Assembly: GCA_029246505.1 (NCBI GenBank)
Contig: JAQWNC010000014.1
Coordinates: 1 to 64,000 of the forward strand
Reading direction: 5' to 3'
From: Arenicellaceae bacterium
GTDB lineage: Bacteria; Pseudomonadota; Gammaproteobacteria; Arenicellales; Arenicellaceae
DNA: 64,000 bases
The notes beneath the pieces were generated by a model. That model did not search any database. It saw only the letters and a list, made by a program, of their open reading frames with translations, and was not told where the DNA came from. The position numbers and the translations under genes were made by a program. Shown one piece after another: positions 1-64,000 of this stretch (the stretch's first letter is position 1; each line of letters begins with the position of its first letter).

Positions 1-2
1 AT

Positions 3-104
3 TTGATGGAGGTTTCTCTCGATTACCTTTGTCGCAAATACGAGCAGATGCCGGTCAAGAAGTTTCTGAAACAAAAATATGACATAGCTTGGACTGCTCG
101 TTAA
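3..104 (+). CDS. C-terminal fragment of an unidentified protein
   Basis: An open frame entering from the left edge and ending with TAA at 102-104 gives the last 33 residues of a protein. The tail is rich in Lys and Tyr and ends KKFLKQKYDIAWTAR. I do not recognise the family from so short a piece. The gene reads toward the tRNA and ends about 140 bases before it, so it lies outside the tRNA-bounded element and is probably an ordinary host gene. Confidence 0.5.
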   Translation: MMEVSLDYLCRKYEQMPVKKFLKQKYDIAWTAR

Positions 105-155
105 CCTTTCTGATATAGTCGCGCATCGAATTTATTGCACAATATTCGGTATAAA

Positions 156-179
156 TTTTGGTACACCTTTTGGTACACC
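156..179. repeat. Tandem 12-bp direct repeat (TTTTGGTACACC twice)
   Basis: The 12-mer TTTTGGTACACC occurs at 156-167 and again, identical and abutting, at 168-179, about 65 bases upstream of the tRNA-Leu. Paired short repeats of this look are common near tyrosine-recombinase attachment sites, so it may be an arm-type site from an element on the other side of the tRNA. That reading is inference; only the repeat itself is seen. Confidence 0.6.
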
Positions 180-242
180 TGTATTACCTGATAACCTGCT
201 ATTTTCGGCAACTGAAGATCATAAGAACCGCATAAACACTAT

Positions 243-329
243 GCCCGGGTGGTGAAATTGGTAGACACAAGGGACTTAAAATCCCTCGGCCTCACGGCTG
301 TGCCGGTTCAAGTCCGGCCCCGGGCACCA
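243..329 (+). tRNA. tRNA-Leu (anticodon UAA)
   Basis: An 87-nt class II tRNA with encoded CCA. The acceptor stem GCCCGGG (243-249) pairs with CCCGGGC (319-325), followed by ACCA. The D-arm carries GGTGAAATTGGTAGACAC, the anticodon loop CTTAAAA (275-281) gives anticodon TAA at 277-279, a long variable arm follows, and the T-loop is GGTTCAAGTCC. Its 3' end is reused as the attachment core of the adjacent degenerate element. Confidence 0.97.
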
Positions 330-330
330 T
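311..330 (+). repeat. Left attachment-site repeat (tRNA-Leu 3' end)
   Basis: AGTCCGGCCCCGGGCACCAT covers the T-arm, acceptor 3' strand and CCA end. It matches 4685-4704 at 18 of 20 positions. The integration left an intact tRNA on this side, as expected when the core lies in the tRNA 3' end. Confidence 0.75.
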
Positions 331-442
331 CTTATCGTTCCAGGAAATCCAAGGAAGTCTCATAAGGTGTTATATATCAGTAATTTAAGAGTAATTGATA
401 CGTTATTGGACATCATAGCATTTATTGGCTTCTATAAAAATT

Positions 443-492
443 GGGGGTACGTATAGGGGTATAACTTTTATAGGAGTTAGATAAGTACCCCC
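443..492. repeat. GGGGGTAC-type short repeats, left end
   Basis: GGGGGTAC (443-450), AGGGGTATA (455-463) and the inverted GTACCCCC (485-492) lie just upstream of the integrase scar start codon at 496. Related motifs appear at the other end of the element. They are candidate integrase arm-type sites, and the closest inverted pair could also form a stem over the integrase promoter. Confidence 0.5.
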
Positions 493-495
493 AAA

Positions 496-583
496 ATGAC
501 TCTCACAGCCGCGAAAGTAAGCCAAGCCTAAGGATAAGGACTACAAGATTTTCCGCGTTCAGACAAGCCTTCCCAGACAGTAA
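496..583 (+). pseudogene. P4-type tyrosine integrase, 5' remnant
   Basis: ATG at 496 begins MTLTAAKVSQA and hits TAA at 529-531. Shifting frame by one base within the AGCCAAGCC stretch restores KPKDKDYKIF. Together these match the N-terminal signature of P4-family integrases (a start like M-L-T-x-x-K-x-x-x-A-K-P-K-D-K-x-Y-K). Reading stops at TAA 581-583 after about 29 codons, so the arm-binding remainder and the whole catalytic domain are missing. Position directly after the tRNA and orientation away from it fit the family. The identification rests on this short signature plus context. Confidence 0.65.
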
Positions 584-848
584 AGCAGTGCCAGAAACGC
601 AGCATGTCAGGGCTAATAAACTCTACAATCTACGTAAGGTGCAGGTAAGGATTGATCAGCTACGCGCAACTATGCAAGAAACTGCTATGGCTTCAGCACT
701 ATTCAATATTAACAATGCTATGGCTGAGTATGAGGAGGTCAGGCTTATCGCTAAAGATGATAGAAATCCCGCAGCAATGAATAGCGCTACAACCGGTAAA
801 ACCAAAGTCGCTGGGTTATTTGAAAAGGACCAAGACTCTTTACTTTAA
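549..848 (+). pseudogene. Phage terminase small subunit-like remnant
   Basis: An open frame from about 549 to TAA at 846-848 reads FRQAFPDSKAVPETQHVRA, then NLRKVQVRIDQLR, and near its end NSATTGKTKVAGLFEKD. The first part resembles the helix-turn-helix region of phage terminase small subunits (A-Y-R-x-A-F-P-x-S and K-V-x-x-R-I-x-x-L). The second resembles their C-terminal pattern (x-T-x-G-K-x-K-x-x-G-L). A GTG at 588 could start translation, giving 86 residues, but the homology runs upstream of it into the integrase scar, so the gene is truncated at its 5' end. Assignment is from pattern only. Confidence 0.45.
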
Positions 849-2468
849 ATCCATTAGTGCCAAGCGCTCTTCCCGGTTAGGATCTTCCATAACACTAACT
901 TCTTCGCCGAAGATCATAGTCGGGTAGTCGTCAGGATCAAATGCTGGCCAAGTTGGCATATCCGAATGGTTCGGATTACCAGTTCTCGCAAATGCAGCCC
1001 ACGCCGCGCTCATGACATGTCCAAGCTGGTAACGCGACTGTGCGGCCCCTGTCATCGATGCCCCGACATCCAGATTGTAGAGCACGAAAGGAATATCAAG
1101 GGTGTGGTACGCACCCATACGGTTATTGTGTACGGGCGAGTGCCAGTCGAAAAAATATAGAAAGCTTGGTGCCGTACCCTGCTCGTATTTTAGCCGGCCC
1201 AGCGTCTGCGCGTTCCAGCGGCGCGTGTTATCTGATTCCGCGGTCAGCCATAGCATCTGATTTCTCTTGTTAGGGTGGCGCCGTTTATAGAGCTCAAGCA
1301 GCATCCGTCCGCTGTCTACATCACCACCTGTCAGCCGAGACATTAACCGATCTAGCAAGTCGTCATCGGACAGGTCGTAGGGTGGAGGACCGATCCAACC
1401 ATTCTCTGTCTCGGTCGAACCCATCATCAACGGGACATTGGCTGAATGGGATGGTGCAGTTGGATCCCATGGGTGGCGTGGTATGATAATGCCATCAATG
1501 ACCGGGCCAGAGCCCAGGTCTTGAATCCCCGGCTCGCTGTAATATGCGTCTTGAATTGACTGGACCGGCATTCGCTGGAGTCGGTCCAGTTGATTTTTAT
1601 TAATTTCAAGCTTCCTCAAGAAGCGTTCAGCTGCTAGGTTCGCATCAGAAGCTAAAATGCCCCTTAACCGCGTTCCGCTCTGAGCGATTGCTCGATGAAA
1701 TAGGCCTTGAGCTGAGGGCATCGCCATCAGAGTAGTAGTCTTATCGCCACCGCCCGACTGACCGAAAATTGTGACTCTGCCCGGATCGCCACCGAAGTTT
1801 TCGATATTGTCTCGAACCCATCGCAACGCCGCGACCTGATCCTGCATTCCTAGGTTAGTCGATTGCGCCCACTTCTCGCCACCCATATCCGCTAAAGATA
1901 AAAAGCCGTGAACATTCAGACGATGGTTGACGCCGACCACGACCACATCTTCCTTCTTTGCTAGGTTCGTGCCTTCATAGAGAAGATAATTTGCGGAGCC
2001 GGCTGAGAAGCCACCACCGTGCAGCCAGACCATGACTGGTCGAGCTCGCGAGTCGAGCCCGCCGGTGTAGACGTTCAAGTTAAGGCAATCTTCCGATTGC
2101 TCACCTTGAGGATTTAACGCCCGGACTACTGATGCCGGTTCACCTCTGCCAGGTTGCATCAAGGCCCTATTCCCATATTGGAAGCAGTCCCGTACTCCCC
2201 TCCATATGGCATGCTCTCTAGGTGGCATAAAACGGTTTTTACCGCCGGTCGACGCACCATAAGGGATGCCGAAAAATTGGTACACTCCATTTTTTAGTCG
2301 GCCACGAACACTCCCATATCGAGTTTGCGCCGTACCACCGATTTCAGAGAGGCGTCCCTCCTGAGCAAATACGCGTCCCCCACAAGCCCCTGCGACAAAA
2401 AACCCTGTGGCGGACTTTACGCCAGTCTTAAGAAAAATTCGTCGACTTATCCCAGGTCGCTTTTTCAT
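840..2468 (-). CDS. Tat-exported type B carboxylesterase
   Basis: A 542-residue alpha/beta-hydrolase of the carboxylesterase type B family, which hydrolyses carboxylic esters. A Tat leader (SRRIFLK, residues 8-14, then a hydrophobic stretch to about residue 35) predicts export of the folded protein. The oxyanion motif HGGG is at 150-153, the nucleophile is Ser238 in GQSGG, the acid is probably Glu353 or Glu355, and the catalytic His is His455 in GAYHTLDIP. EDCLNLNVY at 126-134 is a family hallmark. It is the last gene of an operon with the DUF6152 gene at 2490 (21-base gap) and the GHWDGD gene at 2897. Its 3' end overlaps the terminase relic by nine bases. The natural substrate is not evident. 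Confidence 0.9.
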   Translation of the reverse strand: MKKRPGISRRIFLKTGVKSATGFFVAGACGGRVFAQEGRLSEIGGTAQTRYGSVRGRLKNGVYQFFGIPYGASTGGKNRFMPPREHAIWRGVRDCFQYGNRALMQPGRGEPASVVRALNPQGEQSEDCLNLNVYTGGLDSRARPVMVWLHGGGFSAGSANYLLYEGTNLAKKEDVVVVGVNHRLNVHGFLSLADMGGEKWAQSTNLGMQDQVAALRWVRDNIENFGGDPGRVTIFGQSGGGDKTTTLMAMPSAQGLFHRAIAQSGTRLRGILASDANLAAERFLRKLEINKNQLDRLQRMPVQSIQDAYYSEPGIQDLGSGPVIDGIIIPRHPWDPTAPSHSANVPLMMGSTETENGWIGPPPYDLSDDDLLDRLMSRLTGGDVDSGRMLLELYKRRHPNKRNQMLWLTAESDNTRRWNAQTLGRLKYEQGTAPSFLYFFDWHSPVHNNRMGAYHTLDIPFVLYNLDVGASMTGAAQSRYQLGHVMSAAWAAFARTGNPNHSDMPTWPAFDPDDYPTMIFGEEVSVMEDPNREERLALMDLK

Positions 2469-2489
2469 TATCTACGCATACCTTACTAA

Positions 2490-2900
2490 CTAATCCGGGC
2501 CAGGCGTACGCCAGTTGAGGACCGTACCATCTTCTTTCACGATTGTGTCCCAAACCGCCGCGGGTCTCCCGTCTCTCATCGGTCGCCCTGTAACGGTGAT
2601 TTTTGCACCAGGTGGCAGGTCACTTTTACGCACCCCGCCATGCATTAGATCTTGTGGCCCTTCGGCCTCAAAACCCCACGTGGTAGTCGAACCATCTTCA
2701 TTATCTATATCCACCAGTAACCAAGAGTGAGGATTAATATAACGAAACTGCTGAACGGTCCCGCTCAAGGTTACTGTCTTGTCGCGCTCAAACATTTCAC
2801 CCGAATGGTGTCCGGAACTAGGTTTTATAATTAGCATAAGACTTAAACCAGCAGTAAATGTTGGCCAAATAATACTTTTTTTCAATCCAGCAATATTCAT
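2490..2900 (-). CDS. DUF6152 family secreted protein
   Basis: A 136-residue exported protein. A signal sequence fills residues 1-30 and the mature protein begins with HHS at 31-33. The core follows the DUF6152 pattern: a T-L-S-G-T-V segment, NPHSW near 55, then W-x-x-E and a G-x-x-V-T-V-x-G-x-P-x-x-D-G segment near 100-115. The fold is presumably a small beta-barrel; no reaction is known for the family. Its start overlaps the stop of the 2897 gene by four bases (ATGA), and the carboxylesterase follows 21 bases later, so the three are probably co-transcribed and translationally coupled. Fused and split relatives occur at 12.9, 47-49 and 56-60 kb. Confidence 0.85.
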   Translation of the reverse strand: MNIAGLKKSIIWPTFTAGLSLMLIIKPSSGHHSGEMFERDKTVTLSGTVQQFRYINPHSWLLVDIDNEDGSTTTWGFEAEGPQDLMHGGVRKSDLPPGAKITVTGRPMRDGRPAAVWDTIVKEDGTVLNWRTPGPD

Positions 2901-3826
2901 TGCGTACCCTCCTTAGGAGATAAATCGTCCATGTCTGTAAAATCAAAATCTAAAAATGTCGTTCCACCATCCTCAGTAACTACAACCTTATTGTTAGGGG
3001 CCTGACAATTCCACCAATACTGCAATCGAAGAGGCTGCCCAACTTCTTGGTGCATACGCTTATAGACCTGCAGAGTATACCAAGGCTCCTCAAGCGCTTC
3101 GGCATCATAAATCCAAACATGGCCCTGAATTGTGTCCTCATCAACCCTCTGCCATATTTCGGTGCCCTGAAGCTGATTACTGAAGTGTGGTAGCATGCGC
3201 CCCATCCTACCGCCATCCGTGTACATCGTATGCGTAACTAACTTATCTCCATCCCAAAACCCAATTGTATCGCCGTGTTCTGTATCATATGCCCAGTCCT
3301 CGGGAACATGTCCTCGACCGTCAGTATAGATTCTTCGAATTTCGTTTCTCGCCTGTCCAAGGTGCCACGTCTGATGAGGAGTGACAGCAAACTCATGCGG
3401 ACGACCATTTTTCAACATCCCAGGATAACCGCGAGCCACTCCACATTCTCCACCCGGATCCCAAAGGAATCCTTCGTCATTTAGACTAATTATTTCCTGC
3501 ATCATTTTCAGATATTCGCCTTTGAGACTCGCGCTAGGGAAATCACCTTCCCTATCGCAATCATATCTTCTAGCTCCACATGTATGCTCCCACAGACCCC
3601 TCCAGTCGGGCAGGTTATTAGCCTCTAGAATTTTTCTATCTACTTTTTTTTCAAACAACTGATAGAGAGCCCACGCGCTGTCATATTGCAATCCAAGCTT
3701 GATCATTTCCTGTTTCTGTTCTGGAAACCCGGGAATAGCATCAGACTGTGCGCTCCCGATTATAGAAAAAAATGTCAGAGCGGCAGAAGTAATCAAAAAC
3801 ACGTTTATTTTTATAATATTGTTCAT
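2897..3826 (-). CDS. Secreted protein with GFWDGD motif, partner of DUF6152
   Basis: About 309 residues with an N-terminal signal peptide ending near SAQS. The ATG at 3824-3826 is preferred over a TTG 12 bases upstream. The middle has the recurrent pattern R-R-I-Y-T-D-G-R-G-H (about residues 165-175), then D-T-I-G-F-W-D-G-D-K-L-V-T-H-T. This is the variant here of the G-H-W-D-G-D-T-L-V-V signature shared with the genes at 57322 and 58692 and with the C-terminal halves of the fused DUF6152 genes. Several Cys (CGARRYDC, GGECG, WWNC) suggest periplasmic disulfides. It is first in the operon and overlaps the DUF6152 gene by ATGA. Function unknown; the pairing implies a complex or shared task. Confidence 0.75.
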   Translation of the reverse strand: MNNIIKINVFLITSAALTFFSIIGSAQSDAIPGFPEQKQEMIKLGLQYDSAWALYQLFEKKVDRKILEANNLPDWRGLWEHTCGARRYDCDREGDFPSASLKGEYLKMMQEIISLNDEGFLWDPGGECGVARGYPGMLKNGRPHEFAVTPHQTWHLGQARNEIRRIYTDGRGHVPEDWAYDTEHGDTIGFWDGDKLVTHTMYTDGGRMGRMLPHFSNQLQGTEIWQRVDEDTIQGHVWIYDAEALEEPWYTLQVYKRMHQEVGQPLRLQYWWNCQAPNNKVVVTEDGGTTFLDFDFTDMDDLSPKEGTQ

Positions 3827-3947
3827 AGCTAGTCCCAACCTTAGAGCCGAATAGGCCCATCAAATCACATAAAGCATAAAAGAATCTTGAATCATTGTAA
3901 TAATTTGAAACATCAAGTAGTACCAACCGGTACTTATACTATTGAAG

Positions 3948-4220
3948 CTACTTCTCTGGCAACAATACTCCTGAATCGTGCAAGCTAGAGACTTGTGTAC
4001 CTTTACCTAACGGTGGGTACCGCACAAAACCTGTACCTGTACCTTTACCTTTACCAGCAGCAGTAGGAGCTGCTTCCTCTTATCGAGCTAGTAACGAAGA
4101 AACTGGCGCCGCCAATACCGCAGCTCCGCCAGCGATTAGGCTGCTTCGAAGAAACTTTCGACGCGTTGGGCTAACTTGCTCAAGAATGGCTTCAAGGTGT
4201 TTTTCATCGTGCTTTGACAT
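3948..4220 (-). pseudogene. Small Tat-leader protein interrupted by a TAA
   Basis: The ATG at 4218-4220, preceded by GGAG, opens MSKHDEKHLEAILEQVSP, then TRRKFLRS, a clear Tat motif with a hydrophobic segment. A TAA at 4080-4082 ends it at 46 codons. The same frame then continues without interruption for 43 codons (EEAAPTAAGKGKGTGTGF onward) to TAG at 3948-3950. The Gly-Lys-Thr-rich continuation suggests a protein of about 90 residues in which CAA became TAA after the leader. Short Tat-signal proteins of this shape often accompany Tat-exported oxidoreductases as partner subunits. Alternatively the 46-residue product is still made. Confidence 0.55.
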
Positions 4221-4605
4221 AATGTATCTCCGATTTTGAGAAATATTTATCAAGTGGAAACTATCGCTAGATTCTGATATCTATAAGAACTTAAAAATGC
4301 CCTATTTAGGCTAGTATGCCTGAAGAAGAGTGTGAATACACTTTCAATCGCTGGCTTCCAAGGCTGCCAAAAAGATTGTCAAAAGCTAAGGGTAAGTTGG
4401 GGTATGCGATTCAGATGGTCGGTAACTTGTTGAGCAAAGAGTAGACTATTTGCACCGCTAAATTGGACCTAGTGTGTGTAAAAATTCGTAGTATTTTAGG
4501 GCACCATAACGACTAACATGCTTCCATAGACCACTGAAGTGATATCCGCCGACCAGCATCTATAAGTCCACAAATACTACTTTTTTAAGGGATTACTTTT
4601 TAATT
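4221..4605. other. Intergenic stretch, no gene seen
   Basis: This stretch lies upstream of the Tat-leader gene within the degenerate element. I see no open frame with coding character on either strand, no RNA gene and no strong hairpin. It should contain the promoter of the Tat-leader gene. Confidence 0.4.
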
Positions 4606-4629
4606 AGGGGGCACTATTGGGGGTATATA
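4606..4629. repeat. GGGGGTA-type short repeats, right end
   Basis: AGGGGGCA (4606-4613) and TTGGGGGTATATA (4617-4629) sit about 55 bases inside the right attachment repeat. They echo the motifs at 443-492 near the left end, as expected for paired integrase-binding regions of one element. Confidence 0.5.
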
Positions 4630-4684
4630 AAAATTTAATCTATAGTAAATACCATATTAAACAATGTTTTATATGGTTATTTAG

Positions 4685-4704
4685 AGTCCGGCCCCGGATA
4701 CCAT
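4685..4704 (+). repeat. Right attachment-site repeat (tRNA 3'-end copy)
   Basis: AGTCCGGCCCCGGATACCAT repeats the tRNA-Leu 3' end with GC changed to AT within the acceptor strand. No tRNA body precedes it, so it is not a second tRNA gene. It marks the far boundary of the element. Confidence 0.7.
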
Positions 4705-4825
4705 TTTATATGTTGAACGTCGATGTTCCGTCAGCATGTACAGCGACGAGTACGGGGAAATCAGCTGCTAGTCTGTTTTACAGCTACTGACGGTCCCGTC
4801 CGAGCTGAGAGTCATCAGCGAGCTA

Positions 4826-5551
4826 TTAGGGAGGAGAGCCTAAGAGAAGAGCGAGTTGTCTGGCATCTTCAAGGTTATCGAACGCTTCCATATCAATATC
4901 TAACTCGATACCCATGTTGAGTATATGCATAAAAGCCTTATCGGCAACTATTTGACACTCAGCAACATCCTCACACTCATGAAGTCTGCATGCATGGACA
5001 GAGAGCCTAAATTTCTCAATAAATTCCAGCATTAGGTTGTCTTCATCCCCACCCATAGAATATTCATCCACAAGCCATTCATCAAGAATTATTAAGGTCC
5101 TATCAGCCTGATCTGCTGAGTTAGCCTCCCCTAATCTTTGCTCTAAGAATGACAAAGCTGGCTGAAGCTCTACTAATCTCTGCCTTACGGACATTGGCAA
5201 TTCTAAGCTTGTGTTGTTGAGATTCATATCACCACACTGAAAAGCACAATCAGCTCTTGTCTGTGCTTCACTTCCCATTGTGGTCACACACCACTTGCCG
5301 TAGGCCCCGAGATACCCTTTTGTCTGACCCGAACCTAAATGTTTGGCACAAATAATTGGAATTGGCATCGGAGGGCTCATATCATCCAACATTCCACAAA
5401 GTGCCGGATGAATGGCAACGACTTCACCCGACCCCATCGAGATTACGGGGATTGGGAAGTTCTGCGCCATCACAAGATGAAAAGGCGAGGCAAGGGTTAG
5501 GCAGAGAATAGCGATGAGTTTCATATTTTTATTTAATGTCCATGTTTCCAT
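4826..5551 (-). CDS. Secreted cysteine-rich protein of unknown function
   Basis: A 241-residue protein whose signal peptide ends around VMAQ (residues 27-30). The ATG at 5549-5551 has an AGGGG box about eight bases upstream; a second ATG nine codons later is an alternative start. The mature part has eight cysteines (52, 68, 88, 102, 106, 188, 193, 199), including a CAFQC pair and a C-x4-C-x5-C cluster, so several disulfides are likely in the periplasm. The C-terminal third is acidic and helical, with leucine-rich segments. I do not recognise the family. It stands alone just outside the right end of the degenerate element. Confidence 0.6.
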   Translation of the reverse strand: METWTLNKNMKLIAILCLTLASPFHLVMAQNFPIPVISMGSGEVVAIHPALCGMLDDMSPPMPIPIICAKHLGSGQTKGYLGAYGKWCVTTMGSEAQTRADCAFQCGDMNLNNTSLELPMSVRQRLVELQPALSFLEQRLGEANSADQADRTLIILDEWLVDEYSMGGDEDNLMLEFIEKFRLSVHACRLHECEDVAECQIVADKAFMHILNMGIELDIDMEAFDNLEDARQLALLLGSPP

Positions 5552-5845
5552 TTCTATTCCCCTTTCTTTGTTCTGGACGATAACTATAGCCTAACTTCAA
5601 AAGGGTAGTTTGGTGCGTCGTAATACCTTTCCTGTGCATTGGTCGAATTTTTATTTACAAGCAAAAAACAGGCTACTACCATTCTAATCTGTTTCATACG
5701 AATTCCCCTAGGCGCAGTTAGCACAGTTGTGCCAGCATTGCTTTGGCAATTCTTTCTTCCTCAGAAGGGCCTTCCTCTGTGGTAGGAGTATCGATAATTT
5801 TTTTGTATGCCGAAACATCCGTCCTTCTGTTAACACAGTGTACTT

Positions 5846-6037
5846 ATGGAAAACGACTGGAAAATTGTACGTCATTCAAACACAAATCATTGGTCGCTTT
5901 TTAATACAGCCAAAGACCTAAGTGAAACAACTGACCTTTCGGCTACGCAAACTGAAAAACTTGCTGACCTAGTGAGTAAGTACGAACAACACGCCGAGGC
6001 AACAGGGATTTTAAGACTTCCTAATGTTGCTGAATAA
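5846..6037 (+). pseudogene. Arylsulfatase C-terminal remnant
   Basis: A 63-codon frame reads NDWKIVRH, then WSLFNTAKDLSETTDLSA and a helical tail. This matches the extreme C-terminus of sulfatase-family enzymes, where W-K-L-V-x-x, W-x-L-Y-N-L-x-x-D-P-x-E-x-x-D-L-A and a closing helix are typical. The catalytic N-terminal domain with its C/S-x-P-S-R formylglycine motif is absent. No coding continuation is seen upstream in 5552-5845, so most of the gene has been deleted. Confidence 0.65.
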
Positions 6038-6108
6038 AGTTTTTTCGGTATAGAAAAGCGCATTGATTTATCAGCCGGCCATCTAATTCTTTGCAAGCAG
6101 CAGTTAGA

Positions 6109-7188
6109 TTAGCTCTGTGGGGGGAATTCTTTGATGTATAAATCCTGCTTGGAATAGGGGATTTCAATATCGTGTTCGATAAATTTACGGTAGATTTCGC
6201 AATTCAGGCTATCCACGACTGCGCCCCGCAGCCTGGGTTTGTCGATCCAAACCAGCAAATCGAAGTCCAGGCTGGAAGCGCCAAAGAGACGAAAACGCAC
6301 CTTCGGTTGGGGGTTGCTGCAAACCATTGTTTCGGCGTGGGCAATATCTATCAATATTTTCCGCACTTTGTCTATGTTTGAGCCATAGGAGACACCAACC
6401 GAAATCTGGCAACGGTTTTTTTCATGGGGTCCACCGGATTCGTTAATGATTTTCGTGTTGCCCATGACTGCGTTGGGAATCGTCACCTCAACATCTGCAC
6501 GAGTCAGTATGCGGGTACTCCTGACTCCGATGTGTGTCACCTTTCCGCGCTCACCTGTATCTAATACGATGAAGTCGCCAATCTTATAGGGTGCATCTGC
6601 CATGATAAACACACCGGAAAACAGGTTTGCCAAGGTGTCTTTGGCTGCAAAACCGACGGCTATACCTACTATTCCGGCAGAGGCCAGCCACGCCGTCATA
6701 TCGATATTCCAGGCTGAAAATAGAAAATAGATCGCCAGTACGACGATGGTAATATTGATAAGGTTTAAAAATAGCGGCAGGGTCTGTTGATGAACTATTT
6801 TTATTCTTTCTTCGTTTCTCGCAATACTTGTCAACAAGAAGCGGTTGCTGCGTAGAAGAAACAGAGCCCAAACCAATAAGGCGAGGGATTGGATCAGGGA
6901 GAGTATGATTTTGAGAGCCAATGCTGGCGGCGAAAGAATAAGAGTCGCAGTGGAAAATCCCAGCAGCAGAATGCTGCTGTATATGGGTGAGTTTAATAAA
7001 TCCACCAAATGGTCATCGAGATCGAAGTGGGTCTGCTGAGTTAGTTTTCTCAGGCCATTGATAATGATGCGGTTAAACAGCCAGGCTGCTATGAAAGACA
7101 GGGCTACGGCTAGCAGAGCCTGTATGTAGCGGTTGTCACCAAAGATAGTCAATACCGGTGCAATGAGGGACCGAAATTCTTCAAACAT
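6109..7188 (-). CDS. MscS family mechanosensitive ion channel
   Basis: A 359-residue inner-membrane protein. Four hydrophobic segments lie in the first about 190 residues. The MscS pore helix and beta domain follow (WLASAGIVGIAVGFAAKD, then LANLFSGVFIMADAPYKIGDFI). The signature D-T-G-E-R-G-K-V-T-H-I-G-V-R-S-T-R is followed by IPNAVMGNTKIIN and a soluble C-terminal alpha/beta domain. Such channels open under membrane tension and release solutes on osmotic downshift. It is monocistronic and faces the sulfatase relic. Confidence 0.93.
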   Translation of the reverse strand: MFEEFRSLIAPVLTIFGDNRYIQALLAVALSFIAAWLFNRIIINGLRKLTQQTHFDLDDHLVDLLNSPIYSSILLLGFSTATLILSPPALALKIILSLIQSLALLVWALFLLRSNRFLLTSIARNEERIKIVHQQTLPLFLNLINITIVVLAIYFLFSAWNIDMTAWLASAGIVGIAVGFAAKDTLANLFSGVFIMADAPYKIGDFIVLDTGERGKVTHIGVRSTRILTRADVEVTIPNAVMGNTKIINESGGPHEKNRCQISVGVSYGSNIDKVRKILIDIAHAETMVCSNPQPKVRFRLFGASSLDFDLLVWIDKPRLRGAVVDSLNCEIYRKFIEHDIEIPYSKQDLYIKEFPPQS

Positions 7189-7417
7189 TATTCTTGTCCG
7201 TTAGAATGTTCATCGGGTTAGAGGCGTCTATTGTACCTGAATTTCAGGCCGATTTATGATTCGCTTCCACAGCCTGGCGCTCTGCTCTCTGCCAGCCCTC
7301 CCCTCATTTGCTAAACTTTGTCTATATACTCAAAATGGTCATTTGTAATCTTCATTGATATTAGCAATATGCCCCCGTAGGATATTGAGTCAGAAATTAC
7401 CGAAACGGGGTTTGTTA

Positions 7418-7909
7418 ATGAATTCAAAGGGTGATATAGAAATATCTAGCAAGCCGCCTATATTTGAAAACAATAGGGAGCATCTAGCTGACTTCATTAG
7501 GCTAAACGAGGATTGGATATCCATACATTTCAATATTGAGGGTGTGGACAGAGACCTTGTAGCCAACCCCGGTTAGATAATAGACAACGGTGGGTACATA
7601 TTTAGTTTAGTTAATAACAATGAGGTTGTCGGCATAAGCGCACTATTTCATGAAGGCAGTGGTGTATTCGAGTTAGGGCGTATGGCGGTATCTCCTGGGC
7701 TTGAGGGTAACGGCTATGGAGGTGTACTCATGGAGACCTGTTTAGAAAAACTACGTGAGATCGAAGCCAGTAAAGTATATTTACTATTTAATACAAAGTT
7801 AGATGTAGCCATTACCTTATACAAAAAGTATGGTTTTGAGACTACCTATTTTGGTGAGCATGCCATATGTGCTAGAGCCAATATTGTGATGGAGAGAAAT
7901 GACTTATAA
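7418..7909 (+). pseudogene. GNAT acetyltransferase with an in-frame amber stop
   Basis: From ATG 7418 the frame reads HLADFIRLNEDWI and on to VANPG, where TAG occurs at 7574-7576. The same frame then continues GGYIFSLVNNNEVVGISALF, LGRMAVSPGLEGNGYGGVLM and ALTLYKKYGF-like text to a stop at 7909. The second part holds the GNAT acetyl-CoA motif A (R-M-A-V-S-P-x-x-x-G-N-G-Y-G) and motif B (A-I-T-L-Y-K-K-Y-G-F). One substitution would restore a normal acyltransferase of about 163 residues. TAG is a working stop for intact neighbours, so this is read as a pseudogene. Confidence 0.75.
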
Positions 7910-8030
7910 CCAATGCAAGCAGCCTGCTTACTTCGTTCGCCGGATACAGCTTTCGTTGTGCTCCTGTAGTAGGCGTTATGTATTTCGAACGACGCGAATC
8001 TAACGACTGACCGCTTAGGGCAATTAGTAG

Positions 8031-8074
8031 TCATTCGTTCAATGGAACATATGCTTTATACTTCCTATACTTGT
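8031..8074 (+). promoter_or_regulatory. Dispersed promoter-like repeat, copy A (rluE)
   Basis: TTCGTT, a 17-base spacer (CAATGGAACATATGCTT) and TATACT at 8057-8062, followed by TCCTATACTTG. It shares a 22-base core with copy B 650 bases downstream. The rluE start codon at 8073 lies only about 11 bases after TATACT, so if this is the promoter the transcript is nearly leaderless. Confidence 0.6.
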
Positions 8075-8636
8075 GTTGATTCTTCTGAACAAACCGTTCC
8101 ATGTCCTGAGTCAGTTTACTGGCTCTGACAATCGGGTCACCCTGGCAGACTTCGTATCTACAAAAGGTGTTTATCCTGCGGGCAGGCTCGACTACGACAG
8201 CGAAGGTCTGTTACTCCTCACGGATAATGGCCATCTGCAGGCTCGCATTAGCCATCCCAGCTCAAAATTAGCAAAAGTTTACCGTGTACAGGTTGAAGGT
8301 ACCGCCAACCAGAGCCATGTGGCCAGGTTGCGTGCCGGTTGCCAGTTGAAAGACGGTCAAGCCAAAGCCGTTTCTGCCCGATTGATCGAAGAACCCGGGA
8401 ATCTCTGGCCCAGGTCGCTACCAATACGTGAACGAAAATCAATACCAACAAGCTGGACCGAGGTCACTATTAGCGAAGGGCGTAACAGGCAAGTGCGGCG
8501 AATGACCGCCGCCATCGGCCTGCCAACCCTACGCCTTATTCGAGTCGGTATCGGTCCGTGGACGCTTGCTGGTCTGAATCCCGGAGAGACCCGAATAATC
8601 CAGGACGAGGACGCCTGGCGTCAAATTAAATCCTGA
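8073..8636 (+). CDS. rluE: 23S rRNA pseudouridine synthase RluE-like
   Basis: A 187-residue enzyme of the RsuA/RluB/E/F family that isomerises a uridine in 23S rRNA (U2457 in E. coli). The catalytic motif GRLDYDSEGLLLLT is at 37-50 with Asp40 as nucleophile. KPFHVLSQF opens the protein, and V-T-I-S-E-G-R-N-R-Q-V-R-R-M and LIRVGIGP follow, all family hallmarks. There is no S4 domain, as in RluE. The GTG start at 8073 is the only start that keeps the N-terminal L-N-K-P motif, and it lacks a clear ribosome-binding site. Confidence 0.92.
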   Translation: MLILLNKPFHVLSQFTGSDNRVTLADFVSTKGVYPAGRLDYDSEGLLLLTDNGHLQARISHPSSKLAKVYRVQVEGTANQSHVARLRAGCQLKDGQAKAVSARLIEEPGNLWPRSLPIRERKSIPTSWTEVTISEGRNRQVRRMTAAIGLPTLRLIRVGIGPWTLAGLNPGETRIIQDEDAWRQIKS

Positions 8637-8665
8637 ACCTTTGAACCGGTAGGTTTCTAACGCTT

Positions 8666-8724
8666 ACAGACTTTTAGAAGCACGTCTCGATTAATGGAAC
8701 ATATGCTTTATACTGCATGTATTT
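8666..8724 (+). promoter_or_regulatory. Dispersed promoter-like repeat, copy B (roxA)
   Basis: ACAGACTTTTAGAAGCACG leads into CTCGAT, a 17-base spacer and TATACT at 8709-8714, about 60 bases before the roxA start. It matches copy A over AATGGAACATATGCTTTATACT and copy E over its left arm. Confidence 0.65.
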
Positions 8725-8775
8725 CATTGGCTGGCAGGCGAACGCCATTTAACATTAGCTCGCTGTATTCCACTT

Positions 8776-9924
8776 ATGGTCAGTTTAAACAACTTTGACA
8801 CGGAGAAGTTCCTTCGCAACAATTGGCAAAAAAGACCACTGCTGATTCGTCAAGGGCTAGATAATACTGAGGCGTTCATCAGCTTTGATGAACTGGCAGG
8901 CCTAGCCTGTGAACCGGAGATGGAATCGCGCCTGGTCAGCTATCAGCAGCAACAGTGGTATCTGCGCCATGGACCGTTTTCTAAAAGCGATTTCAGCCAG
9001 CTTCCTAATAGTCACTGGACTCTGCTGGTTCAGGCCGTTGATCACGTCAGCCCCGCAATATTCGAGCTGATGGACAGCTTTCGTTTTATCCCCAACTGGC
9101 GACTTGATGACATTATGGTTAGTTATGCCTGTAAGGGGGGGGGCGTCGGCCCACATTTTGATAACTACGACGTATTCCTGGTGCAGACCAGCGGCCAGCG
9201 GGAATGGCAGCTTGGCCCGCGTTGCGACGAAAGTAATCCACTGCTTGATCACCCCGATTTGTTATTACTCGACAATTTTGAGTGCCAACAACGCTTTGTG
9301 CTTAATCCCGGTGACATTCTTTACATCCCTCCCCGTTACAGTCACTGGGGAATTGCCAAAGACAATAACTGTATCACCTGCTCTGTTGGCTTTCGGGCAC
9401 CGGCATTGGCCGACATCATCGTAGAGTACGCTGAGCACCTTGGCCAGGGCTTAACATCACAGCAACGTTTTCAGGATCAAAGGCGACAATTACAGGACAA
9501 TCCAGGCGAAATTAGCCACCATGTGATTGATCAACTCCGGAGCCTTATTGTGAAGACTGTAGATGACCAAAACGCTCTGGAAAGCTGGTTTGGCAAGTAT
9601 ATGACTCAGGCTAAATATGAGCATGATACCGATGAAATTATCGAGACGGAACAGGGGATGACAGAGAAATTGCTAGCTGGACATCCTGTGTTTAGGGATC
9701 CCTCCACGCGCTTAGCGTATATTGCCGGGTACGAGCAGACGCAATTTTTTTGCAACGGTCTTTGCTGGCAACTTGACAGCCGCTACGTAGCCCTTGCAAA
9801 ATTACTCGGCGGCCAGACGGTGTTTAGTGCTGAAGATTTCACCGAGTGGCTTGGATTGAGCCATAGCCGAAAGCTGTTGATAGCTATGTTTGAAAAGGGA
9901 CAGTTATATTTTAATGGCGGTTGA
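8776..9924 (+). CDS. roxA: 50S ribosomal protein L16 arginine hydroxylase
   Basis: A 382-residue cupin/JmjC-type 2-oxoglutarate and Fe(II) oxygenase of the RoxA/YcfD family, which hydroxylates an arginine of ribosomal protein L16 in the cytoplasm. The iron-binding triad is visible as H127-x-D129 in GPHFDNYDVFLVQ and His190 in PPRYSHWG. The N-terminal W-Q-K-R-P-L-L-I motif and the C-terminal winged-helix region (residues about 270-380) are typical, and the length matches the family. The GGGGGGGGG run at 9131-9139 encodes the glycines before the iron motif and is in frame. It has its own promoter-like repeat. Confidence 0.93.
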   Translation: MVSLNNFDTEKFLRNNWQKRPLLIRQGLDNTEAFISFDELAGLACEPEMESRLVSYQQQQWYLRHGPFSKSDFSQLPNSHWTLLVQAVDHVSPAIFELMDSFRFIPNWRLDDIMVSYACKGGGVGPHFDNYDVFLVQTSGQREWQLGPRCDESNPLLDHPDLLLLDNFECQQRFVLNPGDILYIPPRYSHWGIAKDNNCITCSVGFRAPALADIIVEYAEHLGQGLTSQQRFQDQRRQLQDNPGEISHHVIDQLRSLIVKTVDDQNALESWFGKYMTQAKYEHDTDEIIETEQGMTEKLLAGHPVFRDPSTRLAYIAGYEQTQFFCNGLCWQLDSRYVALAKLLGGQTVFSAEDFTEWLGLSHSRKLLIAMFEKGQLYFNGG

Positions 9925-9978
9925 GCGCGCCGACTGGGACAATGAGTTGCCGCTAATTAGTTTGCGATAAATGGATGA

Positions 9979-10176
9979 TTGCGTTCGGTTGCGTCTATGG
10001 CCGACCGTGTGCTCAACTGCGCATCGCGAGTGGATATCGATAGTGTTTGGATCAGTGGTCAAGCGAAAAAGAGTAATGGCAAGATGATTGGTATTGATGG
10101 GGGTGACCAAAGGGCGCAGGTCGCGCTGGCTCATGCACGTTTCGGGCCGCTGGGCGACACCATCACCTTTACCTGA
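9979..10176 (+). pseudogene. Amidohydrolase C-terminal remnant
   Basis: A short frame reads NCASRVDIDSVWISGQ, then AKKSNGKMIGID, then AHARFG. This resembles the end of cytosine-deaminase-like amidohydrolases (V-D-x-V-W-V-D-G-x-x-x-K-x-G-K-L-x-x-x-D). No metal-binding motifs or upstream coding region remain. The rest of 9925-10429 shows no gene apart from the ggt leader. Confidence 0.4.
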
Positions 10177-10429
10177 TCTACGAGGATGCTTTTGCCGACT
10201 TTACGATCAGAAGCTGTGCACTTGAGAGGCTCTCAATAGTCAATTCATGGATGAGTAATCGTTGATGAATAATTTATAAATGATGAATTAGTCAGTAAGC
10301 ACCAATCTCAATTGTCACTGGCCCATTTATGTATGGTGTTAGTTCAACTTGATAGTTCAATCTATCAAAGCAGACCTTTGCCAGAATTAGTCTTATACTC
10401 TTTGTACAACTGATTTTAGAGGAATTTGT

Positions 10430-12220
10430 ATGATGGGTTTAGAAACTATAAATGGTACTTCTGAGAATAATAAGCCAGCTTTCCTAATCCGCTCGGCTTC
10501 ATTCAAGCTTGCACTAACACTAGTTATTTCATTAGGCGTGGCGTGCACACGTGAACAGCAAGCCACTGATGTAGCTTCGACTTTTACTACCACAAGCTAC
10601 GCGACTCAGAATCGACCGGATATCAGAGGAATGCAGGGCGCTGTGTCATCAGATCATCCCTTAGCGACTCAAGCTGGCCTACGAGTTTTGCATGAGGGCG
10701 GCAATGCTACTGATGCGATTATCGCTATGGCTGGGGTTTTAGCGGTAGTCAGGCCGCATATGAATGGTATTGGTGGCGATGCCTTCGGCATTTTTTATGA
10801 CGGCGAAACAAAAGAAGTTACCGCACTTAATGCTAGTGGCAGAGCAGGTGAGCTTGCGACACCAGAGTTTTTTCAGGCAGCAGATGTAACTCAAATTCCG
10901 GGAACCGGAGGTCTTTCGGTATCGGTACCCGGCACAGTGGCCGGCTGGGTAGATGCTCATGCACGCTACGGCACAAAGGATTTTCAATCCTTGTTGGTAC
11001 CCGCAGTCAATTACGCAAAATATGGCTTTGCCGTATCGACGCGGTTGGCAATGGATTTCGAACAACAGGGTGGCTCCCTCAATCAGGCTGGAAATAATCT
11101 CTATCTGCCGGGGGGTTCGCCACCAGCGGTTGGCTCATTACTTATTAATGAAGCATTGGCAGTATCGTTAGAAACGGTTGCCCGTGAAGGTAAGGCTGGC
11201 TATTACAATGGTACTATTGGCGAACAGCTCGCCGCCTTTGTAGCCGAGCAAGGTGGCTACCTACGAGCAAATGATTTTGCTAACCACACTTCTACCTGGG
11301 TAGATCCGCTGCGAGGTGATTATCTCGGTAACACGTTTCTGGTCATGCCGCCTAGCACTCAAGGGGTGTCACAGCTTGCACTGATGGAAATGTCGAAGCA
11401 TCACCCACTTGAATCTTTAGGGCATAACAGCGCTGACTATTTACACACCTTAATTGAACTGAAGAAACTCGCCTTCGCCGACCGCGATCGGTGGGTTGCC
11501 GACCCTGAGTACGCCGAGGTGCCTGTTTCTCAGTTGCTCGATACAGATTACTTGCGTGAGCGTTCCAGTTTGGTTAATTCGGTTCAGGCAGCGGAATCAG
11601 TTGAACCAGGGTTCGATAATTTAGATTTCTCAAACTCTGATAAGGACAGAGACGATGCTGGTGATACTGTTTACCTGACGGCAGTAGACCAATGGGGCAA
11701 CGCGGTAAGTTGGATTCAAAGTAATTTTTCTGGATTCGGCTCTGGTCTGCTGGAAAATCAGACTGGAATTTTGTTACACAATCGTGGTGCATTGTTCTCA
11801 CTTGAGGCCGGACACCCCAATGAAGTGGCACCCGGTAAACGGCCCTATCATACCCTGTCGCCACTCATGGCGCTCTACCCTGATGGCGGTTTTGCATTGA
11901 CCCTGGGTACGCCCGGGGGAGACAGTCAATTACAGTCGTTGTTGCAGATCACGCACAACATGTTGATATTTAGAATGACACCACAGCAAGCCATCGAAGC
12001 ACCGCGTTTTCGATCATTAGGCGGAGTTTCAGTTGCCATCGAAGATCGCGTTAAACTCGAGGTGCTCTTAGAACTGGAGTCATTAGGGCACAGTTTACAA
12101 GTAATTCCGGGTTGGACCTCCACATTCGGAGGAGCACAAATGATCGTCTATGATCCAGAGACAAAAGTCCTTACTGCAGCCGCGGACCCTAGACGCGAGG
12201 CCTATACACTGGCCTATTAG
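10430..12220 (+). CDS. ggt: Gamma-glutamyltransferase, lipoprotein type
   Basis: A 596-residue N-terminal-nucleophile hydrolase that cleaves gamma-glutamyl bonds, for example in glutathione, outside the cytoplasm. The leader ends in the lipobox LGVAC with Cys39 as the lipidated residue. The large-subunit motif VSSDHPLATQAGLRVL is at 72-86 and DAIIAM at 95-100. The self-cleavage nucleophile is most likely Thr413 in GDTVYLTAVD, where the family usually has T-T-H-x-S-V-V-D. L-S-P-L-M-A-L and GTPGGDSQLQSLLQ follow in the small subunit. GAGGAA precedes the paired ATGs. It is a single-gene unit and fits the sulfur and thiol theme. Confidence 0.93.
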   Translation: MMGLETINGTSENNKPAFLIRSASFKLALTLVISLGVACTREQQATDVASTFTTTSYATQNRPDIRGMQGAVSSDHPLATQAGLRVLHEGGNATDAIIAMAGVLAVVRPHMNGIGGDAFGIFYDGETKEVTALNASGRAGELATPEFFQAADVTQIPGTGGLSVSVPGTVAGWVDAHARYGTKDFQSLLVPAVNYAKYGFAVSTRLAMDFEQQGGSLNQAGNNLYLPGGSPPAVGSLLINEALAVSLETVAREGKAGYYNGTIGEQLAAFVAEQGGYLRANDFANHTSTWVDPLRGDYLGNTFLVMPPSTQGVSQLALMEMSKHHPLESLGHNSADYLHTLIELKKLAFADRDRWVADPEYAEVPVSQLLDTDYLRERSSLVNSVQAAESVEPGFDNLDFSNSDKDRDDAGDTVYLTAVDQWGNAVSWIQSNFSGFGSGLLENQTGILLHNRGALFSLEAGHPNEVAPGKRPYHTLSPLMALYPDGGFALTLGTPGGDSQLQSLLQITHNMLIFRMTPQQAIEAPRFRSLGGVSVAIEDRVKLEVLLELESLGHSLQVIPGWTSTFGGAQMIVYDPETKVLTAAADPRREAYTLAY

Positions 12221-12890
12221 AATTTTTAGTTGATGAAAATAGGAATACGCAAATACTAAGCTATTGGGCAGCGGGGCTAATACCTTCACCTAGTCCACTC
12301 TCTTCAATCAATCGTACAGCACAGATACGTAATTGTTACCTTATAAAGCGCTCAGCGTAATCGCAGCCCGGCTGCTCGTTTATCCTCTAATGCAAACACC
12401 ACTGGGGTAAAACCCAAACGTTCAGTGATCATATGCGACCCAGGCAACTGTTTGCTAGAGCGCACAAGAAATACGTGATTGACCTCTAATGCCGGGGTCG
12501 TGTAGATCAAACTATTCACACCGGGGCGTTCAAAATAAGACATCATCAAAACATCCATTCGTTTTGACCAAGGGTGGTAAGTAAATCTTCAGGGCTGTCG
12601 ATGTTGTAGGCCACGTATGGCATTTCGAATTGACTGGATGCCGTTCGGCAGACGCGATGCCTCCAGTATCGGCATGGGTGGAATTCAATATTTCATACAC
12701 GAAATGACCCTTGAGAAGATGATGGTGATCAAGGGTGATCTTCTTTAATCACCAGGCAGCGATGAATTAACCCAGGTCTGGCATCACAACAGCAGCACAC
12801 CTGAAGTGCATCCAGAGTTACAACTAGTTGCTAGTTTCCAGATATAAGCTTCTAGGTGTTAGTTTCTGGGCGGTAAGATTCAGGGGTTTA
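12221..12890. other. Gene-poor stretch with relic coding text on both strands
   Basis: No intact gene is visible. On the plus strand 12674-12847 reads GGIQYFIHEMTLEKMMVIKG, a TAA at 12746-12748, then GSDELTQVWHHNSS to a second TAA, which looks like a decayed protein C-terminus. On the minus strand, short frames between about 12350 and 12642 (MPYVAYNIDSPEDLLTTLGQ and ITERLGFTPVVFAL) also look protein-like. I recognise neither family. AGAAGAT and ATCTTCT form a 7-bp inverted repeat near 12714-12743. Confidence 0.35.
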
Positions 12891-13940
12891 TTAAAGCTCA
12901 GTGGAGGACCATGAGCCCGGTGTTTCCACACAGTTATAGGGTTTTATTATCTCGCCAGGCAGCCAACCCCATGCAGAGTACTGGCTTACCGGCTGAGTAA
13001 ATATTACTGAATCAGTTACGGTCATTTCGTAATCTAATCTACTCTCATCAGCGTTTATGATAAACCGCTCATCTACGATGGCCTCAGGGCTAAGTTTTAT
13101 TCCTGCTATACCAAAGTAGCGTGCACGTATGTGCGTTGTTTTTACAACGAGGGCACCATCTTCCCAATGACCCGTGGAATAACCCATCATGGATGGAGTT
13201 ATCTCTTTTTCAGATCGATCATCAGTTAGTTGAATAATGCGTTCGAGGTCGAATTCTTCTATGCGAAGTCGAATCTGTTCCCCTTCATCAACAAATTCAA
13301 CGGGCCAGTTGTTGTCCATGGTTCTTGGCATACCCTTTGGCAGGCAACTAGTGTCGATATCGACCCGTGGGTCCCACACAGCAACCACTTCTTGACCGGC
13401 TGGCGTAAGAGGATAATCGTCTAGCCAGAAATCGCCGAGCCCGGAGGTAGCCGCTCGGCTCCAGACACGAAAAATACCGTTAGCTGTCGCTTCGGCGGCA
13501 CTAATCGCCTGCTCGCTAAATGGTTTAAGTACACGTTCGATCGTGTCCTCGGACCATCTAGGTGGTAATCCGGTATGTAGCAAAACTTCGCGGCCATCCG
13601 GCAGTAGCACATGGCTAACTTCCATAACATTTTCTTTAAATTTCGAAGGCGGGCCGGCAACCTTTACGTGGGTGCCTACAGATAATACGCCAGCGCTTAT
13701 TCCGTATCGCTCCAGCACACTCGGAGGGGTTGTCTCCATCTCCCAAAGTGCACCTCCATATTCGGCATCTGCCTGCATCCAATAGCGTACATGAGGGTGT
13801 CGCCACTGAACGCGCGTTATTTCACCCTCTACTTCGATCACCTGGTTCATATCGAAAAACGCTTGCCTGGAATGATGTGCCGAAACGCCGAGCGATGTAA
13901 TCGATATTATGAAGAGTATTACTGTCAATAGTTTGGTCAC
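12891..13940 (-). CDS. Fused DUF6152 plus GHWEDG-domain secreted protein
   Basis: A 349-residue exported protein. The signal peptide ends before HHS (22-24). Residues 22 to about 125 form a DUF6152 domain (I-E-V-E-G-E-I, HPHVRYW, W-E-M-E, V-K-V-A-G-P-P). The C-terminal half carries R-L-R-I-E-E-F and TGHWEDGALVVKT, the equivalent of the GHWDGDTLVV signature. Y-E-M-T-V-T-D-S-V-I-F-T-Q-P-V and a terminal Y-N-C-V-E follow. It thus joins in one chain the two domains that are separate genes at 2490/2897. It stands alone between relics and a divergent cytochrome b561 gene. Function unknown; periplasmic location is predicted. Confidence 0.8.
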   Translation of the reverse strand: MTKLLTVILFIISITSLGVSAHHSRQAFFDMNQVIEVEGEITRVQWRHPHVRYWMQADAEYGGALWEMETTPPSVLERYGISAGVLSVGTHVKVAGPPSKFKENVMEVSHVLLPDGREVLLHTGLPPRWSEDTIERVLKPFSEQAISAAEATANGIFRVWSRAATSGLGDFWLDDYPLTPAGQEVVAVWDPRVDIDTSCLPKGMPRTMDNNWPVEFVDEGEQIRLRIEEFDLERIIQLTDDRSEKEITPSMMGYSTGHWEDGALVVKTTHIRARYFGIAGIKLSPEAIVDERFIINADESRLDYEMTVTDSVIFTQPVSQYSAWGWLPGEIIKPYNCVETPGSWSSTEL

Positions 13941-14253
13941 GTTTACTCCTACCTAATAGCTGTTTGAGAATATGTCAGAGTCTTATATCCTATTGGTTAG
14001 ATTCTAATTTAAGAAATATTTACCCAAGGTTCTACCCCGTTATCTTGGCAAGTTAAACCCATATCAAAATTTGTGCAATGAGAATTTATCGCATATTTTC
14101 AGCCTAGTCAGTTAGGAAAATTGTTTTAAGGTACTTATACTTATGTTTACAGCAATCTACCGCTAGGCCTAATGACAGCGACATAGAGTGAGATTAGGCT
14201 GTAAGAACAAGAGTACAAAATAATCAACGTGCCAATTAAAATACCTTTCGGGG
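13941..14253. promoter_or_regulatory. Divergent intergenic region, no gene
   Basis: This 313-base AT-rich interval separates the divergently read fused DUF6152 gene and the cytochrome b561 gene, so it must hold both promoters. ACTTATACTTATG around 14131-14143 is a plausible -10 region for the plus strand. I see no open frame of coding character and no hairpin terminator. Confidence 0.4.
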
Positions 14254-14850
14254 ATGACAAGAATGATTCGCAATACCACAACAAGCTACGGTAGCATCGC
14301 CAAATGGGTGCATTGGCTGATGGCATTTTTAATTCTTATTTCTTATGTCAGCATCTACTACCTGCATTGGATGCTGAATGACGAAGGACCGCTAAGAAGC
14401 CCGATTATTCAATTACACAAGGGGATTGGTTTTAGCATACTGTTATTCGTCGCTCTACGGCTTTATTGGCGGGCTAGTAATCCTGACCCTAAGCTGCCAA
14501 GTAGTATGCCCGGGTGGCAAGTCAAGGCAGCTAGCATGAGTCATTTTATACTGTATTTCATGCTAATCGTAACGCCGATTTCAGGCTACCTTGGCAATAC
14601 TTCTGGCGTAGATTATGGGTTGTTTCATGTTGCGTCATTATCACAAGTGTCAATTTTTACCGACATGTTAGGTCAATTTGGGCTTACCTACGAAGAGTTT
14701 GAAATACCGTTTGATTTCTTTCATTACGAGATTGCTGGGCCGTTAATATTCTGGATGGTGATCGCTTTACATGCTAGTGCAGGGCTATACCATCACTTCG
14801 TTGAAAAAGATGACGTGCTAAAACGGATGCTTCCGGAAAAATCAGACTAG
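14254..14850 (+). CDS. Cytochrome b561 family protein (CybB-like)
   Basis: A 198-residue inner-membrane di-heme electron carrier with four transmembrane helices (about residues 20-38, 55-72, 95-113, 160-180). Candidate axial heme ligands are His20 in KWVHW, His55 in QLHKG, His157 or His173 in ALHASAG. Members pass electrons from quinol to periplasmic or membrane acceptors such as superoxide. Start: ATG 14254 or ATG 14263, the latter better spaced from a GGGG box. A small hairpin follows at 14890. The DUF1330 gene downstream may be co-transcribed. Confidence 0.88.
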   Translation: MTRMIRNTTTSYGSIAKWVHWLMAFLILISYVSIYYLHWMLNDEGPLRSPIIQLHKGIGFSILLFVALRLYWRASNPDPKLPSSMPGWQVKAASMSHFILYFMLIVTPISGYLGNTSGVDYGLFHVASLSQVSIFTDMLGQFGLTYEEFEIPFDFFHYEIAGPLIFWMVIALHASAGLYHHFVEKDDVLKRMLPEKSD

Positions 14851-14889
14851 AAGGTTATGAAGACAAGTCGGGTACTTGATAAAGTGATG

Positions 14890-14905
14890 CCTTCGACTTC
14901 GAAGG
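14890..14905 (+). terminator. Short hairpin after cytochrome b561 gene
   Basis: CCTTCGA, CT, TCGAAGG forms a perfect 7-bp stem about 40 bases after the stop. No long T tract follows, so termination strength is uncertain. Confidence 0.35.
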
Positions 14906-14931
14906 TTGATTAAATATAGGAGAACCAAAAC

Positions 14932-15228
14932 ATTACTTATTACTCAGTTATAGCGGTAACACCTACCAACTCAGATTGGATTCCGGGTCATATCGAACCC
15001 ACCACGGCTCTTGTCGCTAAGCATAGCGGAAAGTACTTCGCTAGAATGGCCCGCCACGAACGCCTTGAAGGTGAAGACGATGGTTTACGAGTTATTATCG
15101 AATGGCCACCTAGAGATGCAGCTCCAGCCTTTATTAGCGACCCAGGTTACGCACCGTATCTGAAAGCACGAACCGCCGGATCTAATAGTCATCACTTCCT
15201 AATGGAAGGTAAGGACGATTTTGTGTGA
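14932..15228 (+). CDS. DUF1330 family protein with an ATT start codon
   Basis: The frame from ATT 14932 to TGA 15228 gives 98 residues reading (M)TYYSVIAVTPTNSDW, PTTALVAKHSGKYFAR, HERLEGEDDGLRVIIEWP and SDPGYAPYLKAR. This matches DUF1330, small dimeric alpha/beta-barrel proteins (ferredoxin-like fold) of uncertain function. AGGAGA at 14918-14923 sits eight bases before the ATT, where an ATG would be expected, and the T-Y-Y-x-V-I opening is the usual family start. Starting at the first downstream ATG (15046) would delete the first third. Either a rare ATT start is used or the start codon has mutated. Confidence 0.7.
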   Translation: MTYYSVIAVTPTNSDWIPGHIEPTTALVAKHSGKYFARMARHERLEGEDDGLRVIIEWPPRDAAPAFISDPGYAPYLKARTAGSNSHHFLMEGKDDFV

Positions 15229-15464
15229 AACCAGAAGTTACAAGTTAATGCTGTATAAAATTCCTATAATCATCGATGTCTGTTGTAGACTTAGTGGTGT
15301 AAATGATTTGAAGCCAGTTATTCAGGTCGAATCGATGACTGATCTTTTTCTATATTCATTCAGCTGTCGAAATAGTTGAGAGTCATAGTAGTTGAGGTTC
15401 ATGCTCCGACTAGAAAATTTTTATTTTATACTAATTATACTTTTAAAAAATAATAGGAGGGTCC

Positions 15465-16946
15465 ATGCTCCCAGCGATGCTTTTCAGATCTACATTTTCA
15501 TTGTTTATAGTTTTTGCCGGTTTATTATTCGGCCTTATTAGCGGCGTGAACGCGCAAACGACAGATTATGATCCGTATCAGGAAGATGCTGAGAATATGC
15601 GCTTGGTCGGTTATAACGATCTGCAAGGTCGTAGTGGTTATCATCCGGTAATACAGCAGCAGGGAGGAAGATGGATTGCTTATATCGGGCACCACGCTGG
15701 AGCTGCGCAGAACCCTCTCTCGGGTAGAGGAGAGGGTAATGGTACTTCTATCGTTGATGTCACTGACCCGTCTAATCCTCAGTATTTAAACCATATCCCA
15801 GGTATTCCGGGAATAGGCGAGCCGCTTGATGATAGCGAGGCGCAAATGGTTCGGACCTGTGCCGGTAGCGATTTACCTAACGGCGTGGATGGTGCGTTCT
15901 ATCTATTACGAGCAGTCGGCACGCGAGGACATCAGATCTATGATGTGAGCACGCCTGAGGAGCCAGAATTAGTTGCCGCGATGCAGGGAGAGGGCCTTGT
16001 TGATACGCATAAAAACTGGTGGGAGTGCGACACAGGTATCGCTTACCTGGTTTCTGGTGCTGAGGGTTGGGCAACCAGACGTATGACACAAGTTTACGAT
16101 CTTTCTAATCCGGCTGAGCCACGCTTTATTCGCAATTTTGGTTTGCCAGGGCAGCAACCTGGAGCGCCAAATCATGAAGAAATGGGTAAGCATGATCTGC
16201 ATGGACCTATCGCTGTAGGCAATCGAATCTATTTCGGTTACGGAACTTTTCTGGATGGGGTTATTCAGATCATAGATCGCGAAAAGCTGATACGCGGTAA
16301 TCCGGCAGTAGAAAATCCATTAGAACCAACCGATGAGAATCTTGAGTACCCTGTTATTACTACGATGTATACTGGGCCGCGACTGGGTGCACATACAACG
16401 TTCCCTGTTTTCGGGATTGATGTGCCAGAGTTTGCCGACAATACTGAAGGTCGTACACGCGATATGCTTCTGGTTGTTGGGGAATCTCTGCGTAACGAGT
16501 GTACCGAGAATCGACAGATGATGTACATGGTAGATATCACTGACGAGACCAAGCCGTGGCCAGTTGGAAACTTTCAGGTTCCTGAAGAAAGCGGAAATTT
16601 CTGCGAGCGAGGAGGGCGGTTCGGTACGCATTCTTCGAATGAAAGTACGACCCCAATTTACTACGGTAAAATCGTGTTTCTTGCCTACTTTAATGGTGGC
16701 GTTAGAGCGGTAGATATACGTGACCCTTGGGAGCCTAAAGAAATCGGTTACTACATTCCACCGATCAACGAGAATACAACTGATCGTTGCCTTACTGTAG
16801 ACGGTGTCGAACAGTGTAAAAAAGCGATTCAAACGAATAATCTTGAAGTCGATGATCGAGGCTATGTTTACGCTATTGATCGAGCGAATTCAGGGCTACA
16901 TATTATTGAGTTGACGGGTTCTGCTCGGGCTATCGCCAATTTTTAG
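15465..16946 (+). CDS. Secreted LVIVD-repeat protein
   Basis: A 493-residue exported protein with a signal peptide (cleavage near VNAQ, residues 28-31) and repeated beta-propeller-like units of the LVIVD type: GTSIVDVTDPSNPQYL, QIYDVSTPEEPELV, QVYDLSNPAEPRFI, YMVDITDETKPWPV and AVDIRDPWEPKEIG. Each has D-x-S/T-x-P-x-x-P. Several His-rich loops (GHHAG, GKHDLHGP, GAHTT) could bind metal. AGGAGG lies four bases before the ATG. The next gene starts at the last base of its TAG stop, so the two are translationally coupled. Neighbouring multicopper oxidase and TolC-like genes suggest a role in an exported redox or metal-handling system. Confidence 0.82.
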   Translation: MLPAMLFRSTFSLFIVFAGLLFGLISGVNAQTTDYDPYQEDAENMRLVGYNDLQGRSGYHPVIQQQGGRWIAYIGHHAGAAQNPLSGRGEGNGTSIVDVTDPSNPQYLNHIPGIPGIGEPLDDSEAQMVRTCAGSDLPNGVDGAFYLLRAVGTRGHQIYDVSTPEEPELVAAMQGEGLVDTHKNWWECDTGIAYLVSGAEGWATRRMTQVYDLSNPAEPRFIRNFGLPGQQPGAPNHEEMGKHDLHGPIAVGNRIYFGYGTFLDGVIQIIDREKLIRGNPAVENPLEPTDENLEYPVITTMYTGPRLGAHTTFPVFGIDVPEFADNTEGRTRDMLLVVGESLRNECTENRQMMYMVDITDETKPWPVGNFQVPEESGNFCERGGRFGTHSSNESTTPIYYGKIVFLAYFNGGVRAVDIRDPWEPKEIGYYIPPINENTTDRCLTVDGVEQCKKAIQTNNLEVDDRGYVYAIDRANSGLHIIELTGSARAIANF

Positions 16947-17260
16947 TGAGCTACGCAAGTCGGATTAGTGCGTTACAATTAATCGCGCTCCTCTTCGGAG
17001 GTAGCGCGATCTCTCAAATTGGGTTAGCGCACTCAGAGGGAATTGAAGCAGCTGATCCATCAACCCCAGCAGCTTTGCTTAGGTTTGAAGGGGCGGTTAA
17101 TCGTTATACGAAACCAACCGGTGAACAGCTTTATTGGCGCGCGTTATTTGATGATAGAACAGGTTCACCTACACCCATGAGCCATCGTGCGTGTAGCGGT
17201 AACAAGCCGTCAGGTCATCCAGGTAATTCTACAGCCGACTCGGCGACTATGCATCAATGA
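16946..17260 (+). CDS. Small secreted protein in the multicopper oxidase operon
   Basis: A 104-residue product from a GTG start that overlaps the preceding stop by one base. Its end overlaps the next gene by four bases (ATGA). The first 28 residues are a signal peptide (cleavage near GLAHS). The remainder has RFEGAVNRYTKPTGEQLYWR and a polar, Ser/His/Pro-rich tail. No family is recognised. The tight coupling on both sides says it is a real operon member rather than a chance frame. Confidence 0.6.
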   Translation: MSYASRISALQLIALLFGGSAISQIGLAHSEGIEAADPSTPAALLRFEGAVNRYTKPTGEQLYWRALFDDRTGSPTPMSHRACSGNKPSGHPGNSTADSATMHQ

Positions 17261-18483
17261 TTGCGCGTGTTACCCGCGCTATGGTTTGCGGTATTTATAT
17301 AGCCTGCACAGCGGCGATAGCTTTCGTAGTGGCAGGTTGCACAACCGTTGGGCCTAGCAATTCAAAAACGTTGGGTGTCAGCAAGATAGCGATAGCAATT
17401 TCGCCCGAACAACTTAAGCGGATTGAGCGCAGAACGCTTCGTGAAACAGAGTTGCTTTCTCAACCTCAAACAGCAGAATCAGCTGCTGAACTTGCGCTAC
17501 TGCATCATCCTGCCGTCGAACGTATGTTGGAAGATTTAGATATGCCAGGCTTTGACCGTTTGCAACTTGCGCACACCGTGAATCCGGCTTTCAATGGCGG
17601 GGTTCGGCCAAGCACTGTAGACACTAGAATTGAACGCTCAATATCGGTTAATTTGATGACATGGGTAAGTGTGTCTGCGCTTGCGAGCGAATCCGCTGAG
17701 TTGCGTTCACGACGTGTCCAGGCAGCGGATGAGCTCGTTGCTATGCTGTTTGTGGCAAGGCGCTCCTGGGTTTATGCAATCGCTGCTCGCCAATCAGTCT
17801 TTTATCTGGCGGATGTTGCGGCTGCTGCTGAAGCTGGTCGGGATATCATGGAGAATATGCGTCAGATTGGTAATTCAACTGAGCTCGAATTTCTTAGGGC
17901 GCAGGCCGTGTATGCCGATACTGTCGCCAACCTGACAGCAGCCCAGGCTGCCGCGGCCATCGAGCGCGAACGATTGGTTCAAGCTATGGGCCTTTGGGGG
18001 GAAGAGGCAGATCGAGTGCAATTGCCGCAGCGTCTACCTGATCTCCCGATAACGGCAGTTGGACCTGAAGGCCTAGAAGCTCGGGCAGTCTCTCAACGCT
18101 TTGATGTACGGGTTGGACGACTCGAAGGTTCAGCTGGGGAGGCGGGAGTGAATGCCAGAGCAGATGTGCGCAGCGCTTGGCTTGCCTACAGAGGTGAGTA
18201 CGATTTAGCAAAGCATGCACAAGAAGCGATCGTGCCGCTTGCACGACGGGTGTCGGAAGAACAACTCAAACTATACAATGGTATGTTGGTCGGTGTAATG
18301 GACCTGATCTCGGATGCGACCGAACGGACTAATGCGGTCAGCGCGGCGCTCAATTCACAGCGAAATTTTTGGCTCGCAGAGATTGAATTACAACGAGCTA
18401 TGTCTGGAGTTGGTGTTTCAGCAGTTGCACCACCGAATGGGACTAACACTCTTAGCTCAGAAGTAGTTTCCCATGCTGACTAG
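17257..18483 (+). CDS. TolC-family outer-membrane lipoprotein
   Basis: A 408-residue protein with a lipoprotein signal (VVAGC, Cys near residue 28). Long amphipathic, Ala-rich helices are typical of outer-membrane efflux factors: SAAELALLHHPAVERMLEDL, then repeats containing RAQAVYADTVANLTAAQAAA and SEEQLKLYNGMLVGVMDL. The Y-N-G-M-L-V-G-V-x-D-L segment corresponds to the conserved Y-x-x-G-x-x-S-x-x-D-L of the family. No membrane-fusion protein or pump gene lies nearby, so it may use a pump encoded elsewhere or act as a structural channel. It overlaps the preceding gene (ATGA) and precedes the oxidase by 18 bases. Confidence 0.82.
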   Translation: MIARVTRAMVCGIYIACTAAIAFVVAGCTTVGPSNSKTLGVSKIAIAISPEQLKRIERRTLRETELLSQPQTAESAAELALLHHPAVERMLEDLDMPGFDRLQLAHTVNPAFNGGVRPSTVDTRIERSISVNLMTWVSVSALASESAELRSRRVQAADELVAMLFVARRSWVYAIAARQSVFYLADVAAAAEAGRDIMENMRQIGNSTELEFLRAQAVYADTVANLTAAQAAAAIERERLVQAMGLWGEEADRVQLPQRLPDLPITAVGPEGLEARAVSQRFDVRVGRLEGSAGEAGVNARADVRSAWLAYRGEYDLAKHAQEAIVPLARRVSEEQLKLYNGMLVGVMDLISDATERTNAVSAALNSQRNFWLAEIELQRAMSGVGVSAVAPPNGTNTLSSEVVSHAD

Positions 18484-18501
18484 TGCCTTGTTTATTAATG
18501 G

Positions 18502-19800
18502 GTGCGCGTGATGGTTTCACGTCGAAGTTTTTTATCAAACACAGCGGGCGCGTTGGTAACTGCCGGTGTCATTTCTCGGGTAAATGCGCAAAGCGTTCCA
18601 GAAGCGCCACTAATGGGCTCGGCTGCTACTCAGCCGCCGCCAATGCCCACAACGGGTCGACCTTTTAAGCCTGTTGTTACATTAAACGGCTGGTCGCTTC
18701 CCTGGAGAATGCAAGGTGACGTTAAAGAATTTCATCTTGTAGCAGAACCGGTAGAACGTGAGGTCGCGCCGGGAATGACCGCGCACCTGTGGGGGTACAA
18801 TGGCCAGTCGCCGGGCCCTACAATTGAGTGCGTTGAGGGTGATCGGGTTCGTATTTTTGTGACTAATAAACTACCTGAAATTACTACTGTTCACTGGCAC
18901 GGTGTGCATGTGCCTAATGGTATGGATGGTGTTGCTGGTCTAACCCAACCTCCTATTAAACCGGGTGATACCTGGGTCTACGAATTTGATATGCAGCGTG
19001 CCGGTACCTTTATGTATCATCCGCACGCCGATGGCATGGTACAGTTTGCAATGGGCATGATGGGTACAATTATTGTGCACCCGGAAGACTTAGCCATGCA
19101 TGAAGTTGATCGTGATTTCGTGTTCCTGTTGAATGCTTACGATATTGAGCCGGGTAGCTATACACCACGCGTAAGTACGATGACTGATTTCAACCTATGG
19201 ACTTTTAATAGCCGCGCGTTTCCTGGCATTTCGCCGATGGTAGTGCGTCAGGGAGACAGGGTCCGAATAAGGGTTGGGAATCTCACCATGACTAATCACC
19301 CGATTCACTTGCATGGTCATTCCTTTGAAGTCACTGGCACCGACGGTGGTTGGGTACCCGAAACTGCGCGTTGGCCGGAGGCGACGATCGATATTGGTGT
19401 GGGCCAAATGCGTGCGATTGAGTTTATCGCAGATGCGCCTGGTGATTGGGCGTTTCATTGTCACAAGACTCATCACGCTATGAATGCCATGGCGCATGAC
19501 GTGCCGACCTCGATCGGTGTTGATTTTGAAGAAGCTGCGGTGAAACTGCGACGCCTGATCCCGGAATACATGGTGATGGGAGATCGGGGGATGGCGGAAA
19601 TGACCGAGATGAAAATGGAGTTACCCGAAAACACGCTGCCAATGATGGCGGGTGACGGTCCACACGGTTCGATTGGGATGGGGGGAATGTTTACCACGTT
19701 CAAGGTGCGGGTTGAACAGCCGCCTGATGACTATAGTGATCCAGGATGGTATGAACCCCCGGCAGGCAGTACGGCCCATCGACAGGACTCCGAATCGTAG
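18502..19800 (+). CDS. Tat-exported multicopper oxidase
   Basis: A periplasmic copper oxidase of 432 residues if the GTG at 18502 is used; ATG 18511 (MVSRRSFLS) is the likelier start. The Tat motif SRRSFLS is at 6-12. All four copper-binding segments are present: HWHG (131-134), HPH (173-175), HPIHLHGH (266-273) and HCHKTHH (319-325). After the last motif comes a Met-rich stretch (MAEMTEMKMELPENTLPMM), as in enzymes that oxidise Cu(I). The protein is shorter than three-domain CueO/CopA proteins (about 500-600). A laccase-like or cuprous oxidase role is inferred from motifs. It ends the LVIVD operon. Confidence 0.9.
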   Translation: MRVMVSRRSFLSNTAGALVTAGVISRVNAQSVPEAPLMGSAATQPPPMPTTGRPFKPVVTLNGWSLPWRMQGDVKEFHLVAEPVEREVAPGMTAHLWGYNGQSPGPTIECVEGDRVRIFVTNKLPEITTVHWHGVHVPNGMDGVAGLTQPPIKPGDTWVYEFDMQRAGTFMYHPHADGMVQFAMGMMGTIIVHPEDLAMHEVDRDFVFLLNAYDIEPGSYTPRVSTMTDFNLWTFNSRAFPGISPMVVRQGDRVRIRVGNLTMTNHPIHLHGHSFEVTGTDGGWVPETARWPEATIDIGVGQMRAIEFIADAPGDWAFHCHKTHHAMNAMAHDVPTSIGVDFEEAAVKLRRLIPEYMVMGDRGMAEMTEMKMELPENTLPMMAGDGPHGSIGMGGMFTTFKVRVEQPPDDYSDPGWYEPPAGSTAHRQDSES

Positions 19801-19819
19801 TGAATATCAAGCCAGTATT

Positions 19820-20773
19820 ATGATCTCGCGCCTACGAAGAGCGGCAATTTCTGTTCTGTTTCTCGTCATATTGAGTTTTTCGACCTATGCTCAAAATTAC
19901 CCAGTCGAAACAATAACAATTCTTACGCATTCACGCCCCGGTGGGGGAAGTGATGTGTTTTTGCGTGAATTATCACGTTACCTGACTCCGAAATTAGGGG
20001 CTAATATTATCGTAAAAAATGTTACCGGCGGGTCTGGGGCTGCCGCTATTGCCGAATTGTCCAGAGCAAAACCGGATGGGTCAAAATTTTACGCTACGAC
20101 ACCAACCTTTATATATACATCGTTGCTTTCTCAGCCCGCTTACACCTATAAAGATGTAGAGCCGCTGGTGAATTTGTTTTTTGATCCTGAATTAATTTAT
20201 ACCGCGGCAGATAGTTCTTTTCAGAGTCTGGAAGATGTTCTCGATAAGGCCAGAAGTTCGCGTGGTCTTTGGGGGGCTGCTAATCCGGGTTCATTGGAAC
20301 GGCAATCTTTAGAACAGTTGAAACTTGCTACCGGGCTTAATGCTGCAGTGATAAGTCATGAGGGAGGCGGTGATCTGATGATTAATGTTCTAAATAGGAC
20401 ACTGGATATAGGTGTTGGTGAAGCACAGGAATTGCAATCGCAATTAGCAGCAGGACGTTTACGTGTTTTGGCAACTTTTAGTGATGCACGTTTGTCGCAG
20501 TTTCCAAATATTCCAACCGTGCATGAATTGGGATATGAAGTCATCGTTCGCAAGTTTCGGGGTATAGCTGCACCGAAAGGATTAACAACTGACTTAATCA
20601 TTCAGTGGGAGCAAGCCATACAAACGGTCTTGGAAAACCCGGAGTATAAAGCGTCTTATCTCGCTGATAGTTTGCTGCTAAATTATATCAATCATTCGGA
20701 ATATCAAGGGTTTATCGATGAGTTTGCCAGTGAGACCGAGGATTACTTGCGAACAGTCGGTATTATCGAATAA
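19820..20773 (+). CDS. TctC/Bug-type solute-binding protein
   Basis: A 317-residue periplasmic receptor of the tripartite tricarboxylate transporter. ATG 19820 directly precedes a signal peptide that ends at TYAQN. The Bug family signature NYPVETITILTHSRPGGGSD, K-N-V-T-G-G-S-G-A-A-A and GLWGAANPGSLERQ are visible, as is the V-R-K-F-R-G-I-A-A-P-K-G segment in the C-terminal lobe. The TctB and TctA genes follow. The substrate is probably a carboxylate; the MmgE/PrpD neighbour suggests a citrate- or methylcitrate-like compound. Confidence 0.92.
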   Translation: MISRLRRAAISVLFLVILSFSTYAQNYPVETITILTHSRPGGGSDVFLRELSRYLTPKLGANIIVKNVTGGSGAAAIAELSRAKPDGSKFYATTPTFIYTSLLSQPAYTYKDVEPLVNLFFDPELIYTAADSSFQSLEDVLDKARSSRGLWGAANPGSLERQSLEQLKLATGLNAAVISHEGGGDLMINVLNRTLDIGVGEAQELQSQLAAGRLRVLATFSDARLSQFPNIPTVHELGYEVIVRKFRGIAAPKGLTTDLIIQWEQAIQTVLENPEYKASYLADSLLLNYINHSEYQGFIDEFASETEDYLRTVGIIE

Positions 20774-20847
20774 TGCATAATGATCTTGATACTGCTTTGT
20801 GTTTTTACGCTCGATTTACCCCGTTCAACGTGGGTTAATCGTCTGAT

Positions 20848-21321
20848 ATGTTCTCCAGGGATTTAGTTGGTGGATTAGTAACTATAGTACTCGGTAGTCT
20901 GTATTTAGTTTTTTCATTTAGACAACGGGTAAGTGCTCTGGCGGATAGTATTGGTCCGGCGGGAATGCCAAAGGTGCTGGGTTTCCTGATGGTGGCTTTG
21001 GGCATTGTGCTTTGTATTCAGGCGATTTATCAATATCGTAAATCCGCACTATCTTCGCCGACCGAATGGGATGGAATAGGTGGACAAATTTTGCGGGCAT
21101 TTGGTCTGGTTTGTATTGCAATCTTGTATATTTACCTGATAGCAATCCTTGGTTATGTTCCGTCTATAGCTTTACTGCTTGCGGCAGTAGCTATTTATCT
21201 AGGGGCTACGATTAGTTGGCGGCTGGCAGTTATCGCGTTATGCGGATCCTTGGCACTGTGGGCGATATTTGTGCTCTTGCTTGATGTTCCAATGCCTGCG
21301 GGCATATTGTTTCAAAACTAA
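20848..21321 (+). CDS. TctB small membrane subunit (DUF1468)
   Basis: A 157-residue protein with four hydrophobic segments. It opens RDLVGGLVTIVLGSLYLVFS and has the GPAGMPKVLGFLMVALG stretch typical of TctB. It is the small membrane subunit of a sodium-driven tricarboxylate transporter and lies two bases upstream of tctA. Confidence 0.88.
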   Translation: MFSRDLVGGLVTIVLGSLYLVFSFRQRVSALADSIGPAGMPKVLGFLMVALGIVLCIQAIYQYRKSALSSPTEWDGIGGQILRAFGLVCIAILYIYLIAILGYVPSIALLLAAVAIYLGATISWRLAVIALCGSLALWAIFVLLLDVPMPAGILFQN

Positions 21322-21323
21322 TT

Positions 21324-22832
21324 ATGGACGCGCTACTAAGCTCTCTAGCTAACCTGGAATTCTATTTGGCATTGGCAGCCGTATTAGGTGTAGCGTGGGG
21401 CATTGTCGGTGGGGCGCTACCTGGCATTTCACCTTCAATAACCATGGCCTTGCTATTACCCTTTACCTACGCATTAGAGCCGTCCATGGCTATCGTGCTG
21501 CTAGCTTCCACTTATGTAGGGGCCGAGTATGGTGGATCGATTCCGGCAATTCTGATACGCACACCGGGAACAAATGCCGCGGCAGCCGCTGTTATAGACG
21601 GTTATGAGATGAACAGGCAAGGCAAGGCTGGACTTGCGTTGGGGATATCCTTGTATTCAGGGGTAATCGGGAGCCTGATTGGTTTGTTAGCCTTGGTGCT
21701 ATTAAGTGAACCTTTGGCCAAGCTTGCGCTGGCATTTACTCCCCCAGCATATTTTGCGCTAGGCATACTTGGTTTGAGTGTAATTGTCAGTTTATCCGGT
21801 GAGTCGCTGGTGAAAGGACTTATTGCTGCGTTGCTTGGATTGATGATTTCCACCATCGGTACGGATCCTGTATCTGGCATAAGCCGTTTTACCTTCGGTT
21901 TTTCAGATCTATTGTCCGGTATCCAGCCCATCCTGATAATGGTGGGATTGTTTGCTATGAGTGAATTATTGAAACAAGCCTCGACGCAGGATGAGGTGCG
22001 GGTAAAAACTGCGCCCAGAATACAATTTCCGGACAACGCACTTAAGAAAAGGTTGATTCTGCCGCAGTCGATAGGCGCTTTATTTGGCGGTTTTGAAGGG
22101 GTGATGCCCGGCGCAGGCGGGACGATTGCCTCGTTTATGTCCTATAACGAAGCCAAACGTTGGTCTAAATCAAAGCATGAGTTTGGTAAAGGTTCACCCG
22201 AAGGAATTGCGGCACCAGAAACGGCTAACAATACAGTAGCTGAAACCTCGCTGATCCCGTTATTGAGTTTCGGTATTCCCGGTTCTAATTCAACCGCAAT
22301 TTTATTAGGTGGTTTTTTGATTCACGGACTGATCCCAGGTCCTATGTTGTTTTCCCGTTCGGGAGAGATTGTCGGCGATTTGTATGCGGGCTTACTTATT
22401 GCCGCAATTGCTTTACTATTTATTGGTATCACTATCATGCCTGCCTGTATCTGGTTGGTGAATCGACCAAGGCCGTATCTGAATGCGTTTATCTTGGCGT
22501 TAATTATGTCGGGTATTTATTCGATTAATAACAGTCTGTTTGAACTTTCGGTTGTGTTGGTAGCAGGCATAATTGGTTATTTTATGAGATTGCTGAAGTT
22601 TCCATTTTTACCTACGGTGCTGGGGCTTGTGCTGGGGTTTATGATTGAAAGTAACTTTAGGAGATCACTATTATTGTCCGGCGATGAATTAAGCATATTT
22701 GTTAGTGACAGAATTTCGCTGGTTCTTTTATCTGTGGCTGGGTTGTTTATTATTGGCTCACTCGCAAAGCGATTGTTGCAGACTTTGATTGGCAATTCTG
22801 AAAAACAATTACCTAGCTCGGCTGAAAGCTGA
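21324..22832 (+). CDS. TctA large membrane subunit
   Basis: A 502-residue permease with about twelve membrane segments. The family-defining motif GIVGGALPGISPSITMALLL is near residues 26-45 and its pseudo-repeat GALFGGFEGVMPGAGGTIAS near 255-275. ILIRTPGTNAAAAAVIDGY and SFGIPGSNSTAILLGGFLIH surround the substrate path. It completes the TctCBA transporter, and the downstream MmgE/PrpD gene begins 15 bases later. Confidence 0.94.
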   Translation: MDALLSSLANLEFYLALAAVLGVAWGIVGGALPGISPSITMALLLPFTYALEPSMAIVLLASTYVGAEYGGSIPAILIRTPGTNAAAAAVIDGYEMNRQGKAGLALGISLYSGVIGSLIGLLALVLLSEPLAKLALAFTPPAYFALGILGLSVIVSLSGESLVKGLIAALLGLMISTIGTDPVSGISRFTFGFSDLLSGIQPILIMVGLFAMSELLKQASTQDEVRVKTAPRIQFPDNALKKRLILPQSIGALFGGFEGVMPGAGGTIASFMSYNEAKRWSKSKHEFGKGSPEGIAAPETANNTVAETSLIPLLSFGIPGSNSTAILLGGFLIHGLIPGPMLFSRSGEIVGDLYAGLLIAAIALLFIGITIMPACIWLVNRPRPYLNAFILALIMSGIYSINNSLFELSVVLVAGIIGYFMRLLKFPFLPTVLGLVLGFMIESNFRRSLLLSGDELSIFVSDRISLVLLSVAGLFIIGSLAKRLLQTLIGNSEKQLPSSAES

Positions 22833-22847
22833 AATGGAGTCCTGACG

Positions 22848-24212
22848 ATGGAAGAAAGTATCGCCCAAAGGCTTGGTAATTGGGGTGAGAGCCTTGAGCC
22901 TTCGGGCTTGTCTACAACTACCCTGAAAAAGAATAGGGATATTCTGCTTGATATTGTCGGTCTGTGTGTAGCAGCGCGCAATACAGACTACGTTCGAGCA
23001 GTAATTGAGGCTGCAGAACCAGGTGAACACACTTTAATCGGACATAGGCTGAGAACGTCAGCGGCAAGTGCAGCGTTAGTGAATGGTACTGCGGCACATG
23101 GTGAGGATTTTGACGATACCTTTGAGGGCGGCCCGGTTCACTGCGGGGTGGTAATGGTTCCAGCCATGCTCGCGGCGGCACAACAGTACCAGCTAAGTTC
23201 AGCAAATATCATGTTGGGCTTGGCAGCAGGTAATGAAATTCTTTGCCGGTTGGCATTAACTTTGCCTAAAGCCATTCATAAATCGGGTTTTCATCCTACC
23301 GCAGTGCTGGGTTCGTTCGCTGCAGGTTTCGGAATTGCTGCTGCCTGTAGGGCGGACAGCAAGGTCATTGCCAATACTCTGGGCATCGCGGGTAGCATGG
23401 CGTCAGGCATTATTGAATATCTGGGTGACGGAAGTTGGACTAAGCGTATGCATCCGGGCTGGGCTGCACAATCAGGCTTGAGAGCTTTTGCGATGGCTAA
23501 GGCGGGATTCAATGGACCAAAATATGTGTTTGAAGGAAAGCACGGGGTATTTAAAGTGTTTGCCCCGTCAGTTGATCCGAAATTGGAGTGTCTGTTTACT
23601 CAGCTTGGTCGAGAATTTGTCAGTGACAGTATTTCCATAAAATCCTATCCATGCGGAACCATGATACAGCCCTATATTGATTGTGCTAAACAGCTAAGGT
23701 CGCAACAAATTAAGCTGGGTGATATTAAAACTATTGTTTGTGAAACCGCTGAAGGGTATGTGCATAGGCTCTGGGAACCACTGGATATTAAACGGGCACC
23801 ACCAACCGCCTATGCGGCTAAATTCAGTGTGCCGTTTGGGGTAGCTTTGGGTTTAGCAAGAGGGCGCGCCGATTTGGAGGACTATAGTGATAGGTCTATT
23901 TTAGACCCTGAATTACTGAATCTGGCAGCAATGGTAAATTATGGAATTGATGCGCAGAATCCTTACCCAATTGCTTTTACCGGGCATGTAAATTTGGTGT
24001 TTAAAGATGGTACACACAAAGAAATTAGACAGGGGTTTATGCGTGGCGGACGAGATGCACCGCTTGGTCAGGATGAAATTGACGAAAAATTTTACGCTAA
24101 CTGCCGATACGGTAAACATCCTAACCCAGACAAACTATTGACTATCTGCAAATCCATTGCTTCGATGCAAGAAGGGTTTGAACTTATTAGGGAAATGGGG
24201 GGCACGAAATGA
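22848..24212 (+). CDS. MmgE/PrpD family protein
   Basis: A 454-residue cytoplasmic protein of the MmgE/PrpD family (2-methylcitrate dehydratase, cis-aconitate decarboxylase, iminodisuccinate epimerase). Typical segments are LVNGTAAHGEDFDDT (about 80-95), SGFHPTAVLGSFAA, GWAAQSGLRAFAMAKAGFNG and the S-Y-P-C-G-T-M-I-Q-P substrate-binding segment. Co-location with a carboxylate transporter and an SDR suggests catabolism of an imported carboxylate. The exact reaction cannot be told from sequence. It overlaps the SDR gene by four bases. Confidence 0.88.
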   Translation: MEESIAQRLGNWGESLEPSGLSTTTLKKNRDILLDIVGLCVAARNTDYVRAVIEAAEPGEHTLIGHRLRTSAASAALVNGTAAHGEDFDDTFEGGPVHCGVVMVPAMLAAAQQYQLSSANIMLGLAAGNEILCRLALTLPKAIHKSGFHPTAVLGSFAAGFGIAAACRADSKVIANTLGIAGSMASGIIEYLGDGSWTKRMHPGWAAQSGLRAFAMAKAGFNGPKYVFEGKHGVFKVFAPSVDPKLECLFTQLGREFVSDSISIKSYPCGTMIQPYIDCAKQLRSQQIKLGDIKTIVCETAEGYVHRLWEPLDIKRAPPTAYAAKFSVPFGVALGLARGRADLEDYSDRSILDPELLNLAAMVNYGIDAQNPYPIAFTGHVNLVFKDGTHKEIRQGFMRGGRDAPLGQDEIDEKFYANCRYGKHPNPDKLLTICKSIASMQEGFELIREMGGTK

Positions 24213-24964
24213 CAGCAACGAATGATGCTAGTTCAACTCGGATTGCTCTGGTCACGGGCTCGTCGAAAAACATTGGCAGAGCGATAGCCATCGCACTCGC
24301 TAAAGATGGTGCACATGTTGTGGTACATGCCGCTAAAGATCAGTTGGCAGTGGAGGAAACCTTAAGACTGCTAGAGACTTATAACGTTCAAGGAATGGTG
24401 ACGTTGGGAGACTTGATGGATCCGGAGACGGCTCCTCGTATAGTTAAAGAAGTGGTTGATCGGTTTGGGCGACTGGATATTCTGGTTAATAACGCAGCCG
24501 TCAGACTGGAAGCGCCATTTGCGGAGATCACCTATGCCGAATGGCGTCAGGTAATGGGGGCTTGTCTGGATTCTGTGTTTTTACTGACGCAGGCTGCTTT
24601 AAATCCCCTACGCGAAAGCGGGCAGGGTGCGGTTATTAATATTGGAGGGTTGACCGCACACACTGGAGCATCACGGCGAGCCCACGTCGTCTCAGCCAAA
24701 GCCGGGGTGGTGGGGTTAACTAAAGCATTAGCCCATGAATTTGCGGCGGACGATATTACGGTTAACTGCGTTGCACCTGGATTAATTGAAACTGTCAGAG
24801 TAGGTAATAATAAGCCTTATCATCACGCAACGCGGACAAATATTGTGGGTCGCCGCGGCCATCCAGACGAAGTAGCCGAAGCAATAGTATTTTTGGCGAG
24901 TCTTTCCGCTCGATATATTACCGGCCAAACACTTCATGTTAACGGCGGCGCGTATCTAGCATAA
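24209..24964 (+). CDS. SDR family protein lacking the catalytic Ser and Tyr
   Basis: A 251-residue Rossmann-fold protein. The cofactor motif VTGSSKNIGRAIA is near residues 15-27, L-V-N-N-A-A-V at 93-99, and the C-terminal VNGGAYLA fits classical SDRs. The active site is unusual: the segment normally ending Y-x-x-x-K reads HVVSAKAGVVGLTKALA, so Lys is kept but Tyr is Val, and the usual Ser 13 residues earlier is Gly (INIGGLTAHTG). It may be non-redox, use another acid/base, or be a specialised subfamily. It overlaps the MmgE/PrpD gene (ATGA) and is probably its pathway partner. Confidence 0.85.
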   Translation: MTATNDASSTRIALVTGSSKNIGRAIAIALAKDGAHVVVHAAKDQLAVEETLRLLETYNVQGMVTLGDLMDPETAPRIVKEVVDRFGRLDILVNNAAVRLEAPFAEITYAEWRQVMGACLDSVFLLTQAALNPLRESGQGAVINIGGLTAHTGASRRAHVVSAKAGVVGLTKALAHEFAADDITVNCVAPGLIETVRVGNNKPYHHATRTNIVGRRGHPDEVAEAIVFLASLSARYITGQTLHVNGGAYLA

Positions 24965-24997
24965 ATAATAGAATTAATCTGATAATTGGAGATAGTA

Positions 24998-25433
24998 GTG
25001 GAAACTGAATTTACACCGTTCATGTCACTTTTTGGGGGGGGCGCTTATTGGCCTCTCGGCTGTGATTCTAATGGCAGCGAACGGTCGTATTGCCGGAATA
25101 AGCGGGCTTATCTCACGGATTCTGCCGTCGTCTACTAGCCGCATCGAAGTGCCCCAGAACTTTATGTTTATTGTGGGCTTAGTGCTTGCCGCGCCTGTTT
25201 GGTTTTTGGTGTCAGGGCACTTTCCTGCACAATTCGTTTCATCTAATTTCCCGACGATGGCAATTGCCGGACTGTTGGTTGGTTTTGGCGCGGTGGTTGG
25301 TAACGGCTGCACCAGCGGTCACGGTGTTTGTGGTATATCGCGTTTATCCGGACGATCTTTTATTGCCACACTTACTTTCATGGGTACGGGCTTTTTGACC
25401 GTATTTATTATGCGCCACATGGTTGGGGGTTAA
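24998..25433 (+). pseudogene. YeeE/YedE transporter half, frameshifted at a G8 tract
   Basis: GTG 24998, preceded by GGAG, begins VETEFTPFMSLFGG and runs into eight consecutive G at 25034-25041. In this frame reading soon ends. One G fewer gives GGALIGLSAVILMAANGRIA and continues to TAA 25433 with all family features, including the GAVVGNGCTSGHGVCGISRL motif whose Cys carries sulfur in YeeE/TsuA-type transporters. So the gene is intact except for one base in a homopolymer. It could be a true frameshift, a slippage-controlled gene or an assembly error. The partner half follows four bases later. Confidence 0.8.
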
Positions 25434-25437
25434 GGCA

Positions 25438-25869
25438 ATGAAGTTTTTTAGCACATTACTGGCGGGTGTTTTATTTGGGACTGGTTTGGTTGTTTCGGGC
25501 ATGGCTGATCCCGCGAAGGTTCAGAACTTTCTGGACTTATTTGGCAGATGGGATCCTAGTCTGGCCTTTGTGATGCTGGGAGCAATTGGCGTAACTATGC
25601 CAGGTTTTTGGTTAGTGCAAAAACGGGCAACTCCTTTCTTTAGCGATATGTTTCATTTGCCCCAGCGTTCCGATTACGATGCGCACCTTGTTGCTGGTGC
25701 GGCGACATTCGGCATTGGTTGGGGGCTCGGTGGTTTCTGCCCTGGTCCGGCGATCACCGCCTTGCCAATTACAGCAACGGGTACGCTGATTTTTGTGCCA
25801 GCCATGTTGATCGGTATGGCTATCGCCAAATATGTAGCGCTGGGTGTTTGGTGCGAAACATCGAATTAG
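25438..25869 (+). CDS. DUF6691/YeeE-YedE C-terminal half
   Basis: A 143-residue inner-membrane protein with four helices. It starts MKFFSTLLAGVLFGTGLVVS, contains GMADPAKVQNFLDLFGRWDP and the GWGLGGFCPGPAITAL motif with its conserved Cys. It pairs with the preceding YeeE/YedE half to form a sulfur-compound transporter of split type, often near persulfide dioxygenase or rhodanese genes, none of which is seen here. ATG 25438 is preferred over an upstream TTG. Confidence 0.87.
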   Translation: MKFFSTLLAGVLFGTGLVVSGMADPAKVQNFLDLFGRWDPSLAFVMLGAIGVTMPGFWLVQKRATPFFSDMFHLPQRSDYDAHLVAGAATFGIGWGLGGFCPGPAITALPITATGTLIFVPAMLIGMAIAKYVALGVWCETSN

Positions 25870-25964
25870 TAGTGCTGAGGAGTGGCGCGCACGCCCGATT
25901 TGGTTTGATACAAAGGCTTATAGCGATGCCCATTGGGTAGTTGGCCTGCGGTGAGTACCATTAA

Positions 25965-26020
25965 ACCTTGAAATTACGAACCGATCGATGGAATATAGAT
26001 TTTCGGACTAATTAGGCTTA
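25965..26020 (+). promoter_or_regulatory. Dispersed repeat, copy C (NTF2-like gene 1)
   Basis: ACCTTGAAATTACGAACCGA, then TCGATGGAATATAG, end just before the gene at 26026. It shares its left half with copy D (ACCTTGAAATTA and CGATCAATGGA-like) and the general layout with copies A, B, E and F, but lacks their TATACT. Its position directly upstream of a paralogue of the gene behind copy D suggests that the upstream region was duplicated with the gene. Confidence 0.45.
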
Positions 26021-26025
26021 TAAAT

Positions 26026-26961
26026 ATGACCATGAAACAACCCCAATTTTTATATTTGCAGTCGATTCTTGCCAGTTGCTTGCTTACTCTGATTTCGATT
26101 GAAAGTTATGCCCAGATGGAGGGGCAAGACGCACAGACTGTTCTTACGTCCAATGCGACATTTGAGCAAGCGATGGAGGAAAGGAATCGAGGGGTCATCG
26201 ATAGGCTTCTTGATCCGGATTTTAGCTGGATATTTCCCGAGGGCAGTTACTATGGTCGACCAGAGACTATAGCGGCGTTGCCTCAAACAGCACCAGGTAA
26301 AACTGGAGAGACGATCAGCATAGCCGAACGTGCTTACGGAAACGTTCGGGCGCTCGAAGTCTCTAGTGGCCTTGTCAGGGCATTGCGTATCTGGGTGTTG
26401 CGTGCAGAAGGCTGGCGTCTGCTCCATATTAATGAGTTAGTTAAACGAGCGGAGCCCGAAGGTGACCCCGGTCCGTATAGGGTAGCTTATCGAGACACGC
26501 TGCCGGTGCCGGTTTGTGACAATCCCTGCGAGACCGTGCCATATCTGCCAACGAGTCAGCGTAGCAAAGATGCGCTACTTTCATGGCAGCAGCAGGAAAT
26601 TGGCGCGCACACTATGGATATGGATCTTTGGGGCGCCTACGTGACTGATGATTGGGTTGGGTTACGGGCTGGTGCTCAGCGCAATCCAAAAGCGCGGCGA
26701 ATTGCACTGACGAATCGTCGTAAGGAAAATGGGGTTTTCGGTAGTGCCCAATCTACAGTTCTGCAAATGCGCCTTTACGATCTGGAGGATGCAGTTCTGA
26801 TGGTCTCGTTGACCCAGGGGTTACGTGGTCGACCTGAATATCGTACGCGAATCTTCGTCCACGACGGCACCCGTGCTGATGGTGGCCCGCTCTATAAAAT
26901 GGCGGAGAGCTACGGTCAGGCAGTCTTCGGCGCACCCGTGTTCGAGAGGGAGCAGGAATAG
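26026..26961 (+). CDS. Secreted tandem NTF2-like (DUF4440) protein, paralogue 1
   Basis: A 311-residue exported protein with a signal peptide ending at SYAQM. Two NTF2/SnoaL-like regions are visible. The first, about residues 35-140, has RLLDPDFSWIFPEGSYYGRP and the W-R-L-L-H-I-N-E-L strand. The second, about 180-300, has SWQQQEIGAHTMDMDLWGAY and RIFVHDGTRADGG. They are joined by a linker with C-D-N-P-C. DUF4440 domains often bind small hydrophobic molecules or act as isomerases; no catalytic residues can be assigned. It is closely similar to the gene at 33057, about 80 percent or more by eye, so the two are recent paralogues. Confidence 0.72.
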   Translation: MTMKQPQFLYLQSILASCLLTLISIESYAQMEGQDAQTVLTSNATFEQAMEERNRGVIDRLLDPDFSWIFPEGSYYGRPETIAALPQTAPGKTGETISIAERAYGNVRALEVSSGLVRALRIWVLRAEGWRLLHINELVKRAEPEGDPGPYRVAYRDTLPVPVCDNPCETVPYLPTSQRSKDALLSWQQQEIGAHTMDMDLWGAYVTDDWVGLRAGAQRNPKARRIALTNRRKENGVFGSAQSTVLQMRLYDLEDAVLMVSLTQGLRGRPEYRTRIFVHDGTRADGGPLYKMAESYGQAVFGAPVFEREQE

Positions 26962-27107
26962 CAACCCAACTCTAAGGTAGGGGAAACAACCTGGATCGAC
27001 TTGTTAGCCGATTTAAGTTGAAGCTCGCCGAGCCAATTAAGATTTGACTGTATGCCAAGGTTGCAGTGCAAGCGTGCCTGCAACCTCGACAAACCGGTCG
27101 AAGATTG

Positions 27108-28424
27108 TTACATCCCGAGCCAGCGTGCGCTGATTTCGGCTCGGTCAACTTCTTCGCCGCGTAAAAACACTGAAGAAATCTGTCGGGTGTTGGTAATGTC
27201 ATCAAGTGGGTTTGCATTTAGAACGATGAAATCAGCGTTTTTGTCAGCCTCGATGGTTCCCGTGTCACCCAGTTCCAACAGGGCTGCTCCATTGCGGGTG
27301 GCGGCGACCAGCACCTGTGCAGGGGTCATTCCGGACGCGACCATATCTTCCATTTCAACGTGTGGCCCCCAAGGTCTATTGCCGTCCGTTCCGACTGTGA
27401 TAGTCATGTCTTCATTGTTGAGTCGGGCCAGATTACGTGCCTGAATATTGTATGCTTCCTGAATTTCCGGGTTTTTAACATTATTTCCCTGCAAGTCGAC
27501 TAGCATCTGATCTGAAATTAAGCCGGTCAACCAATCAAGGTCGGTTGCTACACCGCGAGCGCGCAAATTTGGAATGAGTACCAAGTTCGGGCGTGCTTTT
27601 ACCATTTCCACAAACTCCTCATCCACATCCATATCACGCACCCCATGGGCAAAAATATCAACCCCCGCGAGCACCAGACCCTTTGCGTCTGCTAGGTCGA
27701 ATAGATGCGCAGAAACCCGCACGTTGTTCTGATGGGCTTCGTCAATTGCGGCGCTATATATTTCGGGACTTAATTTATCGTATTGACCGTCCCGATCATC
27801 TACCCAAAGTTTAATAACGTCGACGTTGCGCGCGATTTCGGTCCGTACAGCCTCACGTGCCTCCTCTTCATTGGTAACCCAGTGGACCTCACGTCGCCCT
27901 AGTTCAGGCGCAGTGATGCCATGCCCAGCAGATCGATACAATGCCGCTCCGGGAATCACCTCATCACGCATTTCCAGCGGTGCACCCGGTCCGTCGGCCC
28001 CCATGCTTAGGGTGGCAGATACGCCAAAAAGTGCCCGCCGTTGCAGATCGTCGAGGAGTTCCTCACGGGTAACGCTCAAGTGCGTGTGTGCATCGACAAT
28101 TGTGGGCATAACAGTCTTACCGCTTAAATCCACGCGGGTCGCGCCATCCGGTGCCGATACATCGCCAGCAGCACCAATTGCAACGAACTGACCGCCGTCA
28201 ACGGTGAATGCGCCATTTTGAATTGGATCTGAACCATCACCAACAATTATCCGTGCTCCTTCGTACAAGACGACCGTTGATGGTGCCGCATCTGCCGGTT
28301 CGGTGGCGGTTTCTGCGGTCTGCTCGGTAGATTGACCACAAGCACTTAGTGCTAATAGCGTAAGTAATGACGCTACAACTGCAGCTTTTTGGAAATATGA
28401 CCTGCTATTTATAATTCTATGCAT
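27108..28424 (-). CDS. Lipoprotein amidohydrolase
   Basis: A 438-residue metal-dependent hydrolase of the imidazolonepropionase/prolidase-like amidohydrolase group. ATG 28422-28424 begins MHRIINSRSYFQ and the lipobox LALSAC places the lipidated Cys at 29. Metal ligands are seen in MPTIVDAHTHLS, a Lys in DVIKLWVDD, His in RVSAHLFDLADA and in DIFAHGV, and Asp in ITVGTDGNRPWG. The composite beta domain brackets the barrel (ARIIVGDG and NADFIVLNANPLDDI). It probably works in the periplasm on a cyclic amide or peptide-like compound. It is divergent from nothing close by and lies downstream of the DAACS gene on the same strand. Confidence 0.87.
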   Translation of the reverse strand: MHRIINSRSYFQKAAVVASLLTLLALSACGQSTEQTAETATEPADAAPSTVVLYEGARIIVGDGSDPIQNGAFTVDGGQFVAIGAAGDVSAPDGATRVDLSGKTVMPTIVDAHTHLSVTREELLDDLQRRALFGVSATLSMGADGPGAPLEMRDEVIPGAALYRSAGHGITAPELGRREVHWVTNEEEAREAVRTEIARNVDVIKLWVDDRDGQYDKLSPEIYSAAIDEAHQNNVRVSAHLFDLADAKGLVLAGVDIFAHGVRDMDVDEEFVEMVKARPNLVLIPNLRARGVATDLDWLTGLISDQMLVDLQGNNVKNPEIQEAYNIQARNLARLNNEDMTITVGTDGNRPWGPHVEMEDMVASGMTPAQVLVAATRNGAALLELGDTGTIEADKNADFIVLNANPLDDITNTRQISSVFLRGEEVDRAEISARWLGM

Positions 28425-28588
28425 CGAAGCCCCCACATTTGTTGAGTGTAAAATTCGGTAAGAGCGTTAATAGGTTAAATCTGCAGATCTAGTTATATCA
28501 AAAATTGTGTAGCCAACCTAAAGAATTACGCGCTGGTCGACGGCAACTGCCCTTTTTTTCCGGGAACAAGAGCGAAGTGAATCCCGTC

Positions 28589-28614
28589 CTAATCGCTTAC
28601 CACCGTGCGATTAG
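28589..28614. other. Inverted repeat between amidohydrolase and DAACS genes
   Basis: CTAATCGC (28589-28596) and GCGATTAG (28607-28614) form a perfect 8-bp inverted repeat with a 10-base loop. It lies between the end of the DAACS gene and the start of the amidohydrolase gene, so it may be an operator of the latter or a weak terminator of the former. Confidence 0.35.
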
Positions 28615-28697
28615 TATGGTTATCGTGCTTAACGAACATTAGCCGTGATGATTTCGCATGGCAAAGCCCCGTATCATAATATAGGCCTTATCCCGAC

Positions 28698-29956
28698 TTA
28701 GCTTGATTTATACACTTCCAAATCGATTGCATTTTCGCTTTTCGCGATCAAAGTGGTGGCCATTAAATCGCCGCATACGTTCACGCAGGTACGGCCCATA
28801 TCAAGAATTCGATCGATACCTGCGATAATCGCTAAACCCTCGATTGGCAGTCCGGCAGTAGCCAATACCAGCGACATCATGACTAGCGCTGAACCCGGAA
28901 CGCCTGCCGAGCCTATTGAAGCCAGCATGGACATCACCACGATCACAACGTAATCAACGGTGCCGAGGGTGATCCCGTAGGGCTGCGCCAAAAATAACGT
29001 GCAAACGCCCAGATAAATCGCCGCACCATCCATATTTAGTGTCGCACCGAGCGGTAGGCTAAAGCTCGATATCTCGCGAGAAATGTCCAGCTTTTCGCCT
29101 GCCATTTCATACTAATTGGCAAAGTGGCAGAATTGCTTGCGGTGGTAAATGAAACCGTTGCAGCTTCAAGGATTCCTTTTAGAAATCGTACCGGGCTCAA
29201 TTTGGCTATGAATTTAATCGCCAATGTCATCACGATAAAAACCTGTATTAACAAAGCCGCGTAAACCACACCAATCACTTTTATCATATCAAGCAGCAGT
29301 TCCAAACCGTGTTGGCCGGTGAGGCCTGCCATGAGAGCAAATATGCCGTAGGGGGCGAAACTCATAACGATAGCGGTAAATCGATACATGGCCTCCGCTA
29401 ATGAATTAATAATTTCGACCGCTGGTTTGCCCTTGTCGCCAATCAGTTTCAGGGATATCCCTAACCCGACCGCGAATACGATGATTTGCAGCAGATTGCC
29501 ATTAGCCATTGCGGCGATCGGGTTGGCCGGAATCATGCCCATGATCATATCGATCAACGAAGGGACTTCGCTGGAATTAGCCGCTATATCGCTCACACCG
29601 AGCATTTGCATCCCCTCGCCAGGCGCGAAATAGGCACCAAAAGCTAGTCCCAAAGTTACCGCTATGCCGGTAGTCAACAGGTAAATCATTATTGCCTTTC
29701 CGCCAATTCGGCCCAATTTGGTTGCGTCCTGCATTGATGTGATGCCCGATATTAAAGAGCAGAAGACCAATGGAACGATCAACATTTTGATCGCGTTTAG
29801 AAACAGATTGCCAAATGGTACGAGCACCTGTGCTTTTTCGCCGTAAATGGCACCGACCAGTACCCCGAGTAGCATACCGGTTAGCATTTTTTTCCAAAAA
29901 TCCAGTTTGCGCCAAGCCTCAAATAGCGACCGAGGTTTGCGAATTGGTTGTGTCAT
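28698..29956 (-). pseudogene. DAACS dicarboxylate/amino-acid symporter with a frameshift
   Basis: The frame from ATG 29956 covers about 280 residues with the GltP/DctA-type helices (NLFLNAIKMLIVPLVFCSLI, TTASNSATLPISMK). At about 29105 the normal text moves to another frame: after ISMK the reading AGEKLDISREISSFSLPLGA, TLNMDGAAIYLG, then GSAGVPGSALVMMSLVL and DRILDMGRTCVNVCGD continues to 28698. Loss of a single base (AAA TG-GCA for AAA TGN GCA) explains it. The conserved N-M-D-G and D-R-x-x-D-M-x-R-T-x-x-N-V motifs are intact, so the break is recent or artefactual. It sits 32 bases downstream of the D-cysteine desulfhydrase gene in the same direction. Confidence 0.85.
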
Positions 29957-29988
29957 CTATGTAATCTGTAAACCGGTCATTGGTAGAA

Positions 29989-31002
29989 TTATTGGGTATA
30001 GGCGGGGAAATCAAATACCTCGCGGTAACCAAACAATCCTTGAGCCCCTCCGGTGTGCAAAAATACAATATTCGCGTTATCGGCAAATTTCTTATTGCGT
30101 ATTAGATCAATCAAGCCGGCCATACCTTTACCTGAATAAACCGGATCGAGCAGGATCGCTTCGTAACGGGCTAACATTGTTACAGCTTCCAGCATGCCAT
30201 CGGTTGGAATGCCATAACCATCTCCAACATAGTCGCAATTTGCGACAATATCCTTGCGCGCAACCACTCCCGACGCACTAATATAGTCTGCGGTGCGTTC
30301 GGCTAGCGCAAATACATTGCTTTCCTGTTTCTGTTTTGGGGCGCGAACACCGATTCCCATCACCGGAATTTGGCTGTTCATTGCCATTAAACCGGTTACC
30401 AACCCCGCTTGGGTTCCTGCACTGCCAGTGGCATGAATAATATGATCTATCTTTAGGCTTTGACTGTTGGCCTGATGTACCAGTTCCAGTGCCGCGTTGA
30501 CGTAACCCAAGGCACCAATTTCATTAGAGCCACCCCCCGGAATAATGTATGGCTTTTTACCATTGTCTCGCAGTTCGCTGGCGATCGACTCCATTGCGGC
30601 ATTCATGTCAGTATCTGCAGCTACTTTGGTTAAGTTCGCACCTAATAACTGATCAAGCATAACGTTGCCATTGTAGTTGTAGTCAACTTTGTCGCTTCCG
30701 GTTCTATCTTCTAGCAGCAAATGGCATTCCAATCCGAGCTTGGCAGCTATCGCTGCGGTTTGCCGCGCGTGGTTTGATTGAGTGGCGCCTTGAGTAATGA
30801 TTGTGTCCGCATTTTTGTCTAGCGCATCGGCCAACAAAAACTCCAGTTTACGAGTTTTATTACCACCGCCGGCAAGGCCGGTGCAGTCATCTCGTTTAAT
30901 CCAAAGATTCGGTCCCCCGAGTACTTTACTTAAGGCAGGCATGGGTTCTAATGGCGTAGGCAAGTGCGCGAAGTGTAATCTCGGGAATCGGGATAAATGC
31001 AT
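29989..31002 (-). CDS. dcyD: D-cysteine desulfhydrase / ACC deaminase family enzyme
   Basis: A 337-residue PLP enzyme. [28 protein letters not shown] and [16 protein letters not shown] identify the D-cysteine desulfhydrase/ACC deaminase family, with Lys49 as the Schiff-base lysine. [20 protein letters not shown] and [13 protein letters not shown] supply the phosphate-binding loop. D-cysteine desulfhydrase yields pyruvate, ammonia and sulfide. The absence of ACC-deaminase-specific residues cannot be proven by eye, but the neighbours (racemase, amino-acid symporter) favour a D-amino-acid role. It is divergent from the racemase across a short palindromic promoter region. Confidence 0.88.
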
Positions 31003-31147
31003 AGTGTGAGTTTAGTCGTTGGTAGTGAATCGACATTATAGGAGAAGCATCGGGGTTTTTACTAACGGCTTGTTGGGAAATTGGCTAAGTTTCTTGCTCG
31101 TGCCGTGTGACTGGTTCAAGATAGCGGGTTAGTTCTATTTTACTGAC

Positions 31148-31163
31148 TAATGATTAATCATTA
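31148..31163. promoter_or_regulatory. 16-bp perfect palindrome at the racemase start
   Basis: TAATGATTAATCATTA is a perfect palindrome ending at the base before the racemase ATG (31164). It lies in the divergent region shared with the D-cysteine desulfhydrase gene. Its size and symmetry fit the operator of a dimeric regulator that would block initiation. No regulator gene is adjacent. Note that it replaces the usual ribosome-binding site position. Confidence 0.5.
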
Positions 31164-31889
31164 ATGACAAATCTAAAACAAAAACTCGTGCCCGGAGTTA
31201 TGGGGGGAATGGGGCCAGAAGCGACACTGGATTTTATGGCAAAGGTTTTGCAGCGTACCGATGCGAGCGCAGATCAGGATCATTTACGGTTACTCATTGA
31301 TCACAACCCTAAAGTGCCTAATCGGCACGTCTCGATTAACGGTTCAGGCGAGGATGTAATACCGTATTTGTTAGAGATGGCAACAAATCTCGAGCGTAGT
31401 GGGGCAGATTTCGTGGTAATGGTTTGCAACACTGCGCATGCGTATCAACGGCCTATTGCAGACAGTATCTCTATTCCGTTCGTCAGTATCATTGACGAAG
31501 TTGTAGACGAACTAAATGAGAATACGAGCGACAAGCCGCTAGTGGGCGTAATGGCTACAGAAGGGTGTCTGAATGCCCAGCTATACCAAAATGCCTTGCG
31601 TGACTCTGGTTATCCGATAAAAGTGTGGGACCAGGAACATCTCGAGCAGTTCATGAAGCTGGTCTACCGGATTAAAGCGGGTGATATGAGCCAGCAGTCG
31701 CGTACAATGATGGAAGAGCTAGCCAAGGTGCTGATCAAGCAGAGAGCCGAAGTCTTGCTGGCTGGATGCACGGAAATACCGCTTGTACTTGATGCAAAGC
31801 GATTACCAATGCCGCTTTACTGTTCAACTGATGTGTTGGTGTCTCGGGTGATTGATTATGCGCTTGGGGTACGTAGTGTTCAGGTATAG
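31164..31889 (+). CDS. Aspartate/glutamate racemase family amino-acid racemase
   Basis: A 241-residue cofactor-independent racemase. The opening G-V-M-G-G-M-G-P-E-A-T-L-D-F (11-24) and the two catalytic cysteines, Cys88 in VMVCNTAH and Cys202 in LLAGCTEIPL, are in place, so the enzyme should be active. The family interconverts L- and D-aspartate, glutamate or broader substrates. Divergent pairing with the D-cysteine desulfhydrase and DAACS symporter genes suggests a pathway that inverts an imported amino acid before breakdown. Confidence 0.9.
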   Translation: MTNLKQKLVPGVMGGMGPEATLDFMAKVLQRTDASADQDHLRLLIDHNPKVPNRHVSINGSGEDVIPYLLEMATNLERSGADFVVMVCNTAHAYQRPIADSISIPFVSIIDEVVDELNENTSDKPLVGVMATEGCLNAQLYQNALRDSGYPIKVWDQEHLEQFMKLVYRIKAGDMSQQSRTMMEELAKVLIKQRAEVLLAGCTEIPLVLDAKRLPMPLYCSTDVLVSRVIDYALGVRSVQV

Positions 31890-32122
31890 CTAAAATGGCC
31901 TTCCAAGCATTGGAGGGTATACCGTGGACGACATCGTAAATCTCTTTGTATACCTCGTAGAATATTGGGAATAGGGTATTTATACTTCCGGTCCTCAGGT
32001 CAATCAGCTGCGCAGTTTTAAGTGTTTAAATCTAGGGTAGTAGTCAGTAAAGAAAGTAATATTTCGAAAACCCGTAGAGTTTTTTAAACAAAAAACCCTT
32101 CTCATTATTAAAGGTCCTAAAA

Positions 32123-32920
32123 ATGATCAAACTACATCATTCACCAACGTCAACCTGTTCTCAAAAGGTACAGTTTGTACTGGAAGAAAAAAGCGTGCCT
32201 TGGGAAAGTATGGTCGTAAACCTGAAAGGTGGCGAAAATTTTTTACCCGAGTTCTTGAAACTCAATCCGAAAGGTGTGGTTCCGGTATTGGTCGACAATG
32301 GTGAAATGATTCTTGAATCGAACAATATTTGTTTATATTTGGATGATAAGTATCCACAAGTACCGTTGATGCCGGATACCCCCAAAAGAAGGTCGGATGT
32401 GCGCACTTTGCTTCAATGGATCGACGAACATATACACCATGATATTTCTGCATGCACTTACCCTATCGCTTTTAGGCCAGACGTAATTAGAATTTACGAT
32501 ACACCCGAAAAACTCGAAGTCTATATTTCAAAAGTACCCGACGCAGGTAAACGTCAATTAAGGCGCGAAATGATGACAAAAGGCATAGAGTGCGCAGTTT
32601 TTAAAACAGGTGTGACACGTCTCGCATCGGTACTCGAACGTCTGGAAGCCCTGCTACAAAACTCGTCTTATCTGGTTAGTAACCAATTAACGGTAGCAGA
32701 CATAGCCTACAGCCCGTACATCACGCGCCTGGACCACTTGAGCATGAGTTTTATGTGGGACGATAAACCGGCGGTACGCGATTGGTATGAACGGTTAAAA
32801 TCGACGGCGGGTTACGAAAAGGGAATGCGAACGTTTTTTGTTCCCGCTGTCATTGAAAAAATGGGTGCCCGAGGAAAATCTGCAAGACCAGCAATAGAGG
32901 CGGTAATGGCGGCAGATTAG
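32123..32920 (+). CDS. Glutathione S-transferase family protein
   Basis: A 265-residue protein with an N-terminal thioredoxin-like domain (IKLHHSPTSTCSQKVQFVLE, then N-P-K-G-V-V-P-V-L-V-D-N-G and I-L-E-S-N-N-I-C-L-Y-L) and an alpha-helical C-terminal domain (SYLVSNQLTVADIAYSPYIT). Ser10, Thr11, Cys12 and Ser13 are candidate glutathione-activating residues. It would conjugate or reduce substrates in the cytoplasm. The C-terminal domain is somewhat longer than usual (about 180 residues), with an insert of charged helices at 125-165. It stands alone. Confidence 0.87.
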   Translation: MIKLHHSPTSTCSQKVQFVLEEKSVPWESMVVNLKGGENFLPEFLKLNPKGVVPVLVDNGEMILESNNICLYLDDKYPQVPLMPDTPKRRSDVRTLLQWIDEHIHHDISACTYPIAFRPDVIRIYDTPEKLEVYISKVPDAGKRQLRREMMTKGIECAVFKTGVTRLASVLERLEALLQNSSYLVSNQLTVADIAYSPYITRLDHLSMSFMWDDKPAVRDWYERLKSTAGYEKGMRTFFVPAVIEKMGARGKSARPAIEAVMAAD

Positions 32921-32987
32921 CAGTCAAATACTCAATAGTTCAACCTGTGTGAATGATTTTTTAACGTTTATCATTTCTATTACTTAT

Positions 32988-33033
32988 AGACCTTGAAATT
33001 ATGATTCGATCAATGGAGTATATAATTTCATGC
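32988..33033 (+). promoter_or_regulatory. Dispersed repeat, copy D (NTF2-like gene 2)
   Basis: AGACCTTGAAATTATGATTC, then GATCAATGGAGTATATAATT, directly upstream of the gene at 33057. Its left half matches copies C and E (GACCTTGAA and TTCGATCAATGGA). It contains a perfect TATAAT at 33021-33026 but not the TATACT position of copies A, B, E and F. Confidence 0.5.
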
Positions 33034-33056
33034 TAACCACATTTATGGACGCGACA

Positions 33057-33986
33057 ATGAAACGAACCGAATTTTTCTTATTGCAGTCGATATTCGCCAG
33101 TCTTTTTCTAACGTTGATCTCGATCGAAAGTTATGCACAGGTAGAGGTTCAAGACGCACAGACTGTACTTTTAGCAAACACATTATTTGACGAGGCGATG
33201 GACGGTGAGAATCGACCAGCCATTGATGCGTTATTAGATTCAGAATTCAGCTGGGTATTTCCCGACGGCAGCTACTACAGTCGTTCAGATGCGCTGGTCA
33301 CGTTACCAGAAACAGCATTAAGTAAGACTGGAGAGACGGTTAGTGTCGTAGAACGCGTCTACGGTCGCGTTCGAGCGCTTGAAGTCTCGAGCGGCCTGGT
33401 CAGAGCATTGCGCATCTGGGTGTTGCGCGCGGAAGGGTGGCGCTTGCTTCATATTAATGAGTTGGTCAAACGAGTGGAGCCGGAGGGCGGTCCAGGGCCA
33501 TACAGGCCTGCCTTTCGAGACACGGTGCCCGTACCGACTTGTGAAAACCCATGCGAAAGCGTGCCCTACGTACCGGTAACTCAACGCAGTCGGGATGCGC
33601 TACTTTCGTGGCAGCAACAGGAAATCGGTGGCCACACCATGGATATGGATCTTTGGGGTGCCTATGTGACCGATGATTGGGTTGGGCAGCGGGCTGGCGG
33701 CCAGCGTAACCCAAAAGCACGACGTATCGCGCTTACGAATCGCCGAAAGGAGAATGGCGTTTCCGCTAGTGCTCAGGCTACGGTTCTACAGATGCGCCTC
33801 TACGATTTAGAGGATGCTGTTTTGATGGTTTCGCTGACCCAAGGGCTCCGCGGTCGGCCGGAATATCGTACGCGTATCTTCGTTCACGACGGTATGCGTG
33901 CGGATGGCGGTCCACTTTATAAAATGGCAGAGAGCTATGGCCAGATAGTGGTCGGTACGCCTGTGTTCGGGCGTGAGCAGAACTAA
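33057..33986 (+). CDS. Secreted tandem NTF2-like (DUF4440) protein, paralogue 2
   Basis: About 309 residues from ATG 33057 (MKRTEF), chosen because it aligns with the start of paralogue 1; an ATG at 33030 in frame adds nine residues. The signal peptide ends near SYAQV. The two NTF2-like regions and the C-x-N-P-C linker match the gene at 26026 almost throughout (for example the shared SWQQQEIGGHTMDMDLWGAY and LYDLEDAVLMVSLTQGLRGR segments). Divergence is concentrated in the first 90 residues. Function unknown; export and duplication are clear. Confidence 0.72.
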   Translation: MKRTEFFLLQSIFASLFLTLISIESYAQVEVQDAQTVLLANTLFDEAMDGENRPAIDALLDSEFSWVFPDGSYYSRSDALVTLPETALSKTGETVSVVERVYGRVRALEVSSGLVRALRIWVLRAEGWRLLHINELVKRVEPEGGPGPYRPAFRDTVPVPTCENPCESVPYVPVTQRSRDALLSWQQQEIGGHTMDMDLWGAYVTDDWVGQRAGGQRNPKARRIALTNRRKENGVSASAQATVLQMRLYDLEDAVLMVSLTQGLRGRPEYRTRIFVHDGMRADGGPLYKMAESYGQIVVGTPVFGREQN

Positions 33987-34194
33987 AGATCGACATTGAT
34001 AAGAGCAACCTGGATCGCGCAGTTGGCCAGTTACGGAAGTCATCCGCCGCTGAGTAATAGAGTTTCATTTTCGAGCGTAGCAACTCGAGGAATGTTCGCT
34101 TTTGGTTGCGGTTTCAATTGGTCGACGCAATGCATTGATTACATAGTGCTGACTTGATTGAATGGTTGTTCGACGTTTGTTGTTTCGAAGGCCT
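33987..34194. other. Intergenic, no gene seen
   Basis: This is the first half of a 367-base gap between the NTF2-like gene and the PQQ dehydrogenase. I see no coding text or strong structure; the second half holds repeat copy E and a leader hairpin. Confidence 0.4.
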
Positions 34195-34255
34195 ACAGAC
34201 CTTGAAGAGCATGTTTCGATCAACAGATTTTATGTTCTATACTACTTATGCTTGA
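34195..34255 (+). promoter_or_regulatory. Dispersed promoter-like repeat, copy E (PQQ dehydrogenase)
   Basis: ACAGACCTTGAAGAGCATG, TTCGAT at 34215-34220, a 17-base spacer and TATACT at 34238-34243, then ACTTATGCTTG. It is one of the best-preserved copies and lies about 110 bases before the start codon of the dehydrogenase. Confidence 0.65.
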
Positions 34256-34304
34256 CCGCTTTTGTGGCGCTTCGTGGCACAACTTTAACTGAGAATAGGC
34301 GCTC

Positions 34305-34321
34305 CTACCCGCAGCGGGTAG
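34305..34321 (+). promoter_or_regulatory. Leader hairpin before the PQQ dehydrogenase
   Basis: CTACCC, GCAGC, GGGTAG gives a perfect 6-bp stem, extendable with the flanking G and C, about 30 bases upstream of the start codon and downstream of repeat copy E. It would sit in the 5' untranslated region and may stabilise the transcript. No riboswitch class is recognised. Confidence 0.35.
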
Positions 34322-34353
34322 CCTAGAATACCAATGACTTAGAGGAGATTCTA

Positions 34354-36360
34354 ATGAAAAAAACAAAGTTCGAACACTTTTTTCTTGCGATGAGCGGGGT
34401 ACTGTTGTTCGGAGCGGTGCTATTAACCGGAGCTGTGCAAGCCTTGGAGCAGGGCACCACAAATGGAGAATGGCGTACCTACGGTGGGGATTTAGCGAGC
34501 ACTAAATATGCGCCGCTCGATCAGATTAATCCCGAGAACTTCGATCAGCTTGAGCTTGCCTGGCGTTTTCGCACGAATTCTCTGGGTCCGACGCCGGAGA
34601 CGAATTTTCAAGCTACGCCACTGATGGTAGACGGTGTAGTTTACACGACAGCCGGTTCGCGGAGGGCAGTCGTGGCACTTGATGCGGTTACGGGTGAGCT
34701 GTTGTGGATGCATCGCGAGGACGAAGGCGAGCGAGGCGCTGCAGCACCGCGGCGACTTTCTGGTCGCGGCTTGTCATATTGGAGCGATGGTGATGATACA
34801 CGCATCGTCTACGTTACGCCCGGCTATCGCATGCTGGCACTCGACGCAGACACTGGAATTCCGGTGGCTGATTTCGGTGACAACGGTGTCGTCGATCTGA
34901 AACTCGAAGCGGACCAGGAGATGGACCTCGTTACAGGAGAGATGGGTCTGCATGCGACGCCGCTGATTGCCGACGGCGTCATTGTGGTCGGTGCTGCACA
35001 CTTGACCGGTTCACAACCAATTAGCCGTAGAAATGAGAAGGGCTTTATTCGCGGCTACGATGCGCGTACCGGAAAACGGTTGTGGATTTTTCATACGATT
35101 CCGATGCCCGGCAAGATGGGTTACGGCACTTGGGAAGAAGGGTCAGCGTCCTACACCGGCAATACCGGTGTGTGGTCTGAGATGAGCGCCGATACCGATC
35201 TCGGCCTGGTCTATCTCCCTGTGGAGCAACCCACGGGGGACTATTACGGTGGCCATCGGCACGGGAATGGACTGTTCGGTGAGAGTATCGTCGCCGTTGA
35301 CCTCCACACTGGCGAGTACCGCTGGCACTATCAACTGGTGCACCACGGAATCTGGGACTTCGACATTCCCAGTGCACCCATACTCGCGGATATCGTGGTC
35401 GAGGGCCGGGAGATACAGGCACTGATTCAGCCAACGAAACAGAGCTGGCTTTATGTATTTGACCGGGTTACCGGTGAGCCGGTGTGGCCGATCGAGGAAC
35501 GCGTAGTAGAACAAACTGATGTCCCATTCGAGCAGACTAGCCCTACACAGCCATTTGTTACCTGGCCGCTACCGTTCGATCGTCAGGGGGTCTCGTATGA
35601 CGACTTAATAGATTTTACGCCCGAGCTGCGGGCCGAGGCGATTGAGGTTGTCTCCCGGTACAAAATTGGACCGATGTTTACTCCGCCCGTTGTCAGTCGC
35701 TGGGAAGGGCCTCTGGCGACACTTATGCTACCTTCAACTGTTGGTGGCGCGAACTGGCCAGGCGGTGCTTACGACCCGGATTCCGGGCTACTCTACATCC
35801 AATCTTCGACGGCCGTCACGCCACTGGGGCTAGTTCCTCCGCAACCGGGACAATCGGATATGAACTATATTCGCGGCACGGTCCGAGACCCCGCTATTAG
35901 TGAAGTACCTGGTGATGGTCGAGTGATCCCTACGGTGCAAGGTTTGCCCCTGATTAAACCGCCGTACGGTCGAATTACCGCATTCGACATGAATACCGGC
36001 GCTATTGCATGGCAGAGTGCTCACGGTGATACACCAGATAAGGTTCGGAATCACCCGTTGCTAGAAGGAATCGATATTCCTCCCACAGGTCGACCTGGCA
36101 GAGGTGGTGTACTGACTACGTCCACGCTGCTGATCGCCGGTGAGTCTGGTTTTGTTACAACGCCTTTCGGTCGCGGCGCAATGATGCGCGCATATGATAA
36201 AGCGACCGGCGATCGACTTGGTGCCGTCTATATGCCGGCGCCGCAAACCGGTGCGCCGATGACTTACATGGCGGACGGAAAGCAGTATGTCGTAGTAGCG
36301 GTCAGCGGGCCGGATTACGGAGCGGAGCTGCTAGCGTTCGCTTTACCAGCGCAAGAATAG
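34354..36360 (+). CDS. PQQ-dependent dehydrogenase (quinoprotein)
   Basis: A 668-residue periplasmic eight-bladed propeller enzyme. The signal peptide ends near VQA (residue 30). W-R-T-Y-G-G-D-L-A-S-T-K-Y-A-P-L-D-Q-I opens the mature protein, as in glucose and other membrane-type quinoprotein dehydrogenases. Blade motifs with ALDAVTGELLW, GYDARTGKRLWIF, AVDLHTGEYRWHYQ and AFDMNTGAIAWQS are visible, and HHGIWDFDIPSAP is a classic active-site segment. There is no fused cytochrome c domain, so electrons go to a separate acceptor or to quinone. The substrate is not determined. AGAGGAG precedes the start. A lipoprotein hydrolase follows 29 bases later. Confidence 0.92.
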   Translation: MKKTKFEHFFLAMSGVLLFGAVLLTGAVQALEQGTTNGEWRTYGGDLASTKYAPLDQINPENFDQLELAWRFRTNSLGPTPETNFQATPLMVDGVVYTTAGSRRAVVALDAVTGELLWMHREDEGERGAAAPRRLSGRGLSYWSDGDDTRIVYVTPGYRMLALDADTGIPVADFGDNGVVDLKLEADQEMDLVTGEMGLHATPLIADGVIVVGAAHLTGSQPISRRNEKGFIRGYDARTGKRLWIFHTIPMPGKMGYGTWEEGSASYTGNTGVWSEMSADTDLGLVYLPVEQPTGDYYGGHRHGNGLFGESIVAVDLHTGEYRWHYQLVHHGIWDFDIPSAPILADIVVEGREIQALIQPTKQSWLYVFDRVTGEPVWPIEERVVEQTDVPFEQTSPTQPFVTWPLPFDRQGVSYDDLIDFTPELRAEAIEVVSRYKIGPMFTPPVVSRWEGPLATLMLPSTVGGANWPGGAYDPDSGLLYIQSSTAVTPLGLVPPQPGQSDMNYIRGTVRDPAISEVPGDGRVIPTVQGLPLIKPPYGRITAFDMNTGAIAWQSAHGDTPDKVRNHPLLEGIDIPPTGRPGRGGVLTTSTLLIAGESGFVTTPFGRGAMMRAYDKATGDRLGAVYMPAPQTGAPMTYMADGKQYVVVAVSGPDYGAELLAFALPAQE

Positions 36361-36389
36361 TCGAACGATTCATTTTTAAGAGGTAAGCT

Positions 36390-37505
36390 ATGAAGCTGAT
36401 ATGTGATCTGGCAAGTTATAAATTGACGCCCGTTTTTCTTCTTCTGATTGTTTTCTTCGGAATCCTGGCCGGCTGCGTTGCCATTCAGCCGACGGGTGCT
36501 ATCTTAATCGAGACTCAAGGTAACCGCTCATTTGGTGGCGTATCGGTAGGCGATCCCGCAACCAGAGTCTTCGCATGCGACCACGGTTATGTCGATTGGC
36601 AGATTCCTCTCGACGCGAGAGCACTGCCACTGCTGTTTGTTCACGCGAGCAGTAAACGAACCTGGGAAACAACGTTCGACGGGCGTCGCGAGGGATTCAT
36701 TCCGATTTTTCTGCGCCGCGGTTTCGCTACCTACAGTACGGATCTTCCACGCACCGGTCAGGCGGGGCAGGCCTGCGCACCGGTGAACTACGACCCCGAA
36801 AACGAGTGGTCTATTCAAACGTCCTTCACGAGCTGGCGCTATGGTTTATGGTTACCGGGTCAGACCGAACCGACGTTCTATCCGGGTGTTCAGTTCCCGA
36901 CGGATAATCCCGTCGCACTGGACGAGTTCTTCCGAATTCAAACGCCAGAGTTCGACGGTCCGGAGAATGAAGAAGTTGAAACCAATGCGCTTGCCGTACT
37001 GATGGAGGAAATAGGTCCGTCCATTATGCTTACACATTCCTCAACCGGTATTCGAGGCTGGATTGCCGCGATCAAGAGCGACCATGTTGCGGCCATCGTG
37101 AGCTACGAGCCTGGTGATTTCGTGTATCCCGAAGGCGAACTGCCATTGCCGATACCAATGGCCAGCGGTGCGGAGCAATCTGTCGGGCGCGAGGTGCCGA
37201 TGCAAGACTTTCTTAAGCTGACACGATTTCCGATCCAAATTGTCTGGGGAGATTACATTCCGACCGAGATTGATCCGGCGCACGTTGGGCCGTTGGCGAC
37301 ACTCGATTTTCGACGCCGTAACGTCTTAAAGGCACAACTTATGGTGGATGCTATAAATCGGCACGGCGGCGATGCACAAAATCTCGTGTTGCCGAATATA
37401 GGTATCGAAGGCAACGCCCATTTTCCGATGCTTGAGACCAACAATGTTCAGATAGCAGATATGTTGTCTGAGTTCCTTGCTGCTAAGGGACTCGATCGGC
37501 GCTAG
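36390..37505 (+). CDS. Alpha/beta-hydrolase lipoprotein
   Basis: A 371-residue lipoprotein (lipobox LAGC, Cys29) with an alpha/beta-hydrolase fold. The strand LPLLFVHASSKRTWETT and D-G-R-R-E-G-F-I-P-I-F-L-R-R-G-F-A-T-Y come first. The nucleophile elbow is LTHSSTGIRGW with Ser217 as likely nucleophile. A C-terminal G-N-A-H-F-P-M-L-E supplies the catalytic His. The D-R-R-E-G-x-x-P-I-F-L-R-R-G pattern is shared with a secreted esterase-like group often near PQQ enzymes. It is likely co-transcribed with the dehydrogenase upstream, implying a common substrate, perhaps an ester or lactone product. AGGTAAG precedes the ATG. Confidence 0.82.
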   Translation: MKLICDLASYKLTPVFLLLIVFFGILAGCVAIQPTGAILIETQGNRSFGGVSVGDPATRVFACDHGYVDWQIPLDARALPLLFVHASSKRTWETTFDGRREGFIPIFLRRGFATYSTDLPRTGQAGQACAPVNYDPENEWSIQTSFTSWRYGLWLPGQTEPTFYPGVQFPTDNPVALDEFFRIQTPEFDGPENEEVETNALAVLMEEIGPSIMLTHSSTGIRGWIAAIKSDHVAAIVSYEPGDFVYPEGELPLPIPMASGAEQSVGREVPMQDFLKLTRFPIQIVWGDYIPTEIDPAHVGPLATLDFRRRNVLKAQLMVDAINRHGGDAQNLVLPNIGIEGNAHFPMLETNNVQIADMLSEFLAAKGLDRR

Positions 37506-37528
37506 TAAGAATCGCTAGGAGGAGCCGA

Positions 37529-37561
37529 ATGAGATATTTTATAAGAACGCTATTAACCTAG
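37529..37561 (+). pseudogene. Severed gene start after the hydrolase
   Basis: CTAGGAGGAGCCGA is an ideal ribosome-binding site followed by ATG and only ten codons (MRYFIRTLLT) before TAG. The hydrophobic, basic start looks like a signal peptide. It is probably the surviving 5' end of a third operon gene whose body was lost by the rearrangement that brought in the relics at 37638-37954. Confidence 0.45.
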
Positions 37562-37637
37562 GTGAATGACTGCTTAGAGTAATTAGCCGATGTGCCCAAT
37601 TTCCGCTACCGGCCAGCTAACACAACAAGCAACCGCT

Positions 37638-37808
37638 TCAAGAAACCATAACGGCAATGTTATGCGTGGATGGTGAAAGATATTCCAGTAGAGTATTATA
37701 TGTCCGAGGCTCGTACTCATCGAACCCTTCGGGACGCCTGCCCAGATTCATCGTGACGTAGCCGGCCGGGTTAAATTTAATCGCTGAATGCGCACCCTTG
37801 TCCACGAA
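37638..37808 (-). pseudogene. NHL/six-bladed propeller C-terminal remnant
   Basis: The minus strand reads FVDKGAHSAIKFNPAGYVTM, NLGRRPEGFDEYEPRTYNTL and a short tail to TGA at 37638-37640. VDKGxHxxIKFxPxGxVxMxLGRRPE is typical of a blade from NHL-repeat, peptidyl-alpha-hydroxyglycine-lyase-like propellers. The codon before FVDKG is TGA (37809-37811), where a Trp (TGG) would fit. Upstream it runs into an IS30-like relic. Confidence 0.5.
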
Positions 37809-37855
37809 TCATAAGCTGTCGTATCGAATCGAATACGAGTACGCCAAAGCATAGA

Positions 37856-37954
37856 CATTCTGGCCAATATCACGCACGAATTGGCCTTTCTACCATGAAC
37901 CCACATCAGTCCCTTATCTATTTCTGAGTAATAAATCCCAGGTCTTTGTCTCAT
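37856..37954 (-). pseudogene. IS30-type transposase N-terminal remnant
   Basis: From ATG 37954 the frame reads MRQRPGIYYSEIDKGLMW, then GRKANSCVILARM. This resembles the N-terminal helix-turn-helix start of IS30 transposases (M-x-Q-R-x-x-I-Y-Y-S/T-E-x-x-K-A-L-M-W-D-R-W-x-K-G-x-S-x-x-x-I-A-R). The DDE catalytic domain and inverted repeats are absent. It is only a fragment, so identity rests on this one motif. Confidence 0.5.
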
Positions 37955-38074
37955 CTGCAACACTCCTTCTCTTTAATAAGTGAGTAAACTGTTGCGTCGA
38001 CCGGTTGAAATCGCAATTCAAAACAGTCATTTAACTATACTTGACGGTCATGGATTAAGACTAAATTTTATTAC

Positions 38075-39418
38075 TTAGTGGTTATGTCGTGTTCGTTGTT
38101 CGGCACTCCAGGTGAATGCAATAAGGATTATTGCTAACACGCAGGCTGCGACGATCAACTCGAATCCCGCGTCCCAGCCTGCCGTATCAACAACCATTCC
38201 AATAACTACATTGGCTGCCACCGCACCGCCAAGGTAGCCAAATAGCCCCGTAAATCCCGCCGCGGTACCCGCAGCCTTCTTCGGTGCAAGGTCCAGAGCG
38301 TGTACACCGATAAGCATGACCGGTCCGTAGATGAAAAACCCGATGCCGATTAGCATTGCAATATCAACATTCGGATGGCCGGGAGGGTTTTGCCAGTAGA
38401 CCAGCACACAAGCCAGCGTAAGCAGCAGATAGAGAATTGATACTGGCGCGCGACGCCCTTTAAATACTTTATCGGACAGCCAACCGCAGGCCAGTGTGCC
38501 GGGAATTCCGGCGAATTCATAAGACGCGTAAGCCCACCCAGAGTCTGCAAACGAAAACTGCTTTATTTCGCTAAGGTAGGTCGGTGCCCAATCCAGCACG
38601 CCATAGCGCACGAAATAGACGAAAGCGTTTGCCAATGCAATCGTCCACAGGAGTTTGTTGTTGAGCACATATTCGAAAAAGATGACTTTCGCCGAGAACT
38701 CTTGTTCGTGACTTTCGCTGTACTCGAACACCTTTGGATAGTCGTCACGATAAGCTTCGATTGTTGGCAACCCAGCCGATTGCGGCGTGTCCCGAACGGT
38801 CAGGAAAATGAACGCTGCAACCGCCATGGCGATAAACCCGTGCACATACAGAATCGCGTGCCAGTCCGCGAACACAGCCATCGCGAGAATTGCGATCGGG
38901 CCGGCCATCCCACCGCCTATATTGTGAGCGACGTTCCAGATCGCCATCTTAGTGCCACGTTCATTAGTTGAGAACCAATGCACCATGACTCGCCCAGACG
39001 GTGGCCAGCCCATGCCCTGAAACCAACCGTTTGTGAACAGCAGCAAAAACATGATCGTAACCGAGCTTGTGGCAATTGGTACCGTACCCATCATAATCAT
39101 GACAAGTGCTGAGCAAAGCAGTCCAAGAGACATGAAGACGCGCGCGTTACTGCGGTCGGATACGTTGCCCATTATGAACTTGGATAAACCGTAGGCTATC
39201 GACACCCCGGATAACGCCAAACCAAGGTCCGTTTTTGAGTAGCCCTGCTCTATCAGATAGGGCATCGCGAGGGAGAAATTCTTTCGGACTAAATAGTATC
39301 CTGCGTAGCCGACGAAAATACCGATATATACCTGCAACCGGAGGTATCGGTAGGTCTCGTCGGTCTTATCATCTGATAAGGGGTTACGATGTGCCGCTGG
39401 TTTAAGAAATCCGATCAA
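38075..39418 (-). CDS. glpT: Glycerol-3-phosphate transporter GlpT
   Basis: A 447-residue MFS permease of the organophosphate:phosphate antiporter family, which imports sn-glycerol-3-phosphate in exchange for phosphate. It aligns by eye with E. coli GlpT over its whole length: [75 protein letters not shown] and [20 protein letters not shown]. The substrate-site arginines and the OPA signature are present. The start is a TTG at 39418, supported because [11 protein letters not shown] aligns with the E. coli N-terminus. Repeat copy F lies about 150-200 bases upstream on the same strand. No glpQ or glpD neighbour is present. Confidence 0.95.
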
Positions 39419-39570
39419 GGTTTAGACCAGCCCCACGATACAGTGATTGATCGGCATGTTTTTATGGAACCTTTAGCAGTAAATACCACCACCGTTGCAA
39501 AAATAAATATTATCTTCATAAGTGCATCATTGTTATTTTCTTGCCCCTTAAAGTATCCCAAGTGCCCTAA

Positions 39571-39620
39571 TAAGCATAGGTAGTATAAAGTATCTTTTTT
39601 ATTGATCGAAACGTGGTTTT
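39571..39620 (-). promoter_or_regulatory. Dispersed promoter-like repeat, copy F (glpT)
   Basis: Read on the minus strand: CACG, TTCGAT, a 17-base spacer (CAATAAAAAAGATACTT), TATACT, then ACCTATGCTTA. It agrees with copy E at the TTCGAT, spacer length, TATACT and following CTTATGCTT-like block, and is oriented toward glpT. Confidence 0.6.
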
Positions 39621-39869
39621 CGGTGTTTGCACGCATTCAAAATAACAAAGCCAAAGCTTGGTATATGAAAATTTCTTATTAAAGCGTAGTGAGTGTGATG
39701 AGGGGCTACCCCCAATATGCAGACAGCCCGAATATAAAGCGCTCATAGTGACTGAAGCACTAATCCGGATTATTAACGCCTAAATAGCAACAAATGGTTT
39801 TGAAGCTGTTGTGGTAAAAAGGTAAAGCTCTATAATTCCGTTTTTAGAAATTGGTAAATTGGAGAGAGC
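39621..39869. other. Intergenic, no gene seen
   Basis: This is the remainder of the 451-base gap between the divergent glpT and amidohydrolase genes. It holds no frame of coding character. The amidohydrolase promoter must lie here, and a GGAGAG box precedes its ATG at 39870. Confidence 0.4.
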
Positions 39870-40958
39870 ATGTCTACATCGAGAAGAGATTTTATCAAGC
39901 TTGCCAGCACCGCAGCGGTTGCGTCCACGTTAACTGAAACTGCGCAGGCGCAGACGGGGGGTTTTCGCCGAATCGCCACTGAAGAGACGTTTACTGTTCC
40001 AGAAATTATAGAAGCGGCTACTGAATTAATCACTAAAAATCCGGATCACGAACCGGGTTGGTTAAACTATATTAGCGGTGAATTTCCCTTTTACGATACG
40101 GTGCTTCGGCAAATGATCGATCTGGAGGATGAACGCCTTGGGTTGATGGATGCTGCGGGGGTAGATATGGCGGTATTGTCACTCTGGAACCCCGGTGTGC
40201 AAATGTTTGAGGCATCGCAGGCGGTTGAACTCGCGAAAATCACTAATGATCAGCTCGCGGAAGGAATTAAACGTCATCCTACCCGTTATGCAGGGCTCGC
40301 CGCTGTAGCGCCACAAGACCCGCAAGCAGCAGCTCAGGAAGTTGAGCGAGCCATGCAGTCGTTGGCACTCAATGGCATATTAATAAACTCGCATACGAAT
40401 GACGAGTTTTTAGATGATCAAAAATTTTGGCCAATATTCGAAGCTGCGGTAGCAAACGATGCGCCGATTTATATTCATCCACGACGCCCGCCGGCACAAA
40501 TGGTCGAGGCATTTAACGATTATTCGATGGATAGAGCGCTATGGGGTTACGCGATGGAAACTTCTACGCACGTGCTCCGATTGATTATGGGAGGGGTATT
40601 CGATCAGTTTCCTGACCTTAAAATGGTACTTGGCCATATGGGTGAAGGTTTACCGTTTTGGATACACAGATTGGACACCATTGGCGGTTTACCGACCACT
40701 GTGACAACAATCAAGCGTAAGCCGAGTGAATATCTTCGTGATAACTTTATTATGACGACTAGCGGTATGTCATGGGATCCGGCGCTTAAGTTTACAATTG
40801 AGGTGCTAGGTGCTGATAGGGTTATGTTTGCCGTCGATTACCCGTTCGGTTCGTACGAACGAGACGCAAAATGGTTGAACGCGGCTGATATTTCTGATGC
40901 GGATAAAGCATTGGTGTATAGCGGCAATGCGGAGCGGGTTTTTAAAATAACAGGATAA
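39870..40958 (+). CDS. Tat-exported amidohydrolase (ACMSD/decarboxylase-like)
   Basis: A 362-residue protein with a Tat leader (STSRRDFIKLASTAAVAST, cleavage near AQA). It has a TIM-barrel domain of the amidohydrolase-2 group (ACMSD, 2,3-dihydroxybenzoate and gamma-resorcylate decarboxylases). Family segments are RRIATEETFTVPEI, D-E-R-L-G-L-M-D-A-A-G-V-D-M-A-V-L-S-L, GILINSHTNDEFLDDQKFWP, PIYIHPRRPP, LGHMGEGLPFWIHRLD and FAVDYPFGSYERD, which together supply the metal and catalytic His/Asp residues. It would act on an aromatic acid or a related ester-like compound in the periplasm, which is unusual because most relatives are cytoplasmic. Confidence 0.87.
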   Translation: MSTSRRDFIKLASTAAVASTLTETAQAQTGGFRRIATEETFTVPEIIEAATELITKNPDHEPGWLNYISGEFPFYDTVLRQMIDLEDERLGLMDAAGVDMAVLSLWNPGVQMFEASQAVELAKITNDQLAEGIKRHPTRYAGLAAVAPQDPQAAAQEVERAMQSLALNGILINSHTNDEFLDDQKFWPIFEAAVANDAPIYIHPRRPPAQMVEAFNDYSMDRALWGYAMETSTHVLRLIMGGVFDQFPDLKMVLGHMGEGLPFWIHRLDTIGGLPTTVTTIKRKPSEYLRDNFIMTTSGMSWDPALKFTIEVLGADRVMFAVDYPFGSYERDAKWLNAADISDADKALVYSGNAERVFKITG

Positions 40959-40987
40959 ACACGGTAAATCTACCCGCAAAAGTCAGA

Positions 40988-41015
40988 GTGTTTAGCATCC
41001 TTTTTGGCTAAACAC
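40988..41015. terminator. Hairpin between convergent genes
   Basis: GTGTTTAGC (40988-40996), a 10-base loop and GCTAAACAC (41007-41015) form a perfect 9-bp stem between the convergent amidohydrolase and TonB-receptor genes. The loop holds TTTTT but no T tract follows, so a bidirectional terminator is likely but unproven. Confidence 0.6.
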
Positions 41016-41089
41016 CCTATAAACCTGTTTCGTTATAAAGTGTTAATCAGATTTTGAATTAGCCTTTAAGCTGACTATTTATTAAGCCG

Positions 41090-43222
41090 TCAAAACGTCG
41101 CTTGCAGACTGAGCAAAAAATCGGTGGTGTAAGTATCATGCTGAACATCGATACGCCTGATTTCGTTATTGGCGATATTACCATTGTAGAATGTTTTATC
41201 GAAGGTGCGCTCGTCACCATGCACATGGTTTGCTTCAACCCGCGCCTTCATGGTAGAGGTGAAATTAAATTCGCTGAATATAGAGAGATGATTTGTATAC
41301 ACGGTTGTCTCACGTAAGGATACGTCCTGACGCAAACGTAGGCCGCTGTTACGATGTGCGTTCCACCCCCACGAGAGTTTTGTGTTTTCTACGTCGTGAC
41401 GATACTGAAGCACCCAGCGATGCGGGTTGTTATTCTTTATCTGGCGAGCCTCACCGGTAAACGGATCGATAGTTTCAGCATCTTTGTATCCATACGTGAA
41501 GGTCAATACAGCTGAGGGTAATCCTAAAAAACCAAGCCGCATATTCAGAACTGAGTCGAAACCTACTCGTTCAGCATCGCCTATGTTTCCCGTTCCGGAT
41601 GACGCATCGTCAAAATTACCAATAAGTATTTTATCAATATGATTTGAAATTTTGTTGTAGTAAAGCGTCATTTTTAATGACCCGCTATCATTGTTAAACC
41701 GCCGCTCGTACCCAAGAGATGATGTCCAGGTAGATTCGGGTTGTAGGTCCGGATTACCAAAGTTGATCATGTCATCGTCAACGTTTCGGTTTGCGACAAA
41801 GTCATCTAGATTTAATTGACTAACGGTTCGCTCCACTAACACTCGAAACTGATCGGAAGGCGTAAGGTCGTATCGTAATTCAACGCGAGGTTTTAGGAAC
41901 TCGAAACTCCTTGAGTTGGTTTCACCGTCTCTGTCTTGAGATATTGATGAAAACTCGCCAGTAAAAGCAGACTGCAAACTAACTTTTTCGTTTAAAGATG
42001 TGCTGTGGGTTACAAATATCTCATAGCGATCTTCTTTTACAATTGCATTTTGAAATGCGGCATTATTAAACGAAAAGGTCGCATTCAGGGTGTTGTAGGC
42101 TGCCTCTACACCGTACTCCAGCGTATGTTCGCCAAAGTTGCTATTCATTGTTGAGCGCAGTATGGTTTCACCATTATCAAACTGTGAGTAGCTTGAAAAA
42201 AATGGTGTGGTTAAACCATTTGAGACGATGTCCTGATTAATAGTTTCGGCACTATCAGACCGGTTATATACAAATAACGTTTTTAATCTACCAATATTAC
42301 CAACATCAAACTCGATGTCTGAACCAAGTTCTAATAGGTTGTCGGTTTCATCAATAAAACCATTTTCGACAGCGAATAAAGTAGGGGGTCCGCGGGAGTT
42401 GGCCAGATACTGGTCCTCTGCTCTATCTTCTTGTTTGTCACCTTCGGAGTACAGGCCATTAAGTGCGACAGTTGTGCCGTTGGTAAATTTATAGGCTAAC
42501 GTGCCAGTGAGAATATGAGCAGCTTCGCGTTCATCCCTTAGCAGTGAGCGAAACTGCTTGGGCGTACGATCGGGCGATAACACATCTTCATTAACCGTTT
42601 TAAATCGCGGCCGCGAGTCGTATTCGTAGCTTAGGACGTACTCAAGAGTATCGCGTTGGCCAGAGTGTGATGTTAGTAATTCCGGCATTACGGAGGTTCC
42701 GGACACTTGCTGAACGCCGGCCTGAATAAAGTTAGATGTAGTGCTCGCCGACGTTTGACGTAGTATTACGTTGTATATAATGCCCTCATTACGAATATCC
42801 AGGCCTTCAGCGTTGCCTCGAATCAGCTCTATTCGTTCAACTTGCGATGCTAGTATTCTTGCCAACATGGTAGACATATCATTACTTTTACCAGCCATAC
42901 GACGGCCATCGATTAAAATGGGTGTATCGGATGCCCCGAGCCCTCGATTGTTATTATTACCGCCACTAAGGACTGTAATTCCACCTGGAATATTGCGGAG
43001 CATATCAGCGAGGGAAACGGCATTGAACTGGGAAAAATACTCAGAATCGTAAATTACTGTTGAGTCTTGCTGTACTTGCGAAAGAGCAGGGTCGGTTAAA
43101 AATGTGGCCAACAAAAGAAACAGTATTTTTTTATTTCGATAATTGGATGGCAATGCACGCTTCAGAATAACGTATTTTCTGTAGGAGCTTCTTATTGCCA
43201 GTGTGGGGTTTATTGGAAACAT
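41090..43222 (-). CDS. TonB-dependent outer-membrane receptor
   Basis: A 710-residue receptor. The hydrophobic leader KKILFLLLATFLTDPALSQ starts only near residue 30, so the true start may be downstream of the ATG at 43222. The plug domain follows: FNAVSLADMLRNIPGGITVL, GASDTPILIDGRRMAG and Q-V-E-R-I-E-L-I-R-G-N-A-E. The beta-barrel extends to the C-terminus, which ends in TDFLLSLQATF with the terminal Phe typical of outer-membrane proteins. This plug variant (I-L-I-D-G-R-R, S-x-x-x-R-I) resembles receptors without a separate TonB box that I can see. The ligand is unknown. Confidence 0.88.
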   Translation of the reverse strand: MFPINPTLAIRSSYRKYVILKRALPSNYRNKKILFLLLATFLTDPALSQVQQDSTVIYDSEYFSQFNAVSLADMLRNIPGGITVLSGGNNNNRGLGASDTPILIDGRRMAGKSNDMSTMLARILASQVERIELIRGNAEGLDIRNEGIIYNVILRQTSASTTSNFIQAGVQQVSGTSVMPELLTSHSGQRDTLEYVLSYEYDSRPRFKTVNEDVLSPDRTPKQFRSLLRDEREAAHILTGTLAYKFTNGTTVALNGLYSEGDKQEDRAEDQYLANSRGPPTLFAVENGFIDETDNLLELGSDIEFDVGNIGRLKTLFVYNRSDSAETINQDIVSNGLTTPFFSSYSQFDNGETILRSTMNSNFGEHTLEYGVEAAYNTLNATFSFNNAAFQNAIVKEDRYEIFVTHSTSLNEKVSLQSAFTGEFSSISQDRDGETNSRSFEFLKPRVELRYDLTPSDQFRVLVERTVSQLNLDDFVANRNVDDDMINFGNPDLQPESTWTSSLGYERRFNNDSGSLKMTLYYNKISNHIDKILIGNFDDASSGTGNIGDAERVGFDSVLNMRLGFLGLPSAVLTFTYGYKDAETIDPFTGEARQIKNNNPHRWVLQYRHDVENTKLSWGWNAHRNSGLRLRQDVSLRETTVYTNHLSIFSEFNFTSTMKARVEANHVHGDERTFDKTFYNGNIANNEIRRIDVQHDTYTTDFLLSLQATF

Positions 43223-43401
43223 TAGATAAATAGTTTTGATGTGTTTAGTATGGCTTTCGCGGCAGGATTCTGGGTGTGAAAGTGATAAAAATCAAGTTAT
43301 TAAAATATTAATTACTGCCGGTATAAGTCTGATTTAATCGTACTCATGTAAGCCTTTAAGTTAGCTCTTAAAAGCTAAATTAAATAAGCCGTTTAGCAGC
43401 A

Positions 43402-43620
43402 TTACTCGATGGTAGCATCAGGTATCCCACCAGACCGTTCGTATACTTCGCAGTCATATTGAACCCATTTAAACTCATTGCCGCGTTTACGATAGCTAAC
43501 GCTCCGGACCAATGGTTCTGTTAAATATACTGGGTTCTCGATAATATTGATTAGAGCGATGTAATCATTGTGCGCAACAAAAAGTTCGGTCATTACAGCT
43601 TGTTTGAGAAATTCGAGCAA
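43402..43620 (-). pseudogene. C-terminal remnant of a GHWDGD-type secreted protein
   Basis: The frame reads HNDYIALINIIENPVYLTEP, LVRSVSYRKRGNEFKWVQYD and a terminal C-E-V-Y-E-R-S-G-G. The D-P/N-x-x-L-T-E-P-x-x-x-x-x-x-Y-x-R pattern followed by a conserved Cys is the usual end of the secreted proteins paired with DUF6152. The signature G-H-W-D-G-D and everything upstream are missing. Its 5' end overlaps the opposite-strand AsnC relic by about 50 bases. Confidence 0.5.
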
Positions 43621-43824
43621 GAAATCGCACAGTTACCTGAGGTCATGGAGTGCTATATCGTAACCGGGCAGGCGTCAGACTTTTTAATCAAGGCGCTGGT
43701 ACGTGATATGCGCCACTACGAAGAATTTTTATTGTCTCAGTTAACTAAAATCGATGGCGTTAGGCGTTTACACTCCAGTTTTGTTCTGCGCCAACCGATA
43801 AATAAAACTCAATTACCAATTTAG
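43570..43824 (+). pseudogene. Lrp/AsnC regulator C-terminal remnant
   Basis: Reading FEKFEQEIAQLPEVMECYIV, T-G-Q-A-S-D-F-L-I-K-A-L-V-R-D-M-R-H-Y-E-E-F and T-K-I-D-G-V-R-R-L-H-S-S-F-V-L-R. This is the RAM/AsnC ligand-binding domain (L-P-E-V-x-E-C-Y-x-V-T-G, S-S-F-x-L-R) almost complete. The N-terminal helix-turn-helix domain is absent, the region upstream being opposite-strand relic sequence. No free-standing start is evident, so it is called a pseudogene, although stand-alone RAM-domain proteins exist. Confidence 0.65.
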
Positions 43825-43864
43825 GGTTTCAATATTGGCGCGCAGAAGATTTGAACTTTTAGGT

Positions 43865-43893
43865 TTCGATGGTATATTGAAGCTTAGTATCTT
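43865..43893 (+). promoter_or_regulatory. Dispersed promoter-like repeat, diverged copy G (CocE-type gene)
   Basis: TTCGAT (43865-43870), a 17-base spacer and TATCTT (43888-43893), preceded by TTTGAACTTTTAGG. Spacing and left box match copies A, B, E and F while the spacer sequence is diverged. It lies about 100 bases before the CocE-type hydrolase. Confidence 0.4.
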
Positions 43894-43994
43894 GTTAACG
43901 AATTTTTTCTTTTGCAGCCATTGGCTGCCTTTTATTTATCGTAATATGCACACGTGTGCATTTTGGTAAAGCTATCTAATAGGGAGAATAACTA

Positions 43995-45704
43995 GTGAAT
44001 ATTGGTAATTTTAGGTCAGAAATAACAAGTAGATTTTTCAATCAGATTAATAGCAGCCTGTGTGCTGTTATTTTATTGCTGGTGGCCGCTTCTTTGACCG
44101 CTCAGGCTCAACCTGATAATGCATCTCAGCCAGAATACGGGGTTATTTTTGAAAAAGATGTGTCGATTCGAACCCGAGATGGTGCGGTACTGATGGCAGA
44201 TGTTTACCGCCCGGACGTTTCTGGTGACCAAAAGTTTCCAGTAATGATGAGTCTTAGTCCTTATCAGAAAGCAATGGATCGAATATTGCCGCATCACTCA
44301 CCGTTCACCCATGTGGAAAGGCCTGAACCTGAATATTGGACTTCGCGTGGCTATGTATTGGTTTTTGTAGATACTCGCGGTACCGGCTCTTCACCGGGTC
44401 AGGTAGATATTTGGTCAATGCAAGAGGCGCGAGATTATTATGACGCCATTGAATGGTCTGCTGTGCAAGATTGGAGTACCGGTAAAGTGGGCTTAGTTGG
44501 AGTATCTTATTACGCCACTACTCAATGGTTTGTTGCTGGCCTGCAGCCGCCGTCCTTGACTACCATTGTGCCTTGGGAAGGTTGGGCAGATACCTATCGA
44601 GATTCGGCTTTTCATGGCGGTGTGTTTAATCAGGGGTTTTATGGACGTTGGTGGTTAGATGTTCGTGGTAAACAACTGCTGGAGAATACTCGGGCAGATA
44701 ACACGGCGGCACTGAGCGAAGACCTAATATACAATTATATGGTTCATCACATGGACAGCGATTGGTGGGAACAAACTAAGGGAAGAGGTCAGTTCGATAA
44801 AATTAAAGTACCGTTCTATAGTTCGGGTAACTGGGGCGGCTGGAATCACCACCTACGAGGTAATGTGGAGGCTTATATGCTTTCGACGGCAGCTAATAAA
44901 AAGATGCAAATACATATCGGCGGGCATACCGATGCTTTTTATTCCGAAGAAGGTAAAACCGAATTATTGCGTTGGTACGATTATTGGCTAAAGGATATTG
45001 ATACCGGAATTATGGATGAGCCTCCAGTAAAACTTTGCATTCGCAGCAGTGTGAACGAGTGTGAGTGGCGATTTGAAAATGAATGGCCGCTGGAAAGAAC
45101 TGAATATACGACTTATTACCTGAGCGGTGATTCAGCTGGTGTGGTTGGCGACTCTATTCATGACGTCAAACTCACTACAAGTAAGCCTGAAAACGAACAG
45201 GAGCTGACCTATTCTGCCGGCCCTGAAGCTTATAATCGCGCGAATCAGGGGCTTCCAACTGTGAGTTTTGTCACTGAACCGCTTGAGGAAGATGTCGAGC
45301 TGACGGGGCACATAAAGCTAGTCATGTGGGTCTCATCTGAGACTGATGATCTGGATGTGTTCGCTTACATTCGAGATATGGCACCAGACGGAACCGTTGA
45401 AACCGCGACCCGTGGAATTCTGCAAGCATCTCACCGTAAGCTAGACTCGGAAAAATCTACGCCTTACCGCCCGTATCATACACACGACGAAGAGCAAAAG
45501 CTAACACCAGGTGAAGTTGTTCCAATCGAAGTAGAGATTTGGGCAACAAGTATGATTTTTGAGGCAGGGCATCGTATACGGCTGGATGTGAATGCTCATG
45601 ATGGTCAGCACTATTTCGCAGCCTATAATCTTGAGAATAATACTATATATACTGGTGGTGACCACGCTTCTTACGTGGTGCTTCCGATCATTCCTGCGAA
45701 GTAG
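43995..45704 (+). CDS. CocE/NonD family secreted hydrolase
   Basis: A 569-residue serine hydrolase of the X-Pro dipeptidyl-peptidase S15/cocaine esterase family. The start is the GTG at 43995 after AGGGAG, and a signal peptide ends near AQAQP (residue 40). Family features are I-R-T-R-D-G-A-V-L-M-A-D-V-Y-R-P, VDTRGTGSSPGQVDIW, the nucleophile Ser171 in GLVGVSYYA and IHIGGHTDAF with a likely catalytic His. A C-terminal jelly-roll domain (about 370-560) contains LTGHIKLVMWVSSETDDLDV. It acts in the periplasm or outside on esters or acyl-amides; the substrate is unknown. Confidence 0.9.
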   Translation: MNIGNFRSEITSRFFNQINSSLCAVILLLVAASLTAQAQPDNASQPEYGVIFEKDVSIRTRDGAVLMADVYRPDVSGDQKFPVMMSLSPYQKAMDRILPHHSPFTHVERPEPEYWTSRGYVLVFVDTRGTGSSPGQVDIWSMQEARDYYDAIEWSAVQDWSTGKVGLVGVSYYATTQWFVAGLQPPSLTTIVPWEGWADTYRDSAFHGGVFNQGFYGRWWLDVRGKQLLENTRADNTAALSEDLIYNYMVHHMDSDWWEQTKGRGQFDKIKVPFYSSGNWGGWNHHLRGNVEAYMLSTAANKKMQIHIGGHTDAFYSEEGKTELLRWYDYWLKDIDTGIMDEPPVKLCIRSSVNECEWRFENEWPLERTEYTTYYLSGDSAGVVGDSIHDVKLTTSKPENEQELTYSAGPEAYNRANQGLPTVSFVTEPLEEDVELTGHIKLVMWVSSETDDLDVFAYIRDMAPDGTVETATRGILQASHRKLDSEKSTPYRPYHTHDEEQKLTPGEVVPIEVEIWATSMIFEAGHRIRLDVNAHDGQHYFAAYNLENNTIYTGGDHASYVVLPIIPAK

Positions 45705-45735
45705 TGTTGAATTTATTATTTAACGAGGAATCAAC

Positions 45736-46329
45736 ATAAAAGTAACAAACTATTTACTTGCGATTACAGCGCTAACCGCGCTGTTATCGGCCACAGTATT
45801 TGCGTAGACTGAGAGCGATGAGCCGATGACGTTCTTCGTGACTAGTGAGACACATAGTGGAGACCTTGGTGGATTAGAAGGGCCGGATGTAATTTGTCAG
45901 CGCTTGGCTACCGAGGTTGATGCTGGTGACTATACCTGGCGAGCTTATCTTAGTGCTCACGGGATGCCAGTAGTTGGTGCGGTAGTTCCGGACCATGCGA
46001 GAGATCGTATTGGCAATGGGACTTGGTATAACGCTAAAGGGGTGTTAATTGCAGCAAGCCTGGCTGATCTTCATGGAGATATTCAGCGCGATTCTAATTC
46101 GATTTATCGCGAGACGGCTTTGACTGAAAAGGGACAGCTAGTGAATGGACGAGTTCGCCCAGAAGGGACCAATAAAATTGCTGAAGGAAGCGCTATGATT
46201 GGATATCACGATCGAGTGAGTTCATGGAATACTTCATGGAATTCTTCTCACGCTACCAATGGATGTTCATTGGAGTTATTTAACGAAACTGGCGGAGCGG
46301 GGCGGTTTTATTGCTTTGCTGAGGATTAG
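45736..46329 (+). pseudogene. Secreted lectin-like protein with lost start and amber stop
   Basis: After a GAGG box, the frame starts at ATA 45736 and reads a signal peptide (KVTNYLLAITALTALLSATV, then FA). A TAG at 45805-45807 falls exactly where a Q-T-E mature start is expected. It then continues EPMTFFVTSETHSGDLGGLE, YTWRAYLSAHGMPVVG, DRIGNGTWYNAKGVLIAASL and NSSHATNGCSLELFNETGGAG to TAG. The later part matches C-type-lectin/endostatin-like secreted domains. Two point changes (ATG to ATA, CAG to TAG) would restore an intact gene. ATG 45826 could still start a protein lacking its export signal. Confidence 0.7.
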
Positions 46330-46445
46330 CACGACTACGGGGTAGCATCAGTCAATATGCTATATTGCTTATTGGCTCTTAAGCGGCTGTTACCGCTGCT
46401 ATAAGAACCGGTCGTACGTTAATTTTAACGCTAGGTCCAATCAGT

Positions 46446-46470
46446 AAAACCCACCCTAAGGGTGGGTTTT
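46446..46470. terminator. Strong bidirectional terminator
   Basis: AAAACCCACCC, TAA, GGGTGGGTTTT is a perfect 11-bp stem flanked by A and T runs. It lies between the convergent lectin-like relic and the glycine-zipper lipoprotein gene, so it can stop transcription from either side. Confidence 0.9.
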
Positions 46471-46488
46471 ACTTCCCGGAACTATTTA

Positions 46489-46968
46489 CTATTGCCAGCC
46501 TACGATATCGTAGCCTTTATCACGCAAGCATTTTTGGGTGAAATTTATAAACACAGGATTGGTTCGGTTTGAAGCGAGTACTCCCCGAACCGCGCCGCCT
46601 GCTACTCCAGCAGCCGCGCCGGCAAGTAGATGCTCTCCAAAATCACCCCGTATAATTCCCCAGGCACCTGCCGAAGCAGCTCCAACGGCTGCTGAAGATG
46701 CGGATTTTTCCAGGATCCTTCCATCCGCATTTGTTTTGACGCCCTGGTTAGTGGCCATCCGCATGCACTGATCTATATCTGCGTGGGCCCTTGCTTCACC
46801 AACCGTTTTATATTTTGTATTAGGGTACAAAATTGGCTGACTGGCTGGCGTGCTGCATCCTAGAACCAAGACAGTGGCTAACGCCGTTAGTGTTAAATAT
46901 GAACCTCGGGAGAAATTCGAACCTGGAATAGCACTCATAATCATTATCCACTCAACGATAAAAACCAT
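46489..46968 (-). CDS. Glycine-zipper lipoprotein
   Basis: A product of up to 159 residues. The ATG at 46938 (MSAIPGSNFS) is the likelier start, since it directly precedes the leader. The lipobox is VLVLGC. The mature region has a short polar part (CSTPASQPILYPN, A-H-A-D-I-D-Q-C-M-R-M-A) and then a glycine-zipper segment, AVGAASAGAWGIIRGDFGEH, and LLAGAAAGVAGGAVRGVLAS, which would insert in the outer membrane. It ends CLRDKGYDIVGWQ, a motif typical of such envelope lipoproteins. It likely contributes to envelope structure. Followed by a strong terminator. Confidence 0.82.
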   Translation of the reverse strand: MVFIVEWIMIMSAIPGSNFSRGSYLTLTALATVLVLGCSTPASQPILYPNTKYKTVGEARAHADIDQCMRMATNQGVKTNADGRILEKSASSAAVGAASAGAWGIIRGDFGEHLLAGAAAGVAGGAVRGVLASNRTNPVFINFTQKCLRDKGYDIVGWQ

Positions 46969-47176
46969 ATTCTAAGCTTCTAGCCTGAACAACAACTGAA
47001 CGACTGTTTCCGTTAGTCGTGAGTAGTTTTTAGATCGAGAGGTAAGGGTATATTGTTGTGATTCGCAGAGTAAAGCAGCGAACAGCCTGTGCTCATAAAA
47101 ATTCGAGGCTGTTCGCTGGAATAACTGCTAATTGAAATGAAATAGCGCCTACTACTTCAAGTTTATACTGGCTACC

Positions 47177-48229
47177 TCAGTTTGAATTAGCGAGCACCGG
47201 CAACTGGCATTCTGTTTCGGCAAACTGATAATCAGTAACCATGAGCTTACGCCAACTCTGGTGCCAAGGAGCGGTCAAATGTCCCGGGTCCGTAAAGGTG
47301 ACGTTCAACTCGAGGGCGGCGTGTTTTTCATCATCCGCGCGGCGATATCTTTCTTCAATAGTCACTTGATTGCTTAGAGCATTTCCTCGTCCGCTAGTTA
47401 GACCGGCAAGTAGCTGCGTGGTGTTAACCACCAAGGTGTCCCCGTCATAGCGGGCAGTTGAATGGCCCCTAAGTGTGTGCTCGTCACTTGAGGCAGCTCG
47501 AGCATCCAAATAGATCAGTTTTTGACTGCTATCACCTTCTTGTTCGATTAATACGTAGTCTTCTTTCTGAGTTATACGCACTGATTGATTCGCGGCCACC
47601 CCTCGAATGTACCCTCGCACAGCACACTCTGTAAAAGCAATATCATCTGTCGCTGGATCAAAAGCTTCCTGAAGTGCCTGTCCATCCGCATTGAATTGAG
47701 GGTTCTCTCGCGGGCCACCCGAGCCCGGGGCTACTGCAAGAAAAGTTCCTGAAAGATTCGGGTGACCATCTGCAAGCGTTAAAGCCGGGATAGTTAAGTC
47801 TGGAGTTTGATCTGGTTTCGGACCCTCAAGAATACGAACCAGTGAGCCATCGATGGGATTTAATTCCAGTAATTTTCCGCCTTCTATATCTGCACGCTCG
47901 ATCAAGATCATCGGACGGCCTAAGCGAGACGCTCTACCTACAAGCCGAACATATTGACCTTCTTCCAGCATAGCGTCAGTCCATCCCCAGCGACGAAAAC
48001 CCGCTACGGCAGGTGCTGTCGCTACCCATTCACTCTCTGCACCATTTTCGTCAGTAACCGCCAAGCGAATCGTTATGTGCGGATTTCGAAAACTAAACTC
48101 TTTTACATACCCTTCGATTTCGGTCGTCTGGGAAGTATCAAAAGTAGCCGCAGCAGCATGATGTGCTTGTACAGGGTAAATTGCTGTTATTAGCAACATT
48201 ACTATAGGTAAAAATATACGAGTTTTCAT
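47177..48229 (-). CDS. Fused DUF6152 secreted protein, paralogue A
   Basis: 350 residues from ATG 48227-48229, chosen because GAGGG lies ten bases upstream and the signal peptide (cleavage at QAHHA) follows directly. HHA at 23-25 replaces the usual HHS. The N-terminal DUF6152 domain has T-E-I-E-G-Y-V, FRNPHITIRL, E-W-V-A-T-A and Y-V-R-L-V-G-R-A-S-R-L-G-R-P. A linker N-P-I-D-G-S-L follows, then H-P-N-L-S-G-T-F and the C-terminal segment STARYDGDTLVVNTTQLLAG. The closing D-P-G-H-L-T-A-P-W and a late Cys match the next gene. Together with 48328 it forms a tandem same-strand pair of diverged paralogues with a 98-base gap. Confidence 0.82.
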   Translation of the reverse strand: MKTRIFLPIVMLLITAIYPVQAHHAAAATFDTSQTTEIEGYVKEFSFRNPHITIRLAVTDENGAESEWVATAPAVAGFRRWGWTDAMLEEGQYVRLVGRASRLGRPMILIERADIEGGKLLELNPIDGSLVRILEGPKPDQTPDLTIPALTLADGHPNLSGTFLAVAPGSGGPRENPQFNADGQALQEAFDPATDDIAFTECAVRGYIRGVAANQSVRITQKEDYVLIEQEGDSSQKLIYLDARAASSDEHTLRGHSTARYDGDTLVVNTTQLLAGLTSGRGNALSNQVTIEERYRRADDEKHAALELNVTFTDPGHLTAPWHQSWRKLMVTDYQFAETECQLPVLANSN

Positions 48230-48327
48230 TATGGCCCTCATTAACTGGATTAACTGTTGCGGTGTGTTTTGCATGTGAATATTAGCGATAATTTAAGTAA
48301 AGCCTACGCCTGCGAGAAGCGTAGTAC

Positions 48328-49365
48328 TTAATTAGTCAATGGTTTCTTACATTCAACTTCAATAAATTCATAATCGTTCTCAGCGTATTTGCTCCAACTA
48401 ATAGTCCATGGCGTTAGTAGATAGCCCGGATCAGTAGCCAGCATATCAGATCTTAGTACGGCGCGGCCATTTGACTCATCTTGTCGATAGTAAGTTTCTA
48501 CGGTAGTGGTTTGGTCTGTTAACGGGTTGCCGGTGGTAGCAGACAAGTTTGGTAACAGGTATGAGGACTCAATAACTAGTTTTTGTCCCTCGTAGTGCGC
48601 TATCGACTGACCGAGATGTGTGTGCTCTCCGCCGACCAAATCACGATCGTCAAAGTAGATGGTGCGCAAACCAGCGTACTCCTCATAGGTAATAACGACA
48701 TGGTCATCATATTGTTCAATTCGAACAGGGTGAGGACTAAAGCCTGCTTGACGAACTAACCCGGGCGGTTCGCATTGAACTTGAGGATCATTAACCGGAT
48801 CAAATTCAGCCTGAAGTGCTGCGCCAATTTCGTTGTAATCCATTGGGGGAACATGCAAAATCGGCCGTCCTACTCTGCCAGTAGCCTCACCTGTCCATGC
48901 ACCTGAGATGTTTGGTAAGCCATTTGCTAGCTGCAATGGCATGTCGAAAACCCCGGCATTTTCAGCTCTGGCTTTACCAGGCGTGCCAATAATCTCGCCA
49001 GTGCTAGGGTCGACGAAATTAATGCTATCGGACTCCTGCATGGATACCATTGGCGAGCCATTACGTGTCGATTCACCCGTAATTCGAATGTAATCTCCCT
49101 CTACAAGGGTATCTTTATTCCACCCGTTTCTGCGCAAGGTGGTTGCTGAGCCGCCTTCGGCTAACCATTGCGTTTCTTCACCGTTTTCATCGGTTACATT
49201 GAAGTAAACGATGACGTGCGGATTGCTATATTTCAATCGTTCTACAGTTCCTTCGACGGTAATAATCTGGTCGCTAAAGGTTGCTGCAAACGAATGGTGT
49301 GCGTAAGTTGGAGCAACACTGAAGGCGATAATTAGGAGTACACTAAATCTAACAATATTTAACAT
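48328..49365 (-). CDS. Fused DUF6152 secreted protein, paralogue B
   Basis: 345 residues with a signal peptide (YAHHS, HHS at 23-25). The DUF6152 domain has I-T-V-E-G-T-V-E-R-L-K-Y-S-N-P-H-V, E-T-Q-W-L-A-E-G and Y-I-R-I-T-G-E-S-T-R-N-G-S-P. Then come N-G-L-P-N-I-S-G-A-W-T-G and the variant signature SIAHYEGQKLVIESSYLLPN. It ends A-T-D-P-G-Y-L-L-T-P-W and E-V-E-C-K-K. Paralogue A is downstream. The upstream divergent gene is a YeeE/YedE transporter. Function unknown; no catalytic motif identified. Confidence 0.82.
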   Translation of the reverse strand: MLNIVRFSVLLIIAFSVAPTYAHHSFAATFSDQIITVEGTVERLKYSNPHVIVYFNVTDENGEETQWLAEGGSATTLRRNGWNKDTLVEGDYIRITGESTRNGSPMVSMQESDSINFVDPSTGEIIGTPGKARAENAGVFDMPLQLANGLPNISGAWTGEATGRVGRPILHVPPMDYNEIGAALQAEFDPVNDPQVQCEPPGLVRQAGFSPHPVRIEQYDDHVVITYEEYAGLRTIYFDDRDLVGGEHTHLGQSIAHYEGQKLVIESSYLLPNLSATTGNPLTDQTTTVETYYRQDESNGRAVLRSDMLATDPGYLLTPWTISWSKYAENDYEFIEVECKKPLTN

Positions 49366-49420
49366 TGGACTTCATAAGTTTTCAGATTAGGAGGTTGATA
49401 ATCGGATATTATACCTTTTG

Positions 49421-50656
49421 ATGTGTTATATCGATATCGTTGGCAGATACTTATCGAACCCAGAATTGGAGATCAATCCATTGGATACAGAAGCGACTAT
49501 AAACCTTAGCAGAAATCGGTATCCAGTTCTAATAGGAGGGTTGCTGAGTGCGCTCTTGTTTGCTTTATTAATGAACACCTATGGTTGGCGGCAAAGCGCC
49601 TTGTTTTTGGTAGGGCTTGGCGCAGGTGTTGCTTTGTATCATGCCGCTTTTGGTTTTACCGGAGCTTGGCGGGCGGTGGTTAATACTGGTCGTGGGGCAG
49701 GTCTGAGAGCGCAAATGATTATGCTTGGCGCTACTGTGCTTGTATTTACTCCGCTTATTGCACAGGGTGAGTTGTGGGGCATTAGTTTACGCGGCAATGT
49801 GTACCCTCTGAATCTCGCGGTTCTTTGTGGTGCGTTTATATTTGGGGTCGGAATGCAACTCGGTGGCGGCTGCGCTTCTGGTACGCTGTTTACCGCAGGC
49901 GGAGGAAACACTCGGATGGTAGTGACGCTAGCGGCGTTTATAGCCGGTTCAGTTATCGGCGCTTGGCATTGGTCGCAGTGGCAGGATTCTCCCGGGTTTG
50001 CAGCGGTGTCTCTGCAACAGGATTATGGGATGGTGGCGGCTATTGTTATTAGTATGGCTCTGTTTGCTCTTATTTGGTTTATTAGCGTGGTTATCGAAAA
50101 GCGTAAACATAGTCAGTTAGTGGAAAAGCACTCAGATAATACTACTTATTCCTGGTTTCGTGGTCCCTGGCCCCTTATTGCCGGTGCGCTGGGACTCGCT
50201 GCGGTTAATATCTCTACTTTGATGTTAGCGGGTCGTCCCTGGGGGATTACTTCAGGTTTTGCGCTTTGGGGGTCCAAGCTTATGATGTCCACAGGCTTTG
50301 ATGTGACCTCCTGGGAGTATTGGCAAAGACCATCTTATGCTGCTGCACTCGATGAAAGTGTGCTCAGTAATACTACATCGGTGATGAATATCGGTATTTT
50401 GCTTGGAGCGCTAATAGCCGCGGGCCTGGCTCGAAAATACTCACCGACTTTCAAGCTACCGTTACGCTCATTGTCTGCAGCAATTATTGGCGGTTTATTA
50501 ATGGGTTATGGGGCTCGTATTGCATTTGGCTGCAATATTGGTGCTTTTTTCAGCGGCGTCGGCTCGGCTAGTTTGAGCGGGTGGTTGTGGTTTGTTGCTG
50601 CTTTTATGGGCAGCATTATCGGCACCCGATTACGGCCCCGCTTTGGGTTAGATTAA
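49421..50656 (+). CDS. Two-domain YeeE/YedE sulfur-compound transporter
   Basis: About 411 residues and roughly ten membrane helices. The two YeeE/YedE pore motifs are FGVGMQLGGGCASGTLFTAG (about residue 150) and MGYGARIAFGCNIGAFFSGV (about 365), each with the conserved Cys that in TsuA carries thiosulfate through the membrane. GGGNTRMVVTLAAF and RPWGITSGFALWGSK are further signatures. The start is uncertain: ATG 49421 has no close ribosome-binding site, while a TTG near 49480 is preceded by GGAG and would start just before the first helix. It adds to the sulfur theme with TcyP downstream. Confidence 0.88.
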   Translation: MCYIDIVGRYLSNPELEINPLDTEATINLSRNRYPVLIGGLLSALLFALLMNTYGWRQSALFLVGLGAGVALYHAAFGFTGAWRAVVNTGRGAGLRAQMIMLGATVLVFTPLIAQGELWGISLRGNVYPLNLAVLCGAFIFGVGMQLGGGCASGTLFTAGGGNTRMVVTLAAFIAGSVIGAWHWSQWQDSPGFAAVSLQQDYGMVAAIVISMALFALIWFISVVIEKRKHSQLVEKHSDNTTYSWFRGPWPLIAGALGLAAVNISTLMLAGRPWGITSGFALWGSKLMMSTGFDVTSWEYWQRPSYAAALDESVLSNTTSVMNIGILLGALIAAGLARKYSPTFKLPLRSLSAAIIGGLLMGYGARIAFGCNIGAFFSGVGSASLSGWLWFVAAFMGSIIGTRLRPRFGLD

Positions 50657-50691
50657 TCCCTTAAAATAGGCTGCTTGTCCGTTCAAGCTAA

Positions 50692-52068
50692 TTAGCTGAG
50701 TGTGTTGCCAGATGTTTGGTTTTGATCAACCTGGCCGTCAAGTAATCGACTGGTAAGTACGCCGGCGGTTATTGAGCCATTTACGTTGAGGGCTGTGCGA
50801 GCCATATCAATTAGTGGTTCGATGGAAACGAGTAAAGCAACTAGTGCAATAGGAAACCCCATTGCGGGTAATACTACTAATGCTGCGAGTGTTGCGCCTC
50901 CGCCTATACCTGCTACCCCAAATGAACTGATCGCGACGATACCAATAAGCTGCACCATAAAAATTGGATTTAGGGGATCAATGCCCATGCTCGGTGCAAT
51001 CATCGTTGACAACATCGCCGGATATATACCCGCACAACCATTTTGGCCAATGGTCGCCCCGAAAGTGGCTGATAAGTTTGCTATTGAGGAGGGCACGTCT
51101 AACTTGTGAATTTGCGTCTCGATATTTAGAGGGATAGTCGCGGCAGAACTTCGTGATGAAAATGCAAACGCGAGTACCGGCCATACATTCCTAATATAGT
51201 TGCGTAGGTTCACGCCATTTAAGCGCAGTAATACTGCGTGTATTACAAACATGGTAGCAATCGCAGCGTAAGAGGCGACAATAAATGTGATTAGAGCCAA
51301 AATGTCCTGTGCGTTTGATTCGGCTACTAGCTCGGCCATTAACGCTAAAATTCCGTATGGCGTTAGTAACATAATCATTCGAACCAACTTCATGATTATC
51401 GCTTGGGTTGTTTCAACAAAAGATGCAATGGTTGCGCCTTTTTGTTCATCTTCTTTGGAGACAAGTAAAGCTGCTATACCAAACAGAATTCCGAAAATGA
51501 CAACCGCAATAACAGATGTGGGCCGCGCGCCACTAAGATCTGAAAAAATATTTGATGGGACAAATCGAATCAACATGTCGGTTAGATCAAGTTCTGCCAT
51601 GGATTCTTGTTGTGATTGCAGCACACCTGCGCGAGCTAGCTCCCTTGCACCTTCCGTCACTCCATCCATAGACAGACCAAATAAGTTTGTCATCAGTATT
51701 CCAATGAAGGCCGCCACCATAGTAGTGGCTATTAGAATTCCAATTATCGAGCCTCCGACCTTGCCGAGCGCAACAACCTCTCGCATCCTAATGACTGCAG
51801 ATATCATCATGATTAGCACTAGCGGCATAATGATCATACGCAGTAAATTAATGTAGCTGCTTCCGACAACTCGGGTCCATTTCAGAGTTACTTCGATGAT
51901 GTCAGGGGTTTCGGAGTAACCAATTTGCAATAGCAAACCAAACACAGTGCCAGCACCCAGGCCGATTAAAATTTGCTTGGATAGAGAGTGCTGCGGGGCG
52001 CTCAAGCGCGCAAGGGCAAACAACAGCCCTAGAAATACCAATAGATTTATAATAATCGGATAATTCAT
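50692..52068 (-). CDS. tcyP: L-cystine uptake symporter TcyP
   Basis: A 458-residue DAACS-family sodium or proton symporter of the TcyP/YdjN type, importing L-cystine. Key segments are SSYINLLRMIIMPLVLIMMI, F-G-L-S-M-D-G, FAFSSRSSAATIPLNIETQ, GATIGQNGCAGIYPAMLSTM and the D-M-A-R-T-A-L-N-V-N-G motif. The S-S-R-S-S-A-A-T-I-P and Q-N-G-C-A-G-I-Y-P-A-M signatures separate TcyP from glutamate transporters of the same family. It converges on the YeeE/YedE gene, with only about 35 bases between the stops. Confidence 0.92.
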   Translation of the reverse strand: MNYPIIINLLVFLGLLFALARLSAPQHSLSKQILIGLGAGTVFGLLLQIGYSETPDIIEVTLKWTRVVGSSYINLLRMIIMPLVLIMMISAVIRMREVVALGKVGGSIIGILIATTMVAAFIGILMTNLFGLSMDGVTEGARELARAGVLQSQQESMAELDLTDMLIRFVPSNIFSDLSGARPTSVIAVVIFGILFGIAALLVSKEDEQKGATIASFVETTQAIIMKLVRMIMLLTPYGILALMAELVAESNAQDILALITFIVASYAAIATMFVIHAVLLRLNGVNLRNYIRNVWPVLAFAFSSRSSAATIPLNIETQIHKLDVPSSIANLSATFGATIGQNGCAGIYPAMLSTMIAPSMGIDPLNPIFMVQLIGIVAISSFGVAGIGGGATLAALVVLPAMGFPIALVALLVSIEPLIDMARTALNVNGSITAGVLTSRLLDGQVDQNQTSGNTLS

Positions 52069-52275
52069 TTATTCACCATATGGATACACAAACTACCTGT
52101 GCTGTTGAAGTGGTTACAGGCATAATTTAGCGCATTGTTTTTCTATGCGGATGCAGGTATTTATAGATTAGATCATGCCTTTAGGTAGATATGAAGGTGT
52201 TTGCGGCGCAACAATATGCCGCGGCCGAAGATGTTGATGGTAAGATGCACAGACAGAAATTTAGGAGGAATGAAT

Positions 52276-52785
52276 ATGTTTCAACGTATAGCACTGGTAC
52301 TGGTAATTGTATGTGCTGTGGGATCAATTTCTGCTATCGAATCTGGTGATACTGCACCCGTTTGGAGTGGCTCAGATTATTCCGGAAACCAGGTAGAGTT
52401 TCCCTCTAGCACAAACGGAAAGCCGACGGTGATGGTCTACTGGGCCACCTGGTGTGCATACTGTAAAGCGTTTATGCCTTATCTTTCGCAAATACAAAAA
52501 GATTATGGTGCAGATGAAATTAATGTTCTGCTGATTAATCACAAGGAAAGGGGTGTTGGTGATCCAGCCGCCTATGTTGAAGCTCTCGATTTTGAAGTTA
52601 TTGCAATAAGAGATGGAGATTCGATTGGAGAGACGTATTCGGTCGACTTTATTCCAGGGCTCATGATAATTGATAGCGAAGGGGTAGTTGCATGGAAGCG
52701 AGCATCAACTGATCTACCCGCAGGAAAAACAGTAGGCGAGCTTTGGGATCAACAGGTTCGTGAACAACTCGACCAAATGTTATAA
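52276..52785 (+). CDS. Periplasmic thioredoxin-like (TlpA/ResA-type) protein
   Basis: 169 residues. ATG 52276 is chosen because AGGAGG ends seven bases before it; an ATG six bases upstream is too close. A signal peptide ends near SISA (residue 20). The thioredoxin fold has VMVYWATWCAYCKAFMPYLS with the redox pair Cys60 and Cys63 and the cis-proline segment VDFIPGLMIID. Such proteins reduce or oxidise periplasmic disulfides, for example in cytochrome c maturation. It is monocistronic and divergent from tcyP, which imports cystine. Confidence 0.9.
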   Translation: MFQRIALVLVIVCAVGSISAIESGDTAPVWSGSDYSGNQVEFPSSTNGKPTVMVYWATWCAYCKAFMPYLSQIQKDYGADEINVLLINHKERGVGDPAAYVEALDFEVIAIRDGDSIGETYSVDFIPGLMIIDSEGVVAWKRASTDLPAGKTVGELWDQQVREQLDQML

Positions 52786-52881
52786 GCACGCTTACACAGT
52801 GAATTTTGGACCAATTAGGTAAAGCAGTAATTTGAAAGTTTGTTTTTTATAGATTAGACCGTCAGTGTAAAAGTCCAAACT

Positions 52882-54063
52882 ATGGTTAAAAAAACGCTGT
52901 TCCTATTGGCTACCTGTCAGGGATTGATGCTGTCTGGCAACTCGCTTTCTGTTGCGAGCTCTGCTTTGGTTGGTGTTGCGTTGTCTCCAAACCCCCGGTT
53001 GGCAACATTACCGCTTGGGCTCTTGGCAGTGTGCATGATGCTAACCATGATTCCGGCATCTTTGCTAATGAAGCACTATGGTCGCAGGGCTGGGTTTATG
53101 CTGGGTGGGTCGGCAGGCGTTGTTGGCGGCTTGGCCTGTTCTTTCGGCATTTTCCAAAACAGTTTTATAATATTTTGTGCCGGTGCTGCGATTTATGGCG
53201 TGGCAATTGCATTTGGCCAGTTTTACCGATTTGCTGCAGCCGAAATAGTTGATGCTAGCTACAAAAGTAGAGCAATTTCATGGGTTTTAGCGGGTGGGTT
53301 GGTCGCTGCATTTATTGGACCAAATACAGCGAGCTTAACTCGAGATTTGATTCCAAATGCTGCGTTTGCTGCATCTTATATTGCTTTGGCGCTGTTTAGT
53401 CTTGGCATTATTATTATTCAGATTTTCGTCAGAATACCAAAGCCATCAAATGATGAAATAGAAGGTCACCAGCGACCAATACATATTGTACTCGCGCAAC
53501 CAACATTTATAGTCGCCGTCGTTTGCGCAATGATTGCTTATGCGACAATGAATTTATTAATGTCGGCTACGCCTTTGGCAATGAATATACGGAGTATGCC
53601 TTTTAGCGATACTGCCTTGGTAATTCAATGGCATCTTGTAGGTATGTTTGCCCCCTCATTTTTTACCGGCAATCTAATTGATCGGTATGGTGTCTTGAAA
53701 ATTATGTTTGTTGGTGCGCTTATTTTGATTACTTGCGCTTTGATCGCACTTTCTGGTCAGCTTTATTCACATTTTATTGTTGGGCTTATTTTTCTTGGTA
53801 TCGGATGGAACTTTCTATATATCGGTGGCACTACTTTGTTAACCGAAGTGTATTTACCTACTGAAAAAGGTGCGGTGCAGGGTATTAACGAATTTATGGT
53901 GTTTTCGGCAACTTCCCTCACTGCTTTGTCTTCAGGTTACTTGCACTATACTTTTGGTTGGGAGAAGTTAAATTTTTACGCTATTCCATTGATTTGTTTT
54001 GCTGCGATCATGATTGCTCTGCTTGCCTGGAAGACTAGATCCGTACAACCAGAAGTGGCATAG
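52882..54063 (+). CDS. MFS transporter
   Basis: 393 residues with twelve membrane helices in two halves. The loop 2-3 motif is present as ASLLMKHYGRRAGFMLGGSA (G-R-R-x-G), repeated in weaker form as GNLIDRYGVLKIMFVGALIL in the second half. TLLTEVYLPTEKGAVQGINE is like the motif in MFS drug or organic-acid exporters. No substrate can be inferred. It lies 42 bases upstream of the hydroxyacid oxidase gene and may supply its substrate. Confidence 0.86.
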   Translation: MVKKTLFLLATCQGLMLSGNSLSVASSALVGVALSPNPRLATLPLGLLAVCMMLTMIPASLLMKHYGRRAGFMLGGSAGVVGGLACSFGIFQNSFIIFCAGAAIYGVAIAFGQFYRFAAAEIVDASYKSRAISWVLAGGLVAAFIGPNTASLTRDLIPNAAFAASYIALALFSLGIIIIQIFVRIPKPSNDEIEGHQRPIHIVLAQPTFIVAVVCAMIAYATMNLLMSATPLAMNIRSMPFSDTALVIQWHLVGMFAPSFFTGNLIDRYGVLKIMFVGALILITCALIALSGQLYSHFIVGLIFLGIGWNFLYIGGTTLLTEVYLPTEKGAVQGINEFMVFSATSLTALSSGYLHYTFGWEKLNFYAIPLICFAAIMIALLAWKTRSVQPEVA

Positions 54064-54105
54064 GCCGAAGCCAGCACTTTACTATTAGATAGGAGTAATC
54101 ATCAG

Positions 54106-55260
54106 GTGTTCAAGCGACTAGATAACATTCGCAATATCGATGACTTTCGATTAATGGCGAAACAACGGCTACCGGGGCCAATTTTTCATTACATTGACGG
54201 TGCAGCCGATGATGAAGTTACCTATCGTCGAAATACAGCAGCCTATGGTGACGTAGATTTGGTGCCTAGCGTGCTTGCAGGCGTAGAAGATATCGATATG
54301 TCTACTACAGTAATGGGGCAAAAAATTGATATACCACTATTTCTGTCACCCACAGCCTTACAAAGGTTGTTCCATCATGATGGCGAAATGGCGGTGGGTC
54401 GGGCTGCGGAAAAGTTTAATACCATATTCGGTGTCTCTTCTCTTGGCTCAGTTAGCATTGAGAAAATTGGTGAGGAAATAAACTCACCCAAGCTGTTTCA
54501 GCTTTATTACCACAGAGATAAAGGGTTAACCCAAAGCATGATAGATCGCTGTAAAGACAGTGGTTTCGATGCGTTGGCCTTAACCGTTGATACCATAGTT
54601 GGTGGGAATCGCGAAAGAGACTTGTATACCGGATTTACTACACCCCCGAGGCTAACCTTAAAGAGTTTGCTTAGTTTTGCTGCCCATCCGGCTTGGGCCT
54701 TCAATTACTTTACCCACGATAAATTTGAACTATCGCAGTTAAAAGACTACATCACCGAAGGTACTTCAGTATCGATCTCAGTCGCTGATTATTTTAGTAG
54801 TATGCTGGATCAATCGATGGACTGGAAAGCTGCTGAAGAGGTAAGCAAGTATTGGGGTAAGGAGTTTGTACTAAAAGGTATTATGTCGGTTGAGGATGCG
54901 CGGCGGGCTGTCGATATTGGCGCTACCGCAATCATGGTTTCCAATCATGGCGGTAGGCAGCTAGACGGTTCACGGTCCCCTTTTGATCAGCTAGCTGAGA
55001 TTGTCGATGCCGTAGGTGACAAGATTGATGTGATTTGCGATGGCGGAATCCGCCGTGGGACTCATATTCTCAAGGCTTTATCCGTAGGGGCTAAGGCCTG
55101 CTCAGGAGGGCGCTTATATCTGTATGCTTTGGCGGCAGCAGGTCAACCAGGGGTTGAAAAAGCGCTGTCGTTGCTGCAACAGGAGCTGGTTAGGGATATG
55201 AAGCTAATGGGTTGTAAGTCTGTGAAAGACTTAACCAGGGAGAACCTCAGATTTAGATGA
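54106..55260 (+). CDS. FMN-dependent alpha-hydroxy-acid oxidase/dehydrogenase
   Basis: 384 residues of the LldD/glycolate-oxidase family, oxidising 2-hydroxy acids such as lactate with FMN. The start is GTG 54106 with AGGAG about nine bases upstream. FMN-binding and catalytic segments include FLSPTALQRLFHHDGEMAVG, the catalytic Lys257 in FVLKGIMSVEDA, His281 in VSNHGGRQLDGSR and ICDGGIRRGTHILKAL. The final FMN-phosphate loop reads ACSGGRLYLYALAAAGQPGV, where most relatives have x-x-x-G-R-x-x-L-Y-G-L-A. The flanking MFS gene probably imports the acid. Confidence 0.9.
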   Translation: MFKRLDNIRNIDDFRLMAKQRLPGPIFHYIDGAADDEVTYRRNTAAYGDVDLVPSVLAGVEDIDMSTTVMGQKIDIPLFLSPTALQRLFHHDGEMAVGRAAEKFNTIFGVSSLGSVSIEKIGEEINSPKLFQLYYHRDKGLTQSMIDRCKDSGFDALALTVDTIVGGNRERDLYTGFTTPPRLTLKSLLSFAAHPAWAFNYFTHDKFELSQLKDYITEGTSVSISVADYFSSMLDQSMDWKAAEEVSKYWGKEFVLKGIMSVEDARRAVDIGATAIMVSNHGGRQLDGSRSPFDQLAEIVDAVGDKIDVICDGGIRRGTHILKALSVGAKACSGGRLYLYALAAAGQPGVEKALSLLQQELVRDMKLMGCKSVKDLTRENLRFR

Positions 55261-55274
55261 GCTATCTAAACTAC

Positions 55275-55288
55275 CCGGTAATCCGGGC
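55275..55288. terminator. Small hairpin between convergent genes
   Basis: CCCGG, TAAT, CCGGG is a perfect 5-bp GC stem in the 53-base gap between the hydroxyacid oxidase and YceI genes. It lacks a T tract on either side, so only weak termination is expected. Confidence 0.35.
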
Positions 55289-55313
55289 TCTCCATAAAGC
55301 TAAAATGCTATCG

Positions 55314-55901
55314 CTATTCGGGTATTCCCGCCTCAACTGTAATGAGTAGTTTTACCTCTGGAAAGAATCCGTTTTGAAGATCGTAGTCGATTCCAAAATC
55401 TGCACGGTTAATTGTTACAGAAGCATCGGCGCCGCATACTTCTCGGCCATGACGAAAATGTGGCTGGCATTTAAATTGATTGATGGTCAAGTTCACCGGG
55501 TTTGTAACTCCATGTAGAGTTAGTTCACCTTCTACAGCCGTTGGATTTCCATTTTCATAATTAACTAAAGTGCCGGTATATGTCGACGTTGGATATTGCT
55601 CAGTGTGCAGAATATCATTTCGTGTTCGCTCGTTCATAGGCTCAAATCCGAAATCGATTGAATCCATAATCATAGTGACATCAATACTTCCGGTTTGCGC
55701 TTCTTTATCTAGTATTAAGGTGCCTGATGATTCATTAATCTTACCTCGCCATACAGATAGTCCTGCCCAATGATCGGCCTCAAAAGCGGGGAAGGTATGG
55801 GCTGGGTCAATCGGGTAAGTTACTGGTTCGGCAAACCCGGCACTTGTGACGCAGCTAGATGCGATGAATAAAAGTGCTCGTTTTAGATTTATTGTGCTCA
55901 T
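55314..55901 (-). CDS. YceI family periplasmic protein
   Basis: 195 residues with a signal peptide (SAGFA, residues 20-24) and the YceI lipocalin-like barrel: Y-x-I-D-P-A-H-T-F-P-A-F at 29-40, GLSVWRGKINESSGTLILD, F-E-P-M-N-E-R-T-R-N-D-I-L-H-T-E-Q-Y-P, GELTLHGVTNPVNLTINQF and V-T-I-N-R-A-D-F-G-I-D-Y. The family binds polyisoprenoids such as ubiquinone precursors in the periplasm. One Cys pair (CQPHFRHGREVC) could form a disulfide. Apparently monocistronic. Confidence 0.93.
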   Translation of the reverse strand: MSTINLKRALLFIASSCVTSAGFAEPVTYPIDPAHTFPAFEADHWAGLSVWRGKINESSGTLILDKEAQTGSIDVTMIMDSIDFGFEPMNERTRNDILHTEQYPTSTYTGTLVNYENGNPTAVEGELTLHGVTNPVNLTINQFKCQPHFRHGREVCGADASVTINRADFGIDYDLQNGFFPEVKLLITVEAGIPE

Positions 55902-56134
55902 TTATATGTTCTCCGATTTTAGTTGAATATCTGCCTTATCGATATCGTGTAGACATTTCTGGCCAGAACGTAAACTGTATTTACGGTATCTACCGGTACG
56001 GAGATATCGCGAGGATGTATTTCTAACCGAAACGGCGTCGTATCGCAACAGCTGATCTATACTAATTTAATTCTCCACGGCTCTAATTCCATCTAGATGG
56101 GCATTCGGCTGCGGGGTAACTAGTATTTTAGATT

Positions 56135-57003
56135 CTACTCGACGGTTAAATGCAGGCTTGCTGCTTCTAGGTCACAAGGAGTCTCGACGAATTCTCGATC
56201 TTCGTCTTTAAAGTACACGCCAACAACCGTTACAGGTTCTGCTAAATGCACGGGATTGGTAACCGTTATGGATATTTCTATTGACATTCCATCTTTGGCA
56301 AGATGATAATTTTCCACAAGTGACTTATCAGAACTGGAATCCACACCATTCGCAGCTCCCCACAAAGTTGGAAGAAAACCGGAAGTTTCTATAATTAGAC
56401 GACGATCTAATTCCAAGCGACCAAACGAAGTGCCTACATGGCTGGGTTCCTAATTCCTCAAGCCTTCAGCATCTGGACCCAACCAGATTACACGACTTTC
56501 TTCTATGCGCTCTTTTTGAATTCTGATGCTATCTGAATCGTGAGAGAAATTGGTCCTATATGGATAAATTGTACCTCTCCTCCATGTGCCGAAAAAATCG
56601 ATGGATGGAACGATTATTTTTTCCACAGGTCTTGTATCTCGATTACTAAACGCGTACAGCTTTTCCCCATCATCCTTTTGAAGATAGTTTAATAGCAGAA
56701 AGGGTCGTTTGGGATTCTTGTTAGCAGAACTAGAAAAAGTCGCCTGATCGCCAATATTTAATGTGCCGGTGCCCCATCCATTTCTGTGCATCGCGGTAAC
56801 TGAGTGAGATTCGATCAGCTATATACGGCTTTTACCAGAGTCTTCGGTGACCTCAATCCCCATGTCGACATGTGGGTTACGCCAGGAGTAATCCACTACA
56901 GTACCGGTCAGTTCTCTGACCATAGAAGAATCAAAATTTGCACGTGAGTGGTGTGCAGATATTACACTCGGAAAAGAATAATTAATTAGAATAAGTATTG
57001 ATT
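56135..57003 (-). pseudogene. Fused DUF6152 gene with two amber stops and a lost start
   Basis: One continuous frame encodes a whole fused DUF6152 protein but is broken by TAG at 56819-56821 and TAG at 56450-56452. Upstream text is a leader-like S-I-L-I-L-I-N-Y-S, then ISAHHSRANFDSSMVRELTG and YSWRNPHVDMGIEVTEDSGK. Between the stops are NGWGTGTLNIGDQATFSS and T-W-R-R-G-T-I-Y-P. After the second stop come GRLELDRRLIIETSG and VTNPVHLAEPVTVVGVYF, ending in C-D-L-E. No ATG precedes the leader. Removing the stops would give a paralogue of the genes at 12891, 47177 and 48328. Confidence 0.8.
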
Positions 57004-57321
57004 GTAAACTATTGTTTTAAATAGATATTTTATTATATATTAAAGTTATTATGGTATCTATCCATAAAATTACACCAGAGATTTAGTTTATCTAAAGTAA
57101 GTGACTGGAATAATAAGAGTTATAATTTCTATCATTAATGGGCTTGGTTGGAACTTAGCTTTATTTTATGTTTTTCGTGAAATAATTGGTTACTTTACTT
57201 ATAAAAGTAGCTTATGTAATCTGAGTTTTTTTTTGGCGAATCAACAACGTGTGATTTAATTGAGCACATCAAAGAATAAGCTTTAGTTTGAGGTTAACTT
57301 GGCATAAACCGGAGGATAGTA
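57004..57321. other. AT-rich intergenic region, no gene
   Basis: This strongly AT-rich stretch between the decayed fused gene and the intact split operon shows no coding frame, RNA gene or clear repeat. It should carry the promoter of the operon starting at 57322; a GGAGGA box lies directly before its GTG start. Confidence 0.45.
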
Positions 57322-58287
57322 GTGGCAAATTATCGTCTTACCATGTTGATTGGACAGTTGCATAGAGCAGTAACTAGCGGCATACCCTTAGTGGTTGTAG
57401 GGTTGTTTTCGATTCAACCTGTATATGCACAAAGTAGCAGTCTGGGAGGATTTGATGACTCAGTCTGTCCAGATAACGCATATGCGGTATTTCATCAGTG
57501 CGCCCTTGAGGCGGCGAAAACCGCGGATCCGCCGCGTACACTAGGGGGGCGGCCTGATTTTTCAGGTAACTGGCTTCGCCGTGCATGGGCATTTGAAGAT
57601 TTTGAGGCGCACCCCAAGAATCCTGATGATTTTGGTGGGCCCAGTGCAATCGTTGATCCGGTAGATGGTAAATATCCATTGCAACTCTGGGCGATAGCAG
57701 TCAATCAAAAGAATATTGATGCATATATTCATCAAAATGCAGCCTGCTTTCTATCTGGTCCCGCCGGCACGATGTATATGACGAGCCGCTTTACGTTTCT
57801 ACAAGATGATCAACATATCGTCATGATTGGAGAGCAACTAAACCCACACCCATCGAGAATAATACCGGTGGATGGGCGGCCGCATATTGGTGATATTTCG
57901 CTTTGGAATGGCGATTCACGAGGCCATTGGGATGGTGATACATTGGTTATTGAATCACCTAATCATAATGCCAAATATTTTCTCGACCAGCGTGGTCGTT
58001 TTATCACCGATGAAGCGCATATCGTTGAACGTATGACTTGGATAGATAGCAACACTATTCACTATTCGGCGACCTTCGATGATGCAAACGTTTTTACTCA
58101 GCCTTTTACAATAGCGTTTGCTTTCCGAAGGAATACCATAGATGAAGGTGAAATCTGGGAAGAAGCGTGCTTCGAAACCAATGGGGACCCAATGAAACTG
58201 TATCGAAGTACCGGTAAAAAAGTGTTTTCGGGTATAAGCGGCGCAGAAGCTAGAGAACTCAAGGCAGCATGGGAGGCATCACAATAA
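57322..58287 (+). CDS. Secreted GHWDGD-type protein, operon gene 1
   Basis: 321 residues from a GTG start with GGAGGA upstream. A signal peptide runs to about VYAQS (residue 38). The mature part has L-G-G-R-P-D-F-S-G-N-W at 74-84, the R-I-I-P-V-D-G-R-P-H segment (179-188) and the full signature GDSRGHWDGDTLVIESPNH at 197-215. V-E-R-M-T-W-I-D-S-N-T-I-H-Y and F-T-Q-P-F-T-I follow. The same order of motifs occurs in the genes at 2897 and 58692. No catalytic residues are established. The stop codon overlaps the ATG of the DUF6152 gene by one base, so they are coupled. Confidence 0.82.
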   Translation: MANYRLTMLIGQLHRAVTSGIPLVVVGLFSIQPVYAQSSSLGGFDDSVCPDNAYAVFHQCALEAAKTADPPRTLGGRPDFSGNWLRRAWAFEDFEAHPKNPDDFGGPSAIVDPVDGKYPLQLWAIAVNQKNIDAYIHQNAACFLSGPAGTMYMTSRFTFLQDDQHIVMIGEQLNPHPSRIIPVDGRPHIGDISLWNGDSRGHWDGDTLVIESPNHNAKYFLDQRGRFITDEAHIVERMTWIDSNTIHYSATFDDANVFTQPFTIAFAFRRNTIDEGEIWEEACFETNGDPMKLYRSTGKKVFSGISGAEARELKAAWEASQ

Positions 58288-58691
58288 TGAAGGCGAAAGT
58301 TTATTTGGGCCGCACAATTCTAGCTATATTGGTAACCATGGTTTCGACTTCGATGGCACTTGGGCATCATTCTGTGGCTGCTAGTTTCGACATGAGCGAA
58401 GAGACTATTGTTAGCGGCACAGTTAAAAGCATTGAATGGATTAATCCACATGCCAGAGTTTTTTTAGACGTCATCAATGCAGAGAACGAATTCGAAGTAT
58501 GGACCGCTTGGCTTAGCGGGGCAAATATGTTGCTTCGAAGGGGGTGGGGCTCTAGCGATTTGCCGATTGGGGAACCCATCACAGTCAATGGGTTTCGCGC
58601 TCGAAATGGTTCTAATGAAATGTACGGTGGCAAAATCAGGCTTCTCGATGGTCGAACATTGTTTTCAGGGGTGCCATCGGATGAACGATAA
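58287..58691 (+). CDS. DUF6152 family secreted protein, operon gene 2
   Basis: 134 residues from ATG 58287, which shares a base with the upstream TAA and has GGGAGG about ten bases before it. The signal peptide ends before HHS (27-29). Domain text: E-T-I-V-S-G-T-V-K-S-I-E-W-I-N-P-H-A-R-V-F-L, E-V-W-T-A-W-L-S-G, NMLLRRGWGSSDLPIGEPIT and V-N-G-F-R-A-R-N-G-S-N-E-M. It sits between two GHWDGD-type genes, and the next gene begins at the base after its stop. A role as the small partner of both neighbours is inferred. Confidence 0.85.
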   Translation: MKAKVYLGRTILAILVTMVSTSMALGHHSVAASFDMSEETIVSGTVKSIEWINPHARVFLDVINAENEFEVWTAWLSGANMLLRRGWGSSDLPIGEPITVNGFRARNGSNEMYGGKIRLLDGRTLFSGVPSDER

Positions 58692-59447
58692 ATGACTCGC
58701 TTACTATCAGTGTTAATAGGCGCTTTGCTTCTAGCGGCATCAATAATCAATTTTGCACAGGAGTCTGCGACTAATGAAATTTTTCGTATGCCCGATGGTA
58801 CTCCTGACCTACGCGGGATTTGGCAAACCGTTAACACCGCAGTTTGGAATATTCAGGATCATACTGGTGAGTTGGGAACTCCAGCCGGGCAGGGCGTAGT
58901 AGAAGGCAATACTCTGCCCTATTTGCCATCGGCTCTTGAGCAGCGCCAGAAAAACTATGAAAATCGTCTGACGGAAGACCCTGAAGCGAATTGCCTTATG
59001 GTGGGCGTACCCCGTATTACCTATATGCCGTACCCATTTCAAATCGCTCAGAACGAGAATCAATTAATTATGCTGTATGAGTATGTGCACACGGTTCGTA
59101 ATATTCATCTAAATACAGAGCACCCTGCTGGCGCAATTCAGTGGTGGATGGGTGATTCGCGAGCAGTATGGGATAACGATACTTTGGTTGTGGATGTGAC
59201 AAAATTTAACGATAAAACCTGGTTTGATCGTAGTGGTAACTTTCATAGCGAAGAATTGCATGTGGTGGAACGTTATACACCCATCGGCCCTAATCACATG
59301 AACTATGAAGCGACTATCACAGATCCTAAAGTGTTTTCGGAGTCTTGGACAATGAGTATGCCGTTATATCGGCGCCAGGAAAGCAATATGGTATTATTGG
59401 AATACGAGTGCTATGCATATATGGAAGAGGCGCGGGACGCTCAGTAG
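58692..59447 (+). CDS. Secreted GHWDGD-type protein, operon gene 3
   Basis: 251 residues with a signal peptide (INFAQE). M-P-D-G-T-P-D-L-R-G-I-W (33-44) is the equivalent of G-R-P-D-F-S-G-N-W in gene 1. N-C-L-M-V-G-V-P-R-I and P-F-Q-I-A-Q-N-E-N-Q-L follow. The signature appears as GDSRAVWDNDTLVVDVTKF with His replaced by Val. It then reads H-V-V-E-R-Y-T-P and L-L-E-Y-E-C-Y. It starts immediately after the DUF6152 stop. Its last 122 bases overlap the oppositely read gene at 59326. Confidence 0.82.
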   Translation: MTRLLSVLIGALLLAASIINFAQESATNEIFRMPDGTPDLRGIWQTVNTAVWNIQDHTGELGTPAGQGVVEGNTLPYLPSALEQRQKNYENRLTEDPEANCLMVGVPRITYMPYPFQIAQNENQLIMLYEYVHTVRNIHLNTEHPAGAIQWWMGDSRAVWDNDTLVVDVTKFNDKTWFDRSGNFHSEELHVVERYTPIGPNHMNYEATITDPKVFSESWTMSMPLYRRQESNMVLLEYECYAYMEEARDAQ

Positions 59448-59862
59448 GCTCCCGCTGTAGCTTAAACAGGTTTCTTATATTGTGCTCATATCGGTAGCGG
59501 TCTACAGGGTGCTCAAGAGCACGCACGTATAGAGCCCTATCGTCGTAGGGGCTTGGGTTCACAGTAACAAGTATCTTGTCACCTGGTTTAAGAGTAGTTC
59601 GGGTAAAACCAAGATCAGCGAGTTCCCACCGATTATCCATTTCAAGAGTCCATAAATCAGCATCGGTCTCAACAGACGGGTCCATTGAGCTATTGAGGAT
59701 TTGAGCAATGATAAAGGGGTGTGGGTTGATGAACCGGAACTCAACTACTTCCATCTCGAAAGTGGTTCGGGTCTGTTCGTCGTACATGTCTACAACCCAA
59801 TGATGTCCATTGGCGTATACGCTCCAAAACAGGGTGATTAAAACAATATAAAGTCGGAACAT
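59326..59862 (-). CDS. Solo DUF6152-like protein with a 3' overlap
   Basis: 178 residues. The signal peptide ends before HHW (20-22), replacing HHS. E-M-E-V-V-E-F-R-F-I-N-P-H-P-F-I-I, W-T-L-E-M-D-N-R-W-E-L and KPGDKILVTVNPSPYDDRAL fit DUF6152. The domain is complete by about residue 140 (Y-V-R-A-L-E-H-P-V and R-N-L-F-K-L). The remaining forty residues lie within the end of the opposite gene (59326-59447), have no family resemblance and probably result from loss of the original stop codon. Confidence 0.7.
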   Translation of the reverse strand: MFRLYIVLITLFWSVYANGHHWVVDMYDEQTRTTFEMEVVEFRFINPHPFIIAQILNSSMDPSVETDADLWTLEMDNRWELADLGFTRTTLKPGDKILVTVNPSPYDDRALYVRALEHPVDRYRYEHNIRNLFKLQREPTERPAPLPYMHSTRIPIIPYCFPGADITAYSLSKTPKTL

Positions 59863-59917
59863 TACTATTTACGGAGTATGCCTTATCGATTTTATCCTTG
59901 GTTAAATTCAAAAAACC

Positions 59918-59958
59918 GGGCGTTTGAATTTTTGTTGATTAGTAAGGTTCAAACGCCC
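59918..59958 (-). terminator. Inverted repeat after the methyltransferase gene
   Basis: GGGCGTTTGAA (59918-59928) and TTCAAACGCCC (59948-59958) are perfectly complementary over 11 bases with a 19-base spacer. The repeat lies just past the stop of the methyltransferase at 59987. Read on the minus strand, an AAACAT-rich stretch precedes it and it is followed by GGTTTTTT, so it can act as that gene's terminator. Confidence 0.6.
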
Positions 59959-59986
59959 ATGTTTATGTTTGTTTCCAGAAAGCTAT

Positions 59987-60796
59987 TTAGGCGGGTTTTT
60001 TCAACCTAAGTAAAAAGCGATCTGTATTTCGTTCCAGTGATTCATCACGCATATGCAATGTACGATTGTCATTTGGGTTATGTAGCAAGTCAGATTCAGC
60101 ATCTATTTCAAAGCCTGCATCCGTGGCAAGTTGTTTTGCTATAACTGGATCCATACGGTGCAAGCTATTATTTTCTAGACCAGGATTACCGGCATGGTCA
60201 ATAACGCCGAAGACACCACCGGGTTTAAGAACTTTATAGATATTTTGTAGAAAAATAGTGGCACCTTTACTGCCACTATTTATGTAAATGTCATGCAGAT
60301 TCAATGCCGTTAATGCTACATCCATTTGCCCAGTATACGAACTCATTGAATAATTTAAAGTCCCTAAATCGACGGGTAGTTCGGTCTTTCCAGTACCCTC
60401 GCCAGCATCCGATGCCGCTAGGTCTGCAACCAATATCTCCATATTGCTTAAGCGATCAAGGCGACCTTTCAGGTCCTTAGAGTTTTGACCTTCGCGCATG
60501 GTTAAGATGCGATCCGTATTATGTGATATTACTTTGCCATTTGGCCCGACCGCAGCAGAAAGGACTTCCGTGTAGAAGCCACCACCAGCGATCACGTCGA
60601 TAACACTCATGCCAGATTCAATTCCAAGAAAGTCAATCACCTGAGCTGGTTTGCGAGCGGCATCACGTCCTTTATCGGTAGTGGGTCGATCAGCGGAATC
60701 GAGTCCTGCCTGAAAGCCAGCATCAGCCGCGTAAGTTAATGTCGCTACAAGCATCAATCCGCCAAGCAGGGCAATGGTTTTTAATTTAGTAATCAT
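59987..60796 (-). CDS. Exported SAM-dependent methyltransferase-like protein 1
   Basis: 269 residues with a clear signal peptide (TIALLGGLMLVATLTYAADA, cleavage near 24). A Rossmann methyltransferase fold follows: R-P-A/D-x-x-K-G-R-D-A-A-R-K-P-A-Q-V-I-D-F-L, motif I variant V-I-D-V-I-A-G-G-G-F-Y-T-E-V-L (65-79), TALNLHDIYINSGSKGATIF and VLKPGGVFGVIDHAGNPG. The family is the predicted methyltransferases of COG4798 type. Motif I lacks the usual acidic-Gly-x-Gly-x-Gly. SAM is cytoplasmic, so a secreted methyltransferase fold may have lost or changed its activity. A second exported one lies upstream on the same strand. Confidence 0.82.
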   Translation of the reverse strand: MITKLKTIALLGGLMLVATLTYAADAGFQAGLDSADRPTTDKGRDAARKPAQVIDFLGIESGMSVIDVIAGGGFYTEVLSAAVGPNGKVISHNTDRILTMREGQNSKDLKGRLDRLSNMEILVADLAASDAGEGTGKTELPVDLGTLNYSMSSYTGQMDVALTALNLHDIYINSGSKGATIFLQNIYKVLKPGGVFGVIDHAGNPGLENNSLHRMDPVIAKQLATDAGFEIDAESDLLHNPNDNRTLHMRDESLERNTDRFLLRLKKPA

Positions 60797-60937
60797 TGAA
60801 ATTTACTCCTCTATTGAATGAAAATAACTGAAAAGCTATATGCGCAAGCCACTATGTGAAAAGCACGGTAAGATCGGTTCAGCGTTTGGTTTAGGTAATT
60901 CTGAGTTGAGTTTCTTTAGTCAAGTACAATATTCGTA

Positions 60938-61669
60938 CTAAGACGCAGATATCATGAATTGATAGGGAAGAAGCTCATAATTAACGTCAATATTTTGGAA
61001 CCCGGCAGCGCGAAGCTCGTTTACTACGGTTTCTGCATCCAGTTTCATACTTACCGGAGGCCCAACAGGTAATTCCCGCTTTTCGAAATCAATAACCATA
61101 AGTTTTCCGCCAGGTTTTATACCGGCTCGTACCGCTGAAAAATAATTTTCTCGATCTTTAATATGATGGTAGGTATCAACAATTAGAACTATGTCAGCTT
61201 CTTCTGCACTTAAGTTTGCTGAATCGTAGGGTACAAGACGCAGTTCCATTTTATCGGTTAAGCCTAAACGGTCTCTTTTTTCTTTAATAAAACCTAAAAA
61301 GCGCTCATCAACATCGGCGCAAATAACACTGGCACCAGCATCTACCAACTTGAAACTGAAATACCCGGTTCCACTTCCAATATCCATAACGGTTTTTCCC
61401 GCTAGGTCACCTAGCGCTGCAATCGCATCTGCTGGTTTTTGCCAAATCGCTCGATCTGGTGAATCGAAATTAGCTGCCAAGTCCTCAAAAGGAGCTTCAT
61501 TCATATGTGCATTGGCATCTTTCATGTGCGCATTGGAATGATTTTGCGGGCCATGCTCACCTTCATGGGCTAATGAAGCACCACTTAGGATCGAAATCAG
61601 TGAAACTGCTAGCAAGTGATTTATGCTCAATTTGAACTGGTGAGCAACTGTATTTTGAATATTCATCAT
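60938..61669 (-). CDS. Exported SAM-dependent methyltransferase-like protein 2
   Basis: 243 residues. The signal segment SINHLLAVSLISILSGASLA is followed by a His/Met-rich stretch at 35-57 (H-E-G-E-H-G, N-H-S-N-A-H-M, N-A-H-M) that could bind metal. The Rossmann methyltransferase domain has motif I M-D-I-G-S-G-T-G-Y-F-S (95-105), D-V-D-E-R-F-L-G-F-I (119-128), IVLIVDTYHHIKDRENYF-like text and KPGGKLMVIDFEKRELPVGP. Unlike gene 1, motif I is canonical, so SAM binding is plausible. A gap of 141 bases separates the two genes. What SAM source it would have outside the cytoplasm is unclear. Confidence 0.82.
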   Translation of the reverse strand: MMNIQNTVAHQFKLSINHLLAVSLISILSGASLAHEGEHGPQNHSNAHMKDANAHMNEAPFEDLAANFDSPDRAIWQKPADAIAALGDLAGKTVMDIGSGTGYFSFKLVDAGASVICADVDERFLGFIKEKRDRLGLTDKMELRLVPYDSANLSAEEADIVLIVDTYHHIKDRENYFSAVRAGIKPGGKLMVIDFEKRELPVGPPVSMKLDAETVVNELRAAGFQNIDVNYELLPYQFMISAS

Positions 61670-61808
61670 GTTTTCAGATTAGCATTAGTATCGGTTATCG
61701 TAACGCATCCATAAATTTGTGTGTTGATATAATAACGCATCTAACATCTTTTTTGCCAACATTGAAGAGGCGCTCCCTTCAGTTATAAGAGTTACAAGAC
61801 TATTATTC

Positions 61809-63134
61809 ATGAGGAAACTAGTAGGTAAAGGATCATTTGGGCTATGGACATTGGTCGCGCTAGTCGTCGGAAACGCGATCGGTGCTGGCATTTACACAAC
61901 GTCCGGATTCGCGCTTGCTGATCTTGGTTCGCGTGAATGGGTGCTCCTTGCTTGGGCAGTGGGCGGCATTATTGCACTAACCGGCGCCATTAGTTACGGG
62001 ATGTTAGCAGAGAGGCTTACGGAGTCTGGGGGAGAGTTTCTATACCTAACTCGTTCAATCCATCCCTTCGCTGGTTTTATTGCAGGATGGATATCGCTAC
62101 TAGCAGGTTTCTCAGGCGCTATTGCGTTTGCAGCGACGACCTTTGAGGTTTACTTACAATCCGCGATTCCTTCACTTAGCTTTTTTCCTGCTGATTTACT
62201 TGCCGTTGCAGCCATTTTATTTGCAGGATTGATTCACGTTGTACGTGTCGATACCGGCACCACTATTCATAACCTTATTGTCGGCGTTATGGTGTTAGCT
62301 CTTGTGTATGTTTGCCTATTTGCCGGTATTGGACTAATCAGTGAAAGTTGGTCGCCATCGGCCGCAGGTTCCTACACCGAGAGTTTTAACGTGAGCGCAT
62401 TTGCTAGCAGTCTGGTTTGGATATCATTGAGCTATTCAGGTTTTAATGCGGCAGTTTATGTTGCTGGAGAGGCGAGTAATGCTAAGCTTAATGTGCCCAG
62501 CAGTATGATTATTGGAACCCTTATTATTATTGTTCTATATGTCGCGGTTAATGCTGTTTTACTTTACGCACCGTTACCTGGGGACATCGTTGGGCAGGCG
62601 AAATTTGCAGCAATTGCAGCTCATTCTCTGGGGGGTGAAACACTTGGAATATTCATTGAAATTATTGTTGCGATATCTTTGCTGACGTCAGTTACCGCTA
62701 TGGTTCTGGCAGGGCCGCGGGTCTACGCAAAAATGGCCGAAGAAGGGGTAATGCCAAGGTTGTTGCGCTTTAAGAAAGGTGCTCCGCCGCACACTGCAAT
62801 AATACTTCAAGTCATTGTCGCCGTTGCCATAACCTTAATCTCTGAGCTTAGAGAGTTGCTTTCGTATTTGAGTTTTACCTTATCAATATCGTTGGCATTA
62901 ACCGTTTCGACATTGTTCGTAAGACATATTCAGCTTGGAGAGCGGCCTAATTCAAAATTGTATCCAATTGCGCCTTTACTGTTTGTGGTGGCAACCCTCT
63001 GGTTTGCATATTTATCCTCGAGATCGAACCAATCTCAGCTTATCGCTTTTTTGGTAACGATTGCCATCGGGGCCATCGCTTATTTGGGCACAAGATTATC
63101 CGGGCCATCGCCCGATAAAAAAGATATTGCTTGA
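61809..63134 (+). CDS. APC family amino-acid permease
   Basis: 441 residues and about twelve helices. The opening GLWTLVALVVGNAIGAGIYT carries the amino-acid-polyamine-organocation G-x-G-I-x-x signature in helix 1. SGGEFLYLTRSIHPFAGFIA and YSGFNAAVYVAGEASNAKLN are the usual helix 2-3 and helix 6 features. RVYAKMAEEGVMPRLLRFKK is the conserved cytoplasmic loop after helix 8. Substrate cannot be told. It stands alone, divergent from the second exported methyltransferase. Confidence 0.9.
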   Translation: MRKLVGKGSFGLWTLVALVVGNAIGAGIYTTSGFALADLGSREWVLLAWAVGGIIALTGAISYGMLAERLTESGGEFLYLTRSIHPFAGFIAGWISLLAGFSGAIAFAATTFEVYLQSAIPSLSFFPADLLAVAAILFAGLIHVVRVDTGTTIHNLIVGVMVLALVYVCLFAGIGLISESWSPSAAGSYTESFNVSAFASSLVWISLSYSGFNAAVYVAGEASNAKLNVPSSMIIGTLIIIVLYVAVNAVLLYAPLPGDIVGQAKFAAIAAHSLGGETLGIFIEIIVAISLLTSVTAMVLAGPRVYAKMAEEGVMPRLLRFKKGAPPHTAIILQVIVAVAITLISELRELLSYLSFTLSISLALTVSTLFVRHIQLGERPNSKLYPIAPLLFVVATLWFAYLSSRSNQSQLIAFLVTIAIGAIAYLGTRLSGPSPDKKDIA

Positions 63135-63349
63135 TTGCCCTAAGATTTGGGATGAACTTGATTTCACCGATAACGAGAAGATTCAGTTTTACAGTTTAAT
63201 TTGTACCAATTCATCACAATTACGGTAGCTTTTGCTATTTATTCGGGTGGGTACTGGAGAGGTTACGATTTAATTTCAAAATAGCCTTAGACTGTGGCCA
63301 TCTGGTTTGGGGTACGTCACGTAAGTATTCCAGAATAGACCCCATTTAT

Positions 63350-64000
63350 TTAACCATCACCTGGAAGGAGATTAAATCCTTCTTCGTCAGAGTAGTAAAG
63401 CCGGTCATACCAGTATGGGTCGAGCGATAGGGTGCACGGTAAAGGCGCAGCCCAACACCGAATATCGGGAATTGCATAATTGAAGCGCATTCCACTTGAA
63501 TTGACCATTTTTATGAGAGTTGGTTCTGGTATACCAGGTAATGGTGTGATTACTCGAATAGGGTTAAAGTTACATAAAAAGAGTAAGGTAGTCGCAGGTA
63601 ACAGGAGTGAACTTACCAAATGATTCCGGTGTAAATAAGAGAATATAGGCTGCAACCGAGTACTAAGATGACGGGTCACAACAAAGTAAATTCCAAATCC
63701 GAGCCAAAGTAATCCAAGAAAGTTAGCATATCGAACATCTGGTGCTGTATAACCCCAGTAGACGCTATGCACTAGTAACAATAGGACGGTTAGATATCCA
63801 GCCAGGTTAGAGTTTTAGATTTGTTGCTTGTTTCGGATAGGGATAAGAAAGGCCACTAACGTTAACAATACCCCACCCACGATACCCCATAAAATAAGAC
63901 TAGTTTTCCATTTTGCCCACCAATGAACCCACCATATAGCCTGATTTGTAGAATCTAAATAATCCCCAGGCACTCTGGAATGAAGAAATATCAACAGCCG
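63350..64000 (-). pseudogene. LIC_10190/DUF8201-like membrane protein, broken C-terminal part
   Basis: An open minus-strand frame enters from the right edge (LHSRVPGDYLDSTNQAIWWV, then SLILWGIVGGVLLTLVAFLI), meets TAA at 63815-63817 and continues in the same frame to 63350 with two or three helices. Late segments are SVYWGYTAPDVRYANFLGLL and D-I-R-C-W-A-A-P-L-P-C-T-L-S-L-D-P. A-P-D-x-R-x, and the terminal C-W-x-A-P-L-P-C-T-x-x-x-x-P, resemble the end of LIC_10190-type glycosyltransferase-like membrane proteins. A single substitution would join both parts. A TTG at 63781 could start a separate 143-residue product instead. Confidence 0.55.

Follow-up and report, generated by a model that had tools for sequence, protein, structure and literature searches.

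Introduction

Many bacteria have annotated exported methyltransferases, and SAM is made in the cytoplasm. To our knowledge, no route of SAM to the periplasm has been established. The open-access literature, to which the search was confined, yielded no report of a pairing between exported methyltransferases and permeases or of a periplasmic SAM supply. The plant SAM carrier SAMT1 is of the mitochondrial-carrier type and is not known to be related to the APC family. SAMT1 exchanges SAM and SAH into another compartment, serving plastids (PMC4158793), while yeast Sam3 and Candida Gap4 are SAM carriers of the amino-acid permease type (PMC5177730).

The window analysed here is the whole stretch of 64,000 nucleotides from an Arenicellaceae bacterium. 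Near its end, two exported proteins with a methyltransferase fold, termed A and B, are encoded beside an APC permease that is considered as a candidate SAM/SAH exchanger.

Organisation of the locus

The ORFs of A (59987-60796, 269 aa) and B (60938-61669, 243 aa) adjoin each other on the minus strand with 141 bp between them. ORF, fold and family comparison characterise A as an exported protein with a class I methyltransferase fold and a family-specific motif I, with weak Pfam matches to PCMT/UbiE. B can be considered as an exported class I methyltransferase with intact SAM motifs, based on its ORF, its Pfam match (Methyltransf_12, 1.5e-14), its fold and its residues. The permease (61809-63134, plus strand, 441 aa) matches the Pfam model AA_permease_2 from position 1 to 423 of 427 (7.5e-43), and its nearest solved structures are y+LAT2 and y+LAT1. 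It is divergent from B with a start-to-start distance of 139 bp and, the pair being divergent, the link between permease and B in the window is weaker than an operon. A scan for promoters and terminators gave no more sites than shuffled sequence.

DUF6152 genes are indeed present near A and B, as the first-pass annotation had stated; the Pfam match was obtained for 58269-58691 and 59326-59862. Together with 12891-13940, 47177-48274 and 48328-49365, which are similar by eye only, they form a set of HH-type exported proteins spread across the window. The DUF6152 cluster was rejected as functional partner, since it was not a recurrent neighbour of A and B relatives in 20 regions, whereas the permease pairing recurred.

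Export leaders

The leader of A comprises 23 residues (60728-60796, minus strand), namely MITKLKTIALLGGLMLVATLTYA, which ends in TLTYA and is followed by AD. That of B comprises 34 residues (61568-61669, minus strand), namely MMNIQNTVAHQFKLSINHLLAVSLISILSGASLA, which ends in GASLA and is followed by HE. The peak hydropathy of the N-terminus over 10 residues was 2.68 for A and 2.86 for B, compared to -0.24 to 1.91 for six other methyltransferase-like proteins of the same genome. The signal peptides read by the first-pass annotation are thus upheld by high N-terminal hydropathy; the cleavage sites, on the other hand, were judged by eye, and export was judged from hydropathy and leader conservation rather than by a trained signal-peptide predictor.

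Start sites beyond the leaders had been named as a possible objection. For A, a Shine-Dalgarno sequence, GAGGAG, was read at 60806-60811 (minus strand), 9 nt upstream of the annotated ATG at 60796, and a start downstream of the leader is therefore unlikely. B has no clear Shine-Dalgarno sequence; the first in-frame Met after its start is found at residue 49.

Leaders were also found on B's same-genus orthologue (genome G020), on its Methylosinus homologue and throughout the families of both A and B. Among B relatives above 60 bits, a leader was present in 9/10, a count biased towards export because the start codons of relatives were picked by a rule favouring a hydrophobic N-terminus; the remaining one (L071) looked cytoplasmic by eye. 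The start of L002 is internal and was set by eye. The survey was carried out without the window loci L001 and L003, without the B-type loci L040 and L041 in family A and without B relatives below 60 bits (L004-L006, L039, L044, L060). As judged from these sequences, export is a trait of both families and not of the window alone. The initial claim of two exported proteins with methyltransferase folds was borne out by the leaders in the window, on B's orthologue and in both families, together with the predicted folds.

Fold and SAM site of protein B

The AlphaFold2 model of B (mean pLDDT 81.8, pTM 0.73) has a class I methyltransferase fold. Its best solved match is the SAM-dependent methyltransferase 3dh0 with a VIA Z score of 24.7 and an rmsd of 2.1 over 185 aligned residues, and Foldseek also placed it closest to 3dh0. 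The canonical motif I described earlier, D96-I-G-S-G-T-G102, is present at 61364-61384 (minus strand), and the acidic residue of motif II is D119 (61313-61315, minus strand). D96, G98, G100, G102 and D119 occur in 11/11 aligned relatives, corresponding to DxGxGxG in motif I and an acidic motif II.

The mature protein starts with a segment rich in His and Met (HEGEHGPQNHSNAHMKDANAHMNEAP; 61490-61567, minus strand), which is as real as first described. Its His richness is shared with the G020 orthologue and with Methylosinus (MEHGGKGDRHGDH), while the other residues vary, and it is absent from most distant relatives. A metal-binding tail was set aside as key feature of B, since the His richness is limited to close kin; the tail may nonetheless have a role with metals.

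It is quite unlikely that the exported proteins are no longer methyltransferases, with A possibly binding a nucleoside-like ligand and B a metal via its His-rich tail. The presence of this tail in 3/3 close kin would fit such a role for B, but the full conservation of its five SAM residues speaks against it, and the PCMTs found as permease partners (see below) are canonical enzymes. The proposal that B binds a metal or another ligand instead of SAM found no support, given these residues and a neighbouring permease of the kind that accompanies methyltransferases. As permeases of this kind recur beside exported methyltransferases, the neighbour is a possible SAM supply for B, and the premise that the periplasm holds no SAM may be wrong.

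Close kin of B are rare. They were found in 2/21 genomes of the host's family (its own and G020, with 72% identity), in 2/109 genomes of the order, in 5/274 of the class (1e-20) and in 6/398 of the phylum (1e-15). A peptide-pattern search for B relatives in genome contigs gave a single distant match. In G020, the B gene adjoins a second exported methyltransferase tail to tail (L075:986-1678), and this second enzyme belongs to the type that partners the permease in the alphaproteobacterium G842 (278 bits). The G020 contig stops just upstream of B, at the position expected for the permease. In another genome (G068, L086:1240-6143), a B-type exported methyltransferase lies downstream of an RND efflux pump and a membrane-fusion protein.

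The family of protein A

A was likewise modelled with a class I methyltransferase fold (mean pLDDT 86.3, pTM 0.84). 3dh0 was again the best solved match (VIA Z 18.9, rmsd 3.1, 175 aligned residues) and the closest one according to Foldseek. Motif I of A reads D67-V-I-A-G-G-G73 (60578-60598, minus strand), exactly as first noted, but its description as degenerate has to be revised. Among 56 aligned relatives, it has the family-wide fixed form E/D-x-x-P-G-G-G-W-Y: position 67 is E in 47 and D in 9, P70 is found in 47, G71 in 53, G73 in 56, W74 in 50 and Y75 in 54. The reading of A as a decayed methyltransferase was thus rejected. A is presumably a member of the exported 'predicted methyltransferase' family COG4798, which has a signal peptide and a PGGGWY-type motif; this family name had no match in the open-access literature.

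The canonical GxGxG form of motif I is not found in A, as its first Gly is missing; position 69 holds a residue other than Gly in 56/56 among the residues counted. At the acidic position of motif II, A has N93, and D occurs in 13/56 rows, some of which are uncertainly aligned in this column. Both features would agree with a loss of methyltransferase function in A. Against this, the acidic position 67 and the glycines 71 and 73 point to a kept pocket, as do D159, H168 and D243 (56/56 each) and H201 (55/56); P50 is also invariant (56/56). Going by the alignment, the site of A appears conserved and family-specific, yet its use of SAM cannot be taken for granted.

The top Pfam match of A is PCMT with 25.9 bits at a cut-off of 20.3, but only 59/210 model positions are covered and the pimt equivalog model gave 22.4 bits at a cut-off of 159, and A was therefore rejected as a PCMT.

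A relatives are widespread. Counting its own genome each time, they occur in 18/21 genomes of the host's family (E 1e-10) and in 29/274 genomes of the class (1e-12). No permease neighbour was found for A relatives in other genomes. A second copy of A is present in the same genome on contig C8, adjoining an exported protein with a metallo-beta-lactamase fold, and this gene order is kept in both genomes of the genus (L094:4361-6421, L076:4476-6438). A-type methyltransferases with lipoprotein leaders lie beside a sulfotransferase-like gene in two further genomes (L083:5291-6897 in G091, L084:4451-6052 in G222).

Permeases paired with exported methyltransferases

Relatives of the window permease form a first clade (clade I). 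On a plasmid of Methylosinus sp. C49, a methyltransferase gene is followed by an APC permease gene with 1 nt overlap, and the permease is about 40-41% identical to that of the window. Among 41 plasmid records for B this locus ranked first, as it did in a separate search among 70 for the permease (the next one below 30% identity). In G842, an exported methyltransferase is followed by a permease after a 7 bp gap (60% identical to the window's), and in the gammaproteobacterium G156 an exported PCMT is followed by one after 20 bp (38% identical). The latter partner is a protein-repair enzyme, protein-L-isoaspartate O-methyltransferase (PCMT), and matches the family over the full domain (PF01135, 215 bits, E 1.1e-63, model positions 16-208 of 210).

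On the Methylosinus plasmid (pMSC49c, L127:7724-24162), the pair is located after feoB and a FeoC-like gene. Downstream of it follow a gene for cytochrome c, then a two-component pair and the methanobactin operon (mbnABC, mbnM, mbnF). A link of this pair to iron or copper is possible.

Searching with the permease gave three matches in 185 genomes of the host's class (1e-60), namely the window, G017 and G156, and two in 221 alphaproteobacteria (1e-30), namely G842 and G881. The G017 permease belongs to clade I (58% identical), but no methyltransferase adjoins it; its neighbours are DUF1415 and TPR proteins. No permease relatives were found in viral contigs. Starting from B-type methyltransferases, a permease was present at 3/24 loci and not found at 21/24 within the flanks examined, most of them 1.5 kb. 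These loci are the window, G020, Methylosinus, L040-L043, L070-L074 and L096-L107; L108 is the genome of L073 again.

Permeases of a second clade (clade II) are ~27% identical to clade I and are joined to another exported methyltransferase family. The G881 permease is 27% identical to that of the window and has an exported methyltransferase 25 bp downstream. Similar arrangements turned up among the plasmid control permeases in Leptolyngbya, with a 17 bp gap and a lipoprotein as methyltransferase, and in Chelatococcus, with a 189 bp gap. Searches with the G881 proteins newly revealed an Agrobacterium pair overlapping by 17 nt. In separate plasmid searches, the G881 methyltransferase gave 6 records and its permease 120. 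The best 4 of these 120 (50-68% identical) were 4/6 of the methyltransferase records, with the genes adjoining every time. On a Gloeothece plasmid, the methyltransferase type of clade II is present and no permease was found nearby.

Tree and control loci

In a tree of 19 permeases, both clades had 100/100 support. A methyltransferase neighbour as label required 2 changes on this tree, compared to a mean of 6.3 after shuffling, and 0/500 shuffles were as low. The tree thus needs two origins of the pairing. An exported methyltransferase was the neighbour of 8/9 permeases of the two clades and of 0/20 other APC permeases (Fisher p 2e-6), or 4/5 versus 0/20 (p 4e-4) when the window and the loci found with methyltransferase queries (Methylosinus, G842, Agrobacterium) are excluded; the clades were delimited after the neighbours had been seen, and these p values are descriptive and not tests. 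The two Leptolyngbya strains were counted as one. None of the 20 control loci contained a methyltransferase by annotation or tblastn. The unannotated controls L139, L144 and L152 were judged via ORFs and tblastn, and L146 ends at the permease so that one side was seen.

Exported methyltransferases are common, as are APC permeases, and their proximity could be a meaningless coincidence of neighbourhood. One clade I permease without a methyltransferase and the missing permease at most B-type loci would be in line with this. Nevertheless, chance is very improbable: the genes overlap on the same strand or are separated by 25 bp or less in 6/8 pairs, two supported clades stand against none of the controls, and two separate searches led to best matches on the same locus.

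The partner methyltransferases vary between loci even inside one permease clade, where B-type, NVxPEIN-type and PCMT partners occur. The groups are mutually dissimilar, with 0-35 bits between PCMT, B-type and DLGSGDGR-type, so that the thing they share would be the cofactor. A single private residue (T31) joins the two permease clades, which is not above control groupings, and a convergent signature was not found.

Proposed exchange of SAM and SAH

B would be exported, catalytically intact and working in the periplasm with SAM. The APC permease would let SAM out of the cytoplasm and, as an exchanger, would most likely bring SAH back in. The same arrangement would have at least two origins in two APC clades, with partner methyltransferases that differ by locus and include one PCMT. 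Protein A, likewise exported and a member of another, widespread family, would be served from this SAM pool too, provided that SAM is its cofactor. For B as an intact periplasmic SAM-dependent methyltransferase, with a permease that exports SAM and most likely returns SAH in an arrangement arisen at least twice, the chances appear to be about even.

It is the gene pairing that suggests SAM and SAH as cargo. PCMT has proteins as substrate, and SAM and SAH would therefore be its sole small molecules. Sam3 and Gap4 are a precedent for SAM as cargo of permeases of this type, as is SAMT1 for its exchange with SAH. Furthermore, y+LAT1 and y+LAT2 trade a cationic amino acid against a neutral one, and an exchange of SAM, which is cationic, for the neutral SAH would be of this kind. 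Several observations speak against the exchanger reading, namely the G017 permease of clade I without a methyltransferase, the 21/24 B-type loci and the Gloeothece plasmid where no permease was found nearby, the lack of a permease beside A relatives in other genomes, the divergent arrangement in the window and the missing sequence signature of a cargo common to both clades.

Alternatively, the permease could move the acceptor or product of the exported methyltransferase, such as an amino acid or amine, in the scavenging or modification of small molecules, with SAM arriving by leakage or another route. Amino acids are the usual APC cargo, the nearest structures are amino-acid exchangers, and the iron and methanobactin neighbourhood of the Methylosinus pair is compatible with a small-molecule substrate. 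This reading is nonetheless unlikely, considering that the partner enzymes differ within one clade, that PCMT modifies proteins and that the source of SAM would still be unexplained.

Extended beyond the window, the SAM/SAH exchange would amount to a periplasmic SAM economy, in which APC exchangers (SAM out, SAH in) serve exported methyltransferases, with at least two origins and with the enzyme swapped within a clade, even for a PCMT. This general form is put forward tentatively, and its prospects are somewhat below even. If true, the envelope of bacteria could be a site of methylation and protein repair, and a function could be assigned to an APC clade. With a named candidate transporter and several independent pairings, the question is reduced to a simple transport assay.

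Comparison with known systems

A and B share their fold with class I SAM-dependent methyltransferases (Pfam Methyltransf_11/12/25; 3dh0), and B also shares the full SAM motifs. A and B differ from them in their export leaders, and A also in its non-canonical motifs I and II. PCMT is the best Pfam match of A, and the permease partner in G156 is a true exported PCMT; A itself aligns to little of the model (59/210 positions) and lies far under the equivalog cut-off.

The APC/SLC7 exchangers y+LAT1, y+LAT2 and LAT represent the fold family of the permease and its best solved matches. In contrast to them, the window permease is bacterial and gene-paired with exported methyltransferases, with SAM and SAH as its putative cargo. 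Yeast Sam3 and Candida Gap4 are SAM-carrying permeases of the amino-acid type, as proposed for the window permease; they differ in that they import SAM into the cell (PMC5177730) and are not known to be linked to exported methyltransferases. Plant SAMT1 does the same job as that proposed here, bringing SAM into a compartment without SAM and taking SAH back (PMC4158793).
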